Shown here one piece after another: positions 1 to 64,000 of a DNA stretch of 64,000 nucleotides. The stretch's first letter is position 1. Each line of letters starts with the position of its first letter. The position numbers and the translations under genes were made by a program. This DNA comes from Marinomonas sp. TW1 (GTDB lineage: Bacteria; Pseudomonadota; Gammaproteobacteria; Pseudomonadales; Marinomonadaceae): contig NZ_JSEE01000001.1 of assembly GCF_001625355.1 (NCBI RefSeq), forward strand, positions 124,001 to 188,000, in the 5' to 3' direction. A model generated the notes under the pieces. It was not told the origin of the DNA. It made no database searches and was given only the letters and a program-made list of their open reading frames with translations.

Positions 1-819
1 GTCAGTAACATCTGCATCAACAGTACCAACACCAGCCACAATAGCAGCAGGCACATCAGAATATTTAACATCACCCTCAAAATCGAAATCAACTTCGCTT
101 CGATAACCCGCACCGAGTCTAGTCCCTTTAACGGGCTCAAACATTACACCTAAACTAAAACCTACACCTGTTGCGTCTGCTTCAATACGACCAATTCCTT
201 CGGTCCCACTAAAACCAACTGCAGACTCAAGTACGACTTCGGCTTGATGAAGTTGTAAACTTGCACCAACAGAAAGTTTTTCGGATACTCGATGTGCTAA
301 AGCAAAACTCAGAGCAATATCTTGAATGCCTGTTTCAGTCGCATGGAAACGTCCGGCCCACTCTTGACCATAGTCACCAGACAGACCAAAAGGAACATTT
401 AATGAAATACCAGCAACCGTTTTATCAGATATTGGCTTAGCAAAATAGAGAGAAGGCACTAAGGTATCATCAACAGAATCCTGAGTAACACCATCAGAGG
501 ATATATCTTGCGAGGGAAGCCCCCCTGAAGTATAAGTAAATCTTGCATCTTCTGCTGAATTTAAATCCACATCCATACTCGGCATAACATAAGCACCAGA
601 GGCCATGAATGTCGTACTCTCAGCATTTGTAAACAGCGCAGGGTTCCAGAAGCTAAAAGAAATGTCACTAGTCGAAGCGGCAGCACCAGCAAGCGCTGCA
701 CCAGAAGCGGTCGCACTGTGGTCGTTTAAAGCAAAACCAGCTGAATAGGCACTGGACGCTGCTGCAACGGATACGGCAACAACACTTGCTTTAAACAAAC
801 CTTTAGATGAGGTAGTCAT
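1..819 (-). CDS. FadL/TodX-type outer-membrane hydrophobic-compound channel (C-terminus outside window)
   Basis: The minus-strand frame is open from an ATG at 819 to the window edge (273 codons, no stop), so the 3' end is missing. A GGAGA ribosome site lies 5-9 bases before the ATG. The N-terminus is a signal peptide (MTTSSKGLFKA..., cleavage near AYSAG). The mature part starts GFALNDHSATASGAALAGAA and continues with a Gly/Ala-rich stretch and NPA (residues about 59-61), the usual opening of the OMPP1/FadL/TodX family of 14-strand barrels that admit fatty acids or aromatic hydrocarbons. The substrate cannot be told from the sequence. Its place at the edge of an aromatic-catabolism island suggests, but does not prove, uptake of a hydrophobic aromatic compound. 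Confidence 0.85.
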   Translation of the reverse strand, partial: MTTSSKGLFKASVVAVSVAAASSAYSAGFALNDHSATASGAALAGAAASTSDISFSFWNPALFTNAESTTFMASGAYVMPSMDVDLNSAEDARFTYTSGGLPSQDISSDGVTQDSVDDTLVPSLYFAKPISDKTVAGISLNVPFGLSGDYGQEWAGRFHATETGIQDIALSFALAHRVSEKLSVGASLQLHQAEVVLESAVGFSGTEGIGRIEADATGVGFSLGVMFEPVKGTRLGAGYRSEVDFDFEGDVKYSDVPAAIVAGVGTVDADVTD

Positions 820-1056
820 AATAATCTCCATTATTATTTTTATTGGAATATACGATTGATCACTTTATACGTTTCTATTATAGAGTCCCGTCTCATGATA
901 TTACCAGCATGTATTTCATGCGCAATACAATATGCAAAAAATAACTTCGAAACATTACGTTTAGACACATAAAAAGCCACTCACAACAGATGAAGTCAGA
1001 TCGTAAAGTATAGACCTCATTTCTTAGACTAAACATGGTAAATAAGTTCCGTAAAA

Positions 1057-1152
1057 AGCCTACCTGCGGATGGCTTCATGGTGTCTTGCTTCCCTTATAA
1101 AATCAAAAATGGCTCAGCGGGCTTTATCCGCGCCGTCGCGATTTTTGACTAA
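1057..1152 (+). pseudogene. C-terminal remnant of a cyclase-family hydrolase gene
   Basis: The frame reads about 31 residues (S-L-P-A-D-G-F-M-V-S-C-F-P-Y-K-I-K-N...F-D) followed by TAA. It matches the last 31 residues of the intact cyclase gene at 9368-10153 except for one Asn/Asp change. Many synonymous differences separate the two, so this is the tail of a diverged paralogue rather than a recent copy. Nothing upstream extends the homology. A terminator follows, as it does behind the intact gene. Confidence 0.85.
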
Positions 1153-1210
1153 CAGCCGCTTATCAAAAACGCTCTAAGTAAAAGTACTCTCTAAGCAAAG
1201 CATAAAATAA

Positions 1211-1249
1211 AAAACACGGTAAACCACAAAAGGTAGACCGTGTTTTTTT
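1211..1249 (+). terminator. Rho-independent terminator behind the cyclase remnant
   Basis: A 10-bp stem, AAAACACGGT (1211-1220) and ACCGTGTTTT (1237-1246), is closed by a 16-base loop and continues into a T run. It lies about 60 bases after the remnant's stop codon. Confidence 0.75.
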
Positions 1250-1438
1250 ATGCCCGCATATCAGCGCTTAATATCATCACATTCCCCTGCCATATGACCA
1301 GCACATCCAGTAACAAACGGGGAATAAAATAGCTGGTGCATATTTTTGATGACAAGGCATTGATAGAGAAGAGTCTTTTCAGAGCTTTGTACTAACTTAC
1401 AAATGTAAAATGGGAGGATATGAGAGCGTTTTTATAGC

Positions 1439-1519
1439 AACCGCGCGGTGTTTGTGAAAGGCATAGATGTGAGTTACTACTACGAAGGCTACAGCGAATT
1501 TAAAATCGAAGAGCTCTAA
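1439..1519 (+). pseudogene. Possible 3' remnant of an unidentified gene
   Basis: A 26-residue frame (NRAVFVKGIDVSYYYEGY... ending EEL, TAA) has protein-like composition but no start codon with a ribosome site, and the frame does not extend further upstream. It is followed by the hairpin at 1573-1600. I do not recognise the family. The segment around it (1153-1617) holds nothing else I can support. Confidence 0.3.
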
Positions 1520-1572
1520 CAGCACAAAGAGCGAAAGCCCTTTCTTGCCTTAGCACAATCAATTTTACAAAC

Positions 1573-1600
1573 TAAAAAGCCGCTGCTAAGCGGCTCTTTT
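1573..1600. terminator. Bidirectional rho-independent terminator
   Basis: The stem AGCCGCT/AGCGGCT has a 4-base loop, is preceded by an A run and followed by a T run, so it works on both strands. On the minus strand it closes the small gene at 1618-1779. Confidence 0.8.
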
Positions 1601-1617
1601 CTAAATAATACCGCCAT

Positions 1618-1779
1618 TTATTGTGGCATTTTCTTAGCTTTTTCAAGCATTTGTTGCTGCTCTTCAATCGCTTTTTTTGCGATCCTATCAAAAAACTGGC
1701 GCTTTTCAGCAGACTTAGCATGTCGGAAAAAATCAGAAAAAGGCGTCGATTTCACTTTTTCTTTTTTGATCATTAGCAT
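1618..1779 (-). CDS. Small basic hypothetical protein (53 aa)
   Basis: ATG at 1779 with GGAG seven bases upstream, ending TAA at 1618 just before a terminator. The product is 53 residues, rich in Lys, Glu and Gln, with aromatic pairs (DFF, FFDR) and a predicted helical C-terminal half (KKAIEEQQQMLEKAKKM). There is no signal peptide or membrane segment. I do not recognise the family. The good ribosome site and the terminator argue that it is a real gene. It is separated by about 240 bases from the DUF3800 operon and has its own upstream region. Confidence 0.55.
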   Translation of the reverse strand: MLMIKKEKVKSTPFSDFFRHAKSAEKRQFFDRIAKKAIEEQQQMLEKAKKMPQ

Positions 1780-2020
1780 TTTTCATCTCCTTAACTATCG
1801 TAAACCTACAATAGCCTCTAATTGCTCACGATTGTACTTTTTGCGCAAAACTTTACTGATAGTTAATTATCAAGAAACACACGTCCCATCCTGCTTAAAA
1901 CGAATTACTTGCAAATATTGACTCATATAGCTAAGATTCACACATCTCATCTACCATGTGTAGAAGGAGTTACGACACCGTCCTCGTAAGAGGACGAGGT
2001 CAGCTTTTCTTAGTTGCTTC

Positions 2021-2503
2021 CTATACATTATCTTTATTTCGTTCCCAACGTTTATTGTACTTCCTTCTTTCATGTTCACGCTCAACATAAAATGCAGTCC
2101 AAGGCAGAATATAATCGCCTCTATCATCTAGTACAACCAAATATCCTTCTTGCTCATACCAAATATGAATTCGCTTATTTTTACCTTTTAGCTCAGCCCA
2201 CACTTTTAAAGATGAATGTTGATCGTTTTCAATAATTGGCTTTGGCCAACGAATGCGCTCGCAACGACGAAAATCAGGTATTCTTTCACTTTCATCATCC
2301 CCCGTACTAGTCATATGCCAGAAAGTCGCAGACTTTCCATCATATTCAGGGTAACGCTTTAGCCCTAACCTAACGCCACGAAAAATAGGCTTTGATATGA
2401 CAAAATCTGCTTTAAAATATGTATAGATAGCGTTTAAATAACGATTCCAATCTCCATCGTAATCATTAAATAAGACCAAATCTGGCAGCCATGCCCGTGT
2501 CAT
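2021..2503 (-). CDS. Hypothetical protein translationally coupled to the DUF3800 gene
   Basis: The start chosen is the ATG at 2503, which overlaps the TAA of the DUF3800 gene (TAATG) and has GGGAG eight bases upstream; the frame also offers a start eight codons earlier. The 160-residue product (MTRAWLPDLVLFNDYDGDW...) is soluble, rich in Trp, Tyr and charged residues, with a strongly basic C-terminus (EREHERRKYNKRWERNK). The tight coupling implies that it acts with the DUF3800 protein. I do not recognise a family. An adaptor or nucleic-acid-binding role is possible, but nothing in the sequence shows it. Confidence 0.6.
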   Translation of the reverse strand: MTRAWLPDLVLFNDYDGDWNRYLNAIYTYFKADFVISKPIFRGVRLGLKRYPEYDGKSATFWHMTSTGDDESERIPDFRRCERIRWPKPIIENDQHSSLKVWAELKGKNKRIHIWYEQEGYLVVLDDRGDYILPWTAFYVEREHERRKYNKRWERNKDNV

Positions 2504-3210
2504 TAGGAAACTCCCTGTCCATTCCAAATTAAAAGATTAAACTTACTTTCTCTAATCAAAGTATTGCGCGTTAATTGATAACCACTACGCTCTTTAATTC
2601 TTGATATTAAATCAAGCTTCGCTTGATTCGTTGTGAGGCCTCGATGTAAATAGGCTAATGCACCTATCAACAAATCTGCCAATTGAAGCTGTTCTGCTTC
2701 ATGAGAATGAATACGCTGCATTTTTTCTATCATATGCTGAGAAAAATCATAATGGCTATTGCAAACAACATCGTGCAACTTAGCAATTTTTTCATGACCC
2801 AACGTATCTTTAATATCAATGTAGACACGGTATTTTGATTCTGGATCAAAAATACTTTTCAACATAACAAAGTACATTTTGTAGTACCAATCATCATGAG
2901 TTTGACCAAAACTATGATGATTAAGGACTGTTTTATCAGGTACGACTAAACCTCTAAAGTGACAATCATCGTCATCAAAAAAGTAATCAATGACATCAAG
3001 ATAAAAGTCCAACCTTCCTTTACTTACCTTAGTCCATTTAATTTCAAAATCTGCTGACAATCCATGTTTTACCTTAATCTCTCGAAGCCGTTTGGATATT
3101 TCAACTCGTTTGGTCACAGGACACCAAAGCGCCCCCAACGTCATCACGTTAATGCCATCATTTTCTAAGTGACAAGATTCATCACAATAAACATTATAAA
3201 GTTCGCTCAT
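2503..3210 (-). CDS. DUF3800 domain protein (RNase H-like fold)
   Basis: The 235-residue product begins MSELYNVYCDES. The DES motif (Asp10-Glu11), a central acidic Y-I-D-I-K-D strand and the late QLQLADLLIGA helix are the hallmarks of DUF3800, a family with a predicted RNase H-like fold and candidate nuclease acids. A strong AGGAGGG site lies before the ATG. It is the middle gene of a three-gene operon: 15 bases follow the 39-aa gene, and its stop overlaps the start of the 160-aa gene. DUF3800 proteins are frequent in phage, plasmid and defence surroundings (family knowledge). A defence role here is inference. Confidence 0.8.
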   Translation of the reverse strand: MSELYNVYCDESCHLENDGINVMTLGALWCPVTKRVEISKRLREIKVKHGLSADFEIKWTKVSKGRLDFYLDVIDYFFDDDDCHFRGLVVPDKTVLNHHSFGQTHDDWYYKMYFVMLKSIFDPESKYRVYIDIKDTLGHEKIAKLHDVVCNSHYDFSQHMIEKMQRIHSHEAEQLQLADLLIGALAYLHRGLTTNQAKLDLISRIKERSGYQLTRNTLIRESKFNLLIWNGQGVS

Positions 3211-3225
3211 AGAAACCCTCCTTGG

Positions 3226-3345
3226 TTACAAAGCCTGTGCCACCAGCGTGTCCGCGAGGTGCCATTGTGTTTGTTTGATCTCGGTTAACTGGTCGCCATC
3301 CATCAAGAACAGCTCAATCGTTTTTGCGTATTGCTTGTTGTTCAT
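3226..3345 (-). CDS. 39-aa leader gene resembling the N-terminus of a GIY-YIG-type protein
   Basis: ATG at 3345 with GGGAGA five bases upstream, TAA at 3226, 15 bases before the DUF3800 start. The product opens MNNKQYAKTIELFLMDGD, close to the conserved opening (T-I-E-L-F-L-x-D-G) of a group of GIY-YIG nuclease-family proteins, but it diverges and stops after 39 residues. It is either the stump of a truncated gene that kept its ribosome site or a genuine small first gene of the operon. The family link rests on about ten residues. Confidence 0.4.
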   Translation of the reverse strand: MNNKQYAKTIELFLMDGDQLTEIKQTQWHLADTLVAQAL

Positions 3346-3452
3346 CTTATCTCCCTGATAAATGCTTAAGCCCGATACTTTTTATAGTTTTCCGCTTGTT
3401 CCAATACGTTTTGTGGTTAACTTTGTTTAGTCTGGCGACGATTACAAGCACC

Positions 3453-4352
3453 TTAAATCGTCTTGGCAACGTCTACAATGAGTTTTCGTAACCAAGTCAG
3501 TCCTACGTCGTTCTCGCGATTACGATGGTACTGCATGGTTTGCGTTAACATAGGAATGCTCATGGGCGGTTCCAGAATTTTAATGGGCAAGGATTTACGC
3601 ACTATATTCGCGAGCCGGCTATGGACCGTTGCGATACGCTGAGTGCCTATGATCAGCACTGGCGGCGCCAGTAAATTGGTGGTGGTAATTTCGATTTTTC
3701 GACTGACGCCATAATTATTCATAAACCAGCCATCAAAGGCTGGTGACTGCTGCTTGCCATAACTCACCACAACATGGCCAGCGGTTTGGTAGTCTTCAAA
3801 GGTGATTTTGTCACCAATTGAGGTATTGCCTTCCCAGCAAATGCATTTATACCCTTCTTGATATATTTCATCGTACGGGTGATCTTCCAAAGCAAATTGG
3901 CGTGGAATGAATATTAGATCAACCCCGCCTTTGTCGAGTAGCTCAGTCTCGCTGGTTGCCAATAATTCTAGACGTATATTAGGCGCTTCTTGAGCCAGCA
4001 AACTAATGACTTTCGTGATTAACACCATGGTCGTCAGCTCTGAGGCGACAATTTTATAACAGCGATCATCCGTTGTTGGGTCAAATTTCGGTTGATTAAT
4101 GATGGTGTTTTCCATCTCAACAAGAATATGCCTAACGGGTTTTGCTAGGCTTTCCGCTAATTGTGTGGGAACCAAATCTCGCCCCACCAAGACAAACAAT
4201 TCATCGTCAAAGTATTGTCGTAATCGCGACACGGCGGAGCTCATGCCCGATTGGCTCAAATGAATACGCTCGCCAGCACGGGTAATATTTCGCTCCGTAA
4301 TAAGCGCGTCCAACGCGACCAATAGATTTAAATCAAGACCTCTAAAGCGCAT
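3453..4352 (-). CDS. LysR-family transcriptional regulator, NodD-like group
   Basis: The start chosen is the ATG at 4352 (MRFRGLDLNLLVALDALI) because GGTGGA sits four bases upstream and two paralogues in this window begin in the same way; an ATG pair five codons earlier has no ribosome site. The 299-residue product has the winged HTH (NITRAGERIHLSQSGMSSAVSRLRQYF, about residues 21-47) and a PBP2-type inducer domain ending in the WLRKLI motif typical of NodD relatives. It is divergent from vanA at 4720 across a 367-bp region and probably controls it. Inducers of the NodD group are usually aromatic (family knowledge). Confidence 0.9.
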   Translation of the reverse strand: MRFRGLDLNLLVALDALITERNITRAGERIHLSQSGMSSAVSRLRQYFDDELFVLVGRDLVPTQLAESLAKPVRHILVEMENTIINQPKFDPTTDDRCYKIVASELTTMVLITKVISLLAQEAPNIRLELLATSETELLDKGGVDLIFIPRQFALEDHPYDEIYQEGYKCICWEGNTSIGDKITFEDYQTAGHVVVSYGKQQSPAFDGWFMNNYGVSRKIEITTTNLLAPPVLIIGTQRIATVHSRLANIVRKSLPIKILEPPMSIPMLTQTMQYHRNRENDVGLTWLRKLIVDVAKTI

Positions 4353-4562
4353 ATTTTCCACCATCATTTTTATCGTTATATAGGGATCTAATTAATCTAT
4401 TTTAAAGATGCCTTTGCGTCAATGCGTACCGTCTTTTTAACTGATTTTTGGAGCAATGCTGTGAAGCTGGTGCCTAGCGACCTTGATCTAGTATTGAATT
4501 TATCGATACCAACCAACGCTGTTAAGGATTGGTGCATCGTGATTTGCATTGCTATATTGCTG

Positions 4563-4650
4563 AAAAATCACATATGGCATTAGGAAAAGTAAGGTTATCG
4601 CATTGCCACCATGTCTAACATGGGCCTCCCATTTCATATGTGACTTTTTC
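4563..4650. promoter_or_regulatory. Divergent regulatory region with long-spaced inverted repeat before vanA
   Basis: In the 367-bp gap between the LysR gene (4352) and vanA (4720), TCACATATG (4568-4576) is matched by CATATGTGA (4635-4643), a perfect 9-bp inverted repeat with 58 bases between; A and T runs outside the arms lengthen it. Two widely spaced half sites upstream of a LysR-controlled gene fit a regulator-bending arrangement, but this is inference. Nothing coding is visible in the rest of the gap. Confidence 0.4.
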
Positions 4651-4719
4651 TTGGTCAGGTCACTCCGGGCAGGAAGTCGCCACCGATATTATAAAAATAA
4701 AGACAGGAATATTATCATT

Positions 4720-5793
4720 ATGTATCCATTCAAATATAAACAATCTATCGTGAAAAACCGTTGGTACATGGCCGCGTTCTCGACTGAGATTACCCGTGAG
4801 CCAATGGAACGCACCATGCTTAACAAGCCAGTTGTTATGTATCGTAAAGAAGATGGAACACCTGTGGCCATGTATGGACTCTGTCCGCATCGCTATTTGC
4901 CTTTAGTAGAAGGACGAGTAGAGGGCGATGCCATTGTATGTGGTTATCACGGTTTTAAATTTGCCGATAACGGCGATTGCATTGATATCCCCTCACAAGA
5001 CAAAGTCACTGGAAAAATGTGTCAGCCAGTGTATAAACTTGTTGAACGTGGCCCAATATGCTGGATTTGGATGGGTGATGAAGACAAATGTGACACAGAT
5101 TTAATACCACCTTATGACGATTTTGGTTTGGACCAGCCAGGCTGGGATTTCCATTCGGCAAACTACTTTCACATTGATGGCCGCTCGCAATTATTGGTTG
5201 ATAACTTAATGGACCTTACCCATTTGCCGTATGTTCATCATCATGTTGATGGTAAGGATGCGATGGCAAAAATTCCATTGGTCACAGAAGAACACGAAAG
5301 AAGCTACCGTGTTCTGAGACATGGTAAAGCACCTTGGAATGACTACTTCAAACTGGTGTTTGGTCCAGAAGCACAATTTGAAGGTTTGTGTGACTTCTCC
5401 ATTCGAAGTGATTTCTACGGACCTGAATTTATTTCAACCAGCCTCCCTATTATCTCAGCGGTTCCAGGTAAAACAGAAGTTCCTAAAGAACTGGGCACCT
5501 TGATGATTCTCCATGGCATCACCCCTGAAACCGATAACACGACGCATTATTTTGGTTTTTCTACGCGTAATTTCCGACTCGGCGATGAAGCATTGGATAA
5601 TTTCCAACTCGCAGCCGATCAGAAAATTCGTGGCCAAGACGTTGTAGCAATTAATGCCGTGGAAAAACGATTGGATTTTGCCGTAACACAACAACGAGAA
5701 TTATTGGTTGCGGCAGACAAACCCGCTGTGCAAGTACGCCGAAAAATTGAAGCTATGCTGGCTGTGGAAGATGCACCTTTAGAAGAGGCCTAA
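4720..5793 (+). CDS. vanA: VanA-type Rieske non-heme iron oxygenase (aromatic O-demethylase alpha subunit), copy 1
   Basis: 357 residues starting MYPFKYKQSIVKNRWYMAAF. The frame is open further upstream, but the paralogue at 8132 aligns only from this Met. The Rieske cluster ligands are C55-x-H57 and C74-x2-H77 (CPHRY... CGYH). The mononuclear iron motif is D161-N-L-M-D-L-T-H168 with H173. Length and motifs match vanillate O-demethylase oxygenases and dicamba-type demethylases, which use electrons from a VanB reductase to remove a methyl group as formaldehyde. The reductase follows at 5957. The absence of protocatechuate genes nearby makes a methoxylated aromatic other than vanillate possible. 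Confidence 0.9.
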   Translation: MYPFKYKQSIVKNRWYMAAFSTEITREPMERTMLNKPVVMYRKEDGTPVAMYGLCPHRYLPLVEGRVEGDAIVCGYHGFKFADNGDCIDIPSQDKVTGKMCQPVYKLVERGPICWIWMGDEDKCDTDLIPPYDDFGLDQPGWDFHSANYFHIDGRSQLLVDNLMDLTHLPYVHHHVDGKDAMAKIPLVTEEHERSYRVLRHGKAPWNDYFKLVFGPEAQFEGLCDFSIRSDFYGPEFISTSLPIISAVPGKTEVPKELGTLMILHGITPETDNTTHYFGFSTRNFRLGDEALDNFQLAADQKIRGQDVVAINAVEKRLDFAVTQQRELLVAADKPAVQVRRKIEAMLAVEDAPLEEA

Positions 5794-5799
5794 CCGCCA

Positions 5800-5851
5800 T
5801 ATCAGTGACCGATGACACCTTTTATCCGTACCCTCGGTCACTGATACCTTT
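5800..5851 (+). terminator. Hairpin between vanA and vanB
   Basis: A 13-bp perfect stem, TATCAGTGACCGA (5800-5812) with TCGGTCACTGATA (5834-5846), is followed by CCTTTT. It starts seven bases after the vanA stop. It may attenuate or stabilise the transcript between the two genes, or end vanA transcription. Confidence 0.65.
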
Positions 5852-5956
5852 TAAAGACACATCAAATGAAGTCATGAGTTTTGTCTCTGCCATACTCTTT
5901 TTCGACTGAATCAGCCCTATTTAAGCTAGGCAAAGAAAGAAAGGAAGTAGCACATA

Positions 5957-6913
5957 ATGCTTAACGTTATTATTCGAAATAAAATACTTGAAACCCCAAA
6001 CATTGCCAGTTTCGAGTTAGTACGTGAAGACGGGGAAAAAATGCCGGCTTTTGAAACCGGTAGCCATGTCGATGTACACATTGCAGAAGGTTTAATCCGC
6101 CAATATTCTTTGATTAACCACCCTAACTCTGACGAATTCTACAAAATTGCGGTGTTAAATGACGATCAATCCCGAGGGGGATCAGTCGCCCTTCACAATC
6201 ATGTTCAAATTGGCGACAAAATCCGCATTTCTGAACCTCGCAATCTCTTCCCACTGAATGTAAAAAGCGAGAAAGTAATGCTTTTTGCTGGTGGTATTGG
6301 CATTACGCCTATCATGTCCATGGCCATTGAACTGAATAACCTTGGAGTGGATTTTGAGCTGCACTATCACACTAGATCGAAAGCCGACACGGCATTTTAT
6401 GAACAACTCAGTCATTGCTCATTTGCATCCAAGGTATTCTTTTACTGTGACAACACAAAAGAAGAAAGTCATGACGCTGTCAATAAAGCCTTAAGCTCTT
6501 TTACTGACAACACACATCTATACACCTGTGGCCCAGTGGGCTATATGGATTATATTTTTGACAGCGCAAGAGCAAACTCTTGGAAAGAAGAAAACCTGCA
6601 CAAAGAAGTCTTTAAGGCAGAGCCAAAAGCCTCAGAATCAGGCGACCAAGCGTTTAAACTCATTTTAAGTCGTTCTGGTTTGGAAATAGACGTCGCAGCG
6701 GATCAAACCGCTCTAGAAGCCATCGATGCTGCTGGTGTTACTGTGGATGTCTCTTGTGAAATGGGCATCTGTGGTGCCTGCTTAACCAAGGTAACAGCCG
6801 GTGTGCCAGACCATCGAGATGACTTTTTATCGGATGACGAAAAATCGAAGAACGATCAATTTACACCTTGTTGCTCCAGAGCAATCAGTGATTCTTTGAC
6901 ACTCGATCTCTAA
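5957..6913 (+). CDS. vanB: VanB-type reductase: FMN/NAD(P)H and plant-type [2Fe-2S] ferredoxin
   Basis: 318 residues. RQYSL (48-52) is the flavin-binding motif, AGGIGITPIMSM (about 111-122) the pyridine-nucleotide site, and the C-terminal ferredoxin has C267-x4-C272-x2-C275 with a last cysteine at 305 or 306. The order FMN-NAD-Fe2S2 is that of phthalate dioxygenase-reductase/VanB (class IA). AAGGAAG lies nine bases before the ATG. It is the only such reductase in the window, so it may serve both VanA paralogues. Confidence 0.92.
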   Translation: MLNVIIRNKILETPNIASFELVREDGEKMPAFETGSHVDVHIAEGLIRQYSLINHPNSDEFYKIAVLNDDQSRGGSVALHNHVQIGDKIRISEPRNLFPLNVKSEKVMLFAGGIGITPIMSMAIELNNLGVDFELHYHTRSKADTAFYEQLSHCSFASKVFFYCDNTKEESHDAVNKALSSFTDNTHLYTCGPVGYMDYIFDSARANSWKEENLHKEVFKAEPKASESGDQAFKLILSRSGLEIDVAADQTALEAIDAAGVTVDVSCEMGICGACLTKVTAGVPDHRDDFLSDDEKSKNDQFTPCCSRAISDSLTLDL

Positions 6914-6942
6914 CAGGCGGACAACTGACAACCCCTTTCATT

Positions 6943-6980
6943 CCTAGCCTTAGTACCGACAAGGATACTCAAAGGCTAGG
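6943..6980. terminator. Hairpin between convergent vanB and AraC genes
   Basis: CCTAGCCTT (6943-6951) pairs with AAGGCTAGG (6972-6980). The plus strand then reads into an AT-rich stretch with a T run. It lies between the vanB stop (6913) and the AraC stop (6983). Confidence 0.6.
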
Positions 6981-6982
6981 CA

Positions 6983-7933
6983 CTATATTTTTTGCTCTTG
7001 CTTTCGGTAATCCCGAGGCGTCACACCAAAGCGTTGCATAAAGGCTTGTCTGAACGCTCTTTCAGAATGGTATCCAATCAGCTCCGAAATGTAACCAATG
7101 GCAAAATTTCCGCTGAGTAGATACTGCGCGGCTCTTTGCATTCGACAATCCGTTAAATAATCCATCGGTGACTGACCCACTAATGACTTAAACGTACGTG
7201 CAAAGCTGGCCCGCGACATCCCCACCTCTGCAGCCATAGCAACGGCACTCCATGGCTCCTCACAACGGGTATGCATAATAGACAAGGCTAGACCAATTCG
7301 ACTATCAGACAAGCCTCGCATCCAGCTCACTTGCGCAAGATCCGTCGCATTAATATAAGAACGAATACACTCGCCAAATATCAAATGAGTTAAATACAGG
7401 GCGGATGCACTAAAGCCAGACGTATTCTGGTCAAACTCTTGCTGACAAAAAACATCGGCGGCGTTTACCCAAGTATCTAATTGCCCCCCTTTGGGAATCA
7501 AAATATAAGGCGGCAGTAATCTTAATAATGAATGTTGCTGCGGCTCATCAACCGTAAACGCCATGGACAAAAGCGACACCGCATCATCAGGGTTGCCCAC
7601 TGCTAGGTGAATGGGTTTATTTCGAATTTCACCGAATTCAGGCAAATTGTTGGCTTTCCAAATCTCCCCAAATGCCTGCGACTCCCCTTCTAACGACATA
7701 CCAAAACGATGCGCGCGACCACCCAAAATTAAAATGGAATCCCCAACTTCCAATTGACACGCTTCACAGCCTTCCACTTGCACCCAAAAATCGCCACCTC
7801 TATTGGAAAACATATAAACAAAGTTAGATGGAAATTCAGACAAAGAGAGCGTGTTAGAACGCCCTAAGCTAAACGTCCCCATAGAGTGAGAAAACACATT
7901 TAACGAACGCAGAACATCACCAAGCAAGTCCAT
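6983..7933 (-). CDS. AraC-family regulator with N-terminal cupin (AraC_binding/cupin_6 type)
   Basis: The start taken is the ATG at 7933 (MDLLGDVLRSLNVFSHSMG), the usual opening of cupin_6 AraC proteins; the frame runs 13 codons further upstream and neither start has a clear ribosome site. The product is 316 residues. Two HTH motifs are seen in the last 100 residues (PWSAVAMAAEVGMSRASFARTFK and ISELIGYHSERAFRQAFMQRFG), followed by TPRDYR. The gene is divergent from the second vanA (8132), which it may control. Confidence 0.85.
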   Translation of the reverse strand: MDLLGDVLRSLNVFSHSMGTFSLGRSNTLSLSEFPSNFVYMFSNRGGDFWVQVEGCEACQLEVGDSILILGGRAHRFGMSLEGESQAFGEIWKANNLPEFGEIRNKPIHLAVGNPDDAVSLLSMAFTVDEPQQHSLLRLLPPYILIPKGGQLDTWVNAADVFCQQEFDQNTSGFSASALYLTHLIFGECIRSYINATDLAQVSWMRGLSDSRIGLALSIMHTRCEEPWSAVAMAAEVGMSRASFARTFKSLVGQSPMDYLTDCRMQRAAQYLLSGNFAIGYISELIGYHSERAFRQAFMQRFGVTPRDYRKQEQKI

Positions 7934-8131
7934 AATGAGAGTATTTAGCCGAAATATAGGTATAAACAGCATATATTATTCTTTGGTGAGGCTCTAGACT
8001 AGAAATCGCTTAATCGCGAAACCAACCTTTCTTTGTCTTTTCTAAGCACCTCAAAAGACGATAGCCAGACTCGAACAAATCACACTGGGCAGACCGTGAT
8101 TTGTCATTATAAATATAAAGAGGTTTATCTG

Positions 8132-9208
8132 ATGTACCCATTCAAATACGACACTTCCATTGTCAAAAACCGCTGGTATATGGCCGCGTTCTCTAACGAG
8201 ATCGCGCGCGAGCCCATGGAACGAACAATACACAGCAAACCCATTGTTATGTATCGCAAAGAAGATGGTACGCCCGTGGCCATGTACGGATTGTGTCCGC
8301 ACCGTTATTTTTCTTTAGTCAAAGGTCACGTGGAAGGCGATCACATTGTTTGTGGGTATCATGGCTTTAAATTTGCGGATAATGGCGACTGTGTTGAAAT
8401 ACCCTCACAAGATACGGTGCCTAAGAGTTTCTGCCAGCCCGTTTACCCACTAGAGGAACGTGGCCCAATTTGTTGGATTTGGATGGGAGACATAGAAAAA
8501 TGCGATACCAATCTGATTCCGCCATACCATGATTTCGGTTTAGACAACCCTGACACTTACTACAGCTCAGAAAATTACTTCCATGTAAAAGGCCGCTCAC
8601 AATTATTGGTCGACAACCTAATGGATCTGACCCATCTACCTTACATACACCAACAGTTAGGAAAAGGTGGCGATACCTTGAAAAAAATCCCCATGGTCAC
8701 TGAAGAACGCGATGAAAGTTATCGTATTTTTCGAAATGGAAAAATGCCTTGGAATCCTTTCTTAGAAACTCTTTTTGGTAAAGAGGCCGCATACGAAGGT
8801 CTCGCCGATTTCGTGCATTTAAGCGATTTTTATGGCCCTGAACTGGTCAAAACCAGTATGCCAACCATCACCCAAATACCCGGTAGAGAGGATGTGCCTA
8901 AGGAATTAGGTCATTTGGCCATCTTGCACGGCTTAACACCTGAGACGGAAACCACGACTCACTACTTTGGCTTTTCTACGCGTAATTTTAGACAAGGTGA
9001 TGAATGGCTAGACAAGTTTCAATATGAGTCTGAAATGCAGGTCCGCCAACAAGATGTGGACGCCATTGAAGATATGGAACTCAGAATAGATCAAGCAGCA
9101 CAATTTCAGAGAGAACTGATCGTGGGCGCTGATAAGGCCGCTATCCAAGCACGAAGAAAAATTGATGCCATGCTCGCTGCGGAAAACCCACCAACGAGAA
9201 CCGAATAA
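8132..9208 (+). CDS. vanA: VanA-type Rieske non-heme iron oxygenase, copy 2
   Basis: 358 residues from MYPFKYDTSIVKNRWYMAAF, with AGAGG nine bases upstream. Rieske ligands CPHRY and CGYH and the iron motif DNLMDLTHLPYIH are intact. It is clearly a paralogue of the protein at 4720 (long identical runs), and even the 40 bases before the start resemble the first copy's leader. The largest differences are after the iron motif, in the substrate-pocket half, so the two copies may take different substrates or positions of one multi-methoxylated ring. There is no second reductase gene beside it. Confidence 0.9.
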   Translation: MYPFKYDTSIVKNRWYMAAFSNEIAREPMERTIHSKPIVMYRKEDGTPVAMYGLCPHRYFSLVKGHVEGDHIVCGYHGFKFADNGDCVEIPSQDTVPKSFCQPVYPLEERGPICWIWMGDIEKCDTNLIPPYHDFGLDNPDTYYSSENYFHVKGRSQLLVDNLMDLTHLPYIHQQLGKGGDTLKKIPMVTEERDESYRIFRNGKMPWNPFLETLFGKEAAYEGLADFVHLSDFYGPELVKTSMPTITQIPGREDVPKELGHLAILHGLTPETETTTHYFGFSTRNFRQGDEWLDKFQYESEMQVRQQDVDAIEDMELRIDQAAQFQRELIVGADKAAIQARRKIDAMLAAENPPTRTE

Positions 9209-9230
9209 ACACCCCATCACAAAAAAAGTC

Positions 9231-9271
9231 AAGTTGATAATATCCACAGTTTGCGTGGTTATTATCAACTT
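9231..9271. promoter_or_regulatory. Long near-perfect hairpin between vanA copy 2 and the cyclase gene
   Basis: AAGTTGATAATA (9231-9242) pairs with TATTATCAACTT (9260-9271). Inside, CCAC and GTGG pair around a 7-base loop, giving a 16-bp stem with one mismatch. There is no T run behind it. It starts 22 bases after the vanA stop and could be an intercistronic stabiliser or terminator, or an operator for the cyclase gene. Confidence 0.5.
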
Positions 9272-9367
9272 AATTGAAAGATATTTTTTCCTTATTATGA
9301 GAGAGACATTCGTTAACGCCATTGCCACTCACCAACGGCGCAATAATAAAAAGAGGTATAGAGAATA

Positions 9368-10153
9368 ATGAAACCATCCAACACCCGACGTATTGTCGAT
9401 TTATCTGTCTCCTTAGACAACAACCCTTATACCGATCCACCACCACTGCTGCCTAAAATCGAATACACAGATCATCAAGAGGGTTGGCCGGAAATGGCGA
9501 ACATGTTCCCTGGCCTTAAAAAAGAAGACATGCCAGGCAACGAGGCTTGGGCCGTCGAAAAAATGGTCATGAGTGCCCACAACGGCACCCACATGGACGC
9601 ACCTTGGCACTATGCATCTACCACAGATGGCGGCAAACCCGCGTACGGTATCGACAAACTCCCTTTAGATTGGTGCCTACAACCCGGTGTGAAACTGGAT
9701 TTTCGTAAGTTTCGTGATGGTCATATTATTACGGCCGCAGAAGTCGAAGCCGAACTAAAACGCATCAAACACAAACTGCAACCACTCGATATTGTATTAG
9801 TTAATACCCGTGCCGGGGCAATTTACGGTGAAGCGGGCTACTTAGAGGCTGGCGTTGGCATGGGTCGCGAAGCCACCATGTACCTGTTAGAACGTGGCGT
9901 ACGAATAGTCGGTACAGATGCTTGGAGCTGGGACGCCCCCTTTAAATATACTCGTGAGAAATTTGCTGAGTCAGGGGATGCTTCGATTATTTGGGAGGGC
10001 CACAAAGCCGGACGTGACATTGGCTATGGGCAAATGGAGAAACTGTCTAACCTAGAAAGCTTACCAGCCAACGGTTTCATGGTGTCTTGCTTCCCTTATA
10101 AAATCAAAAATGGCTCTGCCGGCTTTATCCGTGCGGTGGCGATTTTCGATTAA
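9368..10153 (+). CDS. Cyclase-family (kynurenine formamidase-like) metal hydrolase
   Basis: 261 residues. The family metal motif H71-N-G-T-H75-x-D77-A-P-x-H81 is intact, placing it in the PF04199 group with kynurenine formamidase and isatin hydrolase, which open amide or lactone bonds using a divalent metal. The C-terminal FPYKIKNGSAGFIRAVAIFD motif is complete. The gene follows the second vanA and is closed by a terminator. In an aromatic pathway it could open a lactone or other cyclic intermediate (inference). Its tail has a decayed homologue at 1057. Confidence 0.85.
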   Translation: MKPSNTRRIVDLSVSLDNNPYTDPPPLLPKIEYTDHQEGWPEMANMFPGLKKEDMPGNEAWAVEKMVMSAHNGTHMDAPWHYASTTDGGKPAYGIDKLPLDWCLQPGVKLDFRKFRDGHIITAAEVEAELKRIKHKLQPLDIVLVNTRAGAIYGEAGYLEAGVGMGREATMYLLERGVRIVGTDAWSWDAPFKYTREKFAESGDASIIWEGHKAGRDIGYGQMEKLSNLESLPANGFMVSCFPYKIKNGSAGFIRAVAIFD

Positions 10154-10170
10154 TACCATTCTATAAAACG

Positions 10171-10207
10171 AAAAAACAGAATACGGACCGTATTCTGTTT
10201 TTTTTAT
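10171..10207 (+). terminator. Rho-independent terminator after the cyclase gene
   Basis: AAAAAACAGAATA and TATTCTGTTTTTT form a strong stem around CGGACCG, directly followed by a T run, 18 bases after the stop codon. Confidence 0.9.
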
Positions 10208-10329
10208 GTCTATACACTTCAATGCGCGAACCGTTCATCCATAAACCGCACTAAATGTCTGCCACAACTAGAGAATAAAAGTCTTCTAGAGGAGCAGACA
10301 CTCAGCCATCATTGATAATCAGTCTAAAC

Positions 10330-11403
10330 TTACCATTCCGTTTTGAAAGCGCCGTACGTCACAGATTTACCTTCTGTGTCTTCCTTAACAATATTATTGC
10401 GTTGACGACCAAGATAGGTAATAGAGCTCTCCATAACATCACCTTCTTTAAGCCATGCTCCGCCATGGTTTGCCGCATTACCTGGAGGCGATCCCATAAT
10501 GAAAAGATCCCCAGGCAATAATCTCAGACGCTCAGACGCATGAGAAAGCACTTGTGCAGGACCAAAAATCATATCTTCTGCAGGCCAGTCCTGACGTTTC
10601 TCACCATTCACATTCAGTCTAATTTGCATCTTGTTACGATCAACAAACTCTTTTGGCACAGCAAAAGGGCCAAATGGCTTGAAGTTAGGCTGGAATTTAC
10701 TCACCCAGTCAAAGTTAAATTTAATATCCGCACGTTTGAATTCATCCACCGTCCCAATATCGTTCACCATGACATAGGCGGCGATCATGTCTTCTGCCGT
10801 TTCAGGGCTTGAATAACGCTCACCTTTACCCAAGATGAAGCCAAGCTCTAATTCCCAATCAGGCTGTTGACCGATTAGAGGTAATGGCACATCGTCATTT
10901 GGACCACATAAAGAAGAATGCAAACCCGTAAAGAAGAATGGTGTCCCTTCACGACCACGACGGTCAACTTCCGCGTAATTACGTGCGAAGAAAGCTTCAT
11001 CATCTTCACCCGGTAAACGCTTGTCTTGGTTAAATTTGTTAAAGGTCATCATCTCAGCAACATGCTGACGATAGTTAGACGCGGCACAAATAAAGTTAGG
11101 GTGCGCTAGAACCGGTAGGATATTTAATTCGGTAAAGGATTTAGCCGGACGATCTTGTTTTGCAGCGAGCTCTTTCAGCCAAACTAGGGCATTTTCCCAA
11201 TCATCAAAAATAGCATGGGTATCGACATAACGATCTGATACATCTAGCACATCACCATTGGGTAAAACCAAACCTGGAAAGGCTTTTTCGCCTTTTACCT
11301 GATAAGTACCAATACCAAAAGTGCCTTCAACCAAGCCTGTTACTGGGTTAATATTTTCAGGCTCTACTGCGGGCTTTACATTGCCCATCATAAATTTACT
11401 CAT
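10330..11403 (-). CDS. Fumarylacetoacetate hydrolase (FAH)-family enzyme, 357 aa
   Basis: The C-terminal two thirds has the FAH core: DWE184-L-E186-LGF metal ligands, the later D-E-F-K segment, and SPPGNAANHGG for the G-T-P-type loop. Family members cleave carbon-carbon bonds in, hydrate or isomerise beta-diketo or 2-oxo acids with a bound metal. At 357 residues it has a long N-terminal extension compared with plain FAH hydrolases. It is 35 bases downstream of the extradiol dioxygenase gene on the same strand, so it likely acts on the ring-cleavage product or a later intermediate. Confidence 0.88.
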   Translation of the reverse strand: MSKFMMGNVKPAVEPENINPVTGLVEGTFGIGTYQVKGEKAFPGLVLPNGDVLDVSDRYVDTHAIFDDWENALVWLKELAAKQDRPAKSFTELNILPVLAHPNFICAASNYRQHVAEMMTFNKFNQDKRLPGEDDEAFFARNYAEVDRRGREGTPFFFTGLHSSLCGPNDDVPLPLIGQQPDWELELGFILGKGERYSSPETAEDMIAAYVMVNDIGTVDEFKRADIKFNFDWVSKFQPNFKPFGPFAVPKEFVDRNKMQIRLNVNGEKRQDWPAEDMIFGPAQVLSHASERLRLLPGDLFIMGSPPGNAANHGGAWLKEGDVMESSITYLGRQRNNIVKEDTEGKSVTYGAFKTEW

Positions 11404-11438
11404 AACGTTTCCTATATTATATTGCTCGTCAATGGAGA

Positions 11439-12377
11439 TTATTCAAAATAACGATCAGGTGGATCTGAACGCCATACATCCATTTCGACTTCAGCTATGT
11501 TGTGCACACGAGATCCATCACTGGCTTTTAATAAATCCGTGTCCGAGAAGGTTTCAAAACGATTGCGATCTGGGTCGCGCCATACATCAAAAATATGGCT
11601 CCCGTGCGGGTGACGTCCAACGCCCCATACCAATTCATAGTCTTTAGATTCTAAATAACGGTGCGTCATAAACTGCGCTTCGAAGTCTTGTGCTTCAAAA
11701 CTGATGTGATGACACGCGGTTTCACCAGTTTGACTTTGCATCAACGCAACAACATGGTGATCGACTAACTCTTCACCACGATCAAGGCGGCAAAAGCCAA
11801 CAATCTGCGCTTGCGGTTGACCAGGAATGTGATAAACATCACTTGGAATAAGCCCTAACACGTCTCTATAAAACGGCAAGGTCGCAGCAAAACTGGGTAT
11901 AAATAAACCAACGTGGCCGAGGCGGAATAACTTAGCAGGCCCCATAGGACGCTTAGGTTCAAAACGTCCTTCACGGGTATATTGCCCTGGCGCATTCATC
12001 TCCAAATGCTTATAGGCTTCTTCTGGGTTAATACGCTGAATGCCATAAATAAGATCGATCTCCAAGCCATTTGGATCGACTAAGGTCACAGCCATGCCAC
12101 CGCCAGGCGTCGTTAATTCACGAATTGGACTGGCACCGTGATCACTTATGGCACTTTCTAAATCATTTTTGCTTTCGACTTCAAAAGCCAGACCTAGAAA
12201 CTTGGCTTCATTGCCCTTTTTGGCAACATAAGCAAACGCATCACCACCGCCAGTTCGCATAATAAGTTGCTGATCAGTCCGTTCGACTGTTAACAGGCCG
12301 AAATCTTGGGCAAACACTTCGGTTTGCTCTAAATCCAGCACCTGAAATTTCACATGATGAGGGCTTTTTAGGCGCAT
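11439..12377 (-). CDS. Type I extradiol ring-cleavage dioxygenase (VOC fold)
   Basis: 312 residues with two vicinal-oxygen-chelate modules. The second carries the iron ligands: H155 (LGHVGLF), H223 or H224 (CHHISFE) and E275 (RFETFSD), as in 2,3-dihydroxybiphenyl 1,2-dioxygenases and catechol 2,3-dioxygenases. It should cleave a catechol-type ring beside the two hydroxyls. It probably forms an operon with the FAH gene at 10330, preceded by a 233-bp region carrying an 11-bp inverted repeat (12515-12574). Confidence 0.88.
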   Translation of the reverse strand: MRLKSPHHVKFQVLDLEQTEVFAQDFGLLTVERTDQQLIMRTGGGDAFAYVAKKGNEAKFLGLAFEVESKNDLESAISDHGASPIRELTTPGGGMAVTLVDPNGLEIDLIYGIQRINPEEAYKHLEMNAPGQYTREGRFEPKRPMGPAKLFRLGHVGLFIPSFAATLPFYRDVLGLIPSDVYHIPGQPQAQIVGFCRLDRGEELVDHHVVALMQSQTGETACHHISFEAQDFEAQFMTHRYLESKDYELVWGVGRHPHGSHIFDVWRDPDRNRFETFSDTDLLKASDGSRVHNIAEVEMDVWRSDPPDRYFE

Positions 12378-12514
12378 AATAGAAAGGACTCCTTTATTTT
12401 TATTGGTTTATTTTTATTCGTCATTTTCATTTGTGCTATCAAAGAGGAGAGAACGCCTGAAAGATCCCCTTATTTCACAAAATCCTAATGCTACTTCACT
12501 AAGAATATAGGCCC

Positions 12515-12574
12515 AGACCTATCAGCGTCCAATACAATAAAATCCGTTTATGTATTTGTTATACTGATAGGTCT
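12515..12574. promoter_or_regulatory. Inverted repeat and shared motif before the extradiol dioxygenase gene
   Basis: AGACCTATCAG (12515-12525) and CTGATAGGTCT (12564-12574) form a perfect 11-bp inverted repeat with 38 bases between. The left arm continues as AGACCTATCAGCGTCCAAT, found again with one change at 13828-13846 before the LysR and amidohydrolase genes. This points to a common operator, most simply for the LysR encoded at 13893. Confidence 0.55.
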
Positions 12575-12610
12575 ATTTGCACAATACGTATTTTCTCATC
12601 ACTCTTCAGG

Positions 12611-13660
12611 CTATTTTTTTGCCTTTAAGCCCAATAAACTCGCCGCATTTAAACCTAATATTTTGGCTTTATCTTCTTCGTCTAACTGGTTATGAAACTC
12701 AACCGGATTTGGCTCGGCCATATCAAAAGGGTAATCACTTCCTAAACATAAGCGATCGGCACCATGGGTGCTCACCAAAGAATGCAACTGCGCCTTATCA
12801 AACACCAATGTATCGAACCACATTTTACGAAGATAACTGGATGGCAGCTCTTTACAATGTTCACTGCAATCAGGGCGAGCTCGCCAGCCATGATCCATGC
12901 GTCCCCAATAACCCGGAATGTATCCGCCACCATGCGCCACACAGATTTTTAGACCCGGATAGCGATCCAATACACCACCAAAAATCAAATGCCCGACGGC
13001 CAGAGTGGATTCAAGTGGATTACCGATCAGGTTATTGAAGTAATACTCTTTCATACGGTTTGCATGGGTAAAGCCGAGTGGGTGGAGAAAGAGTAAAATA
13101 TCCAGCTCTTCTGCTGCCGCAAAAAAGCGCCCTAATTCTTCTTCGTGTAAATCTTTGCCATTCACATTGGTATTTATCTCAATACCGCGGAAATTAAGTT
13201 CTTTTGCACAGCGCGTCATTTCTACAATCGCCATGTCAATGTCTTGCATGGGAACCGTGCCCATGCCAACAAATCTTTCTGGATTCGTTGCAATCGCCTC
13301 GGCAATACCATTATTAATGGTTTGCGAAGCCTTTAAGCCAGTTTCGGCATCAGTATAGTAAAAGTACTGACCCGGATTTGGTGAGATAACTTGAACATCC
13401 ACACCAAGCTTATCCATGTCCGCAATGCGCAGACTAATGTCATTTAGCGTCGGTCCTATGGTACAAAACTGAGCCTTGTTGACTTCATTAGACTTAGCAC
13501 TAGAAAACTCATGGATACCCGGCGGAGGCCCTGGGTACTTCGCCTGCACAATCGCATCTGCCGCGGGGATATTTAAGTGACAATGAATATCCACCACTAA
13601 ATGCTTACCTTTTTGATTAACCGAAATTAAATGGTTATTCGAACAACAATCAGTACTCAT
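12611..13660 (-). CDS. Amidohydrolase-2 family enzyme (ACMSD-like decarboxylase/hydrolase)
   Basis: 349 residues. H26-x-H28 (VDIHCHLN), LFLHPLG, VAHGGG and GSDYPF supply the metal-binding His, His, His and Asp of the amidohydrolase fold as arranged in aminocarboxymuconate-semialdehyde decarboxylase, gamma-resorcylate decarboxylase and 5-carboxyvanillate decarboxylase. Such enzymes often remove a carboxylate non-oxidatively from an aromatic or muconate-type acid. A short Cys-rich N-terminus (STDCCSNN) is unusual. It is divergent from the LysR gene at 13893. Confidence 0.85.
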   Translation of the reverse strand: MSTDCCSNNHLISVNQKGKHLVVDIHCHLNIPAADAIVQAKYPGPPPGIHEFSSAKSNEVNKAQFCTIGPTLNDISLRIADMDKLGVDVQVISPNPGQYFYYTDAETGLKASQTINNGIAEAIATNPERFVGMGTVPMQDIDMAIVEMTRCAKELNFRGIEINTNVNGKDLHEEELGRFFAAAEELDILLFLHPLGFTHANRMKEYYFNNLIGNPLESTLAVGHLIFGGVLDRYPGLKICVAHGGGYIPGYWGRMDHGWRARPDCSEHCKELPSSYLRKMWFDTLVFDKAQLHSLVSTHGADRLCLGSDYPFDMAEPNPVEFHNQLDEEDKAKILGLNAASLLGLKAKK

Positions 13661-13827
13661 AAACTCAACCTAATCATAATTATTTTTATAAGACAGACAT
13701 CGCGCATTTTAAAACTGACACACAATTCACTGTCGCATTTCAAAAGGAAAATATAGACATACAATGTCTCTCATTGAGGAGGACAAAGAGGCCAACTAAT
13801 GTGAGAATAATCCTACTTTTTCACTTA

Positions 13828-13846
13828 AGACCTATAAGCGTCCAAT
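13828..13846. promoter_or_regulatory. Second copy of the candidate operator motif
   Basis: AGACCTATAAGCGTCCAAT matches the motif at 12515-12533 at 18 of 19 positions. It lies 46 bases before the LysR start at 13893 and 167 bases before the amidohydrolase start at 13660, a suitable place for autoregulation and divergent control. Confidence 0.5.
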
Positions 13847-13892
13847 CATAATTATCCTTGCAAGCAATAAGTTTGGCTGATAGATTAATCGG

Positions 13893-14807
13893 ATGAGATT
13901 CGACGGATTAGATTTAAACTTACTGGTAGCTCTTGAGGCCCTGATTGAAGAGCGACACGTCTCAGCAGCAGCCCGGCGCATACATTTAAGCCAACCAGCT
14001 GTTACCGGCGCGCTGAAGCGATTGCGAGAATATTTCAATGATGAGCTTCTTGTGCAACGTGGGCGCAGAATGTTCCTTACGCCAAAGGCTGAAACACTCG
14101 CCGACCCCGTTCGCAGAGCCTTATTACAGATTCGAGGTGAAATCACACGAGCAGGAAATTTCGACCCGGCCACCACGGCTCGTCATTTTGTTATCTCCGC
14201 CTCTGATTACGCTTACACTATTTTGCTGTCCAATGTTGTGGTGAAAGCCGCCACATTAGCACCCGCTGTCAGCTTCGAAATAGTCCCTCCAAGCGAGCAA
14301 GCAAATGATCGTTTCGATCGAGCTGAGATCGACCTTTTGTTGACAGTAGATAAGCTTGCCTTATCAGGTCATACCTTTACCGAATTGTGGCGAGATGATG
14401 AAGTCGTTATCAGTTGGGAAGGTGCGGGCTTCGAGGAAATCGATGAAGAGACTTTCTTTGCTTGCGATCACGCTGTCGCCACTTTTGGTCCAGAACGCCG
14501 ACCGTCTGTGGCGGACTATTATATTGACCGCAATGGCTGGAAACGTCGTGTAGCGGTACAACTACCTGAGTTTGGCGCACTTTGCCAAGCCATAGTCGGT
14601 ACAAAACGCCTTGCGACAATGCACCGCCGTTATGCCCTTCACTTTGCTCGGCTTTACCCAATTAAGCTGCATGAAACCTGGGTAACCTTCCCAGATTTAA
14701 TAGAAGGAATGCAATGGCACAGTGTGCGAGATGACGACCCTGGATTACGATGGTTAGCAGGTTTATTAGAGGAAGGTGCAAAAGAACTAAGAGAGAGCAG
14801 ATCTTAG
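13893..14807 (+). CDS. LysR-family regulator, NodD-like group
   Basis: 304 residues starting MRFDGLDLNLLVALEALI, with the HTH at about 16-47 (ERHVSAAARRIHLSQPAVTGALKRLREYF) and a PBP2 inducer domain closing with GLRWLAGLLEEG. It is a paralogue of the regulators at 3453 and 29466. No strong ribosome site is visible before the ATG. It probably controls the divergent amidohydrolase/dioxygenase/FAH genes through the shared motif at 12515 and 13828. Confidence 0.9.
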   Translation: MRFDGLDLNLLVALEALIEERHVSAAARRIHLSQPAVTGALKRLREYFNDELLVQRGRRMFLTPKAETLADPVRRALLQIRGEITRAGNFDPATTARHFVISASDYAYTILLSNVVVKAATLAPAVSFEIVPPSEQANDRFDRAEIDLLLTVDKLALSGHTFTELWRDDEVVISWEGAGFEEIDEETFFACDHAVATFGPERRPSVADYYIDRNGWKRRVAVQLPEFGALCQAIVGTKRLATMHRRYALHFARLYPIKLHETWVTFPDLIEGMQWHSVRDDDPGLRWLAGLLEEGAKELRESRS

Positions 14808-14866
14808 ACTCGCGTTAAACAACGGCACATGCCCCAGCAAACATTAAGAAAATCTCAGATCAACGC

Positions 14867-15844
14867 CTAAGAGCAACGCAATGCTCGTTCTACTAGTTTA
14901 TTCAAATCCCCATCATGTTGAAATCCCATTTCATCAGCAGAAGGGGTTTCCAGTGGTGGAAAGCAACCAAACAGTTTTTCAATCAGCGGATTGGGGTCAT
15001 AACGGACTAAATCATCGGTTTTTTGATGATAAACCCTGCCAATAGCGGACACCAATTGCGCCATGCTGAAATACAGCGTTGGCAAGGTAAAACCCCTGTC
15101 TGTCTTCAGTGTCCTTTCTTCTATTACAGCCCCATGTATCAGGTTATCGAGGATGTTCGGTAAAGACGAGGCCCAGGTTTTCGCCTGTTCAGACATAGGA
15201 CAAACGAAAGACTTTCCCTTTGATACCTCACGAATAATATCGCTCAGAAAAGCCGATAACTGCCCTGTTTCTGCCGGAGGTCGTGCCAATACTCCCGGTA
15301 GACGCAAGGAACGACCATCGACCCAGCCGCGGCGGCTAAAGTCATTGATCATCACCTCACCCACCACTTTATGCGCCCCATAGCTAAGCTGAGGTTTGAG
15401 TGGTGTGTCGTCAGTCACCAAGTCGGGCATGATGCCAAATACCGCAATGCTGCTGGCAAACACCAAGACTGGCTTCTGTAAGCCCGCTTCGGTTTGCGCC
15501 TTACTTATTTCCAGCAAGGTCATGGTGGCGTCAATATTCACCTTACGCGCTAAGCTGTCATTCTGTTCCGCCATGCCACCGGGAATGCTTGCCAAATGAA
15601 AAATGACCTCGATTGGCGAGTGGCCAAGGGTTTCCCGTAGCCACAGATCATCGGTGAGGTCTCCACTGTGCCGCTCTACCACTAGCGCCTGCGGTTCAGA
15701 GCCTAAAACGGACACCTTATCAAATTGACGATCTAATAGGGTTAAACGAGATAGCGTCTTCTTGCCAATGGCACCGTCTGAACAAAGCCGCTGCGCCAAA
15801 GCTTGACCAACAAAACCATTGGCACCGGTAATCACCACCTGCAT
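14867..15844 (-). CDS. NAD-dependent epimerase/dehydratase-family SDR (DenD-like)
   Basis: 325 residues, extended SDR. The nucleotide motif is GANGFVG (about 7-13), the catalytic pair YGAHK, with an upstream SSIAVFG strand. The shape resembles D-erythronate dehydrogenase-type oxidoreductases. It lies 4 bases after the FAH gene (15849) at the end of the long minus-strand operon. It may oxidise or reduce a hydroxylated ring-cleavage product; the substrate is unknown. Confidence 0.82.
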   Translation of the reverse strand: MQVVITGANGFVGQALAQRLCSDGAIGKKTLSRLTLLDRQFDKVSVLGSEPQALVVERHSGDLTDDLWLRETLGHSPIEVIFHLASIPGGMAEQNDSLARKVNIDATMTLLEISKAQTEAGLQKPVLVFASSIAVFGIMPDLVTDDTPLKPQLSYGAHKVVGEVMINDFSRRGWVDGRSLRLPGVLARPPAETGQLSAFLSDIIREVSKGKSFVCPMSEQAKTWASSLPNILDNLIHGAVIEERTLKTDRGFTLPTLYFSMAQLVSAIGRVYHQKTDDLVRYDPNPLIEKLFGCFPPLETPSADEMGFQHDGDLNKLVERALRCS

Positions 15845-15848
15845 CTGG

Positions 15849-16841
15849 TTAGCCTTTTCGCTGATTTTCTACGACTGTTTGCTCGATCACTCCAAATGGT
15901 CCATCTCGGCCATCATCAAATTTGGCCTGCATGCGTACGGTGTCGCCAAAGCGCATAAACTGAGTTTTGATGTCACCTAAGTCGATTTTTTCGATCACTC
16001 GACGTTCAGAAATACAGGCAGAACCTGCTTCACGCGCACTGTTCGATACGGTGCCAGACCCTATAATGCAACCTGCGGTGAGTTTGCGACTACGAGCGGC
16101 ATGTGCCATTAGTTGCGGGAAGGAGAAGTTCATTTCGCTGCCGTGGGGTTCGCCAAAACGCTCGCCATTCCAACTTACGTGTAATGGCATGTTCACTCGG
16201 CCATTTGCCCATGCATCACCTAGTTCGTCAGGCGTCACCGCCACAGGTGCGAAGCTAGAAGAAGGTTTGGCTTGTAAGAAGCCAAAACCTGAATTCATTT
16301 CACGAGGCCCAAGGGCGCGTAAGCTCCAGTCGTTAATCTGCACTATCAAGCGTATCGATTTGGCGGCTTCTTCGGGGGTTGCTGACATAGGTACTTCGGC
16401 CATGACCACCCCAAATTCGCCTTCAAAGTCGATGCCATCGGCTTCACTGGGCATGGCAATGTCTACCGTTGGGCCTTGGAAGTCATCACTGGCACCTTGA
16501 TACATCACCGGAATGGTATCAAAATCTGCAATAGGATCAGTATTAAAGGCTTCTTCCATCAATTTGCCATGATTTAAAAACGCCGAGGCGTCTAACCATT
16601 GTGGGCTTCTTGGCAAGGGAGCGAGACAAACGGAAGGGTCAAAATCAAACGCCTCTTTTAGCTGACCGGCATTTAATGCATCATACAAGGCCTGTAATTC
16701 AGCCTCTTTTTCCTGCCAGTTTTGTACCGCAGATAATAAGTTTGGCGATATCGCCGAAGCATCCACGGCTTTACTAAGGTTTTTGGATACCACTACTAAA
16801 CGACCGTCTAGGGTGCCATTGGCTAGGGTTGCGAATTTCAT
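15849..16841 (-). CDS. FAH-family hydrolase, 330 aa
   Basis: Starts MKFATLANGTLDGRLVVVS, the typical opening of fumarylacetoacetate hydrolase-like proteins of this length. Metal ligands D-F-E140-G-E142-F-G and D171/K-type residues (INDWS) are present, and the GSGTVSN loop replaces the usual G-T-P segment. The second FAH enzyme of the island; little similarity to the one at 10330 outside the core. It is 14 bases after the cupin gene and in one operon with it. Confidence 0.87.
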   Translation of the reverse strand: MKFATLANGTLDGRLVVVSKNLSKAVDASAISPNLLSAVQNWQEKEAELQALYDALNAGQLKEAFDFDPSVCLAPLPRSPQWLDASAFLNHGKLMEEAFNTDPIADFDTIPVMYQGASDDFQGPTVDIAMPSEADGIDFEGEFGVVMAEVPMSATPEEAAKSIRLIVQINDWSLRALGPREMNSGFGFLQAKPSSSFAPVAVTPDELGDAWANGRVNMPLHVSWNGERFGEPHGSEMNFSFPQLMAHAARSRKLTAGCIIGSGTVSNSAREAGSACISERRVIEKIDLGDIKTQFMRFGDTVRMQAKFDDGRDGPFGVIEQTVVENQRKG

Positions 16842-16855
16842 ACTATTCTTCCTTC

Positions 16856-17431
16856 TTAAACTAATACTTTGGCCAGCTCATCGTCGTATTGCCCATCCAC
16901 TAGGATGAATAAAATACGACATATGTTTCCCGAACGATTGGCCCACGCATGATTGGTGCCACGCTGTATTACCACACTACCAGGCGTCAAAAGCGCTTCA
17001 TCTTGGTCGACAATGAGGGTTAATTCCCCTTCGATCACAATGCCATAGTCCACGGATTCGGTACGGTGCATCAAGGGATGGGGAGAATCAGCTTGTACCG
17101 TCGAGAGATTTTCATCCCCAACGCTTGAAAACATGCCTTTCATCTTGCTCTGCCCCTGATTCAGGAACGCCTCAGTATCCGGTGGAATATCAACAAAACG
17201 AAGCCGTGTACCCTGTTGCGGCGGTGGTAACACCACAGAGCCAAGCGTTGGATCAATGTGTGTTTTGCTGATGACCGCAGGCGACTCACTGGTACTCCAC
17301 ACTTCGTGAAATTGAGTTCCTGGCACAGCGTCAAGATCCATTACGGTTTTAAGAGGACCGTTTTCGACAATAATGGCTTGGCCGTTTTCATCATGACCCG
17401 TTACGACTCGGTAAATGTCAGGAAAGTTCAT
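16856..17431 (-). CDS. Cupin-domain protein, 191 aa
   Basis: A single conserved cupin barrel occupies the C-terminal half. Motif 1 lies around HPLMHRTESVDYGIVIEGE and motif 2 around PGSVVIQRGTNHAW, including His and Glu residues able to bind metal. It is too short for a gentisate dioxygenase. Members of this group occur beside aromatic-degradation genes as isomerases, tautomerases or proteins of unknown role. It is co-directional with the FAD monooxygenase upstream (115-bp gap) and the FAH downstream (14-bp gap). Confidence 0.8.
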   Translation of the reverse strand: MNFPDIYRVVTGHDENGQAIIVENGPLKTVMDLDAVPGTQFHEVWSTSESPAVISKTHIDPTLGSVVLPPPQQGTRLRFVDIPPDTEAFLNQGQSKMKGMFSSVGDENLSTVQADSPHPLMHRTESVDYGIVIEGELTLIVDQDEALLTPGSVVIQRGTNHAWANRSGNICRILFILVDGQYDDELAKVLV

Positions 17432-17546
17432 GACCTAACCCTTTTGTTGGAAAAGCAACCTAGGCAGTTGCTATGTGAATCTCAGGAATAAAAAATGGCA
17501 GCGATCAAAAACAGACATTATCACGCCACCCAAGGGAGCCAATTCA

Positions 17547-18677
17547 TTAAATAGGCTGACTTAATACCATCATGGATTGCCCCATGATTTTTGAGTGCTC
17601 GGTTTTATCACCACCATTAATTTCGATGTGACACAAACGCGCTGAATTTTCGACCACCATGCGGCAACGCTCCCAACGACGCTCATGAAATTTATCCAGC
17701 GCGGTTTGAAAATCGTCGTTCGCAGCCAATTCATCAGCTAATACAATCCCGCTTTCAATGCCGATGCCCGCACCGGATGCAAGGTGTGGCGTAGTGGCAG
17801 CGACCGTATCGCCAATCATGATTAAACGTCCACGATTCCAAGGGGCTTTCACTAAAAGATTGGCTAACGGGCGATAGTCAATATTCGCCCCTTCTTCCAG
17901 TGCATGAGGAATTAACGCCCTAACCGTCGGGTTTGGAAACTCTTCCATTAACCCTGCAAACACTTGTGGCCAAGTGGCTCTATCTATGTGTTCCTTGGTT
18001 GGACGATCTTCGGTAATAAACATGTACATATGGGTATCAGATACTGGGTTTACGCCCAACTTAAGGTGGTTACCCATCCACATATGAACATGATCAATCT
18101 CTGCTGGACGCGGCATAATGGCGCGCCACACTCCCTGACCTATGTATTCAGGCTCTGGCTCTTCAGGGAAGAATTCTTTGCGGATGGTGGAGTGAACACC
18201 GTCAGCGCCCACCACTAGGTCATAAGTTTGCGTGGTGCCATCGGTAAAGGTGACCGTGGCACTGGTGGCGGTTTGTTTGATCTCAGTATAGGTACAACCC
18301 GTACGCACATTGACACCGGCGTCAAGTGTCGCGCTTGACATAATGCGCGCTAACGTTGGTCGAAAAATGCCGCCACTGCCGCCGACTCGTGAATCTGCTG
18401 GGCTAGGCGTTGGGATTTCCATCAACAAAGGGCCATGTGCTAAATGCACAGCTAAGCCATCCGTCACACACCCTTGCTCCGTTACTTGATCGTATAAACC
18501 CAGATCATCCAAGGCACGTAACGTCGCACCGCCAATGGTGATACCGGCACCCAGCTCACACCATTCTGGGTCAATTTCAACCAGATCGACTTCAATGCCA
18601 TGCTGACGCATCTTGATCGCGGCGGCCATCCCCGAAAAACCACCACCAATGACCAATACTCTATTTACTGCAGCCAT
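17547..18677 (-). CDS. FAD-dependent aromatic monooxygenase (group A)
   Basis: 376 residues. GGGFSG (11-16) is the FAD Rossmann motif, VVGADGVHS the DG motif and MIGDTVAATTPHLASGAGIG the GD motif with the second FAD contact. These are the three fingerprints of single-component flavin hydroxylases such as salicylate hydroxylase and 3-hydroxybenzoate 6-hydroxylase. It would hydroxylate a phenolic ring using NAD(P)H and O2, preparing it for extradiol cleavage. It starts 20 bases after the Rieske ferredoxin gene. Confidence 0.88.
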   Translation of the reverse strand: MAAVNRVLVIGGGFSGMAAAIKMRQHGIEVDLVEIDPEWCELGAGITIGGATLRALDDLGLYDQVTEQGCVTDGLAVHLAHGPLLMEIPTPSPADSRVGGSGGIFRPTLARIMSSATLDAGVNVRTGCTYTEIKQTATSATVTFTDGTTQTYDLVVGADGVHSTIRKEFFPEEPEPEYIGQGVWRAIMPRPAEIDHVHMWMGNHLKLGVNPVSDTHMYMFITEDRPTKEHIDRATWPQVFAGLMEEFPNPTVRALIPHALEEGANIDYRPLANLLVKAPWNRGRLIMIGDTVAATTPHLASGAGIGIESGIVLADELAANDDFQTALDKFHERRWERCRMVVENSARLCHIEINGGDKTEHSKIMGQSMMVLSQPI

Positions 18678-18697
18678 CTGATGACTCCTTATTTTTG

Positions 18698-19090
18698 TTA
18701 TAACCCGTTTCGTGAATGAATATCCGCGAATAAAATAGAAACCTCACCGGCTTCACTCACATGCAATGGAATTTTCTCTAATCTCTGTCCAAGACAAGGA
18801 CCTTGAATACATAAACCTGTTTTAGGTTCAAACAATGCCCCATGAGCATGGCAGGTAACGTGGATTTTTTGGGCATCCATATAGGCATCTTTGCGCCATG
18901 CCATTGGCGCGCCATCCACATGTGGACAAGCATTGCGCCAAGCATAGAGCTGACCTTCTTGCTTAACGACGAAAAACAAATCGTGCCCTGCGTCGTTTTC
19001 TAAAAAGCCCTTCGATGCCCCTTCTTCAATGTCATTCACATGACAAAGCACTGTTACGTTACCTAGGCTCGTTTCAACCACATCCGTCAT
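18698..19090 (-). CDS. Rieske [2Fe-2S] ferredoxin, 130 aa
   Basis: Cluster ligands C55-x-H57 (ACPHVDG) and C80-x2-H83 (CHAHG). The domain occupies the whole protein with no catalytic iron domain, as in NirD/BphF-type ferredoxins. It overlaps the MMPL gene by four bases (ATGA) and precedes the FAD monooxygenase. Pairing of a flavin hydroxylase with a Rieske ferredoxin is unusual; from memory it is also seen in the naringenin (fde) cluster of Herbaspirillum. Confidence 0.88.
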   Translation of the reverse strand: MTDVVETSLGNVTVLCHVNDIEEGASKGFLENDAGHDLFFVVKQEGQLYAWRNACPHVDGAPMAWRKDAYMDAQKIHVTCHAHGALFEPKTGLCIQGPCLGQRLEKIPLHVSEAGEVSILFADIHSRNGL

Positions 19091-21486
19091 TTGGCTGACT
19101 CGTTGCTCTTATCTGCCTCTGCGAATTTTGGTTTAAGCAGAAAGTGCGCAAGCGCAGGCAAAAGAATCAACGCCCCTAACATGTTCCAAATGAACATAAA
19201 GGCCAGCAACAAGCCCATGTCCGCTTGGAATTTAATCGGGCTGGCAATCCAGGTAATGACCCCTACTGACAAGGTAACGCCGGTTAACATCACCACTTTA
19301 CCGGTGAAATTAAGGGCTCTTAAGTAGGACTGAGATAAGCTCGTGCCTTGGCGTAATCCGACCAAAGTAATAGACAAAATATACAAGGCATAATCGATAC
19401 CAATGCCGACCCCTAGGGCAATCACTGGCAAAGTGGCTACTTTCACACCCATGCCCAATTGCACCATTAAGGCTTCTACCATAATGGACGTCAGCATCAG
19501 TGGCAGAAGCGCCACCACAACGGCTTTGAAAGAACGGAAAGTAATCAGGGACAAAAGCGCCACAGCACCATAAACCAAGAACAGCATCTGATACCAAGCG
19601 GCTTTCACCGAAATATTGGTTGCGGCTTGAATCCCCGCACTGCCAGCAGCCAATAAAAACTGCACATCGTCAGTGTTGTTGTCTTTTGCAAACGCTTCTA
19701 CGTGATTCACCACGTTCGTCAGCGTATCAGCCTTGTGATCTTGCAGGTAAACATACACTGTCAGCAGGTTACAGCCATTGTTGTATAAGCCACGTGGCGC
19801 GCCTGCTGTAATGTAATTCAACATACTTTGATTCGGTAAAAACTCGTACCACTTAGGGTTGCCTTCGTTCAAGCCAGACAACACACGTCGAGACAACAAG
19901 GCCAAAGAGTTCGTCGTTTCCACTCCAGGTAACTGGCGTAATTGCCATTCAAGAGCGTCTATTTTATTCAACGTATCATACTGAGAACACTGACCATCTG
20001 GCGTCTTCACCATAATCGCCATGACGTCGCTGGAAGCACCATAATGTTGATTCATAAACGCGACATCTTGGTTATAACGACTGTCTTGACGCAACTCTGG
20101 TGCGCCCTGATCCAGATCACCAATCTTGAGTTGTGTACTCAACACAAAGGCTCCTACGGCAAGTACAAAACCACCGATTAACGCCCCAGTTGCCCATTTA
20201 CGCTGAGTGAACTTATCCAGGAATACCCACAACGCAGGCATTTTTTTCGTGCTGTCGTCATTAATGTCATTCACTACACTACGCTGTGCGGCTTTTTTAC
20301 CAACACCAACATAAGAAAGCATGATGGGTAACAGAATCAAGTTAGTGAAGATGAGCACCGCGACACCAATAGAAGCCGCAATCGCCAATTCTTGAATCAC
20401 TTTAATATCGATAACAAGGAGAACAGCAAAGCCAACCGCATCGGCAAGTAATGCCGTTAAACCCGCCATAAACAAGCGTCTAAAGGTAAAACGTGCCGCG
20501 ACTAATTTGTTAAATCCTCGTCCCACATCTTGCATAATGCCATTCATTTTCTGTGCGCCGTGACTCATACCAATGGCAAACACCAGGAACGGCACCAAAA
20601 TAGAATAAGGGTCCAACACATAACCTAACGTAGGCAAAATCCCCAGTTGCCACACCACGGCCAAAATGGAAGCAAATACCACTAGAAAAGTAGAGCGAAC
20701 ACAACGGGTATACCAAAACACCATGATCGTTGCTATCACCACGGCTAACGCAAAGAACGACAGAACCGCTTGCACACCTTCGATCAGATCTCCCATCACC
20801 TTAGTAAAGCCAGTGATATGGATTTCCAGTCCTTGCTCTTGGTATTTAGCTCGCAAACCTTCAAGGGCGTCAGAGTATTTTGCGTAATTCAGCGGCTCCC
20901 CTGTCGCATCTTCACTTAACAGTGGCATGTAGATAATGGTGGATTCTTCATCCGCAGCGATTAACTGACCAATTTGCCCTGAACGTGCCACATTCGCCTT
21001 TAACTTTTGTAGGCTCGATGGCGAACCATCGTAATCTTCAGGGATCACTGGACCGCCATCCAAGCCTTCTTCCGTCACACCAATCCAACGGGTTGATGGA
21101 GTCCATAAGGATTTCATTTGCACTCGATCCACACCAGGAAGAAGAAACACTTCGTCACTTAATTGGCGCAATGATTCGAGATAATCTGCGTCATAAATCG
21201 TGCCTTTAGGACTAACCGCCGCGATCCGTAATGCGTTGCCTAACCCCGTCAGCTCTTTTTCATAGGTCAAATAATTTTGAATGTACTCTTGATGAGTCGG
21301 TAAGGTTTTTTCAAAACTCGCATTAATGGTTAATTTCGTCGCTTGCCAACCCAATAACGCAGTCAATAAGGCACAAACAATAATCACAATTAAGCGATTA
21401 TTAAAAAGTACTCGCTCAATAATAGACCCCGTATTAGGGTCAAATTCTTCCTCTGGTGACACGGTGACAGGTGAATGATGTTTCAT
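19087..21486 (-). CDS. MMPL/RND-superfamily transporter
   Basis: 799 residues. A cytoplasmic N-terminus and first membrane helix (RLIVIIVCALLTALLGW) are followed by a large periplasmic loop, a block of five helices, then a repeat of this layout, giving about 12 membrane segments in two halves as in MMPL/HAE-RND proteins. AGGAGAG precedes the ATG, and the start overlaps the YCF48 gene stop (ATGA). MMPL-type pumps with YCF48, DUF1329 and DUF1302 genes recur in clusters for steroids and other hydrophobic aromatics (family knowledge); uptake or export is unresolved. Confidence 0.88.
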   Translation of the reverse strand: MKHHSPVTVSPEEEFDPNTGSIIERVLFNNRLIVIIVCALLTALLGWQATKLTINASFEKTLPTHQEYIQNYLTYEKELTGLGNALRIAAVSPKGTIYDADYLESLRQLSDEVFLLPGVDRVQMKSLWTPSTRWIGVTEEGLDGGPVIPEDYDGSPSSLQKLKANVARSGQIGQLIAADEESTIIYMPLLSEDATGEPLNYAKYSDALEGLRAKYQEQGLEIHITGFTKVMGDLIEGVQAVLSFFALAVVIATIMVFWYTRCVRSTFLVVFASILAVVWQLGILPTLGYVLDPYSILVPFLVFAIGMSHGAQKMNGIMQDVGRGFNKLVAARFTFRRLFMAGLTALLADAVGFAVLLVIDIKVIQELAIAASIGVAVLIFTNLILLPIMLSYVGVGKKAAQRSVVNDINDDSTKKMPALWVFLDKFTQRKWATGALIGGFVLAVGAFVLSTQLKIGDLDQGAPELRQDSRYNQDVAFMNQHYGASSDVMAIMVKTPDGQCSQYDTLNKIDALEWQLRQLPGVETTNSLALLSRRVLSGLNEGNPKWYEFLPNQSMLNYITAGAPRGLYNNGCNLLTVYVYLQDHKADTLTNVVNHVEAFAKDNNTDDVQFLLAAGSAGIQAATNISVKAAWYQMLFLVYGAVALLSLITFRSFKAVVVALLPLMLTSIMVEALMVQLGMGVKVATLPVIALGVGIGIDYALYILSITLVGLRQGTSLSQSYLRALNFTGKVVMLTGVTLSVGVITWIASPIKFQADMGLLLAFMFIWNMLGALILLPALAHFLLKPKFAEADKSNESAK

Positions 21487-22574
21487 TTTAACTCTCCTAC
21501 ATCAATGGACACAGCTCCATGGATGCTTAAAGCAAGTACACTACCATCTGTTTTTTCCACCATATTGGTTAAAGGTGGAAGGCGTTTGCGGGTTAATGGA
21601 ACCAGTCTATTCGCTCTCAAACCAAGTAAAATACCCGCCTGATTTGCCATGATGACCTGCCCATCCGCATTAATTAAAGACGCCATAATGGAGGCACTAA
21701 TCGGATTTTTGATGTTTTTCCAGTTTTGACCGTTGTCATTGGAGATCAGCGTGTTACCACGTAAACCGGCCAATACTATTTCACTATCACCTAATAGCTG
21801 TGCGGTAAAAAAACTGCCTTCATAGGGTGTTTCAATGGTTTCAAATGATGCTCCATTGTCCATGGAGAGCGCCACAAAGCCTTGCTCACCAGCGACCAAG
21901 ATACGTTGACCTTGCTTGCGAATACTATAAAGATGAAGTCCAAAATAGTTTTCGATGCGTTCCATCCAAGAATCCCAAGTCTGACCGCCATCTTTACTTT
22001 CAAAAGCAAAACCATAAGCCCCAACCACGACTAAATGATCAGGCCCCAGTAGCAACATGTCTAAGAAAGGTTTGTCTGGGCCATCAGTCACCAACAATTT
22101 AGCCTGTCGAATATCTTCGTCATATCCTTCCTGTTCTGCTTGAATCAAAAGGTCCTTAGCCAATTGACGACCATTTAATTGCATTTGCCAGCTATTTCCA
22201 CCATCACTGGTTCGCAACACCGTACCGCCGTGGCCAATGGCATAACCATTTTTATCATCCGAAAAGCCAACGCCAGTCAGCGTGACACTGACTGGAGAAG
22301 GCAACTGCTGCCAGCTTTCTCCTTTGTCATCGGAGCGCAAAATTAACCCGCGCTCACCCACCGCAATCAGATGGTCGCCCACCAAAGAAGCTGACATCAA
22401 AACAGATTTCGCCCCCAAATGAGATGATATGGCCGGGCGTTCCAACGCGTCTGACACTGCCGCTATTGCGCCATCTAAACGACACAACAGCCATGCCATC
22501 AAAATGAACGTTCCTACTTTGCGCCACAACGAAGCAACGCCTTTCATGCTGGCTGTATTATTTTTATTCAACAT
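21483..22574 (-). CDS. Exported YCF48/photosystem-assembly-like beta-propeller protein
   Basis: The ATG at 22574 is preferred (GAGG five bases upstream, eight bases after the MFS stop); the frame also contains a TTG ten codons earlier. The 363-residue product has a signal peptide (hydrophobic core TFILMAWLLC, cleavage near IAA-VSD) and repeated propeller blades with the Asp-box-like pattern S-D-x-G-x-S/T-W (SDDKGESW, SDGGNSW, KDGGQTW, NDNGQNW). It overlaps the MMPL gene and is probably its periplasmic partner. Confidence 0.85.
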   Translation of the reverse strand: MLNKNNTASMKGVASLWRKVGTFILMAWLLCRLDGAIAAVSDALERPAISSHLGAKSVLMSASLVGDHLIAVGERGLILRSDDKGESWQQLPSPVSVTLTGVGFSDDKNGYAIGHGGTVLRTSDGGNSWQMQLNGRQLAKDLLIQAEQEGYDEDIRQAKLLVTDGPDKPFLDMLLLGPDHLVVVGAYGFAFESKDGGQTWDSWMERIENYFGLHLYSIRKQGQRILVAGEQGFVALSMDNGASFETIETPYEGSFFTAQLLGDSEIVLAGLRGNTLISNDNGQNWKNIKNPISASIMASLINADGQVIMANQAGILLGLRANRLVPLTRKRLPPLTNMVEKTDGSVLALSIHGAVSIDVGELK

Positions 22575-22581
22575 ATCAACC

Positions 22582-23763
22582 TCACGCCACACTCTCAGAT
22601 TCAATATCTGTCACTGAACTCTGATGGAAAAGACGTGCGAAGCAGACTAAGGAAATACTCCCTAATACCAGTGCCGCGATACCGATACCGTGATAGCCAA
22701 CTAACTTAACAATCGTTCCGCCCAAAATGGGGCCAATGGCGGCGCCAGACATAATCATCGCGGGTGTCGCTGCCAAGGCACGACCAGAAGTATCTAATTG
22801 AGCCACCAAGCCAAAGAAAAATGGATGAATAAAAATAACCAACGAAACAAAAAACGCAGCAGAAGCCGCATACAGAGGAAAGCCTGTCGCATTCATCATG
22901 ATGTTAGACAAAATAACTTGCAGTACAGGACAGACAAACAAAACAATACGAGGGGAAATGCGTTTTTGAAAAATACCAGCCGAAGCGGCTGCCACTATAT
23001 TAATGAGCGCCAACGCCACCAGCACCATAGTAATGGACTCGGTACTAAAACCTCGTTCGTTACCCACGCGCTCCATAAAAGCAAAGGTCATCACTTGCGT
23101 CACACTCATCAAGCTGAAGCCCACAATGCCATACCACACACTGGTCGGAATTTTAGCCGTAACCCGAGCGGCCTCTTTTGATTCTTCCTCAACAGAGAGT
23201 ACGCTCGCCGAATCCATGCGAGGAAAAGCCAACGCACAAGCGAAAGCGCCGACCGCCATAATGCCAGCGAAAATCAAAAACAACGAATGCCCGCCTACGG
23301 CTTTAATTATGTTCGGGGCGGCGCCCATAAAAACAAAGCCCATGATGCCTAACGCAAAACCGGCAAGAGCAAACAATCGATGAGGGTTGATATTACGAGC
23401 AATGGTGCCGTGAGCAACACTAAGCGCACTACTGGCACTTAAACCGGCGATCACATGCAATAAAGCTAATAGAGCATAATCATTGGTTTGAGCAGCGGCG
23501 AAAAAACACAAGCCGGAGATAAAAAAACCAACCGTCGCAATCATACGGCGATTAAGGTTTTTAAAACGCGGAGCGACAAACATACTGGCGACAACGGCAC
23601 CCGCTAAAAAGAAGGTCACCAAGCCACCCGCTTCTTGACTGTCAAATTGATAAGACGCCACCAGAACACCGATCCATAAGGGCATCGCAACCAGATCGAT
23701 CATGCCAGCACAATGGGAAACCATGAGGGCAATATTGCCTTTAACACCAAAACGATGACTCAT
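22582..23763 (-). CDS. MFS transporter (12 TM)
   Basis: 393 residues of mostly hydrophobic sequence with about 12 membrane segments. The N-terminal half opens GNIALMVSHCAGMIDLVAMPLWIGVLV, and there is a charged central loop (SVEEESKEAARV). It is the first gene of the run of minus-strand genes down to 14867, eight bases before the YCF48 gene. It likely carries the aromatic substrate or an intermediate across the inner membrane. Confidence 0.82.
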   Translation of the reverse strand: MSHRFGVKGNIALMVSHCAGMIDLVAMPLWIGVLVASYQFDSQEAGGLVTFFLAGAVVASMFVAPRFKNLNRRMIATVGFFISGLCFFAAAQTNDYALLALLHVIAGLSASSALSVAHGTIARNINPHRLFALAGFALGIMGFVFMGAAPNIIKAVGGHSLFLIFAGIMAVGAFACALAFPRMDSASVLSVEEESKEAARVTAKIPTSVWYGIVGFSLMSVTQVMTFAFMERVGNERGFSTESITMVLVALALINIVAAASAGIFQKRISPRIVLFVCPVLQVILSNIMMNATGFPLYAASAAFFVSLVIFIHPFFFGLVAQLDTSGRALAATPAMIMSGAAIGPILGGTIVKLVGYHGIGIAALVLGSISLVCFARLFHQSSVTDIESESVA

Positions 23764-23884
23764 AATACACCTCCAGCATAAGAGGCTACTTTTCTTCGAT
23801 CCGTAAAGGAATTCGTCCTACATCTCACAGACATCATCAACATATCAATACCATCCACTTTGTTTATTGTTATTTCGTGGTAGC

Positions 23885-23953
23885 GGCGGATTGCCGCCTT
23901 AAGATTGTTTGTAGGGCAGTAGTAACAAACTACCGCTCCCCCCTACCAACAAT
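23885..23953. terminator. Compound hairpins between the dioxygenase and MFS genes
   Basis: GGCGG-attg-CCGCC (23885-23898) is followed by ATTGTTTGTAGGG (23904-23916) paired, with one mismatch, to CCCTACCAACAAT (23941-23953), with a smaller GTAGT/ACTAC stem inside. They lie in the 235-bp gap after the dioxygenase stop (23999). They probably terminate or attenuate that operon before the MFS promoter. Confidence 0.5.
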
Positions 23954-23998
23954 TCGACTCTTATTAATCATTATTTTCGTTGCTTCATCTTAAGCACT

Positions 23999-24949
23999 TT
24001 AGTCATAGTCGCCATTGTGTGGCGTGTCTTTGCCTGGCGACCACTTGGTTCTATGACGCATTAAAAACGCTTGAGAGGCATCTGCACTCATTGGCACCAC
24101 ACGAGGCACCCAATTGTCATCGTGCAAATCCATGTCCGCATCCATTTCGATGTGACAAGCAAAAGGACTGTTGAAATACCAGAACCAGTTCGAACCGAAA
24201 ATATGACGACCAGGCCCCCAAAAGGCTTGATAACCTTTTTCGATAAAGCGCGAACCATTTTGCATCATCTCGGTTGGACCACTAAAATGGAAGGTAAAAT
24301 GCTCGACACCTTGCATAAACGGTGGCGCACCAATCAAGAAATGGGTGTGATGGTCTAATGTCCCTGCTGGTTGCAAAAATGGACCCGCCCCTTCGAAACG
24401 ATCGGTACAGCGAAAGCCTAGACGCTCGACATAAAAGGCTTCTGCTTTCACCGGATCTGGAACGAAATAGACAATATGCGACAAGGTTCGAGGGCGAATC
24501 TCTGCATTCACATCAACAGCACGATGATTAACAGGACGCTGTAACGGAGACCCTGGAACATTCGATATTTCGCCTGCTAAATCAAGTGCTTTACGTGTCG
24601 TTATTTGAAAGCCAATCACAAAACCGGAATCATCAGTCGACTCAATAGAGCCATCGGCTAATTTGCGCACCTCTCGGTCTTTACTCAGTTCTGCCGTGAT
24701 CGCCTCAATGGTTTCTTGATCCGCCACGCCCATCACGGTTTTGCGCATCATGCAGCCATTGCCAATACTGGCAGGAAGACTGGTATCCGAAGTATGAGCA
24801 AGCACGACTGCCGTGCCATCCAAGGCTTCAAAACGACCACCGACCTCCGTAACATCAACCGGTATCAAACCATAATCGGTTAAAAAGGTCGTACAAGAAG
24901 CGATGTCTTCAACGGCAAACACAATGGTTTCTAAACCAACTATATTCAT
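23999..24949 (-). CDS. Second VOC-fold extradiol-type dioxygenase
   Basis: 316 residues, two VOC modules. Candidate iron ligands in the C-terminal module are H158 (LSHIVYF), H217 or H221 (EHFTFHFSG) and E268 (CHIEMDADMD), in the order of type I extradiol dioxygenases. GGAGAG precedes the ATG. Overall it differs strongly from the dioxygenase at 11439, implying a different catechol or a different step. It is co-directional with the hydrolase 24 bases upstream, a standard pairing for meta-cleavage followed by C-C hydrolysis. Confidence 0.82.
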   Translation of the reverse strand: MNIVGLETIVFAVEDIASCTTFLTDYGLIPVDVTEVGGRFEALDGTAVVLAHTSDTSLPASIGNGCMMRKTVMGVADQETIEAITAELSKDREVRKLADGSIESTDDSGFVIGFQITTRKALDLAGEISNVPGSPLQRPVNHRAVDVNAEIRPRTLSHIVYFVPDPVKAEAFYVERLGFRCTDRFEGAGPFLQPAGTLDHHTHFLIGAPPFMQGVEHFTFHFSGPTEMMQNGSRFIEKGYQAFWGPGRHIFGSNWFWYFNSPFACHIEMDADMDLHDDNWVPRVVPMSADASQAFLMRHRTKWSPGKDTPHNGDYD

Positions 24950-24973
24950 TTTTTCTCTCCCGCTAGACCGCGA

Positions 24974-26131
24974 TTAGGCGGTATGACCATTAAGGGTTTC
25001 TGCTACCCAGTCAGCAATATAAGCACCGGCGTTAGCGGAATTATCAAAACTTGAGTGCTGTACACCACCTTCGCGATCGGTAAACACTTTTAGCTCTCTT
25101 TTAGGGCTATTCACTAACTGCTCGTAGGTGCGATGCGCCCATTTAAGCGGAATTTGCGAATCTTTTTCGCCGTGGGTAACAAGGAATGGCACTTTAATGC
25201 GATCAAGAACGCCATCAAGGTGAACCTTCTCCGCAATGTCCATAAACTCATCCATGTCTTTTGCGCCCCACACCCAACGTACATGTTCCCAATAATGAGG
25301 CACAGGAAAGCTGCCTTCTTTTTCTAGGCGGCGTTTTTGCACATCACGCCAATCATGATTCGCCCCCCAAACAACACCACAAGCAAATCTTGGTTCAAAT
25401 GCCACGGCACGAGGACAGTAATATCCCCCTAAAGAAACCCCTTCCATGCCTATGCGTTTGGCATCAATTTCTTCACGAGTTTCTAACCAATCCACCACTC
25501 GACTCGCCCAGTGCTCACTGTCATAACGGGCAGTCAGCCCCTGCAAACGAATCGCTTCCCCCGTCCCAGGCTGATCAACGATCAGGGAAGAGACGCCGCG
25601 TTTTGCCAACCAAGCAGGCATACCGACGCGATATTTCATTTCTTTAGTAGAGTCCAAGCCATTTACTTGAACCAAGATAGGGGCTTTACCTTCTACCCCT
25701 TCAGCACGCACATACAGAGCTGAAAGATGTTTCCCTTCATAGGGAATTTCAACGCGTTCGCAGTTTTCTTTCGCTAATTCAAGACCGCGAGCAAACACCT
25801 CTAAAAAACGATCATATAAGGCTTCTCGACCCGGTGAGCCATGTCCTTGTAAACGTTCAGCGGTCAAATAATAGGTCGCTGCCCGGCCATATTTATCTCC
25901 CGCGGAGATCATACGGCCACGCTCTTCATCTTCTTTCGCTAACTCACATAGCTTATCGGCCATGCGCTCCCAGCTATCACGAAAGGCTTTAGAACCCGCC
26001 GCGTCTTTCGCTTTAGCGGCGTCTTGTAATGGCGCGCACATCTCTTCAATTTCACCAATACGTGCGCCCATTTCTAACGCAAGATTAATAGAAAGATCCC
26101 ATGGATAATTGGTGGGAAAGTAGCGGAACAT
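24974..26131 (-). CDS. Alpha/beta hydrolase, FrsA / dihydroxypseudooxynicotine-hydrolase-like
   Basis: 385 residues. A helical N-terminal cap of about 125 residues precedes the catalytic domain. The nucleophile elbow is G-V-S233-L-G-G; candidate acid D324 (HGEKDSQ) and base H359 (VQHSSF) follow in the right order. The layout resembles 2,6-dihydroxypseudooxynicotine hydrolase, which breaks a C-C bond next to a hydroxylated ring. Next to an extradiol dioxygenase it may cleave the C-C bond of a ring-fission product or an acylphenol. Confidence 0.82.
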   Translation of the reverse strand: MFRYFPTNYPWDLSINLALEMGARIGEIEEMCAPLQDAAKAKDAAGSKAFRDSWERMADKLCELAKEDEERGRMISAGDKYGRAATYYLTAERLQGHGSPGREALYDRFLEVFARGLELAKENCERVEIPYEGKHLSALYVRAEGVEGKAPILVQVNGLDSTKEMKYRVGMPAWLAKRGVSSLIVDQPGTGEAIRLQGLTARYDSEHWASRVVDWLETREEIDAKRIGMEGVSLGGYYCPRAVAFEPRFACGVVWGANHDWRDVQKRRLEKEGSFPVPHYWEHVRWVWGAKDMDEFMDIAEKVHLDGVLDRIKVPFLVTHGEKDSQIPLKWAHRTYEQLVNSPKRELKVFTDREGGVQHSSFDNSANAGAYIADWVAETLNGHTA

Positions 26132-26294
26132 AAATTCTCCAACATCTAAAATTTATAAACGGATAACAAACTTGGTACTTTTCACTCAATGTAACCAAAA
26201 CCTGCATCAAAGAACGAGCAAAGCCAAAAAGGGGAAAGACAATGCTCGCCCTTTGCTGCAAAGGTAACTGGATGAACTGAGTATCAAATACCTC

Positions 26295-27656
26295 TTATCG
26301 TGTACCTTGACGAGCTAAACCTTGCCCCGTAAAAGTACTGGTTGGAAAACGCTCAACGGGAATACGTTGTGCGCCCTTGCCATTCATGATGTTTGCCACG
26401 TAGGCCTCATTAGAAAGCAAGTTGTAGAAACCAAAGGTTTGCGGAATTGTCCCTGGGTAATCAGGCATGATGTAGTTAAACTGCCATAAGGTTTTCCAAA
26501 GATCGCCATTGGAATCCCAGCGGTCGCCTAACGTTGCCTGCCAAGTATCTTCATCTAGATAATATTTACTGCGTACGGCTGGATGGCGTTTGCCTTCAGC
26601 AAGCGTTGCTTCCACTTCCCAAACGCGATGCAATTCCCAACGTACAGTGTCTGGGTTCAAATGATTGCCAGTAATAAGCTGATCATCTGGGTATTGTAAG
26701 AAGCGATTTTCATTGTAAGGAATCAGAATTTCTTTCTTACCCAACAACTTCCAGTTAAATAAATCGGTACGTCCAGAAAACACGCTCAACTCATCAAATG
26801 ACATCAAACCGGCCGTTGCTGGGGTTGGTGTATCACAACACGCATTCGGCAACTTACGCACACGACGTTGACCCGTTAAATAGACATAGGACTTCGCTTT
26901 ATCGGCTTCTAAGTTGTTACGTCCGACAATGCGCTCACCGGCACGTATTGGTGGCCCTACGTTTTCAAGGTTGATTTCCCAAAAGTAGCCATCAAAGTCT
27001 TCACTTGAGCCATCATCAAAGTAATAAGGCATTTGGTTTTTCAGTATGCCATCCGTGGTCAAAACAACGTTACCATTAGAGGTAATTTGATATTGGTTCA
27101 GCTTGGTTTCCCAGCTCACCCCCTTCCAAGATAAAACATGATTTTTCATCGCCTCTAGACCATTTTGTGGAATAGGGAAAGGAATACCGCCATAGGCACC
27201 ACTTAAATCATGGCCATTAAGCTTTGCTTTCAAGGCATTCTGCACAGTGAAGTCGTACACCCACTTAGGTGCCGTTGCCGTTCGATGCGTTGGATAAACA
27301 TCAAGACGATACGTATCGGGATACTTTTGCAGCATCGCCTTAACACCGTCCGTTAGCTTGTCCGAATACTGTTCCATATTCGCAGCAGTAACTGTGTACA
27401 AAGGTTTTTCATTGGCATAAGGGTCTAGACGATTCCCACCCAACACTTGACCAGGAATCGGATCATTAAAACCACCCGTCCAAGCCGGAATAGAGCCATC
27501 AGCGTTACCCGCTTTTTCCCCGCCAAAAGGCGTCAAATCCGCCCCTAAACGAGCCGCTTGCTCTGGACTCACCGCGGCATGACTTAGCGAAGACAGGCAG
27601 CTGATCGCTGTTGTCGTTAAAAGCGTACTAAGAAAATGTTTTTTATTGTTATGCAT
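26295..27656 (-). CDS. DUF1329 periplasmic/outer-membrane-associated protein
   Basis: The second ATG (27656) has GGAG at ideal distance, seven bases; an ATG two codons earlier is too close to it. The 453-residue product has a signal peptide (FLSTLLTTTAISCLSSLSHAA) and the DUF1329 opening P-E-Q-A-A-R-L-G-x-D-L-T-P-x-G-x-E-x-A-G-N. The family has a LolA/LolB-like lipid-binding fold and nearly always accompanies a DUF1302 gene, as here (16 bases upstream). It is a presumed carrier for hydrophobic ligands in the periplasm. Confidence 0.88.
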   Translation of the reverse strand: MHNNKKHFLSTLLTTTAISCLSSLSHAAVSPEQAARLGADLTPFGGEKAGNADGSIPAWTGGFNDPIPGQVLGGNRLDPYANEKPLYTVTAANMEQYSDKLTDGVKAMLQKYPDTYRLDVYPTHRTATAPKWVYDFTVQNALKAKLNGHDLSGAYGGIPFPIPQNGLEAMKNHVLSWKGVSWETKLNQYQITSNGNVVLTTDGILKNQMPYYFDDGSSEDFDGYFWEINLENVGPPIRAGERIVGRNNLEADKAKSYVYLTGQRRVRKLPNACCDTPTPATAGLMSFDELSVFSGRTDLFNWKLLGKKEILIPYNENRFLQYPDDQLITGNHLNPDTVRWELHRVWEVEATLAEGKRHPAVRSKYYLDEDTWQATLGDRWDSNGDLWKTLWQFNYIMPDYPGTIPQTFGFYNLLSNEAYVANIMNGKGAQRIPVERFPTSTFTGQGLARQGTR

Positions 27657-27672
27657 TGTCATTCTCCAAAAA

Positions 27673-29319
27673 TTAAAAGGTGGTGCTTACAGAAGCGGAG
27701 ATAAAGTTACGATCTTTTAAAGATTGCTTGTATGTGCCGTTACTTTGCTCGTCACCATCACCATTTACATCTCGACGAAGAGTAAGAGGACCTTCTTCAC
27801 CATAAAATGCTTTATAACTTAATGATGCTTTCCATTTATTTAAATACACGGCCTTCACGCCAATGTTCACATCTCCACCACCATCAACCCCGAATGCAGG
27901 GCCTATTGCGGAAGACTTACCCCAAGTATGGCTTGCACCAATTGATGGCGTTAGATCTAAACCATCAAAAACCTGACGATAGGTTGCGTTATAAACCACC
28001 CTCATACTGACGGCCGATTTATCGGAATATTCATTCAGTTTTTCTTCATTCGCTGTCGTTTTAACCCGCGTATTCCATGCGATTTCACCTAGGAAAGAAG
28101 CTTCTTGTGAAATGAAACTTGGCACGTTAGCCAACCAGTTAAACTGAGCATGGGCCGTCTCACCAACAGCATAAGCCAAGTTTCCATCATCATGACCCGT
28201 TCGAGCGGTACCGGCATCCGTTTGCGTTCTACTTGCTAATGGTGCGTTACGACGATAAGACATCTCGCCCGCTAAACTCCATCGACCGACCGTTTTGGCC
28301 ATACTGAAGCCATAAGCCTCAATTCCTTCCGCATATACCCATCTGTAGTCAGCCGCTGTCGGTCCTGGAAAAGCGACACGGTTAATTAGGTTGCTTGGGC
28401 CGGTCGCATGATAACGAGTTGCATACAGACCAAAGTCGGTATCGATATCGTAATCACTCCAACTAAGCTTCAAACCGTATTGGCCTGAATCGGATGCTTC
28501 TATATCATCAATCTTATTAAACGTTCCTACACCACCATGAAGGGTTTCTCCCCCCAATGTATCCCCAGGAGACAAATAAGCACCCGCAGGAAGAAGGCGA
28601 GATTTTTCCCACTCATAACCGACATAAGCCCCTATGGAAGCCGTTTCAGAGATAGGAATATCAACAGAGACCTTACCGGTTGGCATCATGGTTTCTTTAA
28701 AAGTAGAGTTAGGTACAGCGGCCAGCTTCACCACATCGACAGGGCCATTACCACCAGCGATACCGTTACCACCGAAGAACAAGCTTTCGCCCCATAAAAG
28801 GCTATGGCGACCTACTCGTATCGTGCCATCCATACCGTCCATTACGGGAAAGCGACCATAAACAAAGGCATCGAGAATCTCGACATCTCCTCCCATCACG
28901 TCTTTGGCTTCATCAGAAAATTCGTCAGAAGCACCAACATGGTTTGACGCACCAGTGGTATTGTCGTTTTTCTGGTGATAGACATCGTCATACCAACCAG
29001 CTGCACTGATACGAGCCCCATAAGTATCTTTATAGGAAATATCTAACTCCGTGAGGAGATCTAGACGATTAGAAACCAACCCCTTATCGAAGTTGTTATC
29101 ACCATCGTTCAGGTTTTCAGTATCCGCACCTGGGCCTGCTAAGCCAGCTGAACGATCTTTAGTCCGGAAAGCGGTACTGTATTTGAGGGTATTGTCTAAA
29201 CTTAATCTGATATCGGAATTACCAGTATCAATATTGAATGCATAGACAGAGCTAGCGCTTGAAGCAATTGCTAAAGCAACCACCTTCAAACGAAATGGCG
29301 TTGAATTGATTATTTTCAC
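27673..29319 (-). CDS. DUF1302 outer-membrane beta-barrel protein
   Basis: 548 residues from a GTG start at 29319 with GAGGAAG at proper distance. The signal peptide is VALAIASSASSVYA, then FNIDTGNSDIRLSLDNTLKYSTAFR. Alternating beta-strand pattern throughout and a terminal aromatic residue (STTF) mark an outer-membrane barrel of the DUF1302 family. It is the first gene of the DUF1302-DUF1329-hydrolase-dioxygenase run and divergent from the LysR gene at 29466. Confidence 0.88.
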   Translation of the reverse strand: MKIINSTPFRLKVVALAIASSASSVYAFNIDTGNSDIRLSLDNTLKYSTAFRTKDRSAGLAGPGADTENLNDGDNNFDKGLVSNRLDLLTELDISYKDTYGARISAAGWYDDVYHQKNDNTTGASNHVGASDEFSDEAKDVMGGDVEILDAFVYGRFPVMDGMDGTIRVGRHSLLWGESLFFGGNGIAGGNGPVDVVKLAAVPNSTFKETMMPTGKVSVDIPISETASIGAYVGYEWEKSRLLPAGAYLSPGDTLGGETLHGGVGTFNKIDDIEASDSGQYGLKLSWSDYDIDTDFGLYATRYHATGPSNLINRVAFPGPTAADYRWVYAEGIEAYGFSMAKTVGRWSLAGEMSYRRNAPLASRTQTDAGTARTGHDDGNLAYAVGETAHAQFNWLANVPSFISQEASFLGEIAWNTRVKTTANEEKLNEYSDKSAVSMRVVYNATYRQVFDGLDLTPSIGASHTWGKSSAIGPAFGVDGGGDVNIGVKAVYLNKWKASLSYKAFYGEEGPLTLRRDVNGDGDEQSNGTYKQSLKDRNFISASVSTTF

Positions 29320-29360
29320 TTGTTCTTCCTCTAAGGTTTTATTTTTATCTTTAAGAACAA
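29320..29360. promoter_or_regulatory. Inverted repeat in the DUF1302 leader
   Basis: TTGTTCTT (29320-29327) pairs with AAGAACAA (29353-29360). The left arm covers the DUF1302 ribosome site, so an mRNA hairpin could mask it; it could equally be an operator in the divergent region. Confidence 0.35.
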
Positions 29361-29465
29361 ACTCAATGTAAATTACTGCAACCGTTCAGAAAAACCCTTT
29401 AAACTGAATCAACCATTCGATACCATCGAACAATAAAACAAAAACAATAATGATGAGGGATTTTT

Positions 29466-30380
29466 ATGCGCTTTAAAAAGCTAGACCTAAACCTATTGGT
29501 GGCATTGGACACTCTACTCACCGAACAAAGCATCACAAAAGGGGCAAAACAACTGAATATGAGCCCCTCTGCCTTGAGCAACTCTCTCTCAAGATTACGA
29601 GACTATTTTGAAGACGATCTGCTGACCCAGATCGGAAGAAGAATGGTCGTCACACCACTCGGTGAAAGTTTAAAAGTTCATGTGCGTAACGCTCTGTATA
29701 ACATCGAAAGTACCATACTGGTCCAACCCAGCTTTAACCCACAAACCACAGATCGAATATTTAGTATTTTTTGCTCTGATTACACCCTAACCGTGCTGGC
29801 CCCCCATGCATTAGAAATCGTCGGCAAACAGAAGAGCACAGCCCGCTTTCAGTTTTTAGCGCAAGTAGAAAACCCAGATGAACAACTAGAACAAGGTAAA
29901 GCCGACTTATTAATCATTCCATCTGATTTTGTGTCACCCCAGCATCCGAGTGAAATCCTTCATGAAGAAGAGTTTGTTGCCGTTGTTTGGAAGCATAGCC
30001 AAATTGCGCAAGGCGAGCTCACCGCGGAAAAATACACAGAAGCCGGCCATGTTCTTATGCGCCCTGCCACCATTAAAAAAGATTTTTTTGAAACCGTCTT
30101 TGCGCAAAAATATGGCATTCGACGTCGTTTAATTGCCACGACAGCAAGCTTTGCCTCGTTACCGGCACTGGTCATTGGTTCAGAAAACATCGCCACCATA
30201 CACGCCAGACTGGCAACAAAAATGGCCAAGGTATGGCCACTTAAAATTTTGCCATTACCCTTTGACGTTCAACCAATGAAACAGTGTGTTCAATGGCATC
30301 AATACAGAAATAATGATGAAGGTCTGATGTGGCTTATTAATGTCTTAAAAGAAGCCACCATCAATATGGAAACGGAATAA
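29466..30380 (+). CDS. LysR-family regulator, NodD-like group
   Basis: 304 residues, MRFKKLDLNLLVALDTLL, HTH SITKGAKQLNMSPSALSNSLSRLRDYF (about 23-49), PBP2 domain ending GLMWLINVLKEA. GAGGG lies about seven bases before the ATG. The third NodD-like paralogue in the window. Divergent from the DUF1302 operon across 146 bp, which it probably activates. Confidence 0.9.
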   Translation: MRFKKLDLNLLVALDTLLTEQSITKGAKQLNMSPSALSNSLSRLRDYFEDDLLTQIGRRMVVTPLGESLKVHVRNALYNIESTILVQPSFNPQTTDRIFSIFCSDYTLTVLAPHALEIVGKQKSTARFQFLAQVENPDEQLEQGKADLLIIPSDFVSPQHPSEILHEEEFVAVVWKHSQIAQGELTAEKYTEAGHVLMRPATIKKDFFETVFAQKYGIRRRLIATTASFASLPALVIGSENIATIHARLATKMAKVWPLKILPLPFDVQPMKQCVQWHQYRNNDEGLMWLINVLKEATINMETE

Positions 30381-30398
30381 TAGACAAGCTAGAAGCCT

Positions 30399-30445
30399 GT
30401 TACCGTGGTATGAATTCCAAGCACCCTGCCACATACCATGGTAAC
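30399..30445. terminator. Hairpin after the LysR gene
   Basis: GTTACCGTGGTATG (30399-30412) and CATACCATGGTAAC (30432-30445) pair over 14 positions with one mismatch. It starts 19 bases after the stop. No T run, so termination is not certain. Confidence 0.5.
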
Positions 30446-30479
30446 GGTTAACACAAAGCAGCATAGTACTGGGAATAGA

Positions 30480-30680
30480 CTAGCAGTTAATGTTCAATCG
30501 CTCATTCGTCCTATATTGGCTAGGGGTCACACAAAAATCCCCTTTAAATGCTCGAGTGAGCGCGCTTGAATAGCCCTCCGACTCAAACCTATACCTTGTG
30601 CGACTCAATCCAGATCCACTGGATAACCGCTATTCAATAAGGTCAAAAGACGGTTATAGACGACAAAAGAAAATGAACGG
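30480..30680 (-). pseudogene. Decayed AraC-family regulator (C-terminal part)
   Basis: The minus strand reads FVVYNRLLTLLNSGYPVDLD, a TGA, VAQGIG, a frameshift, then FESEGYSSALTRAFKGDF followed by VTPSQYR, a few residues and TAG. This is the HTH tail of an AraC-family protein broken by one in-frame stop and one frameshift. No intact N-terminus is visible. The rest of the 540-bp gap up to 30919 holds only a doubtful 33-codon frame. Confidence 0.8.
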
Positions 30681-30785
30681 TAACTATTTCTAGGGGGCTG
30701 GTGTCAAGGCTCTTGTCATGCTGTGTATTGCCGCGGCCACAATAAGAAAAGGGGACTGATCTAGCCCCCTACTATTTAAAACGTC

Positions 30786-30887
30786 TTATTTGCCAGACAA
30801 GTTGCCAAAGCCTTTGATTAGCCTCCTATAAAGAGGCCATAAATACGCTGCTATGATTGCGTAAGAAGCAAGCATAGGGATGTCCAT
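30786..30887 (-). CDS. Possible 33-aa membrane peptide
   Basis: MDIPMLASYAIIAAYLWPLY then RRLIKGFGNLSGK, TAA. One hydrophobic segment followed by positive residues looks like a single-span membrane peptide. It lies just downstream of the sulfatase-maturase gene on the same strand, but no ribosome site is visible, so it may be chance. Confidence 0.2.
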   Translation of the reverse strand: MDIPMLASYAIIAAYLWPLYRRLIKGFGNLSGK

Positions 30888-30919
30888 TGCACCGCATTGT
30901 GAATACAATCACCCCCTGT

Positions 30920-32143
30920 TCACGCGTAAAATCTTCGCTTAATCTCTTGTTTTACCTTCTTGATGGGCAATTGATGACTCAATAAACCTAATGTTTCGTT
31001 CATTTTAGGCAACGCATGTGAAAAGTGGGATTTAAAGCCATCACACAGATAGTTGCGATTCAATAAACCATCACTAGACGACTCAAACCGATGTTTTGGA
31101 CACCCCCCATGACACACTGATCGCACGTCACATTGATGACAATCCACGCTGATGTTCGTTAACTTATCTTGGCCAAACTGACGATTTTGAGGCAAATTCA
31201 CCAAATCAATTAGTGATGTGTCATTCACATTGCCCAATTTATGCTCTGGATAAACATAGTGATCACAAGAATACACGTCGCCATTCGACTCCATGGCCAC
31301 ACTGCTGCCACAAGTTTCATTGAACACACAAGCGCCCGGTCGACCTGCCAACTGGCTCATGGTTTGCTCAAAATTCATCACGAAAATTTTTCCGAGATCA
31401 TTTTGAATCCAATGGTCAAAAATCGTATTTAAGAATTTGCCATAAGCTTTGGCTGGAACCGACCACTCCGCTAGGTTTGATTCACCATCAAACGTGGGCT
31501 GTATCAGAGTTAAACCATCCTCATCTGGCATAATGGACTTACGCTCAACTAAAGGAATAAATTGCATGTACTGGCTGCCAATACGTTTTAAAAACGCATA
31601 AACATTGAGCGGACGCTTGACGTTCTCGGCGTTCACTACCGTTAAGGTATTAAAATCGACGCCGTGTTTCTTCAGCAGAGCAAGACCTTTTAACGTATCA
31701 TCGAATGTGCTTTTTCCTTTACGAGAAAGTCGATAAGTATCGTTGCTTATACGGTCACCATCAATTGAAACACCGATCAAAAATTGATGTTCCTTCAAAA
31801 AAACCGCCCATTCTTCATCCAATAAGGTCGCATTGGTTTGCAGCGAATTGGTGATGGTTTTATAACCTTGATACTGTTGTTGGTACACAATGACTTGGCG
31901 GAAAAACGCCACCCCTAGAAGGGTGGGCTCACCACCTTGCCAAACAAAATCGATCACATCGCTCTTTTGCGATTGGATTTGATCACGAATGTAATTCTCC
32001 AGTGTCGTATTGTTCATACGCCATTGCTTTTTTCTATCTGGATAAAGATGCTCTTTCTCCAGATAGAAACAATAAGTACAGTCAATATTACAGACAGAGC
32101 TACTTGGCTTAGCCATCACACCAAAGTTGTTAATTCGATCCAT
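30920..32143 (-). CDS. Anaerobic sulfatase-maturating enzyme (radical SAM, SPASM domain)
   Basis: 407 residues. The radical-SAM motif is C18-x3-C22-x2-C25, followed by GGEPTLLG. The C-terminal SPASM region has further cysteines (CVFNETCG, CDHY, CHQCDVRSVCHGGCPKHRF) for two auxiliary Fe-S clusters. This is the layout of anSME/AslB-type enzymes that oxidise the active-site Cys or Ser of sulfatases to formylglycine. The target sulfatase gene is directly upstream (32 bases). Confidence 0.92.
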   Translation of the reverse strand: MDRINNFGVMAKPSSSVCNIDCTYCFYLEKEHLYPDRKKQWRMNNTTLENYIRDQIQSQKSDVIDFVWQGGEPTLLGVAFFRQVIVYQQQYQGYKTITNSLQTNATLLDEEWAVFLKEHQFLIGVSIDGDRISNDTYRLSRKGKSTFDDTLKGLALLKKHGVDFNTLTVVNAENVKRPLNVYAFLKRIGSQYMQFIPLVERKSIMPDEDGLTLIQPTFDGESNLAEWSVPAKAYGKFLNTIFDHWIQNDLGKIFVMNFEQTMSQLAGRPGACVFNETCGSSVAMESNGDVYSCDHYVYPEHKLGNVNDTSLIDLVNLPQNRQFGQDKLTNISVDCHQCDVRSVCHGGCPKHRFESSSDGLLNRNYLCDGFKSHFSHALPKMNETLGLLSHQLPIKKVKQEIKRRFYA

Positions 32144-32175
32144 TACAGTCGCTCCACAAAAATCATTACCTCTAT

Positions 32176-34026
32176 CTATCGACCATTCGCAGAAGACGCT
32201 CCTTCAATGACCTTGTTCTGAAGAACGTATTCTCTAAAATCACTTTTTAGCTGTCTTACTATTTTTGGATGCTGAGCCGATACATCCTTTGTTTCACCGC
32301 GATCCTTCGACAAGTCATACAGTGCCCACGGCACATCTTTCCTGAATACTGGGACTTTCCCCATAGAAGCTTGCTGACTTAACTTCCAATTATCTCGAAC
32401 CACATAACTTGCGCCCATTAACTCATCCGCCAAGACGGCTCCTTTAGGATGAACACTAGAGAAGGCGTCTTTTTGCTCTAGAGCTGGTAAAAATGACACG
32501 CCTCTAGATTGATAAATGTCTTTACCCTTATAACGTGTACCCGGCATGGCAACACCTGCCATATTTAGCACAGTCGGCAAAATATCCGTCACCTGTAGTC
32601 GTGCTGGCGAAAGGGGTCTTTGCTCTTTTTGACCATTTAATTTAACAATTAAAGGAGAAGCTGTTCCGCCTTCCGCCCCGGTAAAGCCCTTAAATAAACG
32701 GAAAGGTGCAGAGCCTACTTCTGCCCAGCGAGGGCCATAGGCGACAGCAGAACCCGCCTTCCCCATCGCTTCTAAAGAATTATCTACCTTAGTGCCCGGA
32801 ATAGGAAACATGAAAGCCGGAGCCGCCTCGGCACCATTGTCCGACATGAACATGATCACAGTATTGTCATACTCACCAATGTCTTTTAGATGAGCCACCA
32901 ATCGACCAACATGGCGATCTAGATTACTGACCATGGCCGCATAAAGTTCCATCGACTTAGCTTCTCTCAGCTTTTCCTCTGGATTTAATTCATTCCAGTA
33001 TTTTGGTCCAATAGCCCCCGTATTCGGTTCACTCACGTTTGCCAATAGTCCCAAGGACTTCATTTTAGCCAAGCGGCGCGCTTTGATGACATCATAGCCT
33101 TCATCATAACGTCCTTTTTGCGCATCAATGTCCGCTTGAGGCGCTTGCAATGGCCAATGCGGTGCCGTATACGCGGCGTAAGCAAAGAAAGGCTTGCCAC
33201 TATCGCGGCTAGAGTCAATGTATTCAATCAGCTTATTGGTATAAAACTCGGTAGAGAAAAAATCTTTCGGCAGCTCTTTGGCTGGAAAAACACGATCATT
33301 CTCAGCGTAATGCACTATATCGAGAGGCGTTGGAGGTGTCGAGGGGGCAAAGTGTGCTCCCGCCCCTTCTATTAACGCATAGGACTTTTCAAAGCCGCGG
33401 GCATAAGGCAGTGCATCATGTTTAATATTGAGCCAAGTCCGGCGCTTTTTAGTCGGGGCTTTTACATCATAGGCCAGATGCCATTTCCCCACCATATAAG
33501 TATGGTAACCAGCATCGGACAACAACTCTGGCATGGTCGCTGTTTTATCGCTTAAGTGACCACTATAACCGTCTGGGATATTATCAAAATCATAAGTGTG
33601 CGCTTTTCCCCAAGGGGCATTGAGTGGCTTATTTTTGACTATATTAAGACCCACCACCTCTGCCATATTGCCAATACCCGATAAGTGATGATCGACTCCA
33701 GTCATCAAACTCGCTCGAGTTGGAGAACAAACTGACGCCACATGGAAATTAGTCATAATGCGACCTTGAGTCGCTAGGGCGTCAATATTAGGCGTGTTTA
33801 TTTCACTACCGAACGAGCTCAAATCTGAATAACCAAGGTCGTCGGCCATGACCAATAAAATATTGGGGCGTAAGTCTTTATTGGCATTTAGGGTATTTTG
33901 AGAAGAATCTGTTTGGGCGACAGCCGATGCACTTAATAGTGAGGCCGCAACAACACCTAGACACAAGTGAGGAACTTTGAATTTCAACAAGGTGCTCGCG
34001 CACTTGTCATGCAAGTGATCAATCAT
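32176..34026 (-). CDS. Exported arylsulfatase (Cys-type)
   Basis: The ATG at 34026 is preferred; a GTG four codons earlier is also open. 616 residues with a signal peptide (LCLGVVAASLLSASAVAQ). Sulfatase features: ILLVMADDLGYSD metal site, C100-S-P-T-R (formylglycine motif C-x-P-x-R), GKWHL, and MSDNGAE. It hydrolyses a sulfate ester in the periplasm after conversion of C100 by the maturase encoded next to it. Length and motifs fit AtsA-type arylsulfatases; the substrate is unknown. Confidence 0.92.
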   Translation of the reverse strand: MIDHLHDKCASTLLKFKVPHLCLGVVAASLLSASAVAQTDSSQNTLNANKDLRPNILLVMADDLGYSDLSSFGSEINTPNIDALATQGRIMTNFHVASVCSPTRASLMTGVDHHLSGIGNMAEVVGLNIVKNKPLNAPWGKAHTYDFDNIPDGYSGHLSDKTATMPELLSDAGYHTYMVGKWHLAYDVKAPTKKRRTWLNIKHDALPYARGFEKSYALIEGAGAHFAPSTPPTPLDIVHYAENDRVFPAKELPKDFFSTEFYTNKLIEYIDSSRDSGKPFFAYAAYTAPHWPLQAPQADIDAQKGRYDEGYDVIKARRLAKMKSLGLLANVSEPNTGAIGPKYWNELNPEEKLREAKSMELYAAMVSNLDRHVGRLVAHLKDIGEYDNTVIMFMSDNGAEAAPAFMFPIPGTKVDNSLEAMGKAGSAVAYGPRWAEVGSAPFRLFKGFTGAEGGTASPLIVKLNGQKEQRPLSPARLQVTDILPTVLNMAGVAMPGTRYKGKDIYQSRGVSFLPALEQKDAFSSVHPKGAVLADELMGASYVVRDNWKLSQQASMGKVPVFRKDVPWALYDLSKDRGETKDVSAQHPKIVRQLKSDFREYVLQNKVIEGASSANGR

Positions 34027-34181
34027 AGATACATCCACTAACTAAATATTATTTTTATTAATGACAAAGCTACCAGTAATTTGATTTCGATCAAGTCCTT
34101 TAAATTGAAACAATGTGTTTATGAAATCGAATGATAATGTAACAAAATATGGTTCATTCGATTAGCATGAAGGGATGATAG

Positions 34182-34733
34182 CTACTCTAGTCGCTCATTG
34201 AACGCGCAATGACAAGGCGCGAAAGCCTGTGTTGTATCAAGTATCGTTTCACCCTCAGCACATTCTAAAAGGTCTCGATCGGCACCAAATAACTCGGGGA
34301 GAAAACGCCCTAAACGGGTTAATCTAGGTTGATCGGATACTGGGCTGAGCATCAACAATTCCGTATCGTTTACCATTCCGCCATTGCGTTGAGTGAAGAG
34401 AACCGTAAAGCCCTCTTCTGTTTCAGGAAGCTTGCAAAAACCATAGAGATCAAGATTAGACGCCTCCAGCATTTGCTCACTAGTCTGATCATCGATCAAA
34501 CTCAAGGTCATTTTTTCATTGGGAATGCCCTTTAGAGACAATCGCAACGTTCGTGGCAAAGCATCACTATGGATTATGTACAAAGTGTCTTGATAAGGCA
34601 TCCAACGCTTTTCTAACGCAATTTGATTAACCTGATTCAACTGCAGCAATAGACGATTGGACTCAGAGCTAAAGGCGTTCACCGATAACGTAGTGCAACA
34701 AAACAATAGAAGAGATTGTATGATTCTATTCAT
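34182..34733 (-). CDS. Exported hypothetical protein, 183 aa
   Basis: The start at 34733 has GAGGG six bases upstream; an ATG two codons earlier is the alternative. A signal peptide (IIQSLLLFCCTTLSVNAF) is clear. The mature part has four cysteines in the second half (GFCKLP, LLECAEGE, APCHCAFN), suggesting disulfides in the periplasm. I do not recognise the family. It follows the unknown gene at 34743 by a few bases and may be co-transcribed with it; whether it relates to the sulfatase 150 bases on is unclear. Confidence 0.6.
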   Translation of the reverse strand: MNRIIQSLLLFCCTTLSVNAFSSESNRLLLQLNQVNQIALEKRWMPYQDTLYIIHSDALPRTLRLSLKGIPNEKMTLSLIDDQTSEQMLEASNLDLYGFCKLPETEEGFTVLFTQRNGGMVNDTELLMLSPVSDQPRLTRLGRFLPELFGADRDLLECAEGETILDTTQAFAPCHCAFNERLE

Positions 34734-34742
34734 CCTCATCCC

Positions 34743-35204
34743 TCATTCCTCATCTCTCACTGCAAGGGTGTTTTCATAGATCTTCGCCTGTTGAATCAGG
34801 TAATTTTCAATTTCTCGAACCGTCCCTAAGCCATAACCCTCTTCGTCCATTGTGGACTCACGGTAACGCGCCGCTAAATTCGCCATGTGTGGCAAGACTC
34901 GTTCAAAGTATCCCAATAATTCTTCGTCGTCCTGTATGCTAATAATGCTTTTACATTGCTGCGCGGCGGCCTCAACTTGCCAACCAACGTTTCCCCAATG
35001 ACTGGTATTTTGTTGCTTATTTTTGGCATCCTGAAACTGTCTGCTCAATAATGCCGTTATTCTAGCTTGCAGCACGTCTCGTGACATGGCGGCACTCATG
35101 GCTAAAGGATTGGAAAGGGTTTCATCACTTTCTCTACGATCACGCCAAGCCCCAGAAAACAAAGCCCGTTTTAGTTTAAAAATGTATTCAACTAAAGACA
35201 CCAT
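34743..35204 (-). CDS. Hypothetical protein, 153 aa
   Basis: ATG at 35204 with GGAGG-like sequence upstream. A soluble, mostly helical protein without signal peptide (MVSLVEYIFKLKRALFSGAWRDRR...), with a conserved-looking centre (WGNVGWQVEAAAQQCKSIISIQDDEELLGYFERVLP). Not recognised. It forms a pair with the exported protein at 34182. Confidence 0.6.
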   Translation of the reverse strand: MVSLVEYIFKLKRALFSGAWRDRRESDETLSNPLAMSAAMSRDVLQARITALLSRQFQDAKNKQQNTSHWGNVGWQVEAAAQQCKSIISIQDDEELLGYFERVLPHMANLAARYRESTMDEEGYGLGTVREIENYLIQQAKIYENTLAVRDEE

Positions 35205-35320
35205 AAGCCCCCTCCTTAATTAGACATTGACGCTAGTTTTAGAGTAAACGAGTCACAACCACAAGGAATTAAACTTTCAGCTTCAAAGTCCAAGCTGAGT
35301 TATGGACAGGTCTCGCTAAA

Positions 35321-36271
35321 TCAAGCAAGATCCAACCGTCCTTGCCATCGACCCGCCTTAAACTCCTGCTCAGTCACTTGATGAATCAAGGGAATAATGA
35401 CTTTTAACATGGCCGTTTCAGGGCGGTTCAACGAAGTTGAAATATAAACATCCCGCCATAAACGTGGCTCAACCACTTCCAACGCGTGTATCTGACCCAC
35501 TTGTTGTAAATGATAAAATGCCGACGTTGGCGACAACAACATACCATAGCCGTCAACCACATAGCGTAACGTGGTCATTAGCTGTCCATAAGCGGGTTTA
35601 TGAGGGATTTTAATGCCGGTTTCCTTTTCGTACCGTCGTAAAACATAACCTAATGAATCCCGTTCACCAGTGACAATCACTTCATGCTCGGCTAAATCAG
35701 CAAAGGTAATGGTCGATTTTTCTTTGAGGGATTGATGTGCCGGTACTTTAGGGTCCGTCCCCATTGAAATAAAAAGCTTTTCTTGGAACAACCTTTCTTG
35801 ACGAATCTGACTCAAATCACTGCCATCCGGTGAAGAAATAGCAATATCGATTTCCCCTGCCAGAAGCTGATTAGAAAGACTGTAAGATAACCCCGTGTAG
35901 AGTTCTAATTTAATATTGGGATAATGTTGCTCAACCAAGGCCAGCAAAGGCACTGAAATAATGTTGCCAATAGGCTGCGTCATGCCAATGGACAACTGCC
36001 CTGCTGGTTCTCTTTCAAATTGGTGCACATCTAACTTAGCTTGTTCAACTTGACGAATAATCGATTCGGCATGTGCCTTAAAAATCTGCCCACTTTCCGT
36101 TAACACAACACCACGAAAACTGCGGTCGAACAATTTAGCACCCACCTCATGCTCCAAATTTTCTAGTTGTAGACTGACACTGGGTTGTGCCACGTCTAAC
36201 GCTCGTGCTGCTGCTGCAATACTGTTGATTTCTGCGGTTTTTAAAAAGAACAGAAGTTGTTTGGTATTCAT
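35321..36271 (-). CDS. LysR-family regulator (CynR/Nac-like)
   Basis: 316 residues. HTH NSIAAAARALDVAQPSVSLQLENLEHEVGAKLFDR (about 16-50) and a PBP2 domain (GQLSIGMTQPIGNIISVPLLALV...). A different group from the NodD-like paralogues. Divergent from the class II aldolase gene at 36400 across a 128-bp region that contains a TTAACATGTTAA palindrome. Confidence 0.9.
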   Translation of the reverse strand: MNTKQLLFFLKTAEINSIAAAARALDVAQPSVSLQLENLEHEVGAKLFDRSFRGVVLTESGQIFKAHAESIIRQVEQAKLDVHQFEREPAGQLSIGMTQPIGNIISVPLLALVEQHYPNIKLELYTGLSYSLSNQLLAGEIDIAISSPDGSDLSQIRQERLFQEKLFISMGTDPKVPAHQSLKEKSTITFADLAEHEVIVTGERDSLGYVLRRYEKETGIKIPHKPAYGQLMTTLRYVVDGYGMLLSPTSAFYHLQQVGQIHALEVVEPRLWRDVYISTSLNRPETAMLKVIIPLIHQVTEQEFKAGRWQGRLDLA

Positions 36272-36341
36272 ACGAATTGGCTATAAAAAAAATATGGAGC
36301 TCCACCATAATCATTTTAGTTTTTTATATCCAGTCATTTAT

Positions 36342-36353
36342 TTAACATGTTAA
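36342..36353. promoter_or_regulatory. Palindrome TTAACATGTTAA, site 1
   Basis: Perfect 12-bp palindrome 46 bases before the class II aldolase start. Identical palindromes flank hpaE/hpaG1 (47143, 47307) and a near copy precedes the TRAP genes (43478). Candidate operator of a shared regulator; hpa genes elsewhere are repressed by the MarR-type HpaR/HpcR (family knowledge), whose gene is not in this window. Confidence 0.6.
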
Positions 36354-36399
36354 TACCAAGTTTTTTCCATAAACAAAAATATTCAAAAAGAGAATCAAT

Positions 36400-37170
36400 A
36401 TGGCTTCTACTCCTCGCAATTTTGAACATCCAGCTCGCTTTAACGACGCCGAATGGAAAGCCCGTGTCGACTTAGCGGCAATGTACCGTATTTTCGCTTA
36501 CTTAAAGTGGGATGAATCCATCTACAACCATATTTCAGTACGAGTTCCAGGCGAAGACAATCATTTTTTAATTAACCCATTTGGTCTTCATTACAGTGAA
36601 GTAACGGCTTCTAACCTGGTAAAAGTCGATCTGGAAGGCAATATTATCGGTCACTCCGACTGGCCAATTAACCCCGCAGGCTTTACCTTTCACAGCGCAA
36701 TTCATGACAAAGTAGACGACGCACATTGCGTGATGCATGTTCATACCACGCCGACGCTTGCTGTTTGTTGTTTAGAAGACGGATTGTCTTACAGTAATTT
36801 TTACTCGGCTCAACTGTGGGATAAAGTGGCCTACCATGAGTTTGAGGGCATCACTCTGCATATGGACGAAGGTCAACGCATTTTAGACAGTGCTGGCGGC
36901 AAACCACTATTAATGCTTCGTAATCATGGCCCTGTTGTGATGGGCGCATCACTTGCACAGGCATTCTCGCTCATGTGGCTAGTCAACCGTGCCTGTGAAG
37001 TGCAAATGGCTTCAATGTCGATGGGCGCAGTCAGAGAAATTCCTGAAGAAATTTGCAAAAAATGCACCGCTCAGTCGCTTAACTTTGATCCGAAATTCGG
37101 GGCTGGTGAAGACGTTTTTGCGGCAATGAAACGCATCATTGAAAAACAAGACCCTTCCTTTAAGAACTAA
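36400..37170 (+). CDS. Class II aldolase/adducin-family protein
   Basis: 256 residues. Motifs of the family: NHISVRVPG (39-type), FLINPFGLHYSEVTASNLVKVD, the metal-binding HVHTTP, and LRNHGPVVMG with a third His. Family members are zinc aldolases, epimerases or decarboxylases of small hydroxy-acids. The protein resembles the adducin-like group common in catabolic operons. The upstream palindrome ties its expression to the hpa genes. Confidence 0.87.
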   Translation: MASTPRNFEHPARFNDAEWKARVDLAAMYRIFAYLKWDESIYNHISVRVPGEDNHFLINPFGLHYSEVTASNLVKVDLEGNIIGHSDWPINPAGFTFHSAIHDKVDDAHCVMHVHTTPTLAVCCLEDGLSYSNFYSAQLWDKVAYHEFEGITLHMDEGQRILDSAGGKPLLMLRNHGPVVMGASLAQAFSLMWLVNRACEVQMASMSMGAVREIPEEICKKCTAQSLNFDPKFGAGEDVFAAMKRIIEKQDPSFKN

Positions 37171-37215
37171 ACATTCACATCAAAACCTGTGCTAAAAATC
37201 ACTAAAAGGTCAGAA

Positions 37216-37258
37216 AAACAGGCAAAAATGCGTAATAACTGCGCATTTTAGCCTGTTT
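37216..37258 (+). terminator. Terminator after the aldolase gene
   Basis: AAACAGGC and AAAATGCG (37216-37232) pair with CGCATTTT and GCCTGTTT (37242-37258), a 16-bp stem with one bulge on each side, 46 bases after the stop. The T-rich 3' arm may serve as the poly-T. Confidence 0.75.
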
Positions 37259-37449
37259 ATCAAATGAAGCATTGACCGAATTCTATGCGCCTCTCATCAT
37301 CAAAAGTCAGCTCTTCAAGGGTAATGATTTCTATTTGATCAACACGGCGATTAATACGTTTTACTGCTCAACAAACACAAGCATGTCAAATTTTGATGTG
37401 AATTTCCTATCGTGCCATTTGCCGTTGGCTGGAAAATTATTACCTTGAT

Positions 37450-37462
37450 GGTATGTCATACC
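37450..37462. promoter_or_regulatory. Palindrome before the carboxylesterase gene
   Basis: GGTATGTCATACC, a perfect 6-1-6 palindrome, 58 bases before the esterase start, in the 350-bp gap 37171-37520. Likely an operator or part of the promoter. Apart from the terminator nothing else certain is seen in this gap. Confidence 0.4.
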
Positions 37463-37520
37463 TTAATGACAGATGGAGAGCACTCACCGATTACCGAACC
37501 ATTAACAAAGAGAATTCGTC

Positions 37521-39068
37521 ATGAAACCCTATATAAAAACGATGATAACAAGCAGAATAATGGCTTGTATTTTACTGTTTGGAACTGGCCCTATGTATGC
37601 TGCGAACACAAATACGCTCGAAATAACGACTCAACAAGGTCTCGTAAATGGACAACTTCAACAAGATGTAGGGACTTTCTATGGCATTCCTTACGCCAAA
37701 AACCCCTTTGTCAAAGAGCGTCGCTTTCAAGCTCCCCAAGCGTACGGGAAATGGCAAGGTGTATTAGACGCAACAAATATGGGCCAACCCGTGCCTCAAC
37801 CCAGTCGAGGTAGAAATGTCGAGTTGGTTGGCAAGCCAGGGGATTTGACGCTGAATATTTGGATGCCAAAAGATGCCATCCATTCAGATAAGAAATTACC
37901 GGTTATGGTATGGCTTCCTGGAGGTGCTTTTATTCGTGAAGATGCTGGCGAGCAAGTTTATAACGGAACCAGCTTTGCTAAACATGGCGTCATTGTTGTG
38001 ACGGTCAATTATCGGGTCGGTGTAGATGGTTTTATGCACCTGCAAGGCGCGCCTGATAACCGAGGTACTTTAGATCAAATCATGGCCTTAGAGTGGGTCA
38101 ATAAAAACATCTCTTCTTTTGGTGGAGATCCCAAAAAAGTGACATTGTTTGGTCAGTCTGCTGGTGCGGAAAGTGTCGCCATTTTACTCGGCATCCCAAA
38201 AGCACAAGGTCTTTTTCAAAAAGCGATCATGCAAAGCCCACCGATGCAATCTTTTAGTCAAACAGAAGCCGCTCGTATCACTAAGAGCTTTGCCGATAAA
38301 CTGTCCGTACCGGCAACCATCGAAGGAATCGCCAGCGTCCCATTTACTCAACTGGTCTCAACCGTTATAGATCAAGGCCAAACCATCACCAACCATGACG
38401 AATGGGGCATGATAGCGTGGGGAGGCACAGCCTTTTTACCCGTTGTTGATAATAAACTCATTACGGGCTCACCAATGCAATCGTTGGTAAACAATGCCGA
38501 TCCGTCCATCCCTATTATTGTCGGCAGCACAGATCAAGAAGCGAGATTATATTTGGTCCCTAACGGTGCTATCGACAATATCGCTAAAGAGGAAGTCTCT
38601 CTATTTATAAACGACCTTTCACTCAATGGTCACCCTGCTGAAGCCTATGCAAATAAATCCATCGGTGAACGTTACGTCAATCTTCAATCTGATTACACGT
38701 TTAGAATGCCTGCATTACATATTGCTGAGCATTTGGTGAATAACGGTAATACCGTATGGCACTACAACTTCTCATGGTTTTCACCTGCATTTGGCGGTCG
38801 ATTAGGCCCTGCTCATTTTGTTGATGTACCCTTTACGTTTAACACAACCCTTAGTGATGAAGCGAAAGGCATGGTAGGTGAGAATCCTCCTGAATCATTG
38901 GCTCAAGCGATGCATGATAACTGGATCCGCTTTGCAAAATCAGATCGTGTCGACTGGACGCCATATAATTTAGACACACGTCCGACAATGCGTTTTGATA
39001 CTAAATCGCAACAGGTAGACGACCCAGAGGCCTCAATCCGTGAGCTATGGAAGGATTACCCCTTCTAG
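37521..39068 (+). CDS. Exported type-B carboxylesterase
   Basis: 515 residues with a signal peptide (IMACILLFGTGPMYAA). Features of the carboxylesterase/cholinesterase fold: GIPYAKNP, NIWMPKDA, the oxyanion loop PGGAFI, NYRVG, and the nucleophile GQSAGAES; a GxxHxxD-like GPAHFVDVP supplies the His. Bacterial relatives include p-nitrobenzyl esterases and some feruloyl/aryl esterases. Its periplasmic location and neighbours suggest release of a phenolic acid from an ester (inference). Confidence 0.88.
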   Translation: MKPYIKTMITSRIMACILLFGTGPMYAANTNTLEITTQQGLVNGQLQQDVGTFYGIPYAKNPFVKERRFQAPQAYGKWQGVLDATNMGQPVPQPSRGRNVELVGKPGDLTLNIWMPKDAIHSDKKLPVMVWLPGGAFIREDAGEQVYNGTSFAKHGVIVVTVNYRVGVDGFMHLQGAPDNRGTLDQIMALEWVNKNISSFGGDPKKVTLFGQSAGAESVAILLGIPKAQGLFQKAIMQSPPMQSFSQTEAARITKSFADKLSVPATIEGIASVPFTQLVSTVIDQGQTITNHDEWGMIAWGGTAFLPVVDNKLITGSPMQSLVNNADPSIPIIVGSTDQEARLYLVPNGAIDNIAKEEVSLFINDLSLNGHPAEAYANKSIGERYVNLQSDYTFRMPALHIAEHLVNNGNTVWHYNFSWFSPAFGGRLGPAHFVDVPFTFNTTLSDEAKGMVGENPPESLAQAMHDNWIRFAKSDRVDWTPYNLDTRPTMRFDTKSQQVDDPEASIRELWKDYPF

Positions 39069-39147
39069 CCTCAAAGAGGTGTATTTAGGTCAACTTTAAG
39101 CGATTTTTCATGCATTCTTAGCAGACGAATCAGCAGACGCACAATAT

Positions 39148-39188
39148 AAGCACGCCTTTGCCCTGCGCATAAGGCGTGCTTTTTTTGC
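39148..39188 (+). terminator. Terminator after the carboxylesterase gene
   Basis: AAGCACGCCT (39148-39157) and AGGCGTGCTT pair around a 14-base loop, followed by TTTTTTT. The remaining part of the 309-bp gap (39189-39377) shows no gene; a degenerate TTAACATGCTGAA lies at 39328. Confidence 0.88.
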
Positions 39189-39377
39189 TTAGATCTTAGC
39201 GTCCAAAGTTGCTTTTAAAATGGTCTTTAAGCCTAAAGAATCGTTACTAACCGCCTCAATCCAGTACTCAATAAAAACCCATGACCTGCACCATATTTTT
39301 TAGTGTTTTGCTATCGTTACGCTTTTTTTAACATGCTGAACGACATAGAGAGAACATAGGTTGAAAGGAAAAATAAC

Positions 39378-40361
39378 ATGAAAATATGTATCGTAGGTGT
39401 TGGGGCTATTGGCGGCTTCATAGGTGCACGTCTTGCTACGAATAGTCACTTCACCGTCAGTGCGTTAGCTCGTGGAGAAAGTTTAGAAGCCCTTAATAAG
39501 TATGGTTGGCGATTGGAGCAAGGCGGAGAAGTCATTCAGCGACCTTGTATTGCCGCTAAGTCTGCCGAAGAGCTTGGCGTCCAAGACATTGTATTTATTG
39601 CGTTAAAAACACCCGCATTAGCACAAGTTTTGCCGACGCTGGCGCCACTGATTAATGAAAAAACATTGGTTGTTTCTGCAATGAATGGCATTCCTTGGTG
39701 GTTCTTCCGCGATCTTGAAAAGCAATCCGGACAAGCATTCCAGTCCGTTAATCCTGATGGCAAGAACAGCCTCGCCATCCCCTATGAAAACATCATTGGC
39801 TTGGTAGTCCATGCAGCCGCCATTCGAAAAGAACCGGGGGTCATTCAGCATAAAGCAGGCGATAAATTGATCATCGGAGAACCGAGCGGTGGTCAATCAG
39901 AACGAGCTGAAATGCTGACCAATCTCCTGTCTGAAGTCGGCTTTGACGCAAAACATTCGGATAATATACGTGCTGAAATTTGGTTTAAACTGTGGGGCAA
40001 TATGACCACCAACCCCGTCAGCGCCATTACTGGAGCGACAGCCGATAAGATATTACAAGACCCTCTTGTTCGAAAATATTGTTCTGCGGTAATGAATGAA
40101 GCCGCGATTATCGGCGAACAGATCGATTGTAAAATTAGTGAAGATCCAGAGACTCGACACATAGGAACGGAAAAACTAGGTGCCTTCAAGACATCCATGT
40201 TGCAAGACGTTGAAAACAACCGTGCCATAGAATTGGATTCTATTCTGGGCATCGTCTACGAACTCACACAAAGACTAGAGATAGAGTCGCCACATATTGA
40301 ATCTCTCTTTGGACTCACTCGACTCTTTGCGACAACCAAAGGTTTGTATAAAAAAGCCTAA
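39378..40361 (+). CDS. Ketopantoate reductase (PanE/ApbA)-family oxidoreductase
   Basis: 327 residues. The N-terminal NADP motif is V-G-V-G-A-I-G-G (7-14). FKLWGNMTTNPVSAITGAT carries the family's Lys/Asn active-site pattern, and the C-terminal domain has the usual EVE/ELDSI segment. In this setting it more likely reduces a 2-oxo acid of a catabolic route than serves pantothenate synthesis; no pan genes are near. Confidence 0.87.
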   Translation: MKICIVGVGAIGGFIGARLATNSHFTVSALARGESLEALNKYGWRLEQGGEVIQRPCIAAKSAEELGVQDIVFIALKTPALAQVLPTLAPLINEKTLVVSAMNGIPWWFFRDLEKQSGQAFQSVNPDGKNSLAIPYENIIGLVVHAAAIRKEPGVIQHKAGDKLIIGEPSGGQSERAEMLTNLLSEVGFDAKHSDNIRAEIWFKLWGNMTTNPVSAITGATADKILQDPLVRKYCSAVMNEAAIIGEQIDCKISEDPETRHIGTEKLGAFKTSMLQDVENNRAIELDSILGIVYELTQRLEIESPHIESLFGLTRLFATTKGLYKKA

Positions 40362-40369
40362 CCATAAAA

Positions 40370-40401
40370 ACGCCGGATGACCTAGATAAGTCACCCGGCG
40401 T
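40370..40401. terminator. Hairpin between the convergent PanE-like and DctP genes
   Basis: ACGCCGG (40370-40376) pairs with CCGGCGT (40395-40401), and TGAC with GTCA inside, with an A-C bulge. Located nine bases after the plus-strand stop; preceded by an A run, so it can serve the minus-strand gene as well. Confidence 0.7.
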
Positions 40402-40462
40402 ATCTTAGAAAACCCTCCCCCTAAGAAGAAACGATTTTCACTTTAGCTGTGTTTAGTGGCTA

Positions 40463-41491
40463 CTATTTTTGACTGTCGATTTCATTGACGTATTTTCTGA
40501 AATCGGCCAAAGCCGCTTTTGCATCAACATCACGATCAGAAACAGAGTTAACCCAAAGCTGATCAATACCTTCTGACAACTTGTTTAAATCTTTCACTCG
40601 TTGATCATTTTCAGTCAGGAACACCACGTTAACGCCCTTTGCTTTCGCCTCCAAAATGCCATTGTCATCGGCTTTGCCCCAAGCCGCACCAGCAAGTTGC
40701 GATAACCGTTCACCAGAAACGCTCATAATGGCTTGTTGATCTTCTTTACTCAGATCTTCGAATACCTCTGGATTCATGACAATACTAAAGGCAGTGGTAT
40801 ATAAACCTTTGGGGAATAACGTCAGGTCAGTACTCACCTCACTTAAACGGAAAAATTTCTGTTCCTGTGCTGGTAAAAATGTCCCATCAACCACACCTTG
40901 CTGCATCATTTCATAAGACTTAGGCGATGGAGCAGATACTGGAGTAACTTCGAGACGCTCAGCAAGGTCGTTAATCAAACCACCGCCGATGCGCATTTTT
41001 TTACCTTTTAAATCGTCCAACGAATTCACTGGAAATTTAGTATGAAGCTGACCAGGTCCATGCACAAACAAACCTAATAGGTGTAAGCCTTCGTATTCAT
41101 CCGCTACTTCAAAATAGTCTTTATAAGTGCGCCATAAAGCGACAGAGCCCGTTTCAGCATCGGTGATTTCACCTGGAATTTCAGCCACACCTGACAACTT
41201 AAAACGGCCAGGCAAATAGGCTTCAACACTAAAGCCAACATCATAAATACCGTCTTCAACGGCGTCGTAAATCGTTTTTGGGTGACCCGTGTAGTTTTCA
41301 ATAACCACTTCAACTCGACCTTCGGTCGCCTCTTCCACCCACTTTTTCCAAGTTGGCCAAACCGTGGCATTTTGTGGATTCGTTGGCGGTAACCAGGTGG
41401 CAACACGTAAAGTTGTTTCCGCAGCCATTGCGGAAAAAGAAATAACCGAACCCATGGCGACACACAGTAAATTTTTATTGAAACTCATCAT
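40463..41491 (-). CDS. TRAP transporter solute-binding protein (DctP family)
   Basis: 342 residues with a signal peptide (LLCVAMGSVISFSAMAAE). The DctP pattern is clear: TLRVATWLPP, KTIYDAVEDGIYDVGF, LKGKKMRIGG, and PSPKSYEMMQQGVVDGTF. It captures an organic acid in the periplasm for the DctQM membrane unit encoded upstream. Position inside the hpa gene cluster suggests 4-hydroxyphenylacetate, homoprotocatechuate or a related aromatic acid, but this is not shown. Confidence 0.9.
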   Translation of the reverse strand: MMSFNKNLLCVAMGSVISFSAMAAETTLRVATWLPPTNPQNATVWPTWKKWVEEATEGRVEVVIENYTGHPKTIYDAVEDGIYDVGFSVEAYLPGRFKLSGVAEIPGEITDAETGSVALWRTYKDYFEVADEYEGLHLLGLFVHGPGQLHTKFPVNSLDDLKGKKMRIGGGLINDLAERLEVTPVSAPSPKSYEMMQQGVVDGTFLPAQEQKFFRLSEVSTDLTLFPKGLYTTAFSIVMNPEVFEDLSKEDQQAIMSVSGERLSQLAGAAWGKADDNGILEAKAKGVNVVFLTENDQRVKDLNKLSEGIDQLWVNSVSDRDVDAKAALADFRKYVNEIDSQK

Positions 41492-41578
41492 ATTTATTAT
41501 TCCTATTGTTTATGATTCCTATTTTTTTCGTCACCGCCTTAACCGTAAAGTTGGTGACACCCCTTACTCAAACACACA

Positions 41579-42907
41579 CTATCTATAAAGAAGCTCTGGT
41601 AAAAACATCGACACTTGAAACACAAACACAATGATCAAAAGTCGAAGAATATCCACACACCAGAAAGGTGTTACCCCTTTAAAAATGGTTCCTGCTTTGA
41701 CGTTCTTTAACACCGCACTCAGCACAAAAACATTCATCCCCACGGGTGGCGTGATCAAACTGATCTCGGTAACCACCACCACGACAATGCCAAACCAAAC
41801 AAGATCAAACCCTAAACTGGCGACCAAAGGATAAAAAACAGGCACCGTCAATAACAACATCGAAAGACTTTCAAATACCATGCCCAACACAATGTAAATA
41901 CACAGGATGACAAGGATCACCACAATCGGCGCAACATCTAATGCCGTGACAAAATTCAATAACGCATCCGGCAAGCCCGCACGGTTAATGAAATCCGAGA
42001 AGATAAGTGCCCCAATGACCACACTAAACAACATCGCGGACGTTCTAGCCGTATCAATCAGTGTTTCATACACCCCTAAAAAACTTAAAGTACGGCGAGC
42101 AAAACCGATCATCAATGCGCCACCTGCACCGATACCAGCGGCTTCTGTTGGGGTAAAAATACCCAAATAGATACCGCCCATGACGATGGTAAACAGCACT
42201 AATACGCCCCAAATACCTCTTAACGCAATCATGCGTTCTTTAAATGTCATGCGCTCCCCCGCAGGCCCCTCCGACGGGTTACGCCAAACCACATAACGCA
42301 CAGCGGCCATATACAATAAAATGCCTAAAATGCCTGGGATAAAACCGGCCGCAAACAACTCACGAATACTGGACTCAGTGAGCAAGCCATAAATCACTAA
42401 GATGACGCTCGGTGGAATAAGGATGCCCAAAGTACCGCCTGCCGCAATTGAAGCGGTTGCTAGGCTGTCAGAATAGCCAAACTTACGCATCGGTGGCATG
42501 GCCACTTTTGCCATGGTCGCTGAGGTTGCCAGACTCGAACCACAAATCGCCGAGAAACCGCCGCAAGCCAACACAGTCGACATAGCAAGACCGCCTTTAC
42601 GATGCCCTAAAAAAGCATAAGAGGCGTTGTATAATTCTTGAGAAAGACCAGACCGAGTAACAATATTCCCCATTAAAATGAATAAGGGGATGACTGACAA
42701 ACTATACTCCTGCACGGTTTCGATCACTCGACTAGACGCCAACGTAAGCGGTGCGGTCCAGCGAAAAGAGAAGACGTTATCAAAGCCAAGACCTTGCAAC
42801 ATAGCAAAACCAAAGAAGCCTACGATGCCCATCGCAAACGCAATCGGCATACGAAGAATTAGGATTAAAAATAGCAGTACAGCAAAACCAATTAATACAA
42901 CGGACAC
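41579..42907 (-). CDS. TRAP transporter large permease (DctM family)
   Basis: 442 residues if translation begins at the GTG at 42907, two bases after the DctQ stop, with GGAGAG six bases upstream; an ATG nine codons earlier lies inside the dctQ gene. The product is almost all membrane helices, with the DctM signatures LRMPIAFAMGIVGF, ACGGFSAICGSSLATSATMAKVAMP, GGTLGILIPPS and FTPTEAAGIG. Confidence 0.9.
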   Translation of the reverse strand: MSVVLIGFAVLLFLILILRMPIAFAMGIVGFFGFAMLQGLGFDNVFSFRWTAPLTLASSRVIETVQEYSLSVIPLFILMGNIVTRSGLSQELYNASYAFLGHRKGGLAMSTVLACGGFSAICGSSLATSATMAKVAMPPMRKFGYSDSLATASIAAGGTLGILIPPSVILVIYGLLTESSIRELFAAGFIPGILGILLYMAAVRYVVWRNPSEGPAGERMTFKERMIALRGIWGVLVLFTIVMGGIYLGIFTPTEAAGIGAGGALMIGFARRTLSFLGVYETLIDTARTSAMLFSVVIGALIFSDFINRAGLPDALLNFVTALDVAPIVVILVILCIYIVLGMVFESLSMLLLTVPVFYPLVASLGFDLVWFGIVVVVVTEISLITPPVGMNVFVLSAVLKNVKAGTIFKGVTPFWCVDILRLLIIVFVFQVSMFLPELLYR

Positions 42908-42908
42908 G

Positions 42909-43442
42909 TTACTCTCCAACCGACGATGAAACATTCTTATTTTTTAAGACAACATAAGCACCATAGGTCAACATACAGGCTGCCGTTAACCAACTCATTA
43001 AAGCGATATACTGAGCAATATGACCTGCTGGCAAGCCTAAATATTCCGTGAGCTCGCCCCGACGCAGAGAGCGTTCGGCTAATTGATAAATACGAATGGC
43101 TAAAAAATAAAATGAAGTCGATATGATTAAAACCGAAAAGATAGCGAGAAGTTTAACGATACGATTGCCTAAAATATGGTCCAGTAGATCCACCACCACG
43201 TGACTGCCGCGCCAAGTAATAATAGGCATTTGAGCAAACACCATTATGGCAAGTCCAAGTTGAGTCAACTCAACGGCACCATCAATGGAATTATTAAAAA
43301 GATAACGCCCTGCGACATCAAAACACGTTAGCAACACCAGCAATAATAATACTGTGGCAGCAATCGCTTCTAATGTCAGACCGATCCAACGATAAAGATT
43401 AGGTTCTGGATACTGTTTTTCTATCCATCCATTATTTTTCAT
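42909..43442 (-). CDS. TRAP transporter small permease (DctQ family)
   Basis: The ATG at 43442 has AGGAG six bases upstream and is preferred to one six codons earlier. The 177-residue product has four membrane helices and the DctQ pattern FDVAGRYLFNNSIDGAVELTQ. First gene of the dctQ-dctM-dctP operon, with a TTAACATG-type operator just upstream. Confidence 0.88.
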   Translation of the reverse strand: MKNNGWIEKQYPEPNLYRWIGLTLEAIAATVLLLLVLLTCFDVAGRYLFNNSIDGAVELTQLGLAIMVFAQMPIITWRGSHVVVDLLDHILGNRIVKLLAIFSVLIISTSFYFLAIRIYQLAERSLRRGELTEYLGLPAGHIAQYIALMSWLTAACMLTYGAYVVLKNKNVSSSVGE

Positions 43443-43477
43443 GGAAGCTCCTAAATACATTCTAATTATTATTTTAA

Positions 43478-43499
43478 TTTAGTTATCATGTTAACTAAA
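43478..43499. promoter_or_regulatory. Palindromic operator-like site before the TRAP operon (site 2)
   Basis: A 22-bp palindrome with one mismatched pair, TTTAGTTATCATG followed by TTAACTAAA. Its core differs from TTAACATGTTAA by one base. It lies 35 bases before the DctQ start. Confidence 0.6.
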
Positions 43500-43558
43500 T
43501 ATGTAAAAAAAACAACTTTTGACTCAAAAAATCGACAGACTATCGATTCCGCTAGACT

Positions 43559-44020
43559 CTAAAGCACTTCAAAAATTTGCAGTTCAACCAAATCAGGACG
43601 TCGCACACCCGTTCCAACAAACACACGTTCTGTTATCCATTGCATCGCCGGTGAACTCGTTTCAAAAACCGGATGACAGCGAAAATAAATAAGCTCAGGA
43701 TCCACTGCTATACCTGCCTTTATTTTTTGTGTGACGTCTGCTGACGCGACACGAATGGCTTTATTATGAATGTAAATCAGTTCACCATTCTCTAATTCGA
43801 TGGAATATCGTGCGTCCAGATGAGTCAATCTAGGTGTCAGTATTAATTGGTAATCTGCACCGCCGTGTAATACTTTGCCTTGCCAACCATTACCTTGCAC
43901 AAGACCACCGGTAATCGGAATAACTCGGCGTTCACCGTGAATTGAAACACCCACTTCCTGAGGCGCATCAATTTCCACTTTTAACGTCGCAAAGTATTTT
44001 AATTCAGGGGCTTGAATCAT
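43559..44020 (-). CDS. DUF3237 protein, 153 aa
   Basis: The conserved DUF3237 pattern is visible: an N-terminal strand LKVEIDAPQEVG, then R-R-V-I-P-I-T-G-G, NGWQGKVLHGGADYQ, DARYSIEL, and FRCHPVFETSSPAMQWI near the end. A single beta-barrel-like domain with no signal peptide. The family is common in aromatic-catabolic clusters but its function is not known to me. It sits 27 bases after hpaD. Confidence 0.85.
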   Translation of the reverse strand: MIQAPELKYFATLKVEIDAPQEVGVSIHGERRVIPITGGLVQGNGWQGKVLHGGADYQLILTPRLTHLDARYSIELENGELIYIHNKAIRVASADVTQKIKAGIAVDPELIYFRCHPVFETSSPAMQWITERVFVGTGVRRPDLVELQIFEVL

Positions 44021-44047
44021 TTTCGACTCCTATCAACAACAGACCAA

Positions 44048-44977
44048 TTAAAGACGGCTTTTACCGTAAGTAAAGGTGCCATTTTCTGCTGAAGCTTGAG
44101 GCTTAGGAACCGCCGCTCCGGTTTGTGGTGATACAGGGAAAATAGCATTGATTTGACCTGTTCCAGACGCACCAAAATACGGTGTTAACACTTCTACTTT
44201 TTGATCGTATTCCGACCAACCGAGCGCCCCAAGTAACATAGCGGTATCGTGCATAAAGCCTTCACCATGACCTTTTGCGGCGTATTCAGGTAGCATTTCA
44301 CAAAACGTATCCCATTCAGCGTTTTCCCACATTTTGACCACAGATTCATCAAGAGACTCTAAGAAAGGACTCCAAATTTTATGTGCGAAATCGGGGGCAC
44401 TGCCGTTTTGAGCAAATCGGTGTGACAAAGAACCACTGGCTAAAATCGCCACATTACCATCATAGTGCTTCTCAATGGCTTCTCGCAGCGCCCAACCAAA
44501 ACGAGCGGAATCATTAAGGTAATGAACCGTTAGCAAAGCCGAAACCGAAATGACTTTAAAGTGCAGGTCTTGGTTCATATAACGCATTGGCACCAGTGTG
44601 CCGTATTCTGGCGCAAGCGTTGTCTCGTCATGAGCGAGGGTTTCAACCCCTTGTTCGTTACAGACTTTCGCGATGATTTTGCCTAATTCAGGATTACCGT
44701 AAACCTCATAATCCATATTCTTAATAAAGTGTGGCAATTCATTACTGGTGTAAGTCCCTTTAAAATGAGGGGCGCAATTGATGTGGTAATTGGCGTTCAC
44801 CAACCAGTGTGTATCAAACACGATAATGGTATCCACATTGAGTTCTTTGCATCGGCGGGCGATTTCATAATGTCCATCAATGGCGGCTTGACGAGTCCCT
44901 TTTCTTGGGCCATCTAACTCTGAAAGATACATGGATGGCACATGTGTTATTTTTGCGGCTAGCGCTAACTTACCCAT
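44048..44977 (-). CDS. hpaD: 3,4-dihydroxyphenylacetate 2,3-dioxygenase (class III extradiol)
   Basis: 309 residues starting MGKLALAAKITHVPSMYLSE, the characteristic HpaD opening with metal ligand H12. DGHYEIARRC, IIVFDTHWL (second His), EYGTLVPMRYM, GSLSHRF and the late GxGxGQ-type end are in order. A LigB-fold iron enzyme that cleaves homoprotocatechuate to 5-carboxymethyl-2-hydroxymuconate semialdehyde. It lies between hpaF and the DUF3237 gene, downstream of hpaE. Confidence 0.95.
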   Translation of the reverse strand: MGKLALAAKITHVPSMYLSELDGPRKGTRQAAIDGHYEIARRCKELNVDTIIVFDTHWLVNANYHINCAPHFKGTYTSNELPHFIKNMDYEVYGNPELGKIIAKVCNEQGVETLAHDETTLAPEYGTLVPMRYMNQDLHFKVISVSALLTVHYLNDSARFGWALREAIEKHYDGNVAILASGSLSHRFAQNGSAPDFAHKIWSPFLESLDESVVKMWENAEWDTFCEMLPEYAAKGHGEGFMHDTAMLLGALGWSEYDQKVEVLTPYFGASGTGQINAIFPVSPQTGAAVPKPQASAENGTFTYGKSRL

Positions 44978-45004
44978 AGGTAAAACCTCTTAACGTGTCA
45001 CACC

Positions 45005-45385
45005 CTACTTAAAGAGAGCGTGAATATTATTTTTATTAAACTTAAGAACTGGGTGTAATTCTGTTAATTCAAATGATATTTGGCAGTAACTCGTATCCGT
45101 GATGGGTTTCATCCAATCACAGAGTATTTCAAATACCCTCTCCGCCACTTCTTGGCGCAATTCCATACTGCGACCGTGACCAATCTTAAGCGTCAGATTC
45201 AGCAAAGCAAAGTCTTCACGCCCATCCGCGACACGATAATCATCACAACGAATGGCACGACTGCGTACACCACCCAATGGAAACGCCCCCGTCGAGACGA
45301 CATACTCGTGGAAGGCTTTAAAAAGCGGTTGAAAATCTAATCGCTCTTCCAAATTTGCTGAGTATTCAATAATAAAATGTGGCAT
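45005..45385 (-). CDS. hpaF: 5-carboxymethyl-2-hydroxymuconate isomerase
   Basis: 126 residues, MPHFIIEYSANLEERLDFQPLF, with the catalytic N-terminal Pro2 of the tautomerase superfamily, R-S-R-A-I-R-C-D-D-Y and the C-terminal SFELTELHPVLKFNKNNIH of CHMI/HpaF. Converts the hydroxymuconate product to its oxo isomer. 27 bases upstream of hpaD. Confidence 0.94.
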   Translation of the reverse strand: MPHFIIEYSANLEERLDFQPLFKAFHEYVVSTGAFPLGGVRSRAIRCDDYRVADGREDFALLNLTLKIGHGRSMELRQEVAERVFEILCDWMKPITDTSYCQISFELTELHPVLKFNKNNIHALFK

Positions 45386-45455
45386 ATAACTCTCCCCCTA
45401 AAGAGATACTGTTTCAAATAAAAGGAAATTGTTTCTCTTTTATCAAGTACTCTTA

Positions 45456-45574
45456 ACGACGTTATGAGCGATGCAAAGGCAAGGCATAAAATGGACGAGG
45501 AAGCGGAGTTTATATGTCATAAATGAGCATTCCGAGTCCATTTTTAACGCTGTCTTTGCGAGCGCAATAGTCGT
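45456..45574. repeat. Intergenic ERIC/MITE-like palindromic repeat
   Basis: An imperfect inverted repeat of about 119 bp fills the gap between hpaE and hpaF. Outer arms ACGAC/GTCGT, middle arms around GCAAAGGCA / TGTCTTTGC, inner arms AAAATGGAC (45488-45496) / GTCCATTTT, and a 45-base centre including AGGAAGCGGAGTTTATATG. The form is that of the non-coding palindromic repeats dispersed in many marine gammaproteobacteria; only one copy is in the window, so the family assignment is from memory. Confidence 0.6.
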
Positions 45575-45583
45575 ATATAAAAG

Positions 45584-47047
45584 TTAAACGCCCCACTTAG
45601 GAATATGATGACTTCCCATACTAATACACACATTCTTTGGTTCGCAGAAAATTTCGTAACTGTATGTACCACCTTCACGGCCAGTACCAGACGCTTTCAT
45701 CCCACCAAATGGGGTACGCAAATCTCGCACGTTTTGGCTATTAACAAACAGCATACCCGCTTCAATACGACGCGCAATGCGATGTACCTTGCCGTTGTCT
45801 TGAGTCCATAAGTAAGACGCTAGGCCATAGTCGTTGTCATTCGCCATGCGAACCACGTCTTCTTCGTCTTTAAATGGAATCAAGACAGCAACAGGGCCAA
45901 ATATTTCTTCTCGAGCAATGCGCATGTCATTGGTCACATCACGAAATGCTGTCGGACGAATAAAGTGACCACCTTTAAGGTGATCAGGTAATTCTTCTGT
46001 GGGTTTTTCAGGGCCACCCGCGATCAAGGTTGCCCCTTCTTCGATCCCAGTTTTAATGTAACCGGTGACTTTTTCCCAATGCTGTTGACTGATCAATGAA
46101 CCGACTTTGGTGTTCATATCGGTTGGATCACCCACTTCAATTTTACTCGCACGGGCGGCAAAGTCTTCACAGAATTTATCGTAAATGCTTTCTTGAATGA
46201 AAATTCGAGAGCCCGCCGTACAACGTTCACCATTAATAGAAAAAATGCCAAATACGGCCGCATCGAGTGCACGATCATAGTCACAATCATCAAAGATCAT
46301 CACAGGGGATTTGCCACCCAGTTCCATAGAAAACTTCTTCAACCCTGCCGTGGAAATAATATGTTTACCTGTAGACGTGCCGCCAGTGAAAGAAATCGCC
46401 GCCACATCAGGGTTAGTGATCAGAGCATTACCCGTGGTCGCACCAAAACCATGAACCACATTAAATACCCCAGCAGGAACGCCCGCTTCCATTGCCAGTT
46501 TCCCTAGGAAATCGGTCGTCAAAGGCGATAATTCTGACTGTTTCATAACCGCCGTATTACCCAACGCCAAGCAAGGTGCGGTTTTCCAAGTCCCTGTCAT
46601 GAAAGGCACATTCCATGGGGAAATAAGCGCACAAACACCGGTTGGTTGATATAAAGAATAGTTCAACATCTGATCGTCCATAGGGTAAGTATGGCCGTTC
46701 ATTTGTTTTGCCATTTCCGCAAAGAAATAGAAATTGTTCGAAGCCCGTGGCACCAACGCATTTTGTGTTTGATATAGAGGCAATCCCGTATCGGCGGTTT
46801 CCATTTGCGCCAATTCTTCCACATTATCGGCAATCAGATCGCCTAATTTGGTGATGATCTTAGAACGCTTGGCAACAGGCATATTGGCCCAAGCAGGAAA
46901 CGCAGCCTTAGCCGCAGCAACCGCTTCCGCTACTTGCGCGTCTGAAGCATGCGCCACGTCAGCAAGCATTTCACCCGTGGCTGGATTAAAGGTTTGGAAG
47001 GTTTCTTTACTTTCAACCCATTTGCCGTTGATTAAGTTTTTTATCAT
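45584..47047 (-). CDS. hpaE: 5-carboxymethyl-2-hydroxymuconate semialdehyde dehydrogenase
   Basis: 487 residues, aldehyde dehydrogenase superfamily. MIKNLINGKWVESKETFQTFNPATGE opening, FTGGTSTGKHI NAD motif, MELGGKSP with the general-base Glu, and the catalytic Cys in NGERCTAGSR. The match to HpaE and its position with hpaD/hpaF give the assignment: oxidation of the ring-cleavage semialdehyde to the dicarboxylate. Divergent from hpaG1, with TTAACATGTTAA palindromes near both starts. Confidence 0.92.
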   Translation of the reverse strand: MIKNLINGKWVESKETFQTFNPATGEMLADVAHASDAQVAEAVAAAKAAFPAWANMPVAKRSKIITKLGDLIADNVEELAQMETADTGLPLYQTQNALVPRASNNFYFFAEMAKQMNGHTYPMDDQMLNYSLYQPTGVCALISPWNVPFMTGTWKTAPCLALGNTAVMKQSELSPLTTDFLGKLAMEAGVPAGVFNVVHGFGATTGNALITNPDVAAISFTGGTSTGKHIISTAGLKKFSMELGGKSPVMIFDDCDYDRALDAAVFGIFSINGERCTAGSRIFIQESIYDKFCEDFAARASKIEVGDPTDMNTKVGSLISQQHWEKVTGYIKTGIEEGATLIAGGPEKPTEELPDHLKGGHFIRPTAFRDVTNDMRIAREEIFGPVAVLIPFKDEEDVVRMANDNDYGLASYLWTQDNGKVHRIARRIEAGMLFVNSQNVRDLRTPFGGMKASGTGREGGTYSYEIFCEPKNVCISMGSHHIPKWGV

Positions 47048-47142
47048 TTTTATGACCTCTTCAAAGCAGATTTTCTTTTTCTCTACTGTGTCTTATCGCC
47101 CCTTAAAAGGGTTTTAAATAAAACTAAGCAGAGCAAAACTCA

Positions 47143-47154
47143 TTAACATGTTAA
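47143..47154. promoter_or_regulatory. Palindrome TTAACATGTTAA, site 3
   Basis: Perfect 12-bp palindrome 95 bases before the hpaE start, in the 292-bp hpaE-hpaG1 intergenic region. Probably overlaps the hpaE promoter. Confidence 0.65.
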
Positions 47155-47306
47155 GTAAATTATTCCTCATGAAGCAAATTGTCAAGAGACAAAAATAGAA
47201 CAAAACAAATTTTATTTGTGCTCACTCCTAGTCTATTTCCTAATACTTACTTTTCGAGCAAAGCGTTTTTTTGAGTTGACAGAGGAAAAGGATTAAGCAA
47301 ATATAG

Positions 47307-47318
47307 TTAACATGTTAA
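47307..47318. promoter_or_regulatory. Palindrome TTAACATGTTAA, site 4
   Basis: Second perfect palindrome in the same region, 21 bases before the hpaG1 start, where a bound repressor would block the plus-strand promoter or transcription start. Confidence 0.65.
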
Positions 47319-47339
47319 GCACATTAGGATTATCATGCC

Positions 47340-48077
47340 ATGCTCTATTACAAAACAAGAAAAAACGATCAAGTAAACAACGTACAAGCGCAAGCCGCTT
47401 TTGAAGTACCACTCGAAAACAATCTGCTTCCTGCCGTAAATGGTGCCGTGATTGGTGTGGCACTGAATGACAAAGGACTTTACCAATCGTTAGAAAAACA
47501 ATTTAACGAAAAGCCTCACGTTAGCCCTCCTAAAACACCGGTGTTGCACATCAAAACCGACAACACCTTCATTGGCTATGGCGATACCATTCGTATTCCA
47601 AATAACATGGGCGCGGTGTTTTCTGGCCCTTCTTTGGGCATTGTCATTGGCAAGAAAGCCTGCCGAGTTACTGAAGAAAACGCGCTCGATTACATTCAAG
47701 GCTACACCATTGTTAATGAGGTTAGCCTAGCGGAAACGTCTTTCTACCGCCCAGCGGTAAAAGCAAAATGTCGTGACACTTTCTGCCCTATTGGGCCTTG
47801 GGTTATGGATGCAGCAGATGTCGAGACACCTCAAAATTTGACCATCAAAACCTACATCAATGACACACTTTGCCATGAAACCAGCACCAATCAGATGATT
47901 CATAGCATCGAGCAAGTCATCGCGTATATCAGCAGTTTTATCACTCTAGAAGTTGGCGACATGATTATCGCAGGCACACCACTTCGCACCGAAAGCCTTG
48001 AAATTAAGGCAGATGATGTGGTCATGGTTGAGATCGAAAAAATTGGCCGCCTTGTTAACCCAGTTGCCGCAGAATAA
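47340..48077 (+). CDS. hpaG1: HpaG N-terminal-type subunit (FAH-fold isomerase/decarboxylase)
   Basis: 245 residues with one FAH domain: VIGVALNDKG, NTFIGYGDTIRIPNNMG, SGPSLGIVIGKKA, GYTIVNEVSLAE, and MIIAGTPLR at the substrate loop. In enteric bacteria HpaG is one protein with two such domains; here, as in pseudomonads, it is split into two genes. Role: decarboxylation of 5-oxopent-3-ene-1,2,5-tricarboxylate or isomerisation of the product. Confidence 0.9.
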   Translation: MLYYKTRKNDQVNNVQAQAAFEVPLENNLLPAVNGAVIGVALNDKGLYQSLEKQFNEKPHVSPPKTPVLHIKTDNTFIGYGDTIRIPNNMGAVFSGPSLGIVIGKKACRVTEENALDYIQGYTIVNEVSLAETSFYRPAVKAKCRDTFCPIGPWVMDAADVETPQNLTIKTYINDTLCHETSTNQMIHSIEQVIAYISSFITLEVGDMIIAGTPLRTESLEIKADDVVMVEIEKIGRLVNPVAAE

Positions 48078-48089
48078 GGAGTGATAAAC

Positions 48090-48851
48090 ATGAAACGCGC
48101 AAAAATTTTATTAAATGAAGAAACTGTCAACGTCACCATTAACGAGGCTAACCAAGTCCTTACCGAAACAGGCTCGGTAGTAGAAGAAGGGACATTTACC
48201 TGGTTACCACCTTGTGAAGGCAAAGCGTTTGTTTTGGCGATCAACTATGCCGATCACGCCGCTGAATTGTCTTTTAAAGCCCCAGATGAACCGTTAGTCT
48301 TCCTAAAGTCTAGCAACACCCTAATCGGTCATGATCAAAAAACCTATCAGCCAGACAACATCGACTATATGCATTACGAGTGCGAGCTGGTGGTGGTGAT
48401 TGGTAAAGAAGCGAAGAACGTGTCCCTAGAAAATGCCATGGACTACGTTGGTGGTTACACCGTTGGTAACGACTATGCCATTCGTGACTATCTAGAAAAC
48501 TACTATCGCCCTAATTTACGTGTCAAAAGTCGCGACACTTGCACGCCTATCGGCCCTTACATTATTGATGCCAGCGAAGTGCCAGACCCTCATAATTTGA
48601 CGATCCGTACCTACATCAACGGTGAACTGAAACAAGAAGGCTCCACCAAAGACTTGATCTTTAATGTGCCTTATTTGGTGTCTTACTTAAGCAACATCAT
48701 GACACTGACACCGGGCGATATGATTTTTACCGGCACCCCAGAAGGCCTTGCCCATGTGTATCCAGGTGATGAAGTCATTACCGAAGTGGAAGGCGTTGGC
48801 GTATTGAAAAACACCATTATTTCCGAAACTGACTATCTAAGTAGCCTCTAA
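48090..48851 (+). CDS. hpaG2: HpaG C-terminal-type subunit (FAH-fold isomerase/decarboxylase)
   Basis: The ATG at 48090 follows AGGAG at seven bases and is preferred to a GTG three codons earlier. 253 residues with the full FAH pattern: LAINYADHAAEL, PLVFLKSSNTLIGH, HYECELVVVIGKEA, GYTVGNDYAIRDY, RVKSRDTCTPIGP and MIFTGTPEGLAHVYPGDEV. Twelve bases after hpaG1. Forms the second half of the split HpaG. Confidence 0.92.
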   Translation: MKRAKILLNEETVNVTINEANQVLTETGSVVEEGTFTWLPPCEGKAFVLAINYADHAAELSFKAPDEPLVFLKSSNTLIGHDQKTYQPDNIDYMHYECELVVVIGKEAKNVSLENAMDYVGGYTVGNDYAIRDYLENYYRPNLRVKSRDTCTPIGPYIIDASEVPDPHNLTIRTYINGELKQEGSTKDLIFNVPYLVSYLSNIMTLTPGDMIFTGTPEGLAHVYPGDEVITEVEGVGVLKNTIISETDYLSSL

Positions 48852-48873
48852 CAAAAACAACAAGGAACTCACC

Positions 48874-49677
48874 ATGCTATCAGCCGACATCATAAAACAG
48901 TGTGCTCAGAACTTGCATCAGGCCGAAAAGGACTGCGTTCAAATTCGTCAAATATCGTTAGAATACCCTAATATTGATATCGACGATGCGTACGCGATTC
49001 AGCGTGAATGGCTAAAAATCAAATTAGCGGAAGGCCGCCAAATCATAGGTCATAAGATTGGTCTGACCTCTCGTGCTATGCAATTGAGTTCACAAATCGA
49101 CGAACCCGATTACGGCACCCTACTTGACGACATGCTTTATCATGACGGCTGTGAAATCGACACCAACAAATTCATCGTGCCACGCATTGAAGTGGAGCTG
49201 GCCTTTATCCTGAAAAAGCCATTAAAAGGCCCAAACTGCACCATGTTTGATGTCTATAACGCGACAGACTATGTGGTGCCTGCGCTTGAGTTAATTGATG
49301 CGCGCAGTCAATCCATTGATCCTGAGACCAAACGACCTCGCTTGGTCTATGACACCATTTCGGATAATGCCGCCAATGCCGCCATTATCCTAGGCGGTCG
49401 ACCGATCAAAATCGATGAAATGGATCTACGTTGGGTGTCAGCCATCATGATGCGCAATGGCATAGTGGAAGAAACGGGAGTCGCCGCCGGTGTCTTGAAT
49501 CACCCAGCCAATGGTGTGTCTTGGTTAGCCAATAAACTGGCTCCGTTCGATGTCGAACTCGAAGCAGGACAGATCATTCTTGGTGGTTCGTTTACACGTC
49601 CTACCGCCGCTCGAAAAGGCGATACCTTTACGGTTGATTACGGCCCACTTGGAACCGTCTCTTGTCATTTTAAATAG
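48874..49677 (+). CDS. hpaH: 2-oxo-hept-4-ene-1,7-dioate hydratase
   Basis: 267 residues of the MhpD/HpaH hydratase family: [35 protein letters not shown] with metal-binding Glu residues, [13 protein letters not shown] and [14 protein letters not shown]. Adds water to the 2-oxohept-4-enedioate made by HpaG, giving the HpaI substrate. AAGGA precedes the ATG; 22 bases after hpaG2. Confidence 0.94.
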
Positions 49678-49771
49678 TCTTTTACATTTAAAATAAAAGA
49701 GCACCCAATTCAATCGTTTCAGCCACTGAAATAGAAAGAACGACAATAACAAAAAGCATGAGGATAATCGG

Positions 49772-50578
49772 ATGAGCGCGCCAAAAAACGAATTTAAGAT
49801 GGCTCTTAAAAACCGTGAAACACAAATTGGCTTATGGCTTGGTCTTGCCAATTCCTACACGGCGGAACTGATTGCCTCCGCTGGGTTTGATTGGTTATTA
49901 ATCGATGGCGAGCATGCGCCAAATACCTTGCAAACCATGGTAAGCCAACTGCAAGCCATCGCGCCTTATCCGAGCCATCCTATTGTGCGTCCAGCGTGGG
50001 CGGATCATGTCAGCTTAAAGCAAATCCTCGACCTTGGCGTGCAAACCGTTTTAGCTCCCATGATAGACAGCGCAGAACAAGCGGAACAAGTGGTCAAAGC
50101 AACTCGCTACCCTCCTCAAGGTATTCGCGGCGTTGGCAGCGCGCTAGCAAGAGCTTCTCAGTTCAACCGCACGCCGAATTATTTAACCACCGCCAACGAT
50201 GAAATTTGTGTCTTGGTGCAAATTGAAACCCTAGCAGGCGTGAATGCGCTAGACGCCATTCTGGATGTGGACGGTGTCGATGGTGTGTTTATTGGCCCTG
50301 CCGATTTAAGCGCGTCCATGGGTTTTATTGGACAACCCAATCACCCTGAGGTGGTTGCCGTTATCGAAGCCAGTATTGCCAAAATTGTCGCCAAAAATAA
50401 AGCACCAGGCATTTTAATGGCCGCACAAGAGCAAGCGAAACGTTACATCGCGCAAGGTGCGTTATTTGTCGCTGTTGGCAGTGACACTGGCTTGCTAATG
50501 AACAGCACCCAAAAACTGGTTGATACATTCTCAACAAAGACAACCAATACTGATGAAGGTGGTGACTCAGTTTATTAA
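49772..50578 (+). CDS. hpaI: 4-hydroxy-2-oxoheptane-1,7-dioate aldolase
   Basis: 268 residues of the class II HpcH/HpaI aldolase family: [34 protein letters not shown] opening, [28 protein letters not shown] and [14 protein letters not shown]. Splits the hydroxy-oxo-diacid to pyruvate and succinic semialdehyde, the last step of the meta-cleavage route. Confidence 0.94.
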
Positions 50579-50641
50579 GCTGAGTCAGTCAATGAGACCT
50601 TTCTTTTCTATAAAGATAGCCCTCGACACAGGTAAAAAACC

Positions 50642-51541
50642 ATGACAAAAGAATGGATCCCCAATCTACAAATCGGTCAAGACTATGACAGTCAGTACCG
50701 TGATGCAGACATTCACTTTGATCAACTTGGTGCCATGGCGGACTTTTTTGGTCGCGACATGCCTGTGCACATGCACGCCGATTTTTGCCAAATTCATTTT
50801 GTTTTTAGTGGCGACACCCAGTTTAATATTGACCAAAATCTGTATAAAACATCCGGAACCGCTATTTTTTATACGCCACCAGCGACACCTCATGCTTTTC
50901 TAACCGAAGCAAACGCCCCAGGTTACGTATTAACACTGCATCATTCTATTGCCAGCAAAATTGCCGATGAGCTAGGGGCTCATGCACAAAATCGTTTCTT
51001 AATTCTGCCCATCTGTCTGACGTCAGAGAACACAAAACCAGAAAAAGAACCGCTTTTTAACACAACATTAGAACTGATCGAGATGATCAAATCCGAATGG
51101 AGCAGCGAGTTATCATATAAAAATGAGGCTATTTTAGGGCTCATTAAACTATTGCTACTCAATCTTTTTCGTCTTTCTGAATCGGATAAAAAAACCAATA
51201 GCAGCACACGTCATGAAGTCGAATTATATAAACACTTCAATCAACTGGTGGAAAATCACTATAAAACAGAAAAAACCATTTCCTTCTATTGCCAGCAATT
51301 AAACATCAACGAAAGCCGGTTGAACTACGTCTGCAAAAAAATCTCTGGCTCTCCCCCTAAAGCCATTATTAACAGTCGCGTCATTCTGGAAGCCAAGCGT
51401 CACATTCTGCATGCCAATCAAAGCTTGAATGAACTGTCTTATGACTTGGGTTATTTGGACCCGTCTTATTTTTCACGTTTCTTCCAGATCAAAACGGGTC
51501 TGACGCCCAGCGAATATAAAAAACGTCATAGCCAAGGGTAA
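50642..51541 (+). CDS. hpaA: 4-hydroxyphenylacetate catabolism regulator, AraC family
   Basis: 299 residues. An N-terminal cupin with the HpaA opening (IPNLQIGQDYDSQYRDADIHFDQLG... HMHADFCQIHFVF) and C-terminal HTHs (TISFYCQQLNINESRLNYVCKKISG; ELSYDLGYLDPSYFSRFFQIKTG, TPSEYKK). HpaA proteins activate the 4-hydroxyphenylacetate hydroxylase operon in response to that acid (family knowledge). The hydroxylase is likely the gene starting at 63332. Confidence 0.9.
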   Translation: MTKEWIPNLQIGQDYDSQYRDADIHFDQLGAMADFFGRDMPVHMHADFCQIHFVFSGDTQFNIDQNLYKTSGTAIFYTPPATPHAFLTEANAPGYVLTLHHSIASKIADELGAHAQNRFLILPICLTSENTKPEKEPLFNTTLELIEMIKSEWSSELSYKNEAILGLIKLLLLNLFRLSESDKKTNSSTRHEVELYKHFNQLVENHYKTEKTISFYCQQLNINESRLNYVCKKISGSPPKAIINSRVILEAKRHILHANQSLNELSYDLGYLDPSYFSRFFQIKTGLTPSEYKKRHSQG

Positions 51542-51545
51542 TACG

Positions 51546-51989
51546 ATGCTAAACGCGATTAAACAAACGACAGAATTAAGCCATGAGTGTGCCGTCCAGC
51601 TGTGCCTCACTGCCATCACTCATGCCAACACATTTCCAGCCAATATTGGCGTCGTGGTGTTAACACCAGCCGGAATAGAGCTGTCTGCGGTGCGGATGAA
51701 CCAAGCCCCATTACATGCAATAAACATTGCGCGAAAAAAAGCCTACACCGCCGCCAGTTTCAAAGTCTCTAGTCAGTCTTGGCAAGAAAAACTCAAACAC
51801 AAGCCCGACACCATGAGCGCCCTATTGAGAGAAGACAACTTTACCTATTTAGGCGGAGGCCTTCCGGTAATGGTCGACAACGAAGTCATCGGTGCGATCG
51901 GCGTCTCTGGTGCAACCGAAGCACAAGATGTTGACTGCGCAGAACAGGCCATCACAGCATTATTGAATTCATTATCCCAAGTAAAATAA
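51546..51989 (+). CDS. GlcG/HbpS-like heme-binding-family protein
   Basis: 147 residues of PF03928 type: I-G-V-V-V-L-T-P-A-G-I-E-L-S-A-V-R-M, ARKKAYTAASFK, YLGGGLPVMVDNEVIGAIGVSGATEAQDVDCAEQAI. A small soluble domain found with catabolic and glycolate genes, role unsettled. Four bases after hpaA and 14 before the dehydrogenase gene, so part of the same operon. Confidence 0.85.
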   Translation: MLNAIKQTTELSHECAVQLCLTAITHANTFPANIGVVVLTPAGIELSAVRMNQAPLHAINIARKKAYTAASFKVSSQSWQEKLKHKPDTMSALLREDNFTYLGGGLPVMVDNEVIGAIGVSGATEAQDVDCAEQAITALLNSLSQVK

Positions 51990-52003
51990 CAAGAGAATTA
52001 AAC

Positions 52004-53434
52004 ATGTTGCAATCAAGCTATCCCTTTTACCTTGCTAACAAGCCAGTTTATGCCAATCAAGACTTAGCGGTTACGAACAAATACAGCAACCAAGTCGCAA
52101 CCCATGTGGCCATGGCCAGCGTGGCCGATATCGACAACGCCATTGCCGCCGCGGACAACGCCAAACATGCGATGCAAGCTCTACCAGCCTACAAACGTCA
52201 GGCCATCTTGCAACATTGTATCCAACGCTTTAAAGAACGCTTTGAAGAACTGGCATATGCTCTTTGTATCGAAGCGGGTAAGCCCATTAAAGATTCTCGC
52301 GGTGAAGTCACTCGCTTAATTGACACCTTTCAAATTGCCGCAGAAGAAGCGACGCGTATCTATGGCGAAGTCATGCCAATGGACATTTCACCTCGCTCGG
52401 AAGACTATCAAGGCATGTGGAAACGCGTGCCAATCGGCCCCTGCTCTTTCATCTCGCCGTTTAACTTCCCACTCAATTTAGCGGCCCATAAAATCGCGCC
52501 TGCCATTGCCGCAGGTTGCCCTTTTATTCTAAAACCAGCCAGCTTAACGCCAGTCAGCGCGTTGATCGTCGCCGAAATCCTCGCAGAAACCGATTTACCA
52601 GAAGGGGCATTTTCCATTTTGCCTTGCCATCGTGATGGCGCCGATTTATTCACCACGGATGAGCGCTTGAAACTATTAAGTTTCACCGGCTCGCCAGAGG
52701 TTGGCTGGGCCTTAAAAGCCAAAGCAGGCAAAAAGCCTGTCGTACTAGAGCTGGGTGGTAACGCGGCTTGTATCGTCGATCACGACACCGACCTTGATGA
52801 TGCGGTGCAACGCATTATCTTCGGAGCTTATTATCAGTCTGGACAAAGCTGTATCAGCGTGCAACGTATTATGGTTCATGAATCACTTTATGACGAAGCC
52901 AAAGCACGCCTTACCAGTGCGGTGAATAATCTCGTGATGGGTGACCCATTGGATGAATCTACTTTTATTGGTCCAATGATTTCTGAAAAAGAAGCTTCTC
53001 GTTTATCAGGCTGGATCGATGAAGCCCGTGCGGGTGGTGCAACGGTTCTGAGCGGTGGTCACCGTGAAGGCGCTATGCTAGACGCCACACTGCTTGAAAA
53101 TGTGACATCAGAGATGTCGATTTCATCTCAAGAAGCCTTTGGCCCTGTGGCCATTTTATCGAAGTTTACGGATTTCGATGCGGCACTGGATGAAGTAAAT
53201 AACTCAGACTTTGGTTTACAAGCTGGCATTTTCACTAAGGACATTTATAAAGCTTACAAAGCATGGGATGTCTTAGAAGTAGGCGGTGTCGTCATTGGCG
53301 ATGTGCCATCTTGGCGTGTTGATCACATGCCCTATGGCGGCGTAAAAGACAGTGGTTTAGGTCGTGAAGGCGTCCGTTTTGCCATTGAAGACATGACCGA
53401 ACTCAAACTGCTGGTACTAAGAACCCCAAAATAA
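52004..53434 (+). CDS. Aldehyde dehydrogenase, candidate succinic-semialdehyde dehydrogenase
   Basis: 476 residues with the ALDH signatures: ISPFNFPLNLAAHKIAPAIAAG, SFTGSPEVGW, LELGGNAACIV (general base) and the catalytic Cys in GQSCISVQR. The sequence falls in the group of lactaldehyde/phosphonoacetaldehyde/glyceraldehyde-3-phosphate (GapN-like) dehydrogenases rather than GabD. Since HpaI releases succinic semialdehyde and the gene ends the hpa operon, oxidation to succinate is the most economical guess. Confidence 0.85.
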   Translation: MLQSSYPFYLANKPVYANQDLAVTNKYSNQVATHVAMASVADIDNAIAAADNAKHAMQALPAYKRQAILQHCIQRFKERFEELAYALCIEAGKPIKDSRGEVTRLIDTFQIAAEEATRIYGEVMPMDISPRSEDYQGMWKRVPIGPCSFISPFNFPLNLAAHKIAPAIAAGCPFILKPASLTPVSALIVAEILAETDLPEGAFSILPCHRDGADLFTTDERLKLLSFTGSPEVGWALKAKAGKKPVVLELGGNAACIVDHDTDLDDAVQRIIFGAYYQSGQSCISVQRIMVHESLYDEAKARLTSAVNNLVMGDPLDESTFIGPMISEKEASRLSGWIDEARAGGATVLSGGHREGAMLDATLLENVTSEMSISSQEAFGPVAILSKFTDFDAALDEVNNSDFGLQAGIFTKDIYKAYKAWDVLEVGGVVIGDVPSWRVDHMPYGGVKDSGLGREGVRFAIEDMTELKLLVLRTPK

Positions 53435-53451
53435 AGCGTTTTAGACGTTCA

Positions 53452-53490
53452 AGAAAGCCGACGAGACAAGCTCTCGTCGGCTTTCTGCTT
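53452..53490 (+). terminator. Terminator of the hpaG1-dehydrogenase operon
   Basis: AGAAAGCCGACGAG (53452-53465) and CTCGTCGGCTTTCT (53473-53486), a perfect 14-bp stem with a 7-base loop, followed by a T-rich stretch, 17 bases after the stop. Confidence 0.92.
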
Positions 53491-53518
53491 TATCAGATAC
53501 CTCATCAAGGACACGGTT

Positions 53519-54712
53519 ATGACTGCAGACAGCAACCAGACACACTCTAAATGGATGGTTCCTTTACTTGGCTATTTAGTCGCTTTCGGGCCCTTATCGG
53601 TCGACATGTATTTGCCCAGTTTGCCTGCGATTGCCAGTGATCTAGGCAGCTCGCAAGCCACCATTCAGTACACCATCACGTCTTTTTTGTTCGGCATGGC
53701 CATTGGCATGCTGTTTTTCGGCCCACTGTCAGATCTGATGGGTCGAAAAAAGCTATTGTTAATTGGCACCGCTTCTTACGTCATCAGTAGCATTGGCTGT
53801 GCTCTCGTGAATAATGGTGAATCCTTGGTGTTGTTGCGATTTTTACAATCGCTTGGTGCCGCCGCTGCCGGTGTGCTTGGACGAGCCTTGGTTCGAGATT
53901 TATTCCCGCTGAATAAAGCCGCAGGGATTCTCTCGAACATGCATATTATCTCGATGGGAGTGATGCTGATGTCACCTATTTTAGGTGCTTATATTGTCAC
54001 TTGGTTAAATTGGCGATGGATTTTTTATTTTTTATCTGCCCTGTCATTTTTATCCTTGATTGGCATTTTCTGTATCTTAAAAGAACCCCCACGAGACACG
54101 AGCAACAAGACCAGTATTAAAGGCTATCTAAAGAACTATGCTGACTGCCTTTCTCATCCAAAAGTCACTTTTTATTTACTGGCAAATGGCTTTTCCTTCG
54201 GTGGCATGTTCGCCTTTATTGCCGCATCGGCTTTCGTTTACATCGACTTCTTTGACTTCTCTGAAACCACCTACGCCATCACGTTTTCCGCCAACGTGAC
54301 CATGATCATTGCCGCCACTGTGATCAATAAAAAATTAGTCAGTCAATTTAACGTCTATAAAGCGTTACGAGTGACCTCCGCCACCTCATTAACGGCCGCT
54401 TTACTGATCTTTATGGTCGCGATCATCTTCCCTAATACGGCTGCACTCTTCATTGCCGTCACCATGCTTTACATCAGCGTAACCGGTGCCATAGGCGCGA
54501 ACAGCCTAGCCTGTTTGTTTGACCTCGCCCCCACAAAAGCCGGTACCATGGCAGGCTTACTCATCGCTACTCAATTTATTGTCGGTGGTCTCTCAAGCTC
54601 GGTCACCAATATGGTCTTCGATGGCACCGCCAGTTCATTGCTGATTGTCATGGGAATATGCGGCGGCTTAAGTTATGCCTTTCACCGCTTGTCACAAAGT
54701 AAAACGACATAA
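53519..54712 (+). CDS. MFS transporter, Bcr/CflA drug-exporter family
   Basis: 397 residues, 12 membrane helices. The opening PLLGYLVAFGPLSVDMYLPSLPAIASDL and the loop GPLSDLMGRKKLLLIG are typical of Bcr/CflA proteins; FLQSLGAAAAGVLGRALVRDLF is motif C-like. It lies behind the operon terminator, so it may have its own promoter. Export of a toxic phenolic intermediate is possible. Confidence 0.88.
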   Translation: MTADSNQTHSKWMVPLLGYLVAFGPLSVDMYLPSLPAIASDLGSSQATIQYTITSFLFGMAIGMLFFGPLSDLMGRKKLLLIGTASYVISSIGCALVNNGESLVLLRFLQSLGAAAAGVLGRALVRDLFPLNKAAGILSNMHIISMGVMLMSPILGAYIVTWLNWRWIFYFLSALSFLSLIGIFCILKEPPRDTSNKTSIKGYLKNYADCLSHPKVTFYLLANGFSFGGMFAFIAASAFVYIDFFDFSETTYAITFSANVTMIIAATVINKKLVSQFNVYKALRVTSATSLTAALLIFMVAIIFPNTAALFIAVTMLYISVTGAIGANSLACLFDLAPTKAGTMAGLLIATQFIVGGLSSSVTNMVFDGTASSLLIVMGICGGLSYAFHRLSQSKTT

Positions 54713-54718
54713 TCAAAA

Positions 54719-54743
54719 AAGCCTGACAGGAACTGACAGGCTT
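54719..54743 (+). terminator. Terminator after the Bcr/CflA gene
   Basis: AAGCCTG (54719-54725) and CAGGCTT (54737-54743) with an A run before and a G/T-rich tail after; the A run suggests action on the minus strand too. Confidence 0.7.
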
Positions 54744-54763
54744 GGGTTGTTTATGATGTTTAG

Positions 54764-54832
54764 ATAGAACGCCGCCATAATTTGCCGCATGGAGCGCAGC
54801 GTAAGACAGTCAAGTTGATGGCTTTGTTAGGC
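54764..54832 (-). other. attC-like site of the methyltransferase cassette (degenerate end)
   Basis: Read on the minus strand, GCCTAAC (54832-54826) overlaps the methyltransferase stop codon and fits RYYYAAC. The site ends about 60 bases on in GGCGTTCTATC, where the G-TT core is kept but the following RRR is lost. Internal stretches are partly self-complementary. The gene-proximal end is convincing, the distal one degenerate. Confidence 0.55.
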
Positions 54833-55429
54833 AATTTTTTGTGCCACTAAGTAGGTGTGCCGCTCTGGGTACTGGTCAAATTCTAAGTGTTTGATGGTAC
54901 AGCCATTATCAAGAAACACTTGTATGAAGCCATTTGTTCCGAGAGATGAGTAATACATCATTGGCCCCATAGTATCATCAGTATGCTCTCCCGGTTCGTT
55001 GACCCCGCCAAATGAAAATATCATGACCCCATCGGGGTTTAACGCATTTGCCAGTTTTGATATCACACTAACTTGCTTATCCAATGGTATATGCCAAATG
55101 CTATCCCAAGCAGTTATGAAGTCATATTTTTCTGATAACGGATAGACGCAGATATCTTCTTGATAGAAATTCCATTCTGAATTACGGCCTCTAGCGAGCG
55201 CAATCATTTTCTCTGAGATATCTAGGCCTTCAGGCTTAAAGCCTTCTTTGGCTAGTAAATCCATTACTCTCCCAGTTCTTCCGCAACCAACATCAAGTGC
55301 CTTGCCTCTCGACTTCACAAAAGATATCGCTCTTTTATGTTGATCGATTCCGTTTTTCATATTGAACCGATCTTCAGACCAACGATCTGTAATTGTGTCG
55401 TAGTTTTTGCCTATTTGTGTAGGGTTCAT
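54827..55429 (-). CDS. Class I SAM-dependent methyltransferase (integron cassette gene)
   Basis: 200 residues. Motif I is ALDVGCGRTGRVMDLL, motif II LDISEKMIALAR, then DFITAWDSIWHIP and LNPDGVMIFSF. A small free-standing methyltransferase; the substrate is unknown. It is enclosed by attC-like sites on both sides and its stop codon lies in the downstream one, as is usual for cassette genes. Confidence 0.85.
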   Translation of the reverse strand: MNPTQIGKNYDTITDRWSEDRFNMKNGIDQHKRAISFVKSRGKALDVGCGRTGRVMDLLAKEGFKPEGLDISEKMIALARGRNSEWNFYQEDICVYPLSEKYDFITAWDSIWHIPLDKQVSVISKLANALNPDGVMIFSFGGVNEPGEHTDDTMGPMMYYSSLGTNGFIQVFLDNGCTIKHLEFDQYPERHTYLVAQKIA

Positions 55430-55437
55430 AGTGTATT

Positions 55438-55495
55438 ACCTAACGCTGAACGAAGCGGCGCGTCTCACGCGTCCGCCTTCCGTGACTTGTTAAAC
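55438..55495 (-). other. attC recombination site
   Basis: On the minus strand the 58-bp site runs from GTTTAAC (55495-55489, RYYYAAC) to GTTAGGT (55444-55438, GTTRRRY), both perfect consensus cores. Between them are imperfectly complementary arms (GAAGGCGGACGCG / CGCGCCGCTTC). The preceding gene ends inside it (TGA at 55465) and the next cassette gene starts nine bases beyond. Confidence 0.88.
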
Positions 55496-56085
55496 GAACT
55501 CTTAAGCTCGACGAAAAGACGAACTTGGATTGACGACTCTGGGTCCATAGGTGCTGTTACGTGGACAAGCTCATTGGTCTTGGCCAATCTCACATAATGT
55601 TCCGACAAGAGCTGCTCGATGCGTCGCAAATACTCTGGCACCTGATTGTGGAATACCAAAGAATTTTTACCCTTCGAGAAAGGGTTCTTGGTGTGAAGCA
55701 TTGCACCGCACTTGTCATGCAGTTGCGAAAATTGATGACGAGTAAGGTATCCACCGCTCAGTTTTCTCCAGCGCTTTCCGTCATGCCCCCTCACTGGAGT
55801 GGGATAGAAGTCTGGATTAATACCTTCAATTTTTTTGAGTATTCGAGCCGCATGCCAGTCTTTAGCAATATCATTGCGGACTGAGCGATAGGCATCTTGG
55901 TACGACACCAAAGATGCAAACGCAATCAGCTCTAGCAGCTTTCGCAACTGTAGTGCCTCAGATTCGATCGTCGTCTGTAAGTATGTGCAATGAGTTCTAC
56001 CCTCGACAAAATCCCGCAACGTCTCTAGGCGATAGCGACATTCCCACATGAGTGATGCGTATTTTCTCCGAGTTCGACTATCCAT
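55465..56085 (-). CDS. Hypothetical protein, 206 aa (integron cassette gene)
   Basis: Starts MDSRTRRKYASLMWECRYRLETLRDFVEG; a basic, helical soluble protein. The middle has LQLRKLLELIAFASLVSYQDAYRSV and a later HQFSQLHDKCGAMLHTKNPF, which loosely recalls HEPN-like alpha-helical domains but without a clear R-x4-6-H. I do not recognise the family. It occupies one cassette between the attC at 55438 and the interrupted attC at 56093. Confidence 0.65.
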   Translation of the reverse strand: MDSRTRRKYASLMWECRYRLETLRDFVEGRTHCTYLQTTIESEALQLRKLLELIAFASLVSYQDAYRSVRNDIAKDWHAARILKKIEGINPDFYPTPVRGHDGKRWRKLSGGYLTRHQFSQLHDKCGAMLHTKNPFSKGKNSLVFHNQVPEYLRRIEQLLSEHYVRLAKTNELVHVTAPMDPESSIQVRLFVELKSSFNKSRKADA

Positions 56086-56092
56086 ACTTACC

Positions 56093-56099
56093 GTTTAAC
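56093..56099 (-). other. Right-hand core of the IS-interrupted attC site
   Basis: Minus strand GTTAAAC (GTTRRRY), nine bases before the 206-aa gene. With the matching part at 57908-58003 it makes one attC when the IS and the 3-bp duplication are removed. Confidence 0.75.
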
Positions 56100-56277
56100 G
56101 AGGCTGTAGAATTTCTACTTCTCAGCCTACTTAATTAATATAAATCCACAATATTTCACATACACCCAAGATTCAACAGGTGATTCTATTTTTAATCATA
56201 GACTGATGATATAGAGCCATAAATGAAGCGTGATCGCGGCGTGAGTCTTTCTATTTCCGTGAAGACTTTCTCTTTGG

Positions 56278-57816
56278 CTAGTGCAGGCTATTCCTAAGTT
56301 TTTCGATGTTATGAACGAGACAATACATTTGCCATTGGGCATTCACTTTTTCTTGCCCACGTAGCGTGAATTTGTTCATGCCTTTATTGACGGTGATATT
56401 ACCAAACACAGGTTCAATTGCACCAAGTCGTTTACTGTATTGGCGCCGTCCTATTGGACTGTCTATCTTGGTTTTCATTTTATCACCGTAGCTTAGCTTT
56501 TTACGGGATTGATCGTTTAAGAACTGTACTTGTCTTCCTCTATCCTTCGGTGGTTTACGCATACATTGTTGCTGTAATGGGCACACTTTACAGTCTTTTA
56601 AGTAGCCGCAGAATCGTTCGTACTCTTGATTACCACTCTTTACATTTGTCCCACTACACCACATTTCATTACCTGCAGGACAACGACACGTTTGTGTTGT
56701 TCCATCATAATGAAAATCCTCTGATGTGAATAATCTTGGCCTGCCTTTACTTCGCTTTAATCGTCGTTTTTCTTGCTCTGTTTCATACGTTTCACTCTCT
56801 TTGAAGAGTGGATTACGCTTCCTAAATTGATTGTCTGTAATATAACTATCGAACCCACTTTGAGCCATAAATTCCAAATTAGCTTCGCTGTTAAAGCCAC
56901 TGTCTGCGGTGAATTTTATTGTGTGCTCGTTTGGTTTCTTTTGTGTGGTGAGCTTATCGAGTTGCTGCTTTAATTGAGTAAACGCTGGCTCTAAGGTTTG
57001 CTGCTCACCAACCGAACCCCATGCTTGGGCTTGTAGGATGATTTGATGTTTATCGTCATTAATCGCAATGCCGTTGTAACCTTGGATCGTGCCTTTACTG
57101 GTGGTCATTTTTGCACTGTCTGGGTCGGTAATATTACTTTTAACAGGCTTACCTTTACTACCCGTTTTCTCCTCATGAGCAGCTAAGAATCTTGTGATTT
57201 TTTCAGCGCTTTTATCCAGTTTTTCTTTTTGTTTCAAATCATGTGCGACGTCACCTTCACCTAGACAGTCTTGCGATTGATGACGCTCAAATATGCGTTG
57301 ACTGGCACGGCGTAGTTTAGCCTCCTTACGTTCAAGTTCTTCAAACGTCCCGCTCCATTCTTTACTCGCATTCGATCTTATTTTGCAACCGTCGATGGCA
57401 AACATGTTTCGCCCAATCAAACCCTCGCGGTCGCATATCATCAAGACCTGAGTAAACAGAGGTTCTATTTGATCTTTCATGTTCGCAACAAAATGGCCAA
57501 TAGATGTGTAATGAGGTTGCGCATCACCAGACAAACTCATGAAGGTAATATTGGTTTTACACGCCCTTGCAATGCGGCGACTGCTGACCAATCCACGAGA
57601 GTAGCCAAACAAGACGATCTTCAACATCACAGAGGGTGGATACGCCGCAGCGCCACCATGATCGTTGTTGTACCAATCATCAAATGACGTTAAATCAAGG
57701 TGTTTATCAATAATATGGGAAAGCGCGTACTCAAATGTACCTGGGACAATTTGTTGTGAAAAATCAATCGGAATGAATTTACTTTGGCAGGATAAATCAG
57801 GTTTGTAGTTCGCCAT
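56278..57816 (-). CDS. DDE transposase, IS1182-like
   Basis: Start taken at MANYKPDLSCQSKFIPIDFSQQIVPGTFEYAL (57816), the common opening of the family; the frame continues 19 codons upstream to an ATG at 57873 inside a hairpin. 512 residues. N-terminal DUF772-like region (HGGAAAYPPSVMLKIVLFGYSRGLVSSRRI), first Asp in FAIDGCKIRSNASKEWSG, second in FTADSGFNSEANLEF, a Cys-rich insertion (CRCPAGNEMWC, CGYLKDCKVCPLQQQC), and the Glu in RLGAIEPVFGNI. Confidence 0.9.
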   Translation of the reverse strand: MANYKPDLSCQSKFIPIDFSQQIVPGTFEYALSHIIDKHLDLTSFDDWYNNDHGGAAAYPPSVMLKIVLFGYSRGLVSSRRIARACKTNITFMSLSGDAQPHYTSIGHFVANMKDQIEPLFTQVLMICDREGLIGRNMFAIDGCKIRSNASKEWSGTFEELERKEAKLRRASQRIFERHQSQDCLGEGDVAHDLKQKEKLDKSAEKITRFLAAHEEKTGSKGKPVKSNITDPDSAKMTTSKGTIQGYNGIAINDDKHQIILQAQAWGSVGEQQTLEPAFTQLKQQLDKLTTQKKPNEHTIKFTADSGFNSEANLEFMAQSGFDSYITDNQFRKRNPLFKESETYETEQEKRRLKRSKGRPRLFTSEDFHYDGTTQTCRCPAGNEMWCSGTNVKSGNQEYERFCGYLKDCKVCPLQQQCMRKPPKDRGRQVQFLNDQSRKKLSYGDKMKTKIDSPIGRRQYSKRLGAIEPVFGNITVNKGMNKFTLRGQEKVNAQWQMYCLVHNIEKLRNSLH

Positions 57817-57862
57817 CACGTTCAACTGTAGCGAATAATAGTGATTAGATAACAGACCATTA

Positions 57863-57888
57863 AAAAAGAACATGAAAATGTTCTTTTT
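57863..57888 (-). promoter_or_regulatory. Subterminal hairpin over the upstream transposase start
   Basis: AAAAAGAACA and TGTTCTTTTT pair perfectly around a 6-base loop, just inside the right terminal repeat; the upstream ATG of the transposase frame (57873) lies at the loop. Read-through mRNA would fold and hide this start, a device known from IS10 and IS50. Confidence 0.45.
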
Positions 57889-57907
57889 GGAGAAATTCTA
57901 CAGCCTC

Positions 57908-58003
57908 AACGCCGCGTTAAGCGGACTAAAATTGTTGGTTATAATGTGAAGCGAAGCGGAACCTAACCAACTGTTTTAGTTCCGTTTAAACGCCTTGTTA
58001 AGT
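57908..58003 (-). other. Main part of the IS-interrupted attC site of the HEPN cassette
   Basis: Minus strand from ACTTAAC (58003-57997, RYYYAAC), three bases after the HEPN gene stop, through complementary stretches (CGGAACTAAAACAGTTGG / CCAACAATTTTAGTCCG) to GGCGTT at the IS boundary. Joined to GTTAAAC at 56099-56093 it ends in a consensus core. The long complementary arms are typical of attC. Confidence 0.8.
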
Positions 58004-58005
58004 TT

Positions 58006-59166
58006 TTATTTTGTATTAAGCCAATTAATAATTGAATGTTTAGCTAAGCCCACAAGAAGTTCATAGTTAGGCAACAGTTTCTCCTCAAGATTAAAACCAT
58101 TATAAGATCTGTAATCTTGGAAAAAACGATGCAATGATGGGTTTGGATCATTATGTGGTGGTTGTTCACCGCGATGTATAAAGCATGAACGATGCACGTA
58201 TGCATCAGATAATATCAACTCTATTTCAGATGGTGACAAGTCATCAGGATATTTTTCAAACCATTTTTTGCCAATCAAATGTCCAACATCTTGCTTAGGG
58301 TTATGTGTAATTATTGTATCAGCGACACCGCTCATTGGATGTTCGACATAACTTTCCCAGTCTTTAACAGGAGCATATGTTTCAATGAACAAAACAAACC
58401 TTTCCCTTAAGTACTGATTATTTCCCCTAGAATCTAGGTAAGACTTAAACAGTTCCTCAAACATCAAATCTTCTTTTGCTCGTTTCTTCCATTCATTTTC
58501 TTGCGGGTGCTTCTTCTTAACTTTATTTCGCTTTACTGCATGTTGTGCGATTGCTTCTATTGCTGACACAACAAGTAAGTACGCCAAACCAAAGTCATCT
58601 CTTTTTACTAATAAAGATAAATGTATCATCCTTATACTTTGCATCACTAATCGATATACTTTCGAATCAACACTCATTAGCTTTGAAGTTAACTCCTGAA
58701 GTTCACTCTGCATTTCGAGTAACTTAGAATCTGATACACTGCTATGATTGAAGCCCGGCCCGGCAGTTAATATGGGATGGTGTAAGGCTAGTTGATTATA
58801 ATCTAACTCGGACAATTTCTCTCTGCGACATAAATAATCATCTCGGGTGGACTTACATGGTTTTAATGTAGTAAATGAAACTACAGCTGATAAGGCGATA
58901 CCGAATAAATGACTATTATGCGTTCCTACACTATCGGGATTATTAATTTTACAAATGAATGCAGAATATGCACCCGGTAGCATTACTTGCACTGACGGCT
59001 CAACACTAAATAAATTGAAATCCCATATTTTTGGTAATAAAAATGGAGTTAGCAAATAAGAAATACTTTTGCCTTTATCAAAGTTCGGAAGCATTTCACC
59101 TTCACTACGAAAAGCATTAATACACTCATCAAACAACACATGGTCAGAAGTTACTGCACGAGACAT
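58006..59166 (-). CDS. HEPN-domain protein (ApeA-like HEPN), integron cassette gene
   Basis: The ATG at 59166 (MSRAVTSDHVLF) has GGAG six bases upstream and is preferred; the frame runs 48 codons further. 386 residues. The C-terminal half is helical and includes SAIEAIAQHAVK and then Y-V-H-R326-S-C-F-I-H331, an R-x4-H motif of HEPN ribonucleases, followed by RGEQPPHNDPN. The arrangement recalls ApeA-like HEPN proteins, some of which are abortive anti-phage factors. Assignment by motif only. Last cassette on the integrase-proximal side. Confidence 0.65.
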   Translation of the reverse strand: MSRAVTSDHVLFDECINAFRSEGEMLPNFDKGKSISYLLTPFLLPKIWDFNLFSVEPSVQVMLPGAYSAFICKINNPDSVGTHNSHLFGIALSAVVSFTTLKPCKSTRDDYLCRREKLSELDYNQLALHHPILTAGPGFNHSSVSDSKLLEMQSELQELTSKLMSVDSKVYRLVMQSIRMIHLSLLVKRDDFGLAYLLVVSAIEAIAQHAVKRNKVKKKHPQENEWKKRAKEDLMFEELFKSYLDSRGNNQYLRERFVLFIETYAPVKDWESYVEHPMSGVADTIITHNPKQDVGHLIGKKWFEKYPDDLSPSEIELILSDAYVHRSCFIHRGEQPPHNDPNPSLHRFFQDYRSYNGFNLEEKLLPNYELLVGLAKHSIINWLNTK

Positions 59167-59581
59167 ATGTACTCCAGAAAAACTTAACATTTTCAATAGT
59201 GCGCATGCGCGTTTAGACAATTCAAAAATTTCGCCAATACCTTTATAACCAATTGAAATAAATACTTTTATCAAGGTATCCACAGAATCCAAAACTGGAA
59301 AAACGAGCATGCGCGTTTACACATCTTTCTTTTAGGAGAGCATGGCCTGTTATTTCTGCTGCGGATACTCTTATCCATTGATACTAAGAGACTTTTTATT
59401 TTTCTACCAGCGTAAACGCGCAACACTGTGATTATTTTTTAGGCAAAGTGAGCCAGCAATTGGCAACCACAGAAATAAACTGTGTATTTACACAGCTTTA
59501 TAGCAATGACCCACAAAGAGTGTGTGATGTCTTCCCCTTGAAAAAAGAGGAAGGAATGAAAAATAGCGGTTCCCAAAGAGG
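59167..59581. other. Non-coding region beside the cassette cluster with repeats
   Basis: The minus strand has GTTAAGT (59188-59182) 16 bases before the HEPN start, as expected for the GTTRRRY end of a previous attC. GCATGCGCGTTTA occurs twice (59203 and 59308), and GTAAACGCGC (59412-59421) is the inverted partner of GCGCGTTTAC (59311-59320). No integrase or complete attC is seen. A fragment near 59400-59580 shows no gene. Confidence 0.5.
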
Positions 59582-60379
59582 TCAACCAAATTTGTAGTTG
59601 GAGACGGTGTTACCAGTAAAGGCGCTGACGTGGTGGAAAATCCGTGTGGCCATGTCGTTTTCTGCGGCACCCAATGCGGTGAATAAGGGCACGAGATGAT
59701 CTTCATCTTCATGACATATGCGTGCGCTTGGTGCGTTTTCCCATTCGATGATTCGCTGTGTGCGTGTCGCTGGGTCGGACATCAGGGTGTCATAAAGCCA
59801 CTGATCAAATTCAGCAGAAGGTAGGCGGCCCTGTCCATTGCTCAGGCGTAGGTTGTGCATGCTGAGACCCGAGCCGACGATCATCACCCCTTCTTCTCTT
59901 AATGGCGCTAATGCTCTACCAATCGCTAAATGCGCGGCTGGGTCATACGATGTCAGCATAGACACTTGAAACAAAGGCACATCCGCCTCTGGGTACATCA
60001 CGGCCATCGGCGCAAAGGTGCCGTGATCAAAGCCTCGGGACCTGTCTAGTTTGGCTTTTATTCCTACATCGTTTAACAAGTTAACGGTGCGTTGAGCAAT
60101 GGTCGGTGCGCCCGGTGCATCATAGCGAATTTGGTAGGTCTCAGGAGGAAAGCCATAGTAGTCGTACAGCATAGGTGGCTGAGATGCCCCCATAACTTTA
60201 ACCTCACGCTCCTCCCAATGACCTGAAATCATCAGAATGGCTTTCGGCTTTTCTCCATGGTTTTTCACCATGTCTTTTAAAGCCGCCTCTAAAGGCTGAA
60301 AAATTTCTCGCATTTGTGGCACCCAAGGCCAAGGGCCGCCACCATGAGAAATAAAGTAAGTGGGTAAGATTTTAGACAT
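59582..60379 (-). CDS. LigB-type (class III) dioxygenase, DODA/YgiD family
   Basis: 265 residues. MSKILPTYFISHGGGPW with metal His12, ILMISGHWEE with the second His, RGFDHGTFAPM with a third, and SGLSMHNLR. This is the single-domain 4,5-DOPA-extradiol-dioxygenase-like family. Bacterial members act on catecholic compounds; the natural substrate is often unknown. It precedes nothing co-directional; the DoxX gene lies about 100 bases upstream on the same strand and may be co-transcribed. Confidence 0.88.
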   Translation of the reverse strand: MSKILPTYFISHGGGPWPWVPQMREIFQPLEAALKDMVKNHGEKPKAILMISGHWEEREVKVMGASQPPMLYDYYGFPPETYQIRYDAPGAPTIAQRTVNLLNDVGIKAKLDRSRGFDHGTFAPMAVMYPEADVPLFQVSMLTSYDPAAHLAIGRALAPLREEGVMIVGSGLSMHNLRLSNGQGRLPSAEFDQWLYDTLMSDPATRTQRIIEWENAPSARICHEDEDHLVPLFTALGAAENDMATRIFHHVSAFTGNTVSNYKFG

Positions 60380-60477
60380 AGCAGCCCCTCATAATCTTTT
60401 TGTGGTGTTTATTCTGTCAACAACGGAGAGACAGATGGGTTCTACTTAGCAGAACCCATCAAACCACCAAATGATAA

Positions 60478-60903
60478 TTAGCTACGTGGTGTAATCGGTG
60501 CTTTACGGCCACGTCCCCACAACACGATCAATGCCAAAGTAATATAGACAGCGTTCGTAGGAAGAACGGACAATTCACCTCGGGACGCATGGAAGCCAAT
60601 CGCTAGAATTTGAAGTAACACACAACAAGCAGCGGCAATAACGGTTAAGCGAGGTGCGATGCGTGTCAGAGATGGTAACAACAAGCCAAACCCACCCGCT
60701 AAATCAACCACACCAATGAAACGAACGAATTCAACAGAGAACTCTCCCGCCCAAGGCATCATGGCGGCTAGGTCTGCAATTGGCATCATGGTTTTCATCA
60801 CACCAGACAGAATAAAAGCGGCAGCGCCCAGTACTTGAATAATCCAAATACCAACATTAGCGCGTTTCGAGACAGGGTTTGTAATCGTTGCTTCGTTCAT
60901 CAT
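60478..60903 (-). CDS. DoxX-family membrane protein
   Basis: Three ATGs in a row (60906, 60903, 60900) follow GGAG; the middle one has the best spacing. About 141 residues with four membrane helices: IWIIQVLGAAAFILSGVMK, FIGVVDLAGGFGLLLP, VIAAACCVLLQILAI and AVYITLALIVLW. DoxX family, often next to redox enzymes in oxidative or aromatic metabolism. Divergent from the LysR gene at 61033. Confidence 0.85.
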   Translation of the reverse strand: MMNEATITNPVSKRANVGIWIIQVLGAAAFILSGVMKTMMPIADLAAMMPWAGEFSVEFVRFIGVVDLAGGFGLLLPSLTRIAPRLTVIAAACCVLLQILAIGFHASRGELSVLPTNAVYITLALIVLWGRGRKAPITPRS

Positions 60904-61012
60904 CATTTTCTCCAATCATTCAATTTTAGGGGTATAAGCGAATCAGGCTTTATTGCTGTCTATCTTAGGCCCAAACAAACAATTAAAATATATGCATTGT
61001 TTTAAACAACTC

Positions 61013-61029
61013 ATTCAGATAATCTGAAT
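61013..61029. promoter_or_regulatory. Palindrome directly before the LysR start
   Basis: ATTCAGAT-A-ATCTGAAT, a perfect 8-1-8 palindrome ending three bases before the LysR ATG in the divergent DoxX-LysR region. A likely binding site, perhaps for autoregulation by that LysR. A regulator bound here would cover the LysR ribosome-site region. Confidence 0.55.
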
Positions 61030-61032
61030 GTT

Positions 61033-61923
61033 ATGAACGCCATTACCCTAGATCAATTCATGGTATTTTTAACGATTGTTGATGAAAAAAGCTTTGCGGG
61101 TGCCGCTCGTAAGCTTTCCAGAACACAATCCGCTATTACCTATGCCATTCAAAAACTGGAAGAACAAAGTGACCTTCTCTTGTTTGACCGGAGCACTTAC
61201 CGCCCAACCTTAACGGACGCCGGACGCAGTGTGTTACCACGCATTCGCAGAGTGATGGATGATTTTGGCGATTTTCGCTTGCACGTCCAAAGCATGGCTC
61301 AAGGAATTGAAGCAGAATTGAATTTGGTGATTGATAATTTTTTACCTCTATCGCTGATTACACCCGCTCTAGAAGCATTTTATGATGCTTTCCCTATGGT
61401 TCCGATACGCATCAGTGCCGTCTGGACACAGGAAGCACGTCAGGCTTTAGTGGATAAAAGGGCCGATTTAGGCGTGTTTCTAAGAATACCCAATATGCCA
61501 GTGGAACTGGAAAACAAAGTCATCTCAGATATCGATTTGGTTCTTGTCGTCGCCCCTCACCATCCATTGGCAAAAGAGCCATCCAAAGTATCGCACCATA
61601 CGTTGCGAGATCACCTTCAAATTGTGGTATCCAGTCAACATACTGAAAACTTTGGTCTGGTCGGTGTTAATCAATGGAAAGTCAGTGAAGTCAGACTTCG
61701 CTATAACTTAATCATGGCTGGGCTCGGTTGGGGAAGTATGCCGAGACAAATGATAGAAACCGAAATATCACGAGGTGAGCTGGTGGTTTTAGACCCCGAA
61801 CAATGGGATTCATCAAATAAAATGCCACGCATCACAGCCCTTATAGCAAAACGAAAAGACAACGCGATGGGCCCTGCTGCAAGCTTTTTAATGGATGAAA
61901 TAGCGAATTGCCAGACAAGGTAA
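61033..61923 (+). CDS. LysR-family regulator
   Basis: 296 residues, MNAITLDQFMVFLTIVDEKSFAGAARKLSRTQSAITYAIQKLEEQ with the HTH at about 18-45, followed by a PBP2 domain (LNLVIDNFLPLSLITPALEAF). Divergent from the DoxX/dioxygenase genes, the probable targets. The ATG directly follows a palindrome and has no clear ribosome site. Confidence 0.9.
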   Translation: MNAITLDQFMVFLTIVDEKSFAGAARKLSRTQSAITYAIQKLEEQSDLLLFDRSTYRPTLTDAGRSVLPRIRRVMDDFGDFRLHVQSMAQGIEAELNLVIDNFLPLSLITPALEAFYDAFPMVPIRISAVWTQEARQALVDKRADLGVFLRIPNMPVELENKVISDIDLVLVVAPHHPLAKEPSKVSHHTLRDHLQIVVSSQHTENFGLVGVNQWKVSEVRLRYNLIMAGLGWGSMPRQMIETEISRGELVVLDPEQWDSSNKMPRITALIAKRKDNAMGPAASFLMDEIANCQTR

Positions 61924-61967
61924 AGGAAGGTCTGAACATTAAAACAATCGTACGTTTGCCCATAAAA

Positions 61968-61999
61968 AAACAGCTTCTAGTGAAAAATAGAAACTGTTT
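61968..61999. terminator. Bidirectional terminator between convergent genes
   Basis: AAACAGCTTCTA (61968-61979) and TAGAAACTGTTT (61988-61999) pair with one mismatch around an 8-base loop, with A run and T-rich flanks, between the LysR stop and the hydrolase stop. Confidence 0.8.
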
Positions 62000-62019
62000 A
62001 ATCATGTTCTTATTGTGTT

Positions 62020-63009
62020 CTATAAACGCTTTTTCTTGGCCTTTTCAATTTCAGCTCGGTCTTCAGCGATCCCTCGTAAACGTAATAACTGCGCTTCAAA
62101 GCCTTCTTTATCCACCATAGGATGAAGTTCGCCTTCTTGTCGCGTTTTTAGCTTAGCGGCATTTTCTGGCAGATTGTTCGAAAAGCCATGGGCAGACAAA
62201 TGCACTTGTAAGGGTTTTTCATCCCGTTCAACCATCGCCAATATGGCCTCTACGCTGCCAATGTAATCTTCCGCTTGTTCTTGGCTACGAATGGCATTCA
62301 TACCAAGACCGCCAACAGTGAAGGCTTGATAGGATTTATTGCCATCGTTTACTGTGTATTCATAAGAGGCCGTTCCCGGTGTGTGACCCGGCGTCGCGTA
62401 AGCGGTAAAGACATTATCGCCCAATGTAATTTTCGTGCCATTGTAAACCACCATATCCGGCTCAATCATCTTCCAAGCTCGAGGCGATACCTTCGACATT
62501 TCGGCACCTTTTTTCGCTTCGGCAAAACCTTCTGCCGTCATCACAAAACGCGCATTAGGCAGTAAAGACTTAAGCTGGTAAGCGCCACCAGCATGGTCAA
62601 AATGACCGTGGGTGATCAAGACATATTTCACGTCTTCTGGTTTGACCCCCACTTTATCTAATTTGCCAATCAACTGATTAGCAAAAGGCCCATATAAGCT
62701 ATCAATCAATACCGCACCGTCAGACGTTTTGACCACCCAGGAAGAGACCCAACAGATACCAACATAATCGACATTGTCGAACACCTTATAAGGCTCAATA
62801 GCCTGAGCATCTGGGTTTCCAAGCCACATTCCCAACTCTCTTGGCATCTTGCCTGTTTCACCAAATTTTTCGAATTTTTCTAAAATTGGTGCAGATTGAC
62901 AGCCATTTAAATCCGCCGCAAAAGAAGGTGCAGAGAGTAAGCCTAATGAACACACAGTAAAGGCAGTAACAAGACTCGATTTACGCTTAAAGTAGGTTGT
63001 TCCAAACAT
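62020..63009 (-). CDS. Secreted metallo-beta-lactamase-fold hydrolase (B3-like)
   Basis: The ATG at 63009 has GGAG seven bases upstream; one four codons earlier overlaps that site. 329 residues with a signal peptide (LVTAFTVCSLGLLSAPSFAA). Zinc motif H134-G-H136-F-D138-H139, then ATPGHTPGTASYEY and a late AHGFSNN. The layout matches subclass-B3-like proteins, but the family also includes non-lactamase hydrolases (lactones, sulfates). Divergent from the hydroxylase gene at 63332; a beta-lactamase role is not implied. Confidence 0.85.
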   Translation of the reverse strand: MFGTTYFKRKSSLVTAFTVCSLGLLSAPSFAADLNGCQSAPILEKFEKFGETGKMPRELGMWLGNPDAQAIEPYKVFDNVDYVGICWVSSWVVKTSDGAVLIDSLYGPFANQLIGKLDKVGVKPEDVKYVLITHGHFDHAGGAYQLKSLLPNARFVMTAEGFAEAKKGAEMSKVSPRAWKMIEPDMVVYNGTKITLGDNVFTAYATPGHTPGTASYEYTVNDGNKSYQAFTVGGLGMNAIRSQEQAEDYIGSVEAILAMVERDEKPLQVHLSAHGFSNNLPENAAKLKTRQEGELHPMVDKEGFEAQLLRLRGIAEDRAEIEKAKKKRL

Positions 63010-63130
63010 TGCTTTCTCCATTTTTCATCGATGAACACCATAACAGCCAAGCAGAACATTGTGTCGCTCATGCATGATGTCAAAATCAGTTTTATTATTT
63101 TAAAGGAGTGAACCCTTTGTTGATACTAAA

Positions 63131-63153
63131 TATTGTTTAACAACCAAACAATA
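63131..63153. promoter_or_regulatory. Inverted repeat in the divergent hydrolase-hydroxylase region
   Basis: TATTGTTT (63131-63138) and AAACAATA (63146-63153) with a 7-base spacer, about 180 bases before the hydroxylase start, within the 322-bp gap 63010-63331. Candidate operator or promoter element. No other structure is evident in the gap. Confidence 0.4.
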
Positions 63154-63331
63154 CACTAATCTAGAAATCCTTGACCTCTTACTCCCCCTTTATTTTTTGA
63201 TCAATAGACTAAATTCCAGAAAAGTACCAGCAATTGTCTTAAATCTGCATTCTCTTCTGTCGCCATAACACCAATACTTCAAACATCCGCTTTTCCTAAA
63301 GCACCCTATAAAAATAATTAAGGTACCTACT

Positions 63332-64000
63332 ATGCAAAGAGCGAATCCATTACTGACTGAATTACAATCCGTGCTGCCACAGATTGCAGCAAATGCCTCT
63401 CAAGCCGAAGAGCTTCGCCAAGCCCCGCAGGAGAACATCGACCTACTGAAGCAAGTCGGGCTTCATAAGGCCTTCTTACCAAAAGCCTACGGTGGTTATG
63501 AAATTTCCTTGCCTGAATTTGGTGACTGCATTGCAGCACTCGCGGGAGCCTGCGCCAGTACCGCATGGGCATTCAGTTTATTGTGCACGCACAATCATCA
63601 AATCGCCTTGTTCCCCAAACAAGCTCAAGACGACATTTGGCAAGAAAATCCTGATGCCTTAGCCAGCAGCAGTATTGCGCCTTTTGGTAAATATCAAGAA
63701 ACCGATGGTGGCGTGATGTTCACCGGTGACATGCGCTGGAGCAGCGGTTGCGATCATGCTCAATGGGCGCTTTGTGGTTTCCTAAGAGAAAACGCTGAAG
63801 GCGGCAAAGATCATTGTTTTGCACTGATTCCTGCCACGGATTACACCATAGATGACGATTGGCAAGCCGCCGCAATGAAAGGCAGCGGCACAAAAACACT
63901 CGTCATTCGTGACAAATTTGTACCAGAGCACAGAATTCAAAAAGCCAAAGACATGATGGAAGGCAAGTCCGGTGGTTTTGGCTTATACCCTGACAGCAAG
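63332..64000 (+). CDS. 4-hydroxyphenylacetate 3-hydroxylase, C2-type oxygenase component (partial)
   Basis: Open from ATG 63332 to the window end, 223 codons, 3' end missing. Acyl-CoA dehydrogenase fold of two-component flavin monooxygenases. LAGACASTAWAFSLLCTH, QIALFPKQAQDDIW, ASSSIAPFGK, WSSGCDHAQWAL and KAKDMMEGKSGGFGLYPDSK closely match, from memory, the Acinetobacter baumannii C2 oxygenase of p-hydroxyphenylacetate hydroxylase, which uses reduced FMN from a separate reductase. It would turn 4-hydroxyphenylacetate into homoprotocatechuate, the HpaD substrate. AAGG precedes the ATG. Confidence 0.88.
   Translation, partial: MQRANPLLTELQSVLPQIAANASQAEELRQAPQENIDLLKQVGLHKAFLPKAYGGYEISLPEFGDCIAALAGACASTAWAFSLLCTHNHQIALFPKQAQDDIWQENPDALASSSIAPFGKYQETDGGVMFTGDMRWSSGCDHAQWALCGFLRENAEGGKDHCFALIPATDYTIDDDWQAAAMKGSGTKTLVIRDKFVPEHRIQKAKDMMEGKSGGFGLYPDSK

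What the first reader, a model, noticed from the sequence alone, without database searches (positions are those of the whole stretch)
2021..3345. Compact DUF3800 operon with an unknown coupled partner and a small leader gene
Three genes with strong ribosome sites, a 15-base gap and a TAATG overlap form a tight unit in a ragged, remnant-rich region. DUF3800 has a predicted RNase H-like nuclease fold, the partner is basic at its C-terminus, and the 39-aa gene resembles the opening of GIY-YIG proteins. This could be a small undescribed defence or toxin-antitoxin-like module.
Basis: partly seen in the sequence, partly recalled or inferred. Interest (0 to 1): 0.6.

Follow-up and report, generated by a model that had tools for sequence, protein, structure and literature searches.

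The report
RNA-guarded nuclease pair with phage antidotes
The two genes are a marine bacterium's copy of a nuclease pair known from phage P1 (rlfA, rlfB), and next to them lies a previously uncatalogued small RNA that accompanies the pair across bacterial phyla and also occurs alone in phages, which suggests that the RNA restrains a defence toxin and that phages carry the antidote.

Summary
The DUF3800 gene and its partner are real, intact and under strong purifying selection. They are homologues of phage P1 RlfA/RlfB and match PADLOC's untested candidate system PDC-M04. All 80 GTDB relatives examined keep the pair adjacent. RlfA is predicted to have an RNase HII fold. RlfB most resembles BECR-fold RNase toxins (moderate support). 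The 39-aa "leader gene" is not a gene but a deletion scar: its start comes from a GIY-YIG protein gene and its end from hsdS. In related Marinomonas and in about half of evaluable loci the pair sits in type I restriction-modification operons.

It has two covarying hairpins and usually a sigma-70 promoter, follows rlfB in every relative with downstream sequence, and matches no Rfam family. Copies without rlfAB occur in phages. In phi3T-like phages the copy lies beside an Rfam DUF3800-VIII RNA, and in one viral contig beside an abiF RNA.

Best reading: an RNA-restrained nuclease defence module, with phage-borne RNA antidotes. Structure, linkage and conservation are shown; toxicity, RNA inhibition and phage protection are inferred.

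The parts
2503..3210 (-). rlfA: DUF3800 protein, 235 aa, predicted RNase HII-like fold; invariant D10 E11 E56 D132 D135 D155 D179 across 67 homologues
   Evidence: Pfam PF12686; PADLOC PDC-M04A 1.2e-97; P1 RlfA 52.6% identity over 97%; AF2 pLDDT 89.4; Foldseek RNase HII 4.4e-6 and VIA Z 13.0; alignment A6
2021..2503 (-). rlfB: partner, 160 aa from the ATG overlapping the rlfA stop by 1 nt; predicted BECR-like fold; invariant F30 H63 R74 R80 W102
   Evidence: PADLOC PDC-M04B 4.6e-75; P1 RlfB 43% over 84%; AF2 pLDDT 94.5; best structural neighbours CDI toxin, HigB, colicin D, Z 5-6; alignment A7
1943..2016 (+). rlf RNA: ~73-nt convergent small RNA, hairpin 1 (CUCAUCUAC/GUAGAAGGAG) plus terminator-like hairpin 2
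   Evidence: CM R1 75.8 bits; covariation; no Rfam match
1909..1937 (+). predicted sigma-70 promoter of the RNA, TTGCAA-17-TAAGAT, 8 nt before the conserved core
   Evidence: 8 of 12 consensus bases; inference, 20% of shuffled upstreams reach 8
3226..3345 (-). 39-aa ORF: deletion scar fusing the first 18 codons of a GIY-YIG protein gene to the last 21 codons of hsdS; not a leader gene

Best explanation
rlfA-rlfB-rlf RNA is a mobile three-part defence module. RlfA (RNase HII-like nuclease) and RlfB (BECR-like RNase, the more likely toxin) are translated together. The small RNA, transcribed from its own promoter towards the operon, probably binds the proteins, most likely the DUF3800 subunit, and keeps them inactive, as RNA antitoxins do in type III TA and AbiF systems. 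Infection that disturbs the RNA, or in restriction-linked loci the restriction enzyme, would release the nuclease and stop phage growth. Phages counter it by carrying free-standing copies of the RNA. Shown here: the three parts, their linkage, the covarying RNA structure, the folds at the stated confidence, restriction linkage, and orphan RNAs in phages. Inferred: nuclease activity, toxicity, RNA binding and inhibition, trigger, phage protection.
For: Pair strictly linked. RNA found after rlfB in all 80 GTDB/phage loci with downstream sequence: 72 by motif plus 8 by CM; absent from DUF3800 loci with other partners. 18 pairs, 98.1% of cells paired, 14 pairs with two-sided changes, covariation 0.483 against 0.189 shuffled (0/500). 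Promoter score >=9/12 in 62% against 3.4% of shuffles. The RNA is convergent in most loci but co-directional, still with its own promoter, in Lachnospiraceae. Orphan RNAs: 53 of 57 viral contigs lack rlfAB in the held flank; phages phi3T, Vibrio 1.084.O and Geobacillus PT9.1 have no RlfA or RlfB match anywhere in their records. Orphan rlf RNA lies beside DUF3800-VIII RNA (L215, L164, L166, L178) and abiF RNA (L160). Restriction linkage: HsdS immediately upstream in 27/80 against about 2 hsdS genes per genome; hsdM or hsdS nearby in 40 of 71 evaluable loci, with at least 7 forced changes on the tree. rlfAB dispensable in P1 by CRISPRi (PMC10695390) and in a variable region (PMC9603915, PMC6906374). 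Precedents: pseudo-ToxI (PMC3475682), AbiF RNA antitoxin (PMC12373285).
Against: No experiment on any member. BECR fold of RlfB is moderate (Z <=6.1, Foldseek E 0.4). In P1 a C1 operator is annotated upstream of rlfA, so the operon may be silent in the lysogen, odd for a prophage-borne defence. RlfA is far more conserved than RlfB, unlike a typical antitoxin/toxin pair. Orphan RNAs could have a separate phage role. Related contigs inflate the orphan count.
Confidence: 0.6

Rival explanations
1. Lytic-replication accessory: RlfAB and its RNA help phage P1 replicate lytically, as the 'replication-like function' name says, and bacterial copies are phage remnants.
Against: Non-essential by CRISPRi (PMC10695390). 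Of 680 plasmid records matching the P1 repL-bplB region only 98 cover 80% of it (i.e. hold rlfAB); many others hold hokD or other cargo. Most bacterial copies sit with restriction genes, not phage genes.
Confidence: 0.1
2. Restriction-guard (PrrC-like): RlfAB is held inactive by the neighbouring type I restriction enzyme and released when a phage inhibits it; the RNA only tunes expression.
For: hsdM-hsdS-rlfA-rlfB order in many lineages; hsdS stop 15 nt from rlfA start in Marinomonas; PrrC precedent (PMC2610378).
Against: 31 of 71 evaluable loci, P1, Bbif-1 and the window lack adjacent hsd genes, yet the pair stays intact; the RNA, not hsd, is the invariant neighbour.
Confidence: 0.15
3. The RNA is a guide or activating cofactor of the RlfA nuclease, and phage copies are decoys or triggers rather than antidotes.
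For: RNase H-fold proteins are often RNA-guided; DUF3800 occurs as an accessory in type V-A2 and VI-F CRISPR loci (PMC10910872, PMC12669027).
Against: The RNA core is nearly invariant across phyla, leaving no variable guide segment.
Confidence: 0.1
4. The conserved element is only a bidirectional terminator, and the pair is an ordinary type II toxin-antitoxin operon.
For: Hairpin 2 resembles an intrinsic terminator; gene order resembles antitoxin-toxin.
Against: Hairpin 1 and the GAAGGAG tract are conserved far beyond terminator needs, orientation flips between clades, it has promoters, and it exists alone in phages.
Confidence: 0.05

Closest known systems
Phage P1/P7 RlfA-RlfB (RapA-RapB)
   Same: Homologous pair, same order, short overlap, and the same RNA 3' of rlfB (L088:4149-4221, -)
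   Different: P1 copy is phage-borne beside repL with a C1 operator; the RNA is not annotated there
PADLOC-DB PDC-M04 (A and B)
   Same: Both proteins match at full length
   Different: Computational candidate without a tested function; no RNA component in the library's protein models
DUF3800-I to -XI RNAs of Rfam
   Same: Small RNAs found beside DUF3800 genes; VIII is convergent at the DUF3800 3' end (L113, L114)
   Different: Different sequence and structure; the DUF3800 loci carrying them here had no BECR-type partner
Type III TA (ToxIN) and AbiF with its RNA
   Same: RNA that neutralises a protein toxin; phages acquire mimics (pseudo-ToxI)
   Different: Two proteins, RNase HII-like plus BECR-like, single-copy RNA with its own promoter instead of upstream repeats
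PrrC in EcoprrI
   Same: Nuclease gene nested in a type I restriction operon
   Different: Unrelated proteins; RlfAB has its own RNA and often stands alone

Membership tests
RlfAB / PDC-M04 | RlfA-type DUF3800 directly followed by RlfB | tested here: met
DUF3800 (PF12686) | Pfam gathering score | tested here: met
   43.5 bits against cut-off 21
RNase HII | RNase H class II fold | tested here: met
   Foldseek 4.4e-6, VIA Z 13.0 over 171 residues; predicted model only
RNase HII | GRG substrate motif after the catalytic D-E (established knowledge of the family) | tested here: not met
   RlfA reads YCDESCHLE; conserved across 67 homologues; so not filed as RNase HII
BECR-fold RNase toxins | BECR fold | tested here: inconclusive
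   top neighbours almost all BECR, but Z 5-6 and Foldseek E 0.4; profile homology to a PBECR-like partner, HHalign 97.5%, E 7e-12, itself only a weak Pfam PBECR match
BECR-fold RNase toxins | RNase activity | not testable with these tools
   no assay
Type III toxin-antitoxin | RNA antitoxin made of tandem repeats upstream of the toxin gene | tested here: not met
   single RNA downstream, opposite strand, own promoter
Type III toxin-antitoxin | RNA neutralises the toxin | not testable with these tools
   inferred only
Rfam DUF3800 RNA families | match to a DUF3800-x covariance model | tested here: not met
   none at E<=5 in window; none at the RlfAB/BECR loci scanned or at E<=1 at the rlf RNA itself
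PrrC-like restriction guard | gene nested in an hsd operon | tested here: inconclusive
   met in Marinomonas relatives and 40 of 71 loci, not met in the window itself

The most novel reading that the evidence does not exclude
A new kind of RNA-restrained system, an RNase HII-like/BECR two-protein nuclease held by a single structured RNA, against which phages keep arrays of antidote RNAs for several RNA-restrained defences at once (rlf RNA with DUF3800-VIII RNA in SPbeta-type phages, with abiF RNA in L160, and among tRNA genes).
Probability: 0.45. Interest if true: 0.9.

Novelty: new variant of a known kind. Interest (0 to 1): 0.8.

Why it matters
The function of DUF3800 proteins and their RNAs has stayed open since those RNA motifs were described. 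Finding an RNA that always accompanies one DUF3800 clade, and the same RNA alone in phages beside RNAs of other defence families, turns this into a direct test: does the RNA switch the nuclease off, and do phages use it? It would also explain P1 rlfAB, a named but unexplained phage operon, and offer a way to find antidote RNAs in phage genomes.

Tried and rejected
Rfam scans of the locus found no catalogued RNA. PDB sequence searches gave nothing useful. NCBIfam and Pfam do not know RlfB. Leader gene as small antitoxin or leader peptide: rejected as a deletion scar. CRISPR accessory role: CRISPR arrays were not searched for and none of the listed neighbour families were Cas, so not pursued. 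The 2004 P1 genome paper is not in the library. No paper mentions PDC-M04. The repL/small RNA paper search gave nothing relevant.

Full report
Observation. The two main ORFs exist as described: DUF3800 at 2503-3210 and its partner at 2021-2503, both on the minus strand with a 1-nt TAATG overlap. The pair is conserved: all 80 nearest GTDB loci have both genes adjacent, and in an unbiased draw of 398 Pseudomonadota genomes every RlfB hit (5) lies beside an RlfA hit. Within Marinomonas both are under purifying selection (dN/dS 0.03-0.05 and 0.08-0.11 where dS is not saturated), and no window-specific change hits an invariant residue.

Identity. Both are homologues of phage P1 RlfA and RlfB (52.6% and 43% identity) and full-length matches to PADLOC's phage defence candidate PDC-M04 A and B. 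'PDC' systems are candidates (usage in PMC11514479).

The leader gene is a scar. Its first 18 codons match the start of a GIY-YIG-like/DUF4357 protein and its last 21 codons match the end of HsdS; in L011 these lie about 2.1 kb apart. In L008 hsdM-hsdS-rlfA-rlfB are contiguous with the same 15-nt gap. The window lost the restriction part and kept rlfAB. Another Marinomonas genome (G028) lost rlfA and half of rlfB but kept the RNA described below.

Context. The gene immediately upstream is hsdS in 27 of 80 loci and the second upstream is hsdM-like in about 20; HsdR domains occur downstream. With roughly two hsdS genes per genome (113 domain hits in 33 genomes) this cannot be chance. On an RlfA tree, restriction linkage changes at least 7 times across well-supported branches, so it is recurrent rather than inherited once. 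This is the slot occupied by prrC, the anticodon nuclease silenced by its linked type I enzyme (PMC2610378).

Folds. RlfA is predicted as RNase HII-like (pLDDT 89; Foldseek 4.4e-6; Z 13.0), in line with the RNase H assignment of DUF3800 in PMC10910872 and PMC12669027. D10-E11 would correspond to the catalytic D-E of RNase HII (inference from position), but the GRG motif is absent. RlfB gives a confident model (pLDDT 94.5) whose best structural neighbours are almost all BECR RNase toxins at Z 5-6. That is suggestive, not proof. More distant DUF3800 proteins (L100-L108, L094) carry a diverged partner that is homologous to RlfB by profile (HHalign 97.5%, E 7e-12) and weakly resembles Pfam PBECR. 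Loci with an RlfA-profile E-value below about 1e-30 have such a partner (the exception, L109, is cut near a contig end); weaker DUF3800 proteins do not.

The third component. Immediately 3' of rlfB, on the opposite strand in most loci, lies a conserved RNA of about 73 nt: a short hairpin (CUCAUCUAC-CAUGU-GUAGAAGGAG) followed by a terminator-like hairpin. In the window it is at 1943-2016 (+). The alignment of 70 sequences has 18 pairs, 98.1% of cells paired and 14 pairs with two-sided changes; the covariation score is 0.483 against 0.189 in shuffles and 0.06-0.13 in slid controls. A sigma-70-like promoter scoring at least 9 of 12 lies upstream in 62% of cases against 3.4% of shuffles. In Lachnospiraceae and relatives (L060-L063, L065, L087) the RNA is co-directional with rlfAB and, in those inspected, keeps its own promoter, so it is a separate gene and not merely a terminator. 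The model finds it in every rlfAB locus with downstream sequence, including 8 missed by the motif, and in none of the DUF3800 loci of other types. P1 and Bbif-1 have it; it is not annotated in the P1 record. No Rfam family matches it.

Orphan RNAs. Five surveyed genomes carry the RNA (E<=1e-12) without rlfAB nearby: one in a prophage beside terminase-like genes (L150), one beside a DarTG-like pair (L156). A scan of IMG/VR for the 24-nt core gave 57 contigs, all with a model hit; only 3 have rlfAB and one has an rlfB fragment. Among isolated phages, phi3T and the SPbeta group, Vibrio 1.084.O and Geobacillus PT9.1 have it, and their records hold no RlfA or RlfB match. In phi3T and related contigs (L164, L166, L178) an Rfam DUF3800-VIII RNA follows within about 50 nt; in L160 an Rfam abiF RNA precedes it by 135 nt. 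18 of 53 orphans lie within 500 bp of a tRNA gene against 8.6 expected at random positions in the same loci, though several of these contigs are related.

Mechanism. AbiF is neutralised by its RNA through direct binding, in cis and in trans (PMC12373285); phages evade ToxIN with pseudo-ToxI RNAs (PMC3475682) and a PrrC-type system with tRNAs (PMC11555353). Phage clusters that combine the rlf RNA with DUF3800-VIII and abiF RNAs are what one expects of antidote arrays. I therefore propose that the rlf RNA restrains RlfAB and that phages carry it to disarm the system. Because DUF3800 proteins with and without a BECR-type partner have associated RNAs, the RNA more likely contacts RlfA (inference). 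In restriction-linked loci the module may act as a second line when restriction fails (inference).

Limits. No activity has been shown. The 80 loci were chosen by similarity to RlfA, and the covariance model was trained on most of them. Orphan status of viral contigs refers to the held flank (up to about 14 kb), except for the named phages, whose whole records were searched. The C1 operator upstream of P1 rlfA speaks for lytic-phase expression and against a simple prophage defence role.

Noticed in passing
L215:2501-2688 (phage phi3T), L164, L166, L178: Orphan rlf RNA followed by an Rfam DUF3800-VIII RNA; the stretch between also resembles the convergent RNA of the second DUF3800-partner type (CGCUGAACC...AAUCAGCG), seen by eye only.
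   Followed up: partly
L160:10230-10472: Rfam abiF RNA 135 nt upstream of an orphan rlf RNA in a viral contig, on the same strand.
   Followed up: partly
L100-L108, 3' of the partner gene: A second DUF3800-partner type has its own conserved convergent RNA with a U-run terminator; not in Rfam at E<=1 for L103 and L107, consensus fold -20.7 kcal/mol.
   Followed up: partly
L169, L191, L204: Orphan rlf RNA in phage tRNA arrays that also carry a ROOL RNA.
   Followed up: no
L007 (G028):1260-1733: A Marinomonas relative has lost rlfA and the first half of rlfB but keeps the RNA and the GIY-YIG gene start.
   Followed up: partly
L156:2-1433: Orphan rlf RNA beside genes that read like DarT and DarG and an AAA ATPase (by eye).
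   Followed up: no
P1-like phage-plasmids, repL-bplB interval: The rlfAB slot is occupied by hokD or other cargo in many P1-like plasmids.
   Followed up: partly
L081 and L083: Identical RlfA in an Aeromicrobium MAG and a Lysobacterales MAG: recent transfer or MAG contamination.
   Followed up: no
window 4603-5793 and 8033-9208: Two similar Rieske-type oxygenase-like ORFs flank a reductase-like ORF (5957-6913), with a LysR-like regulator at 3453-4367; by eye, unrelated to the finding.
   Followed up: no
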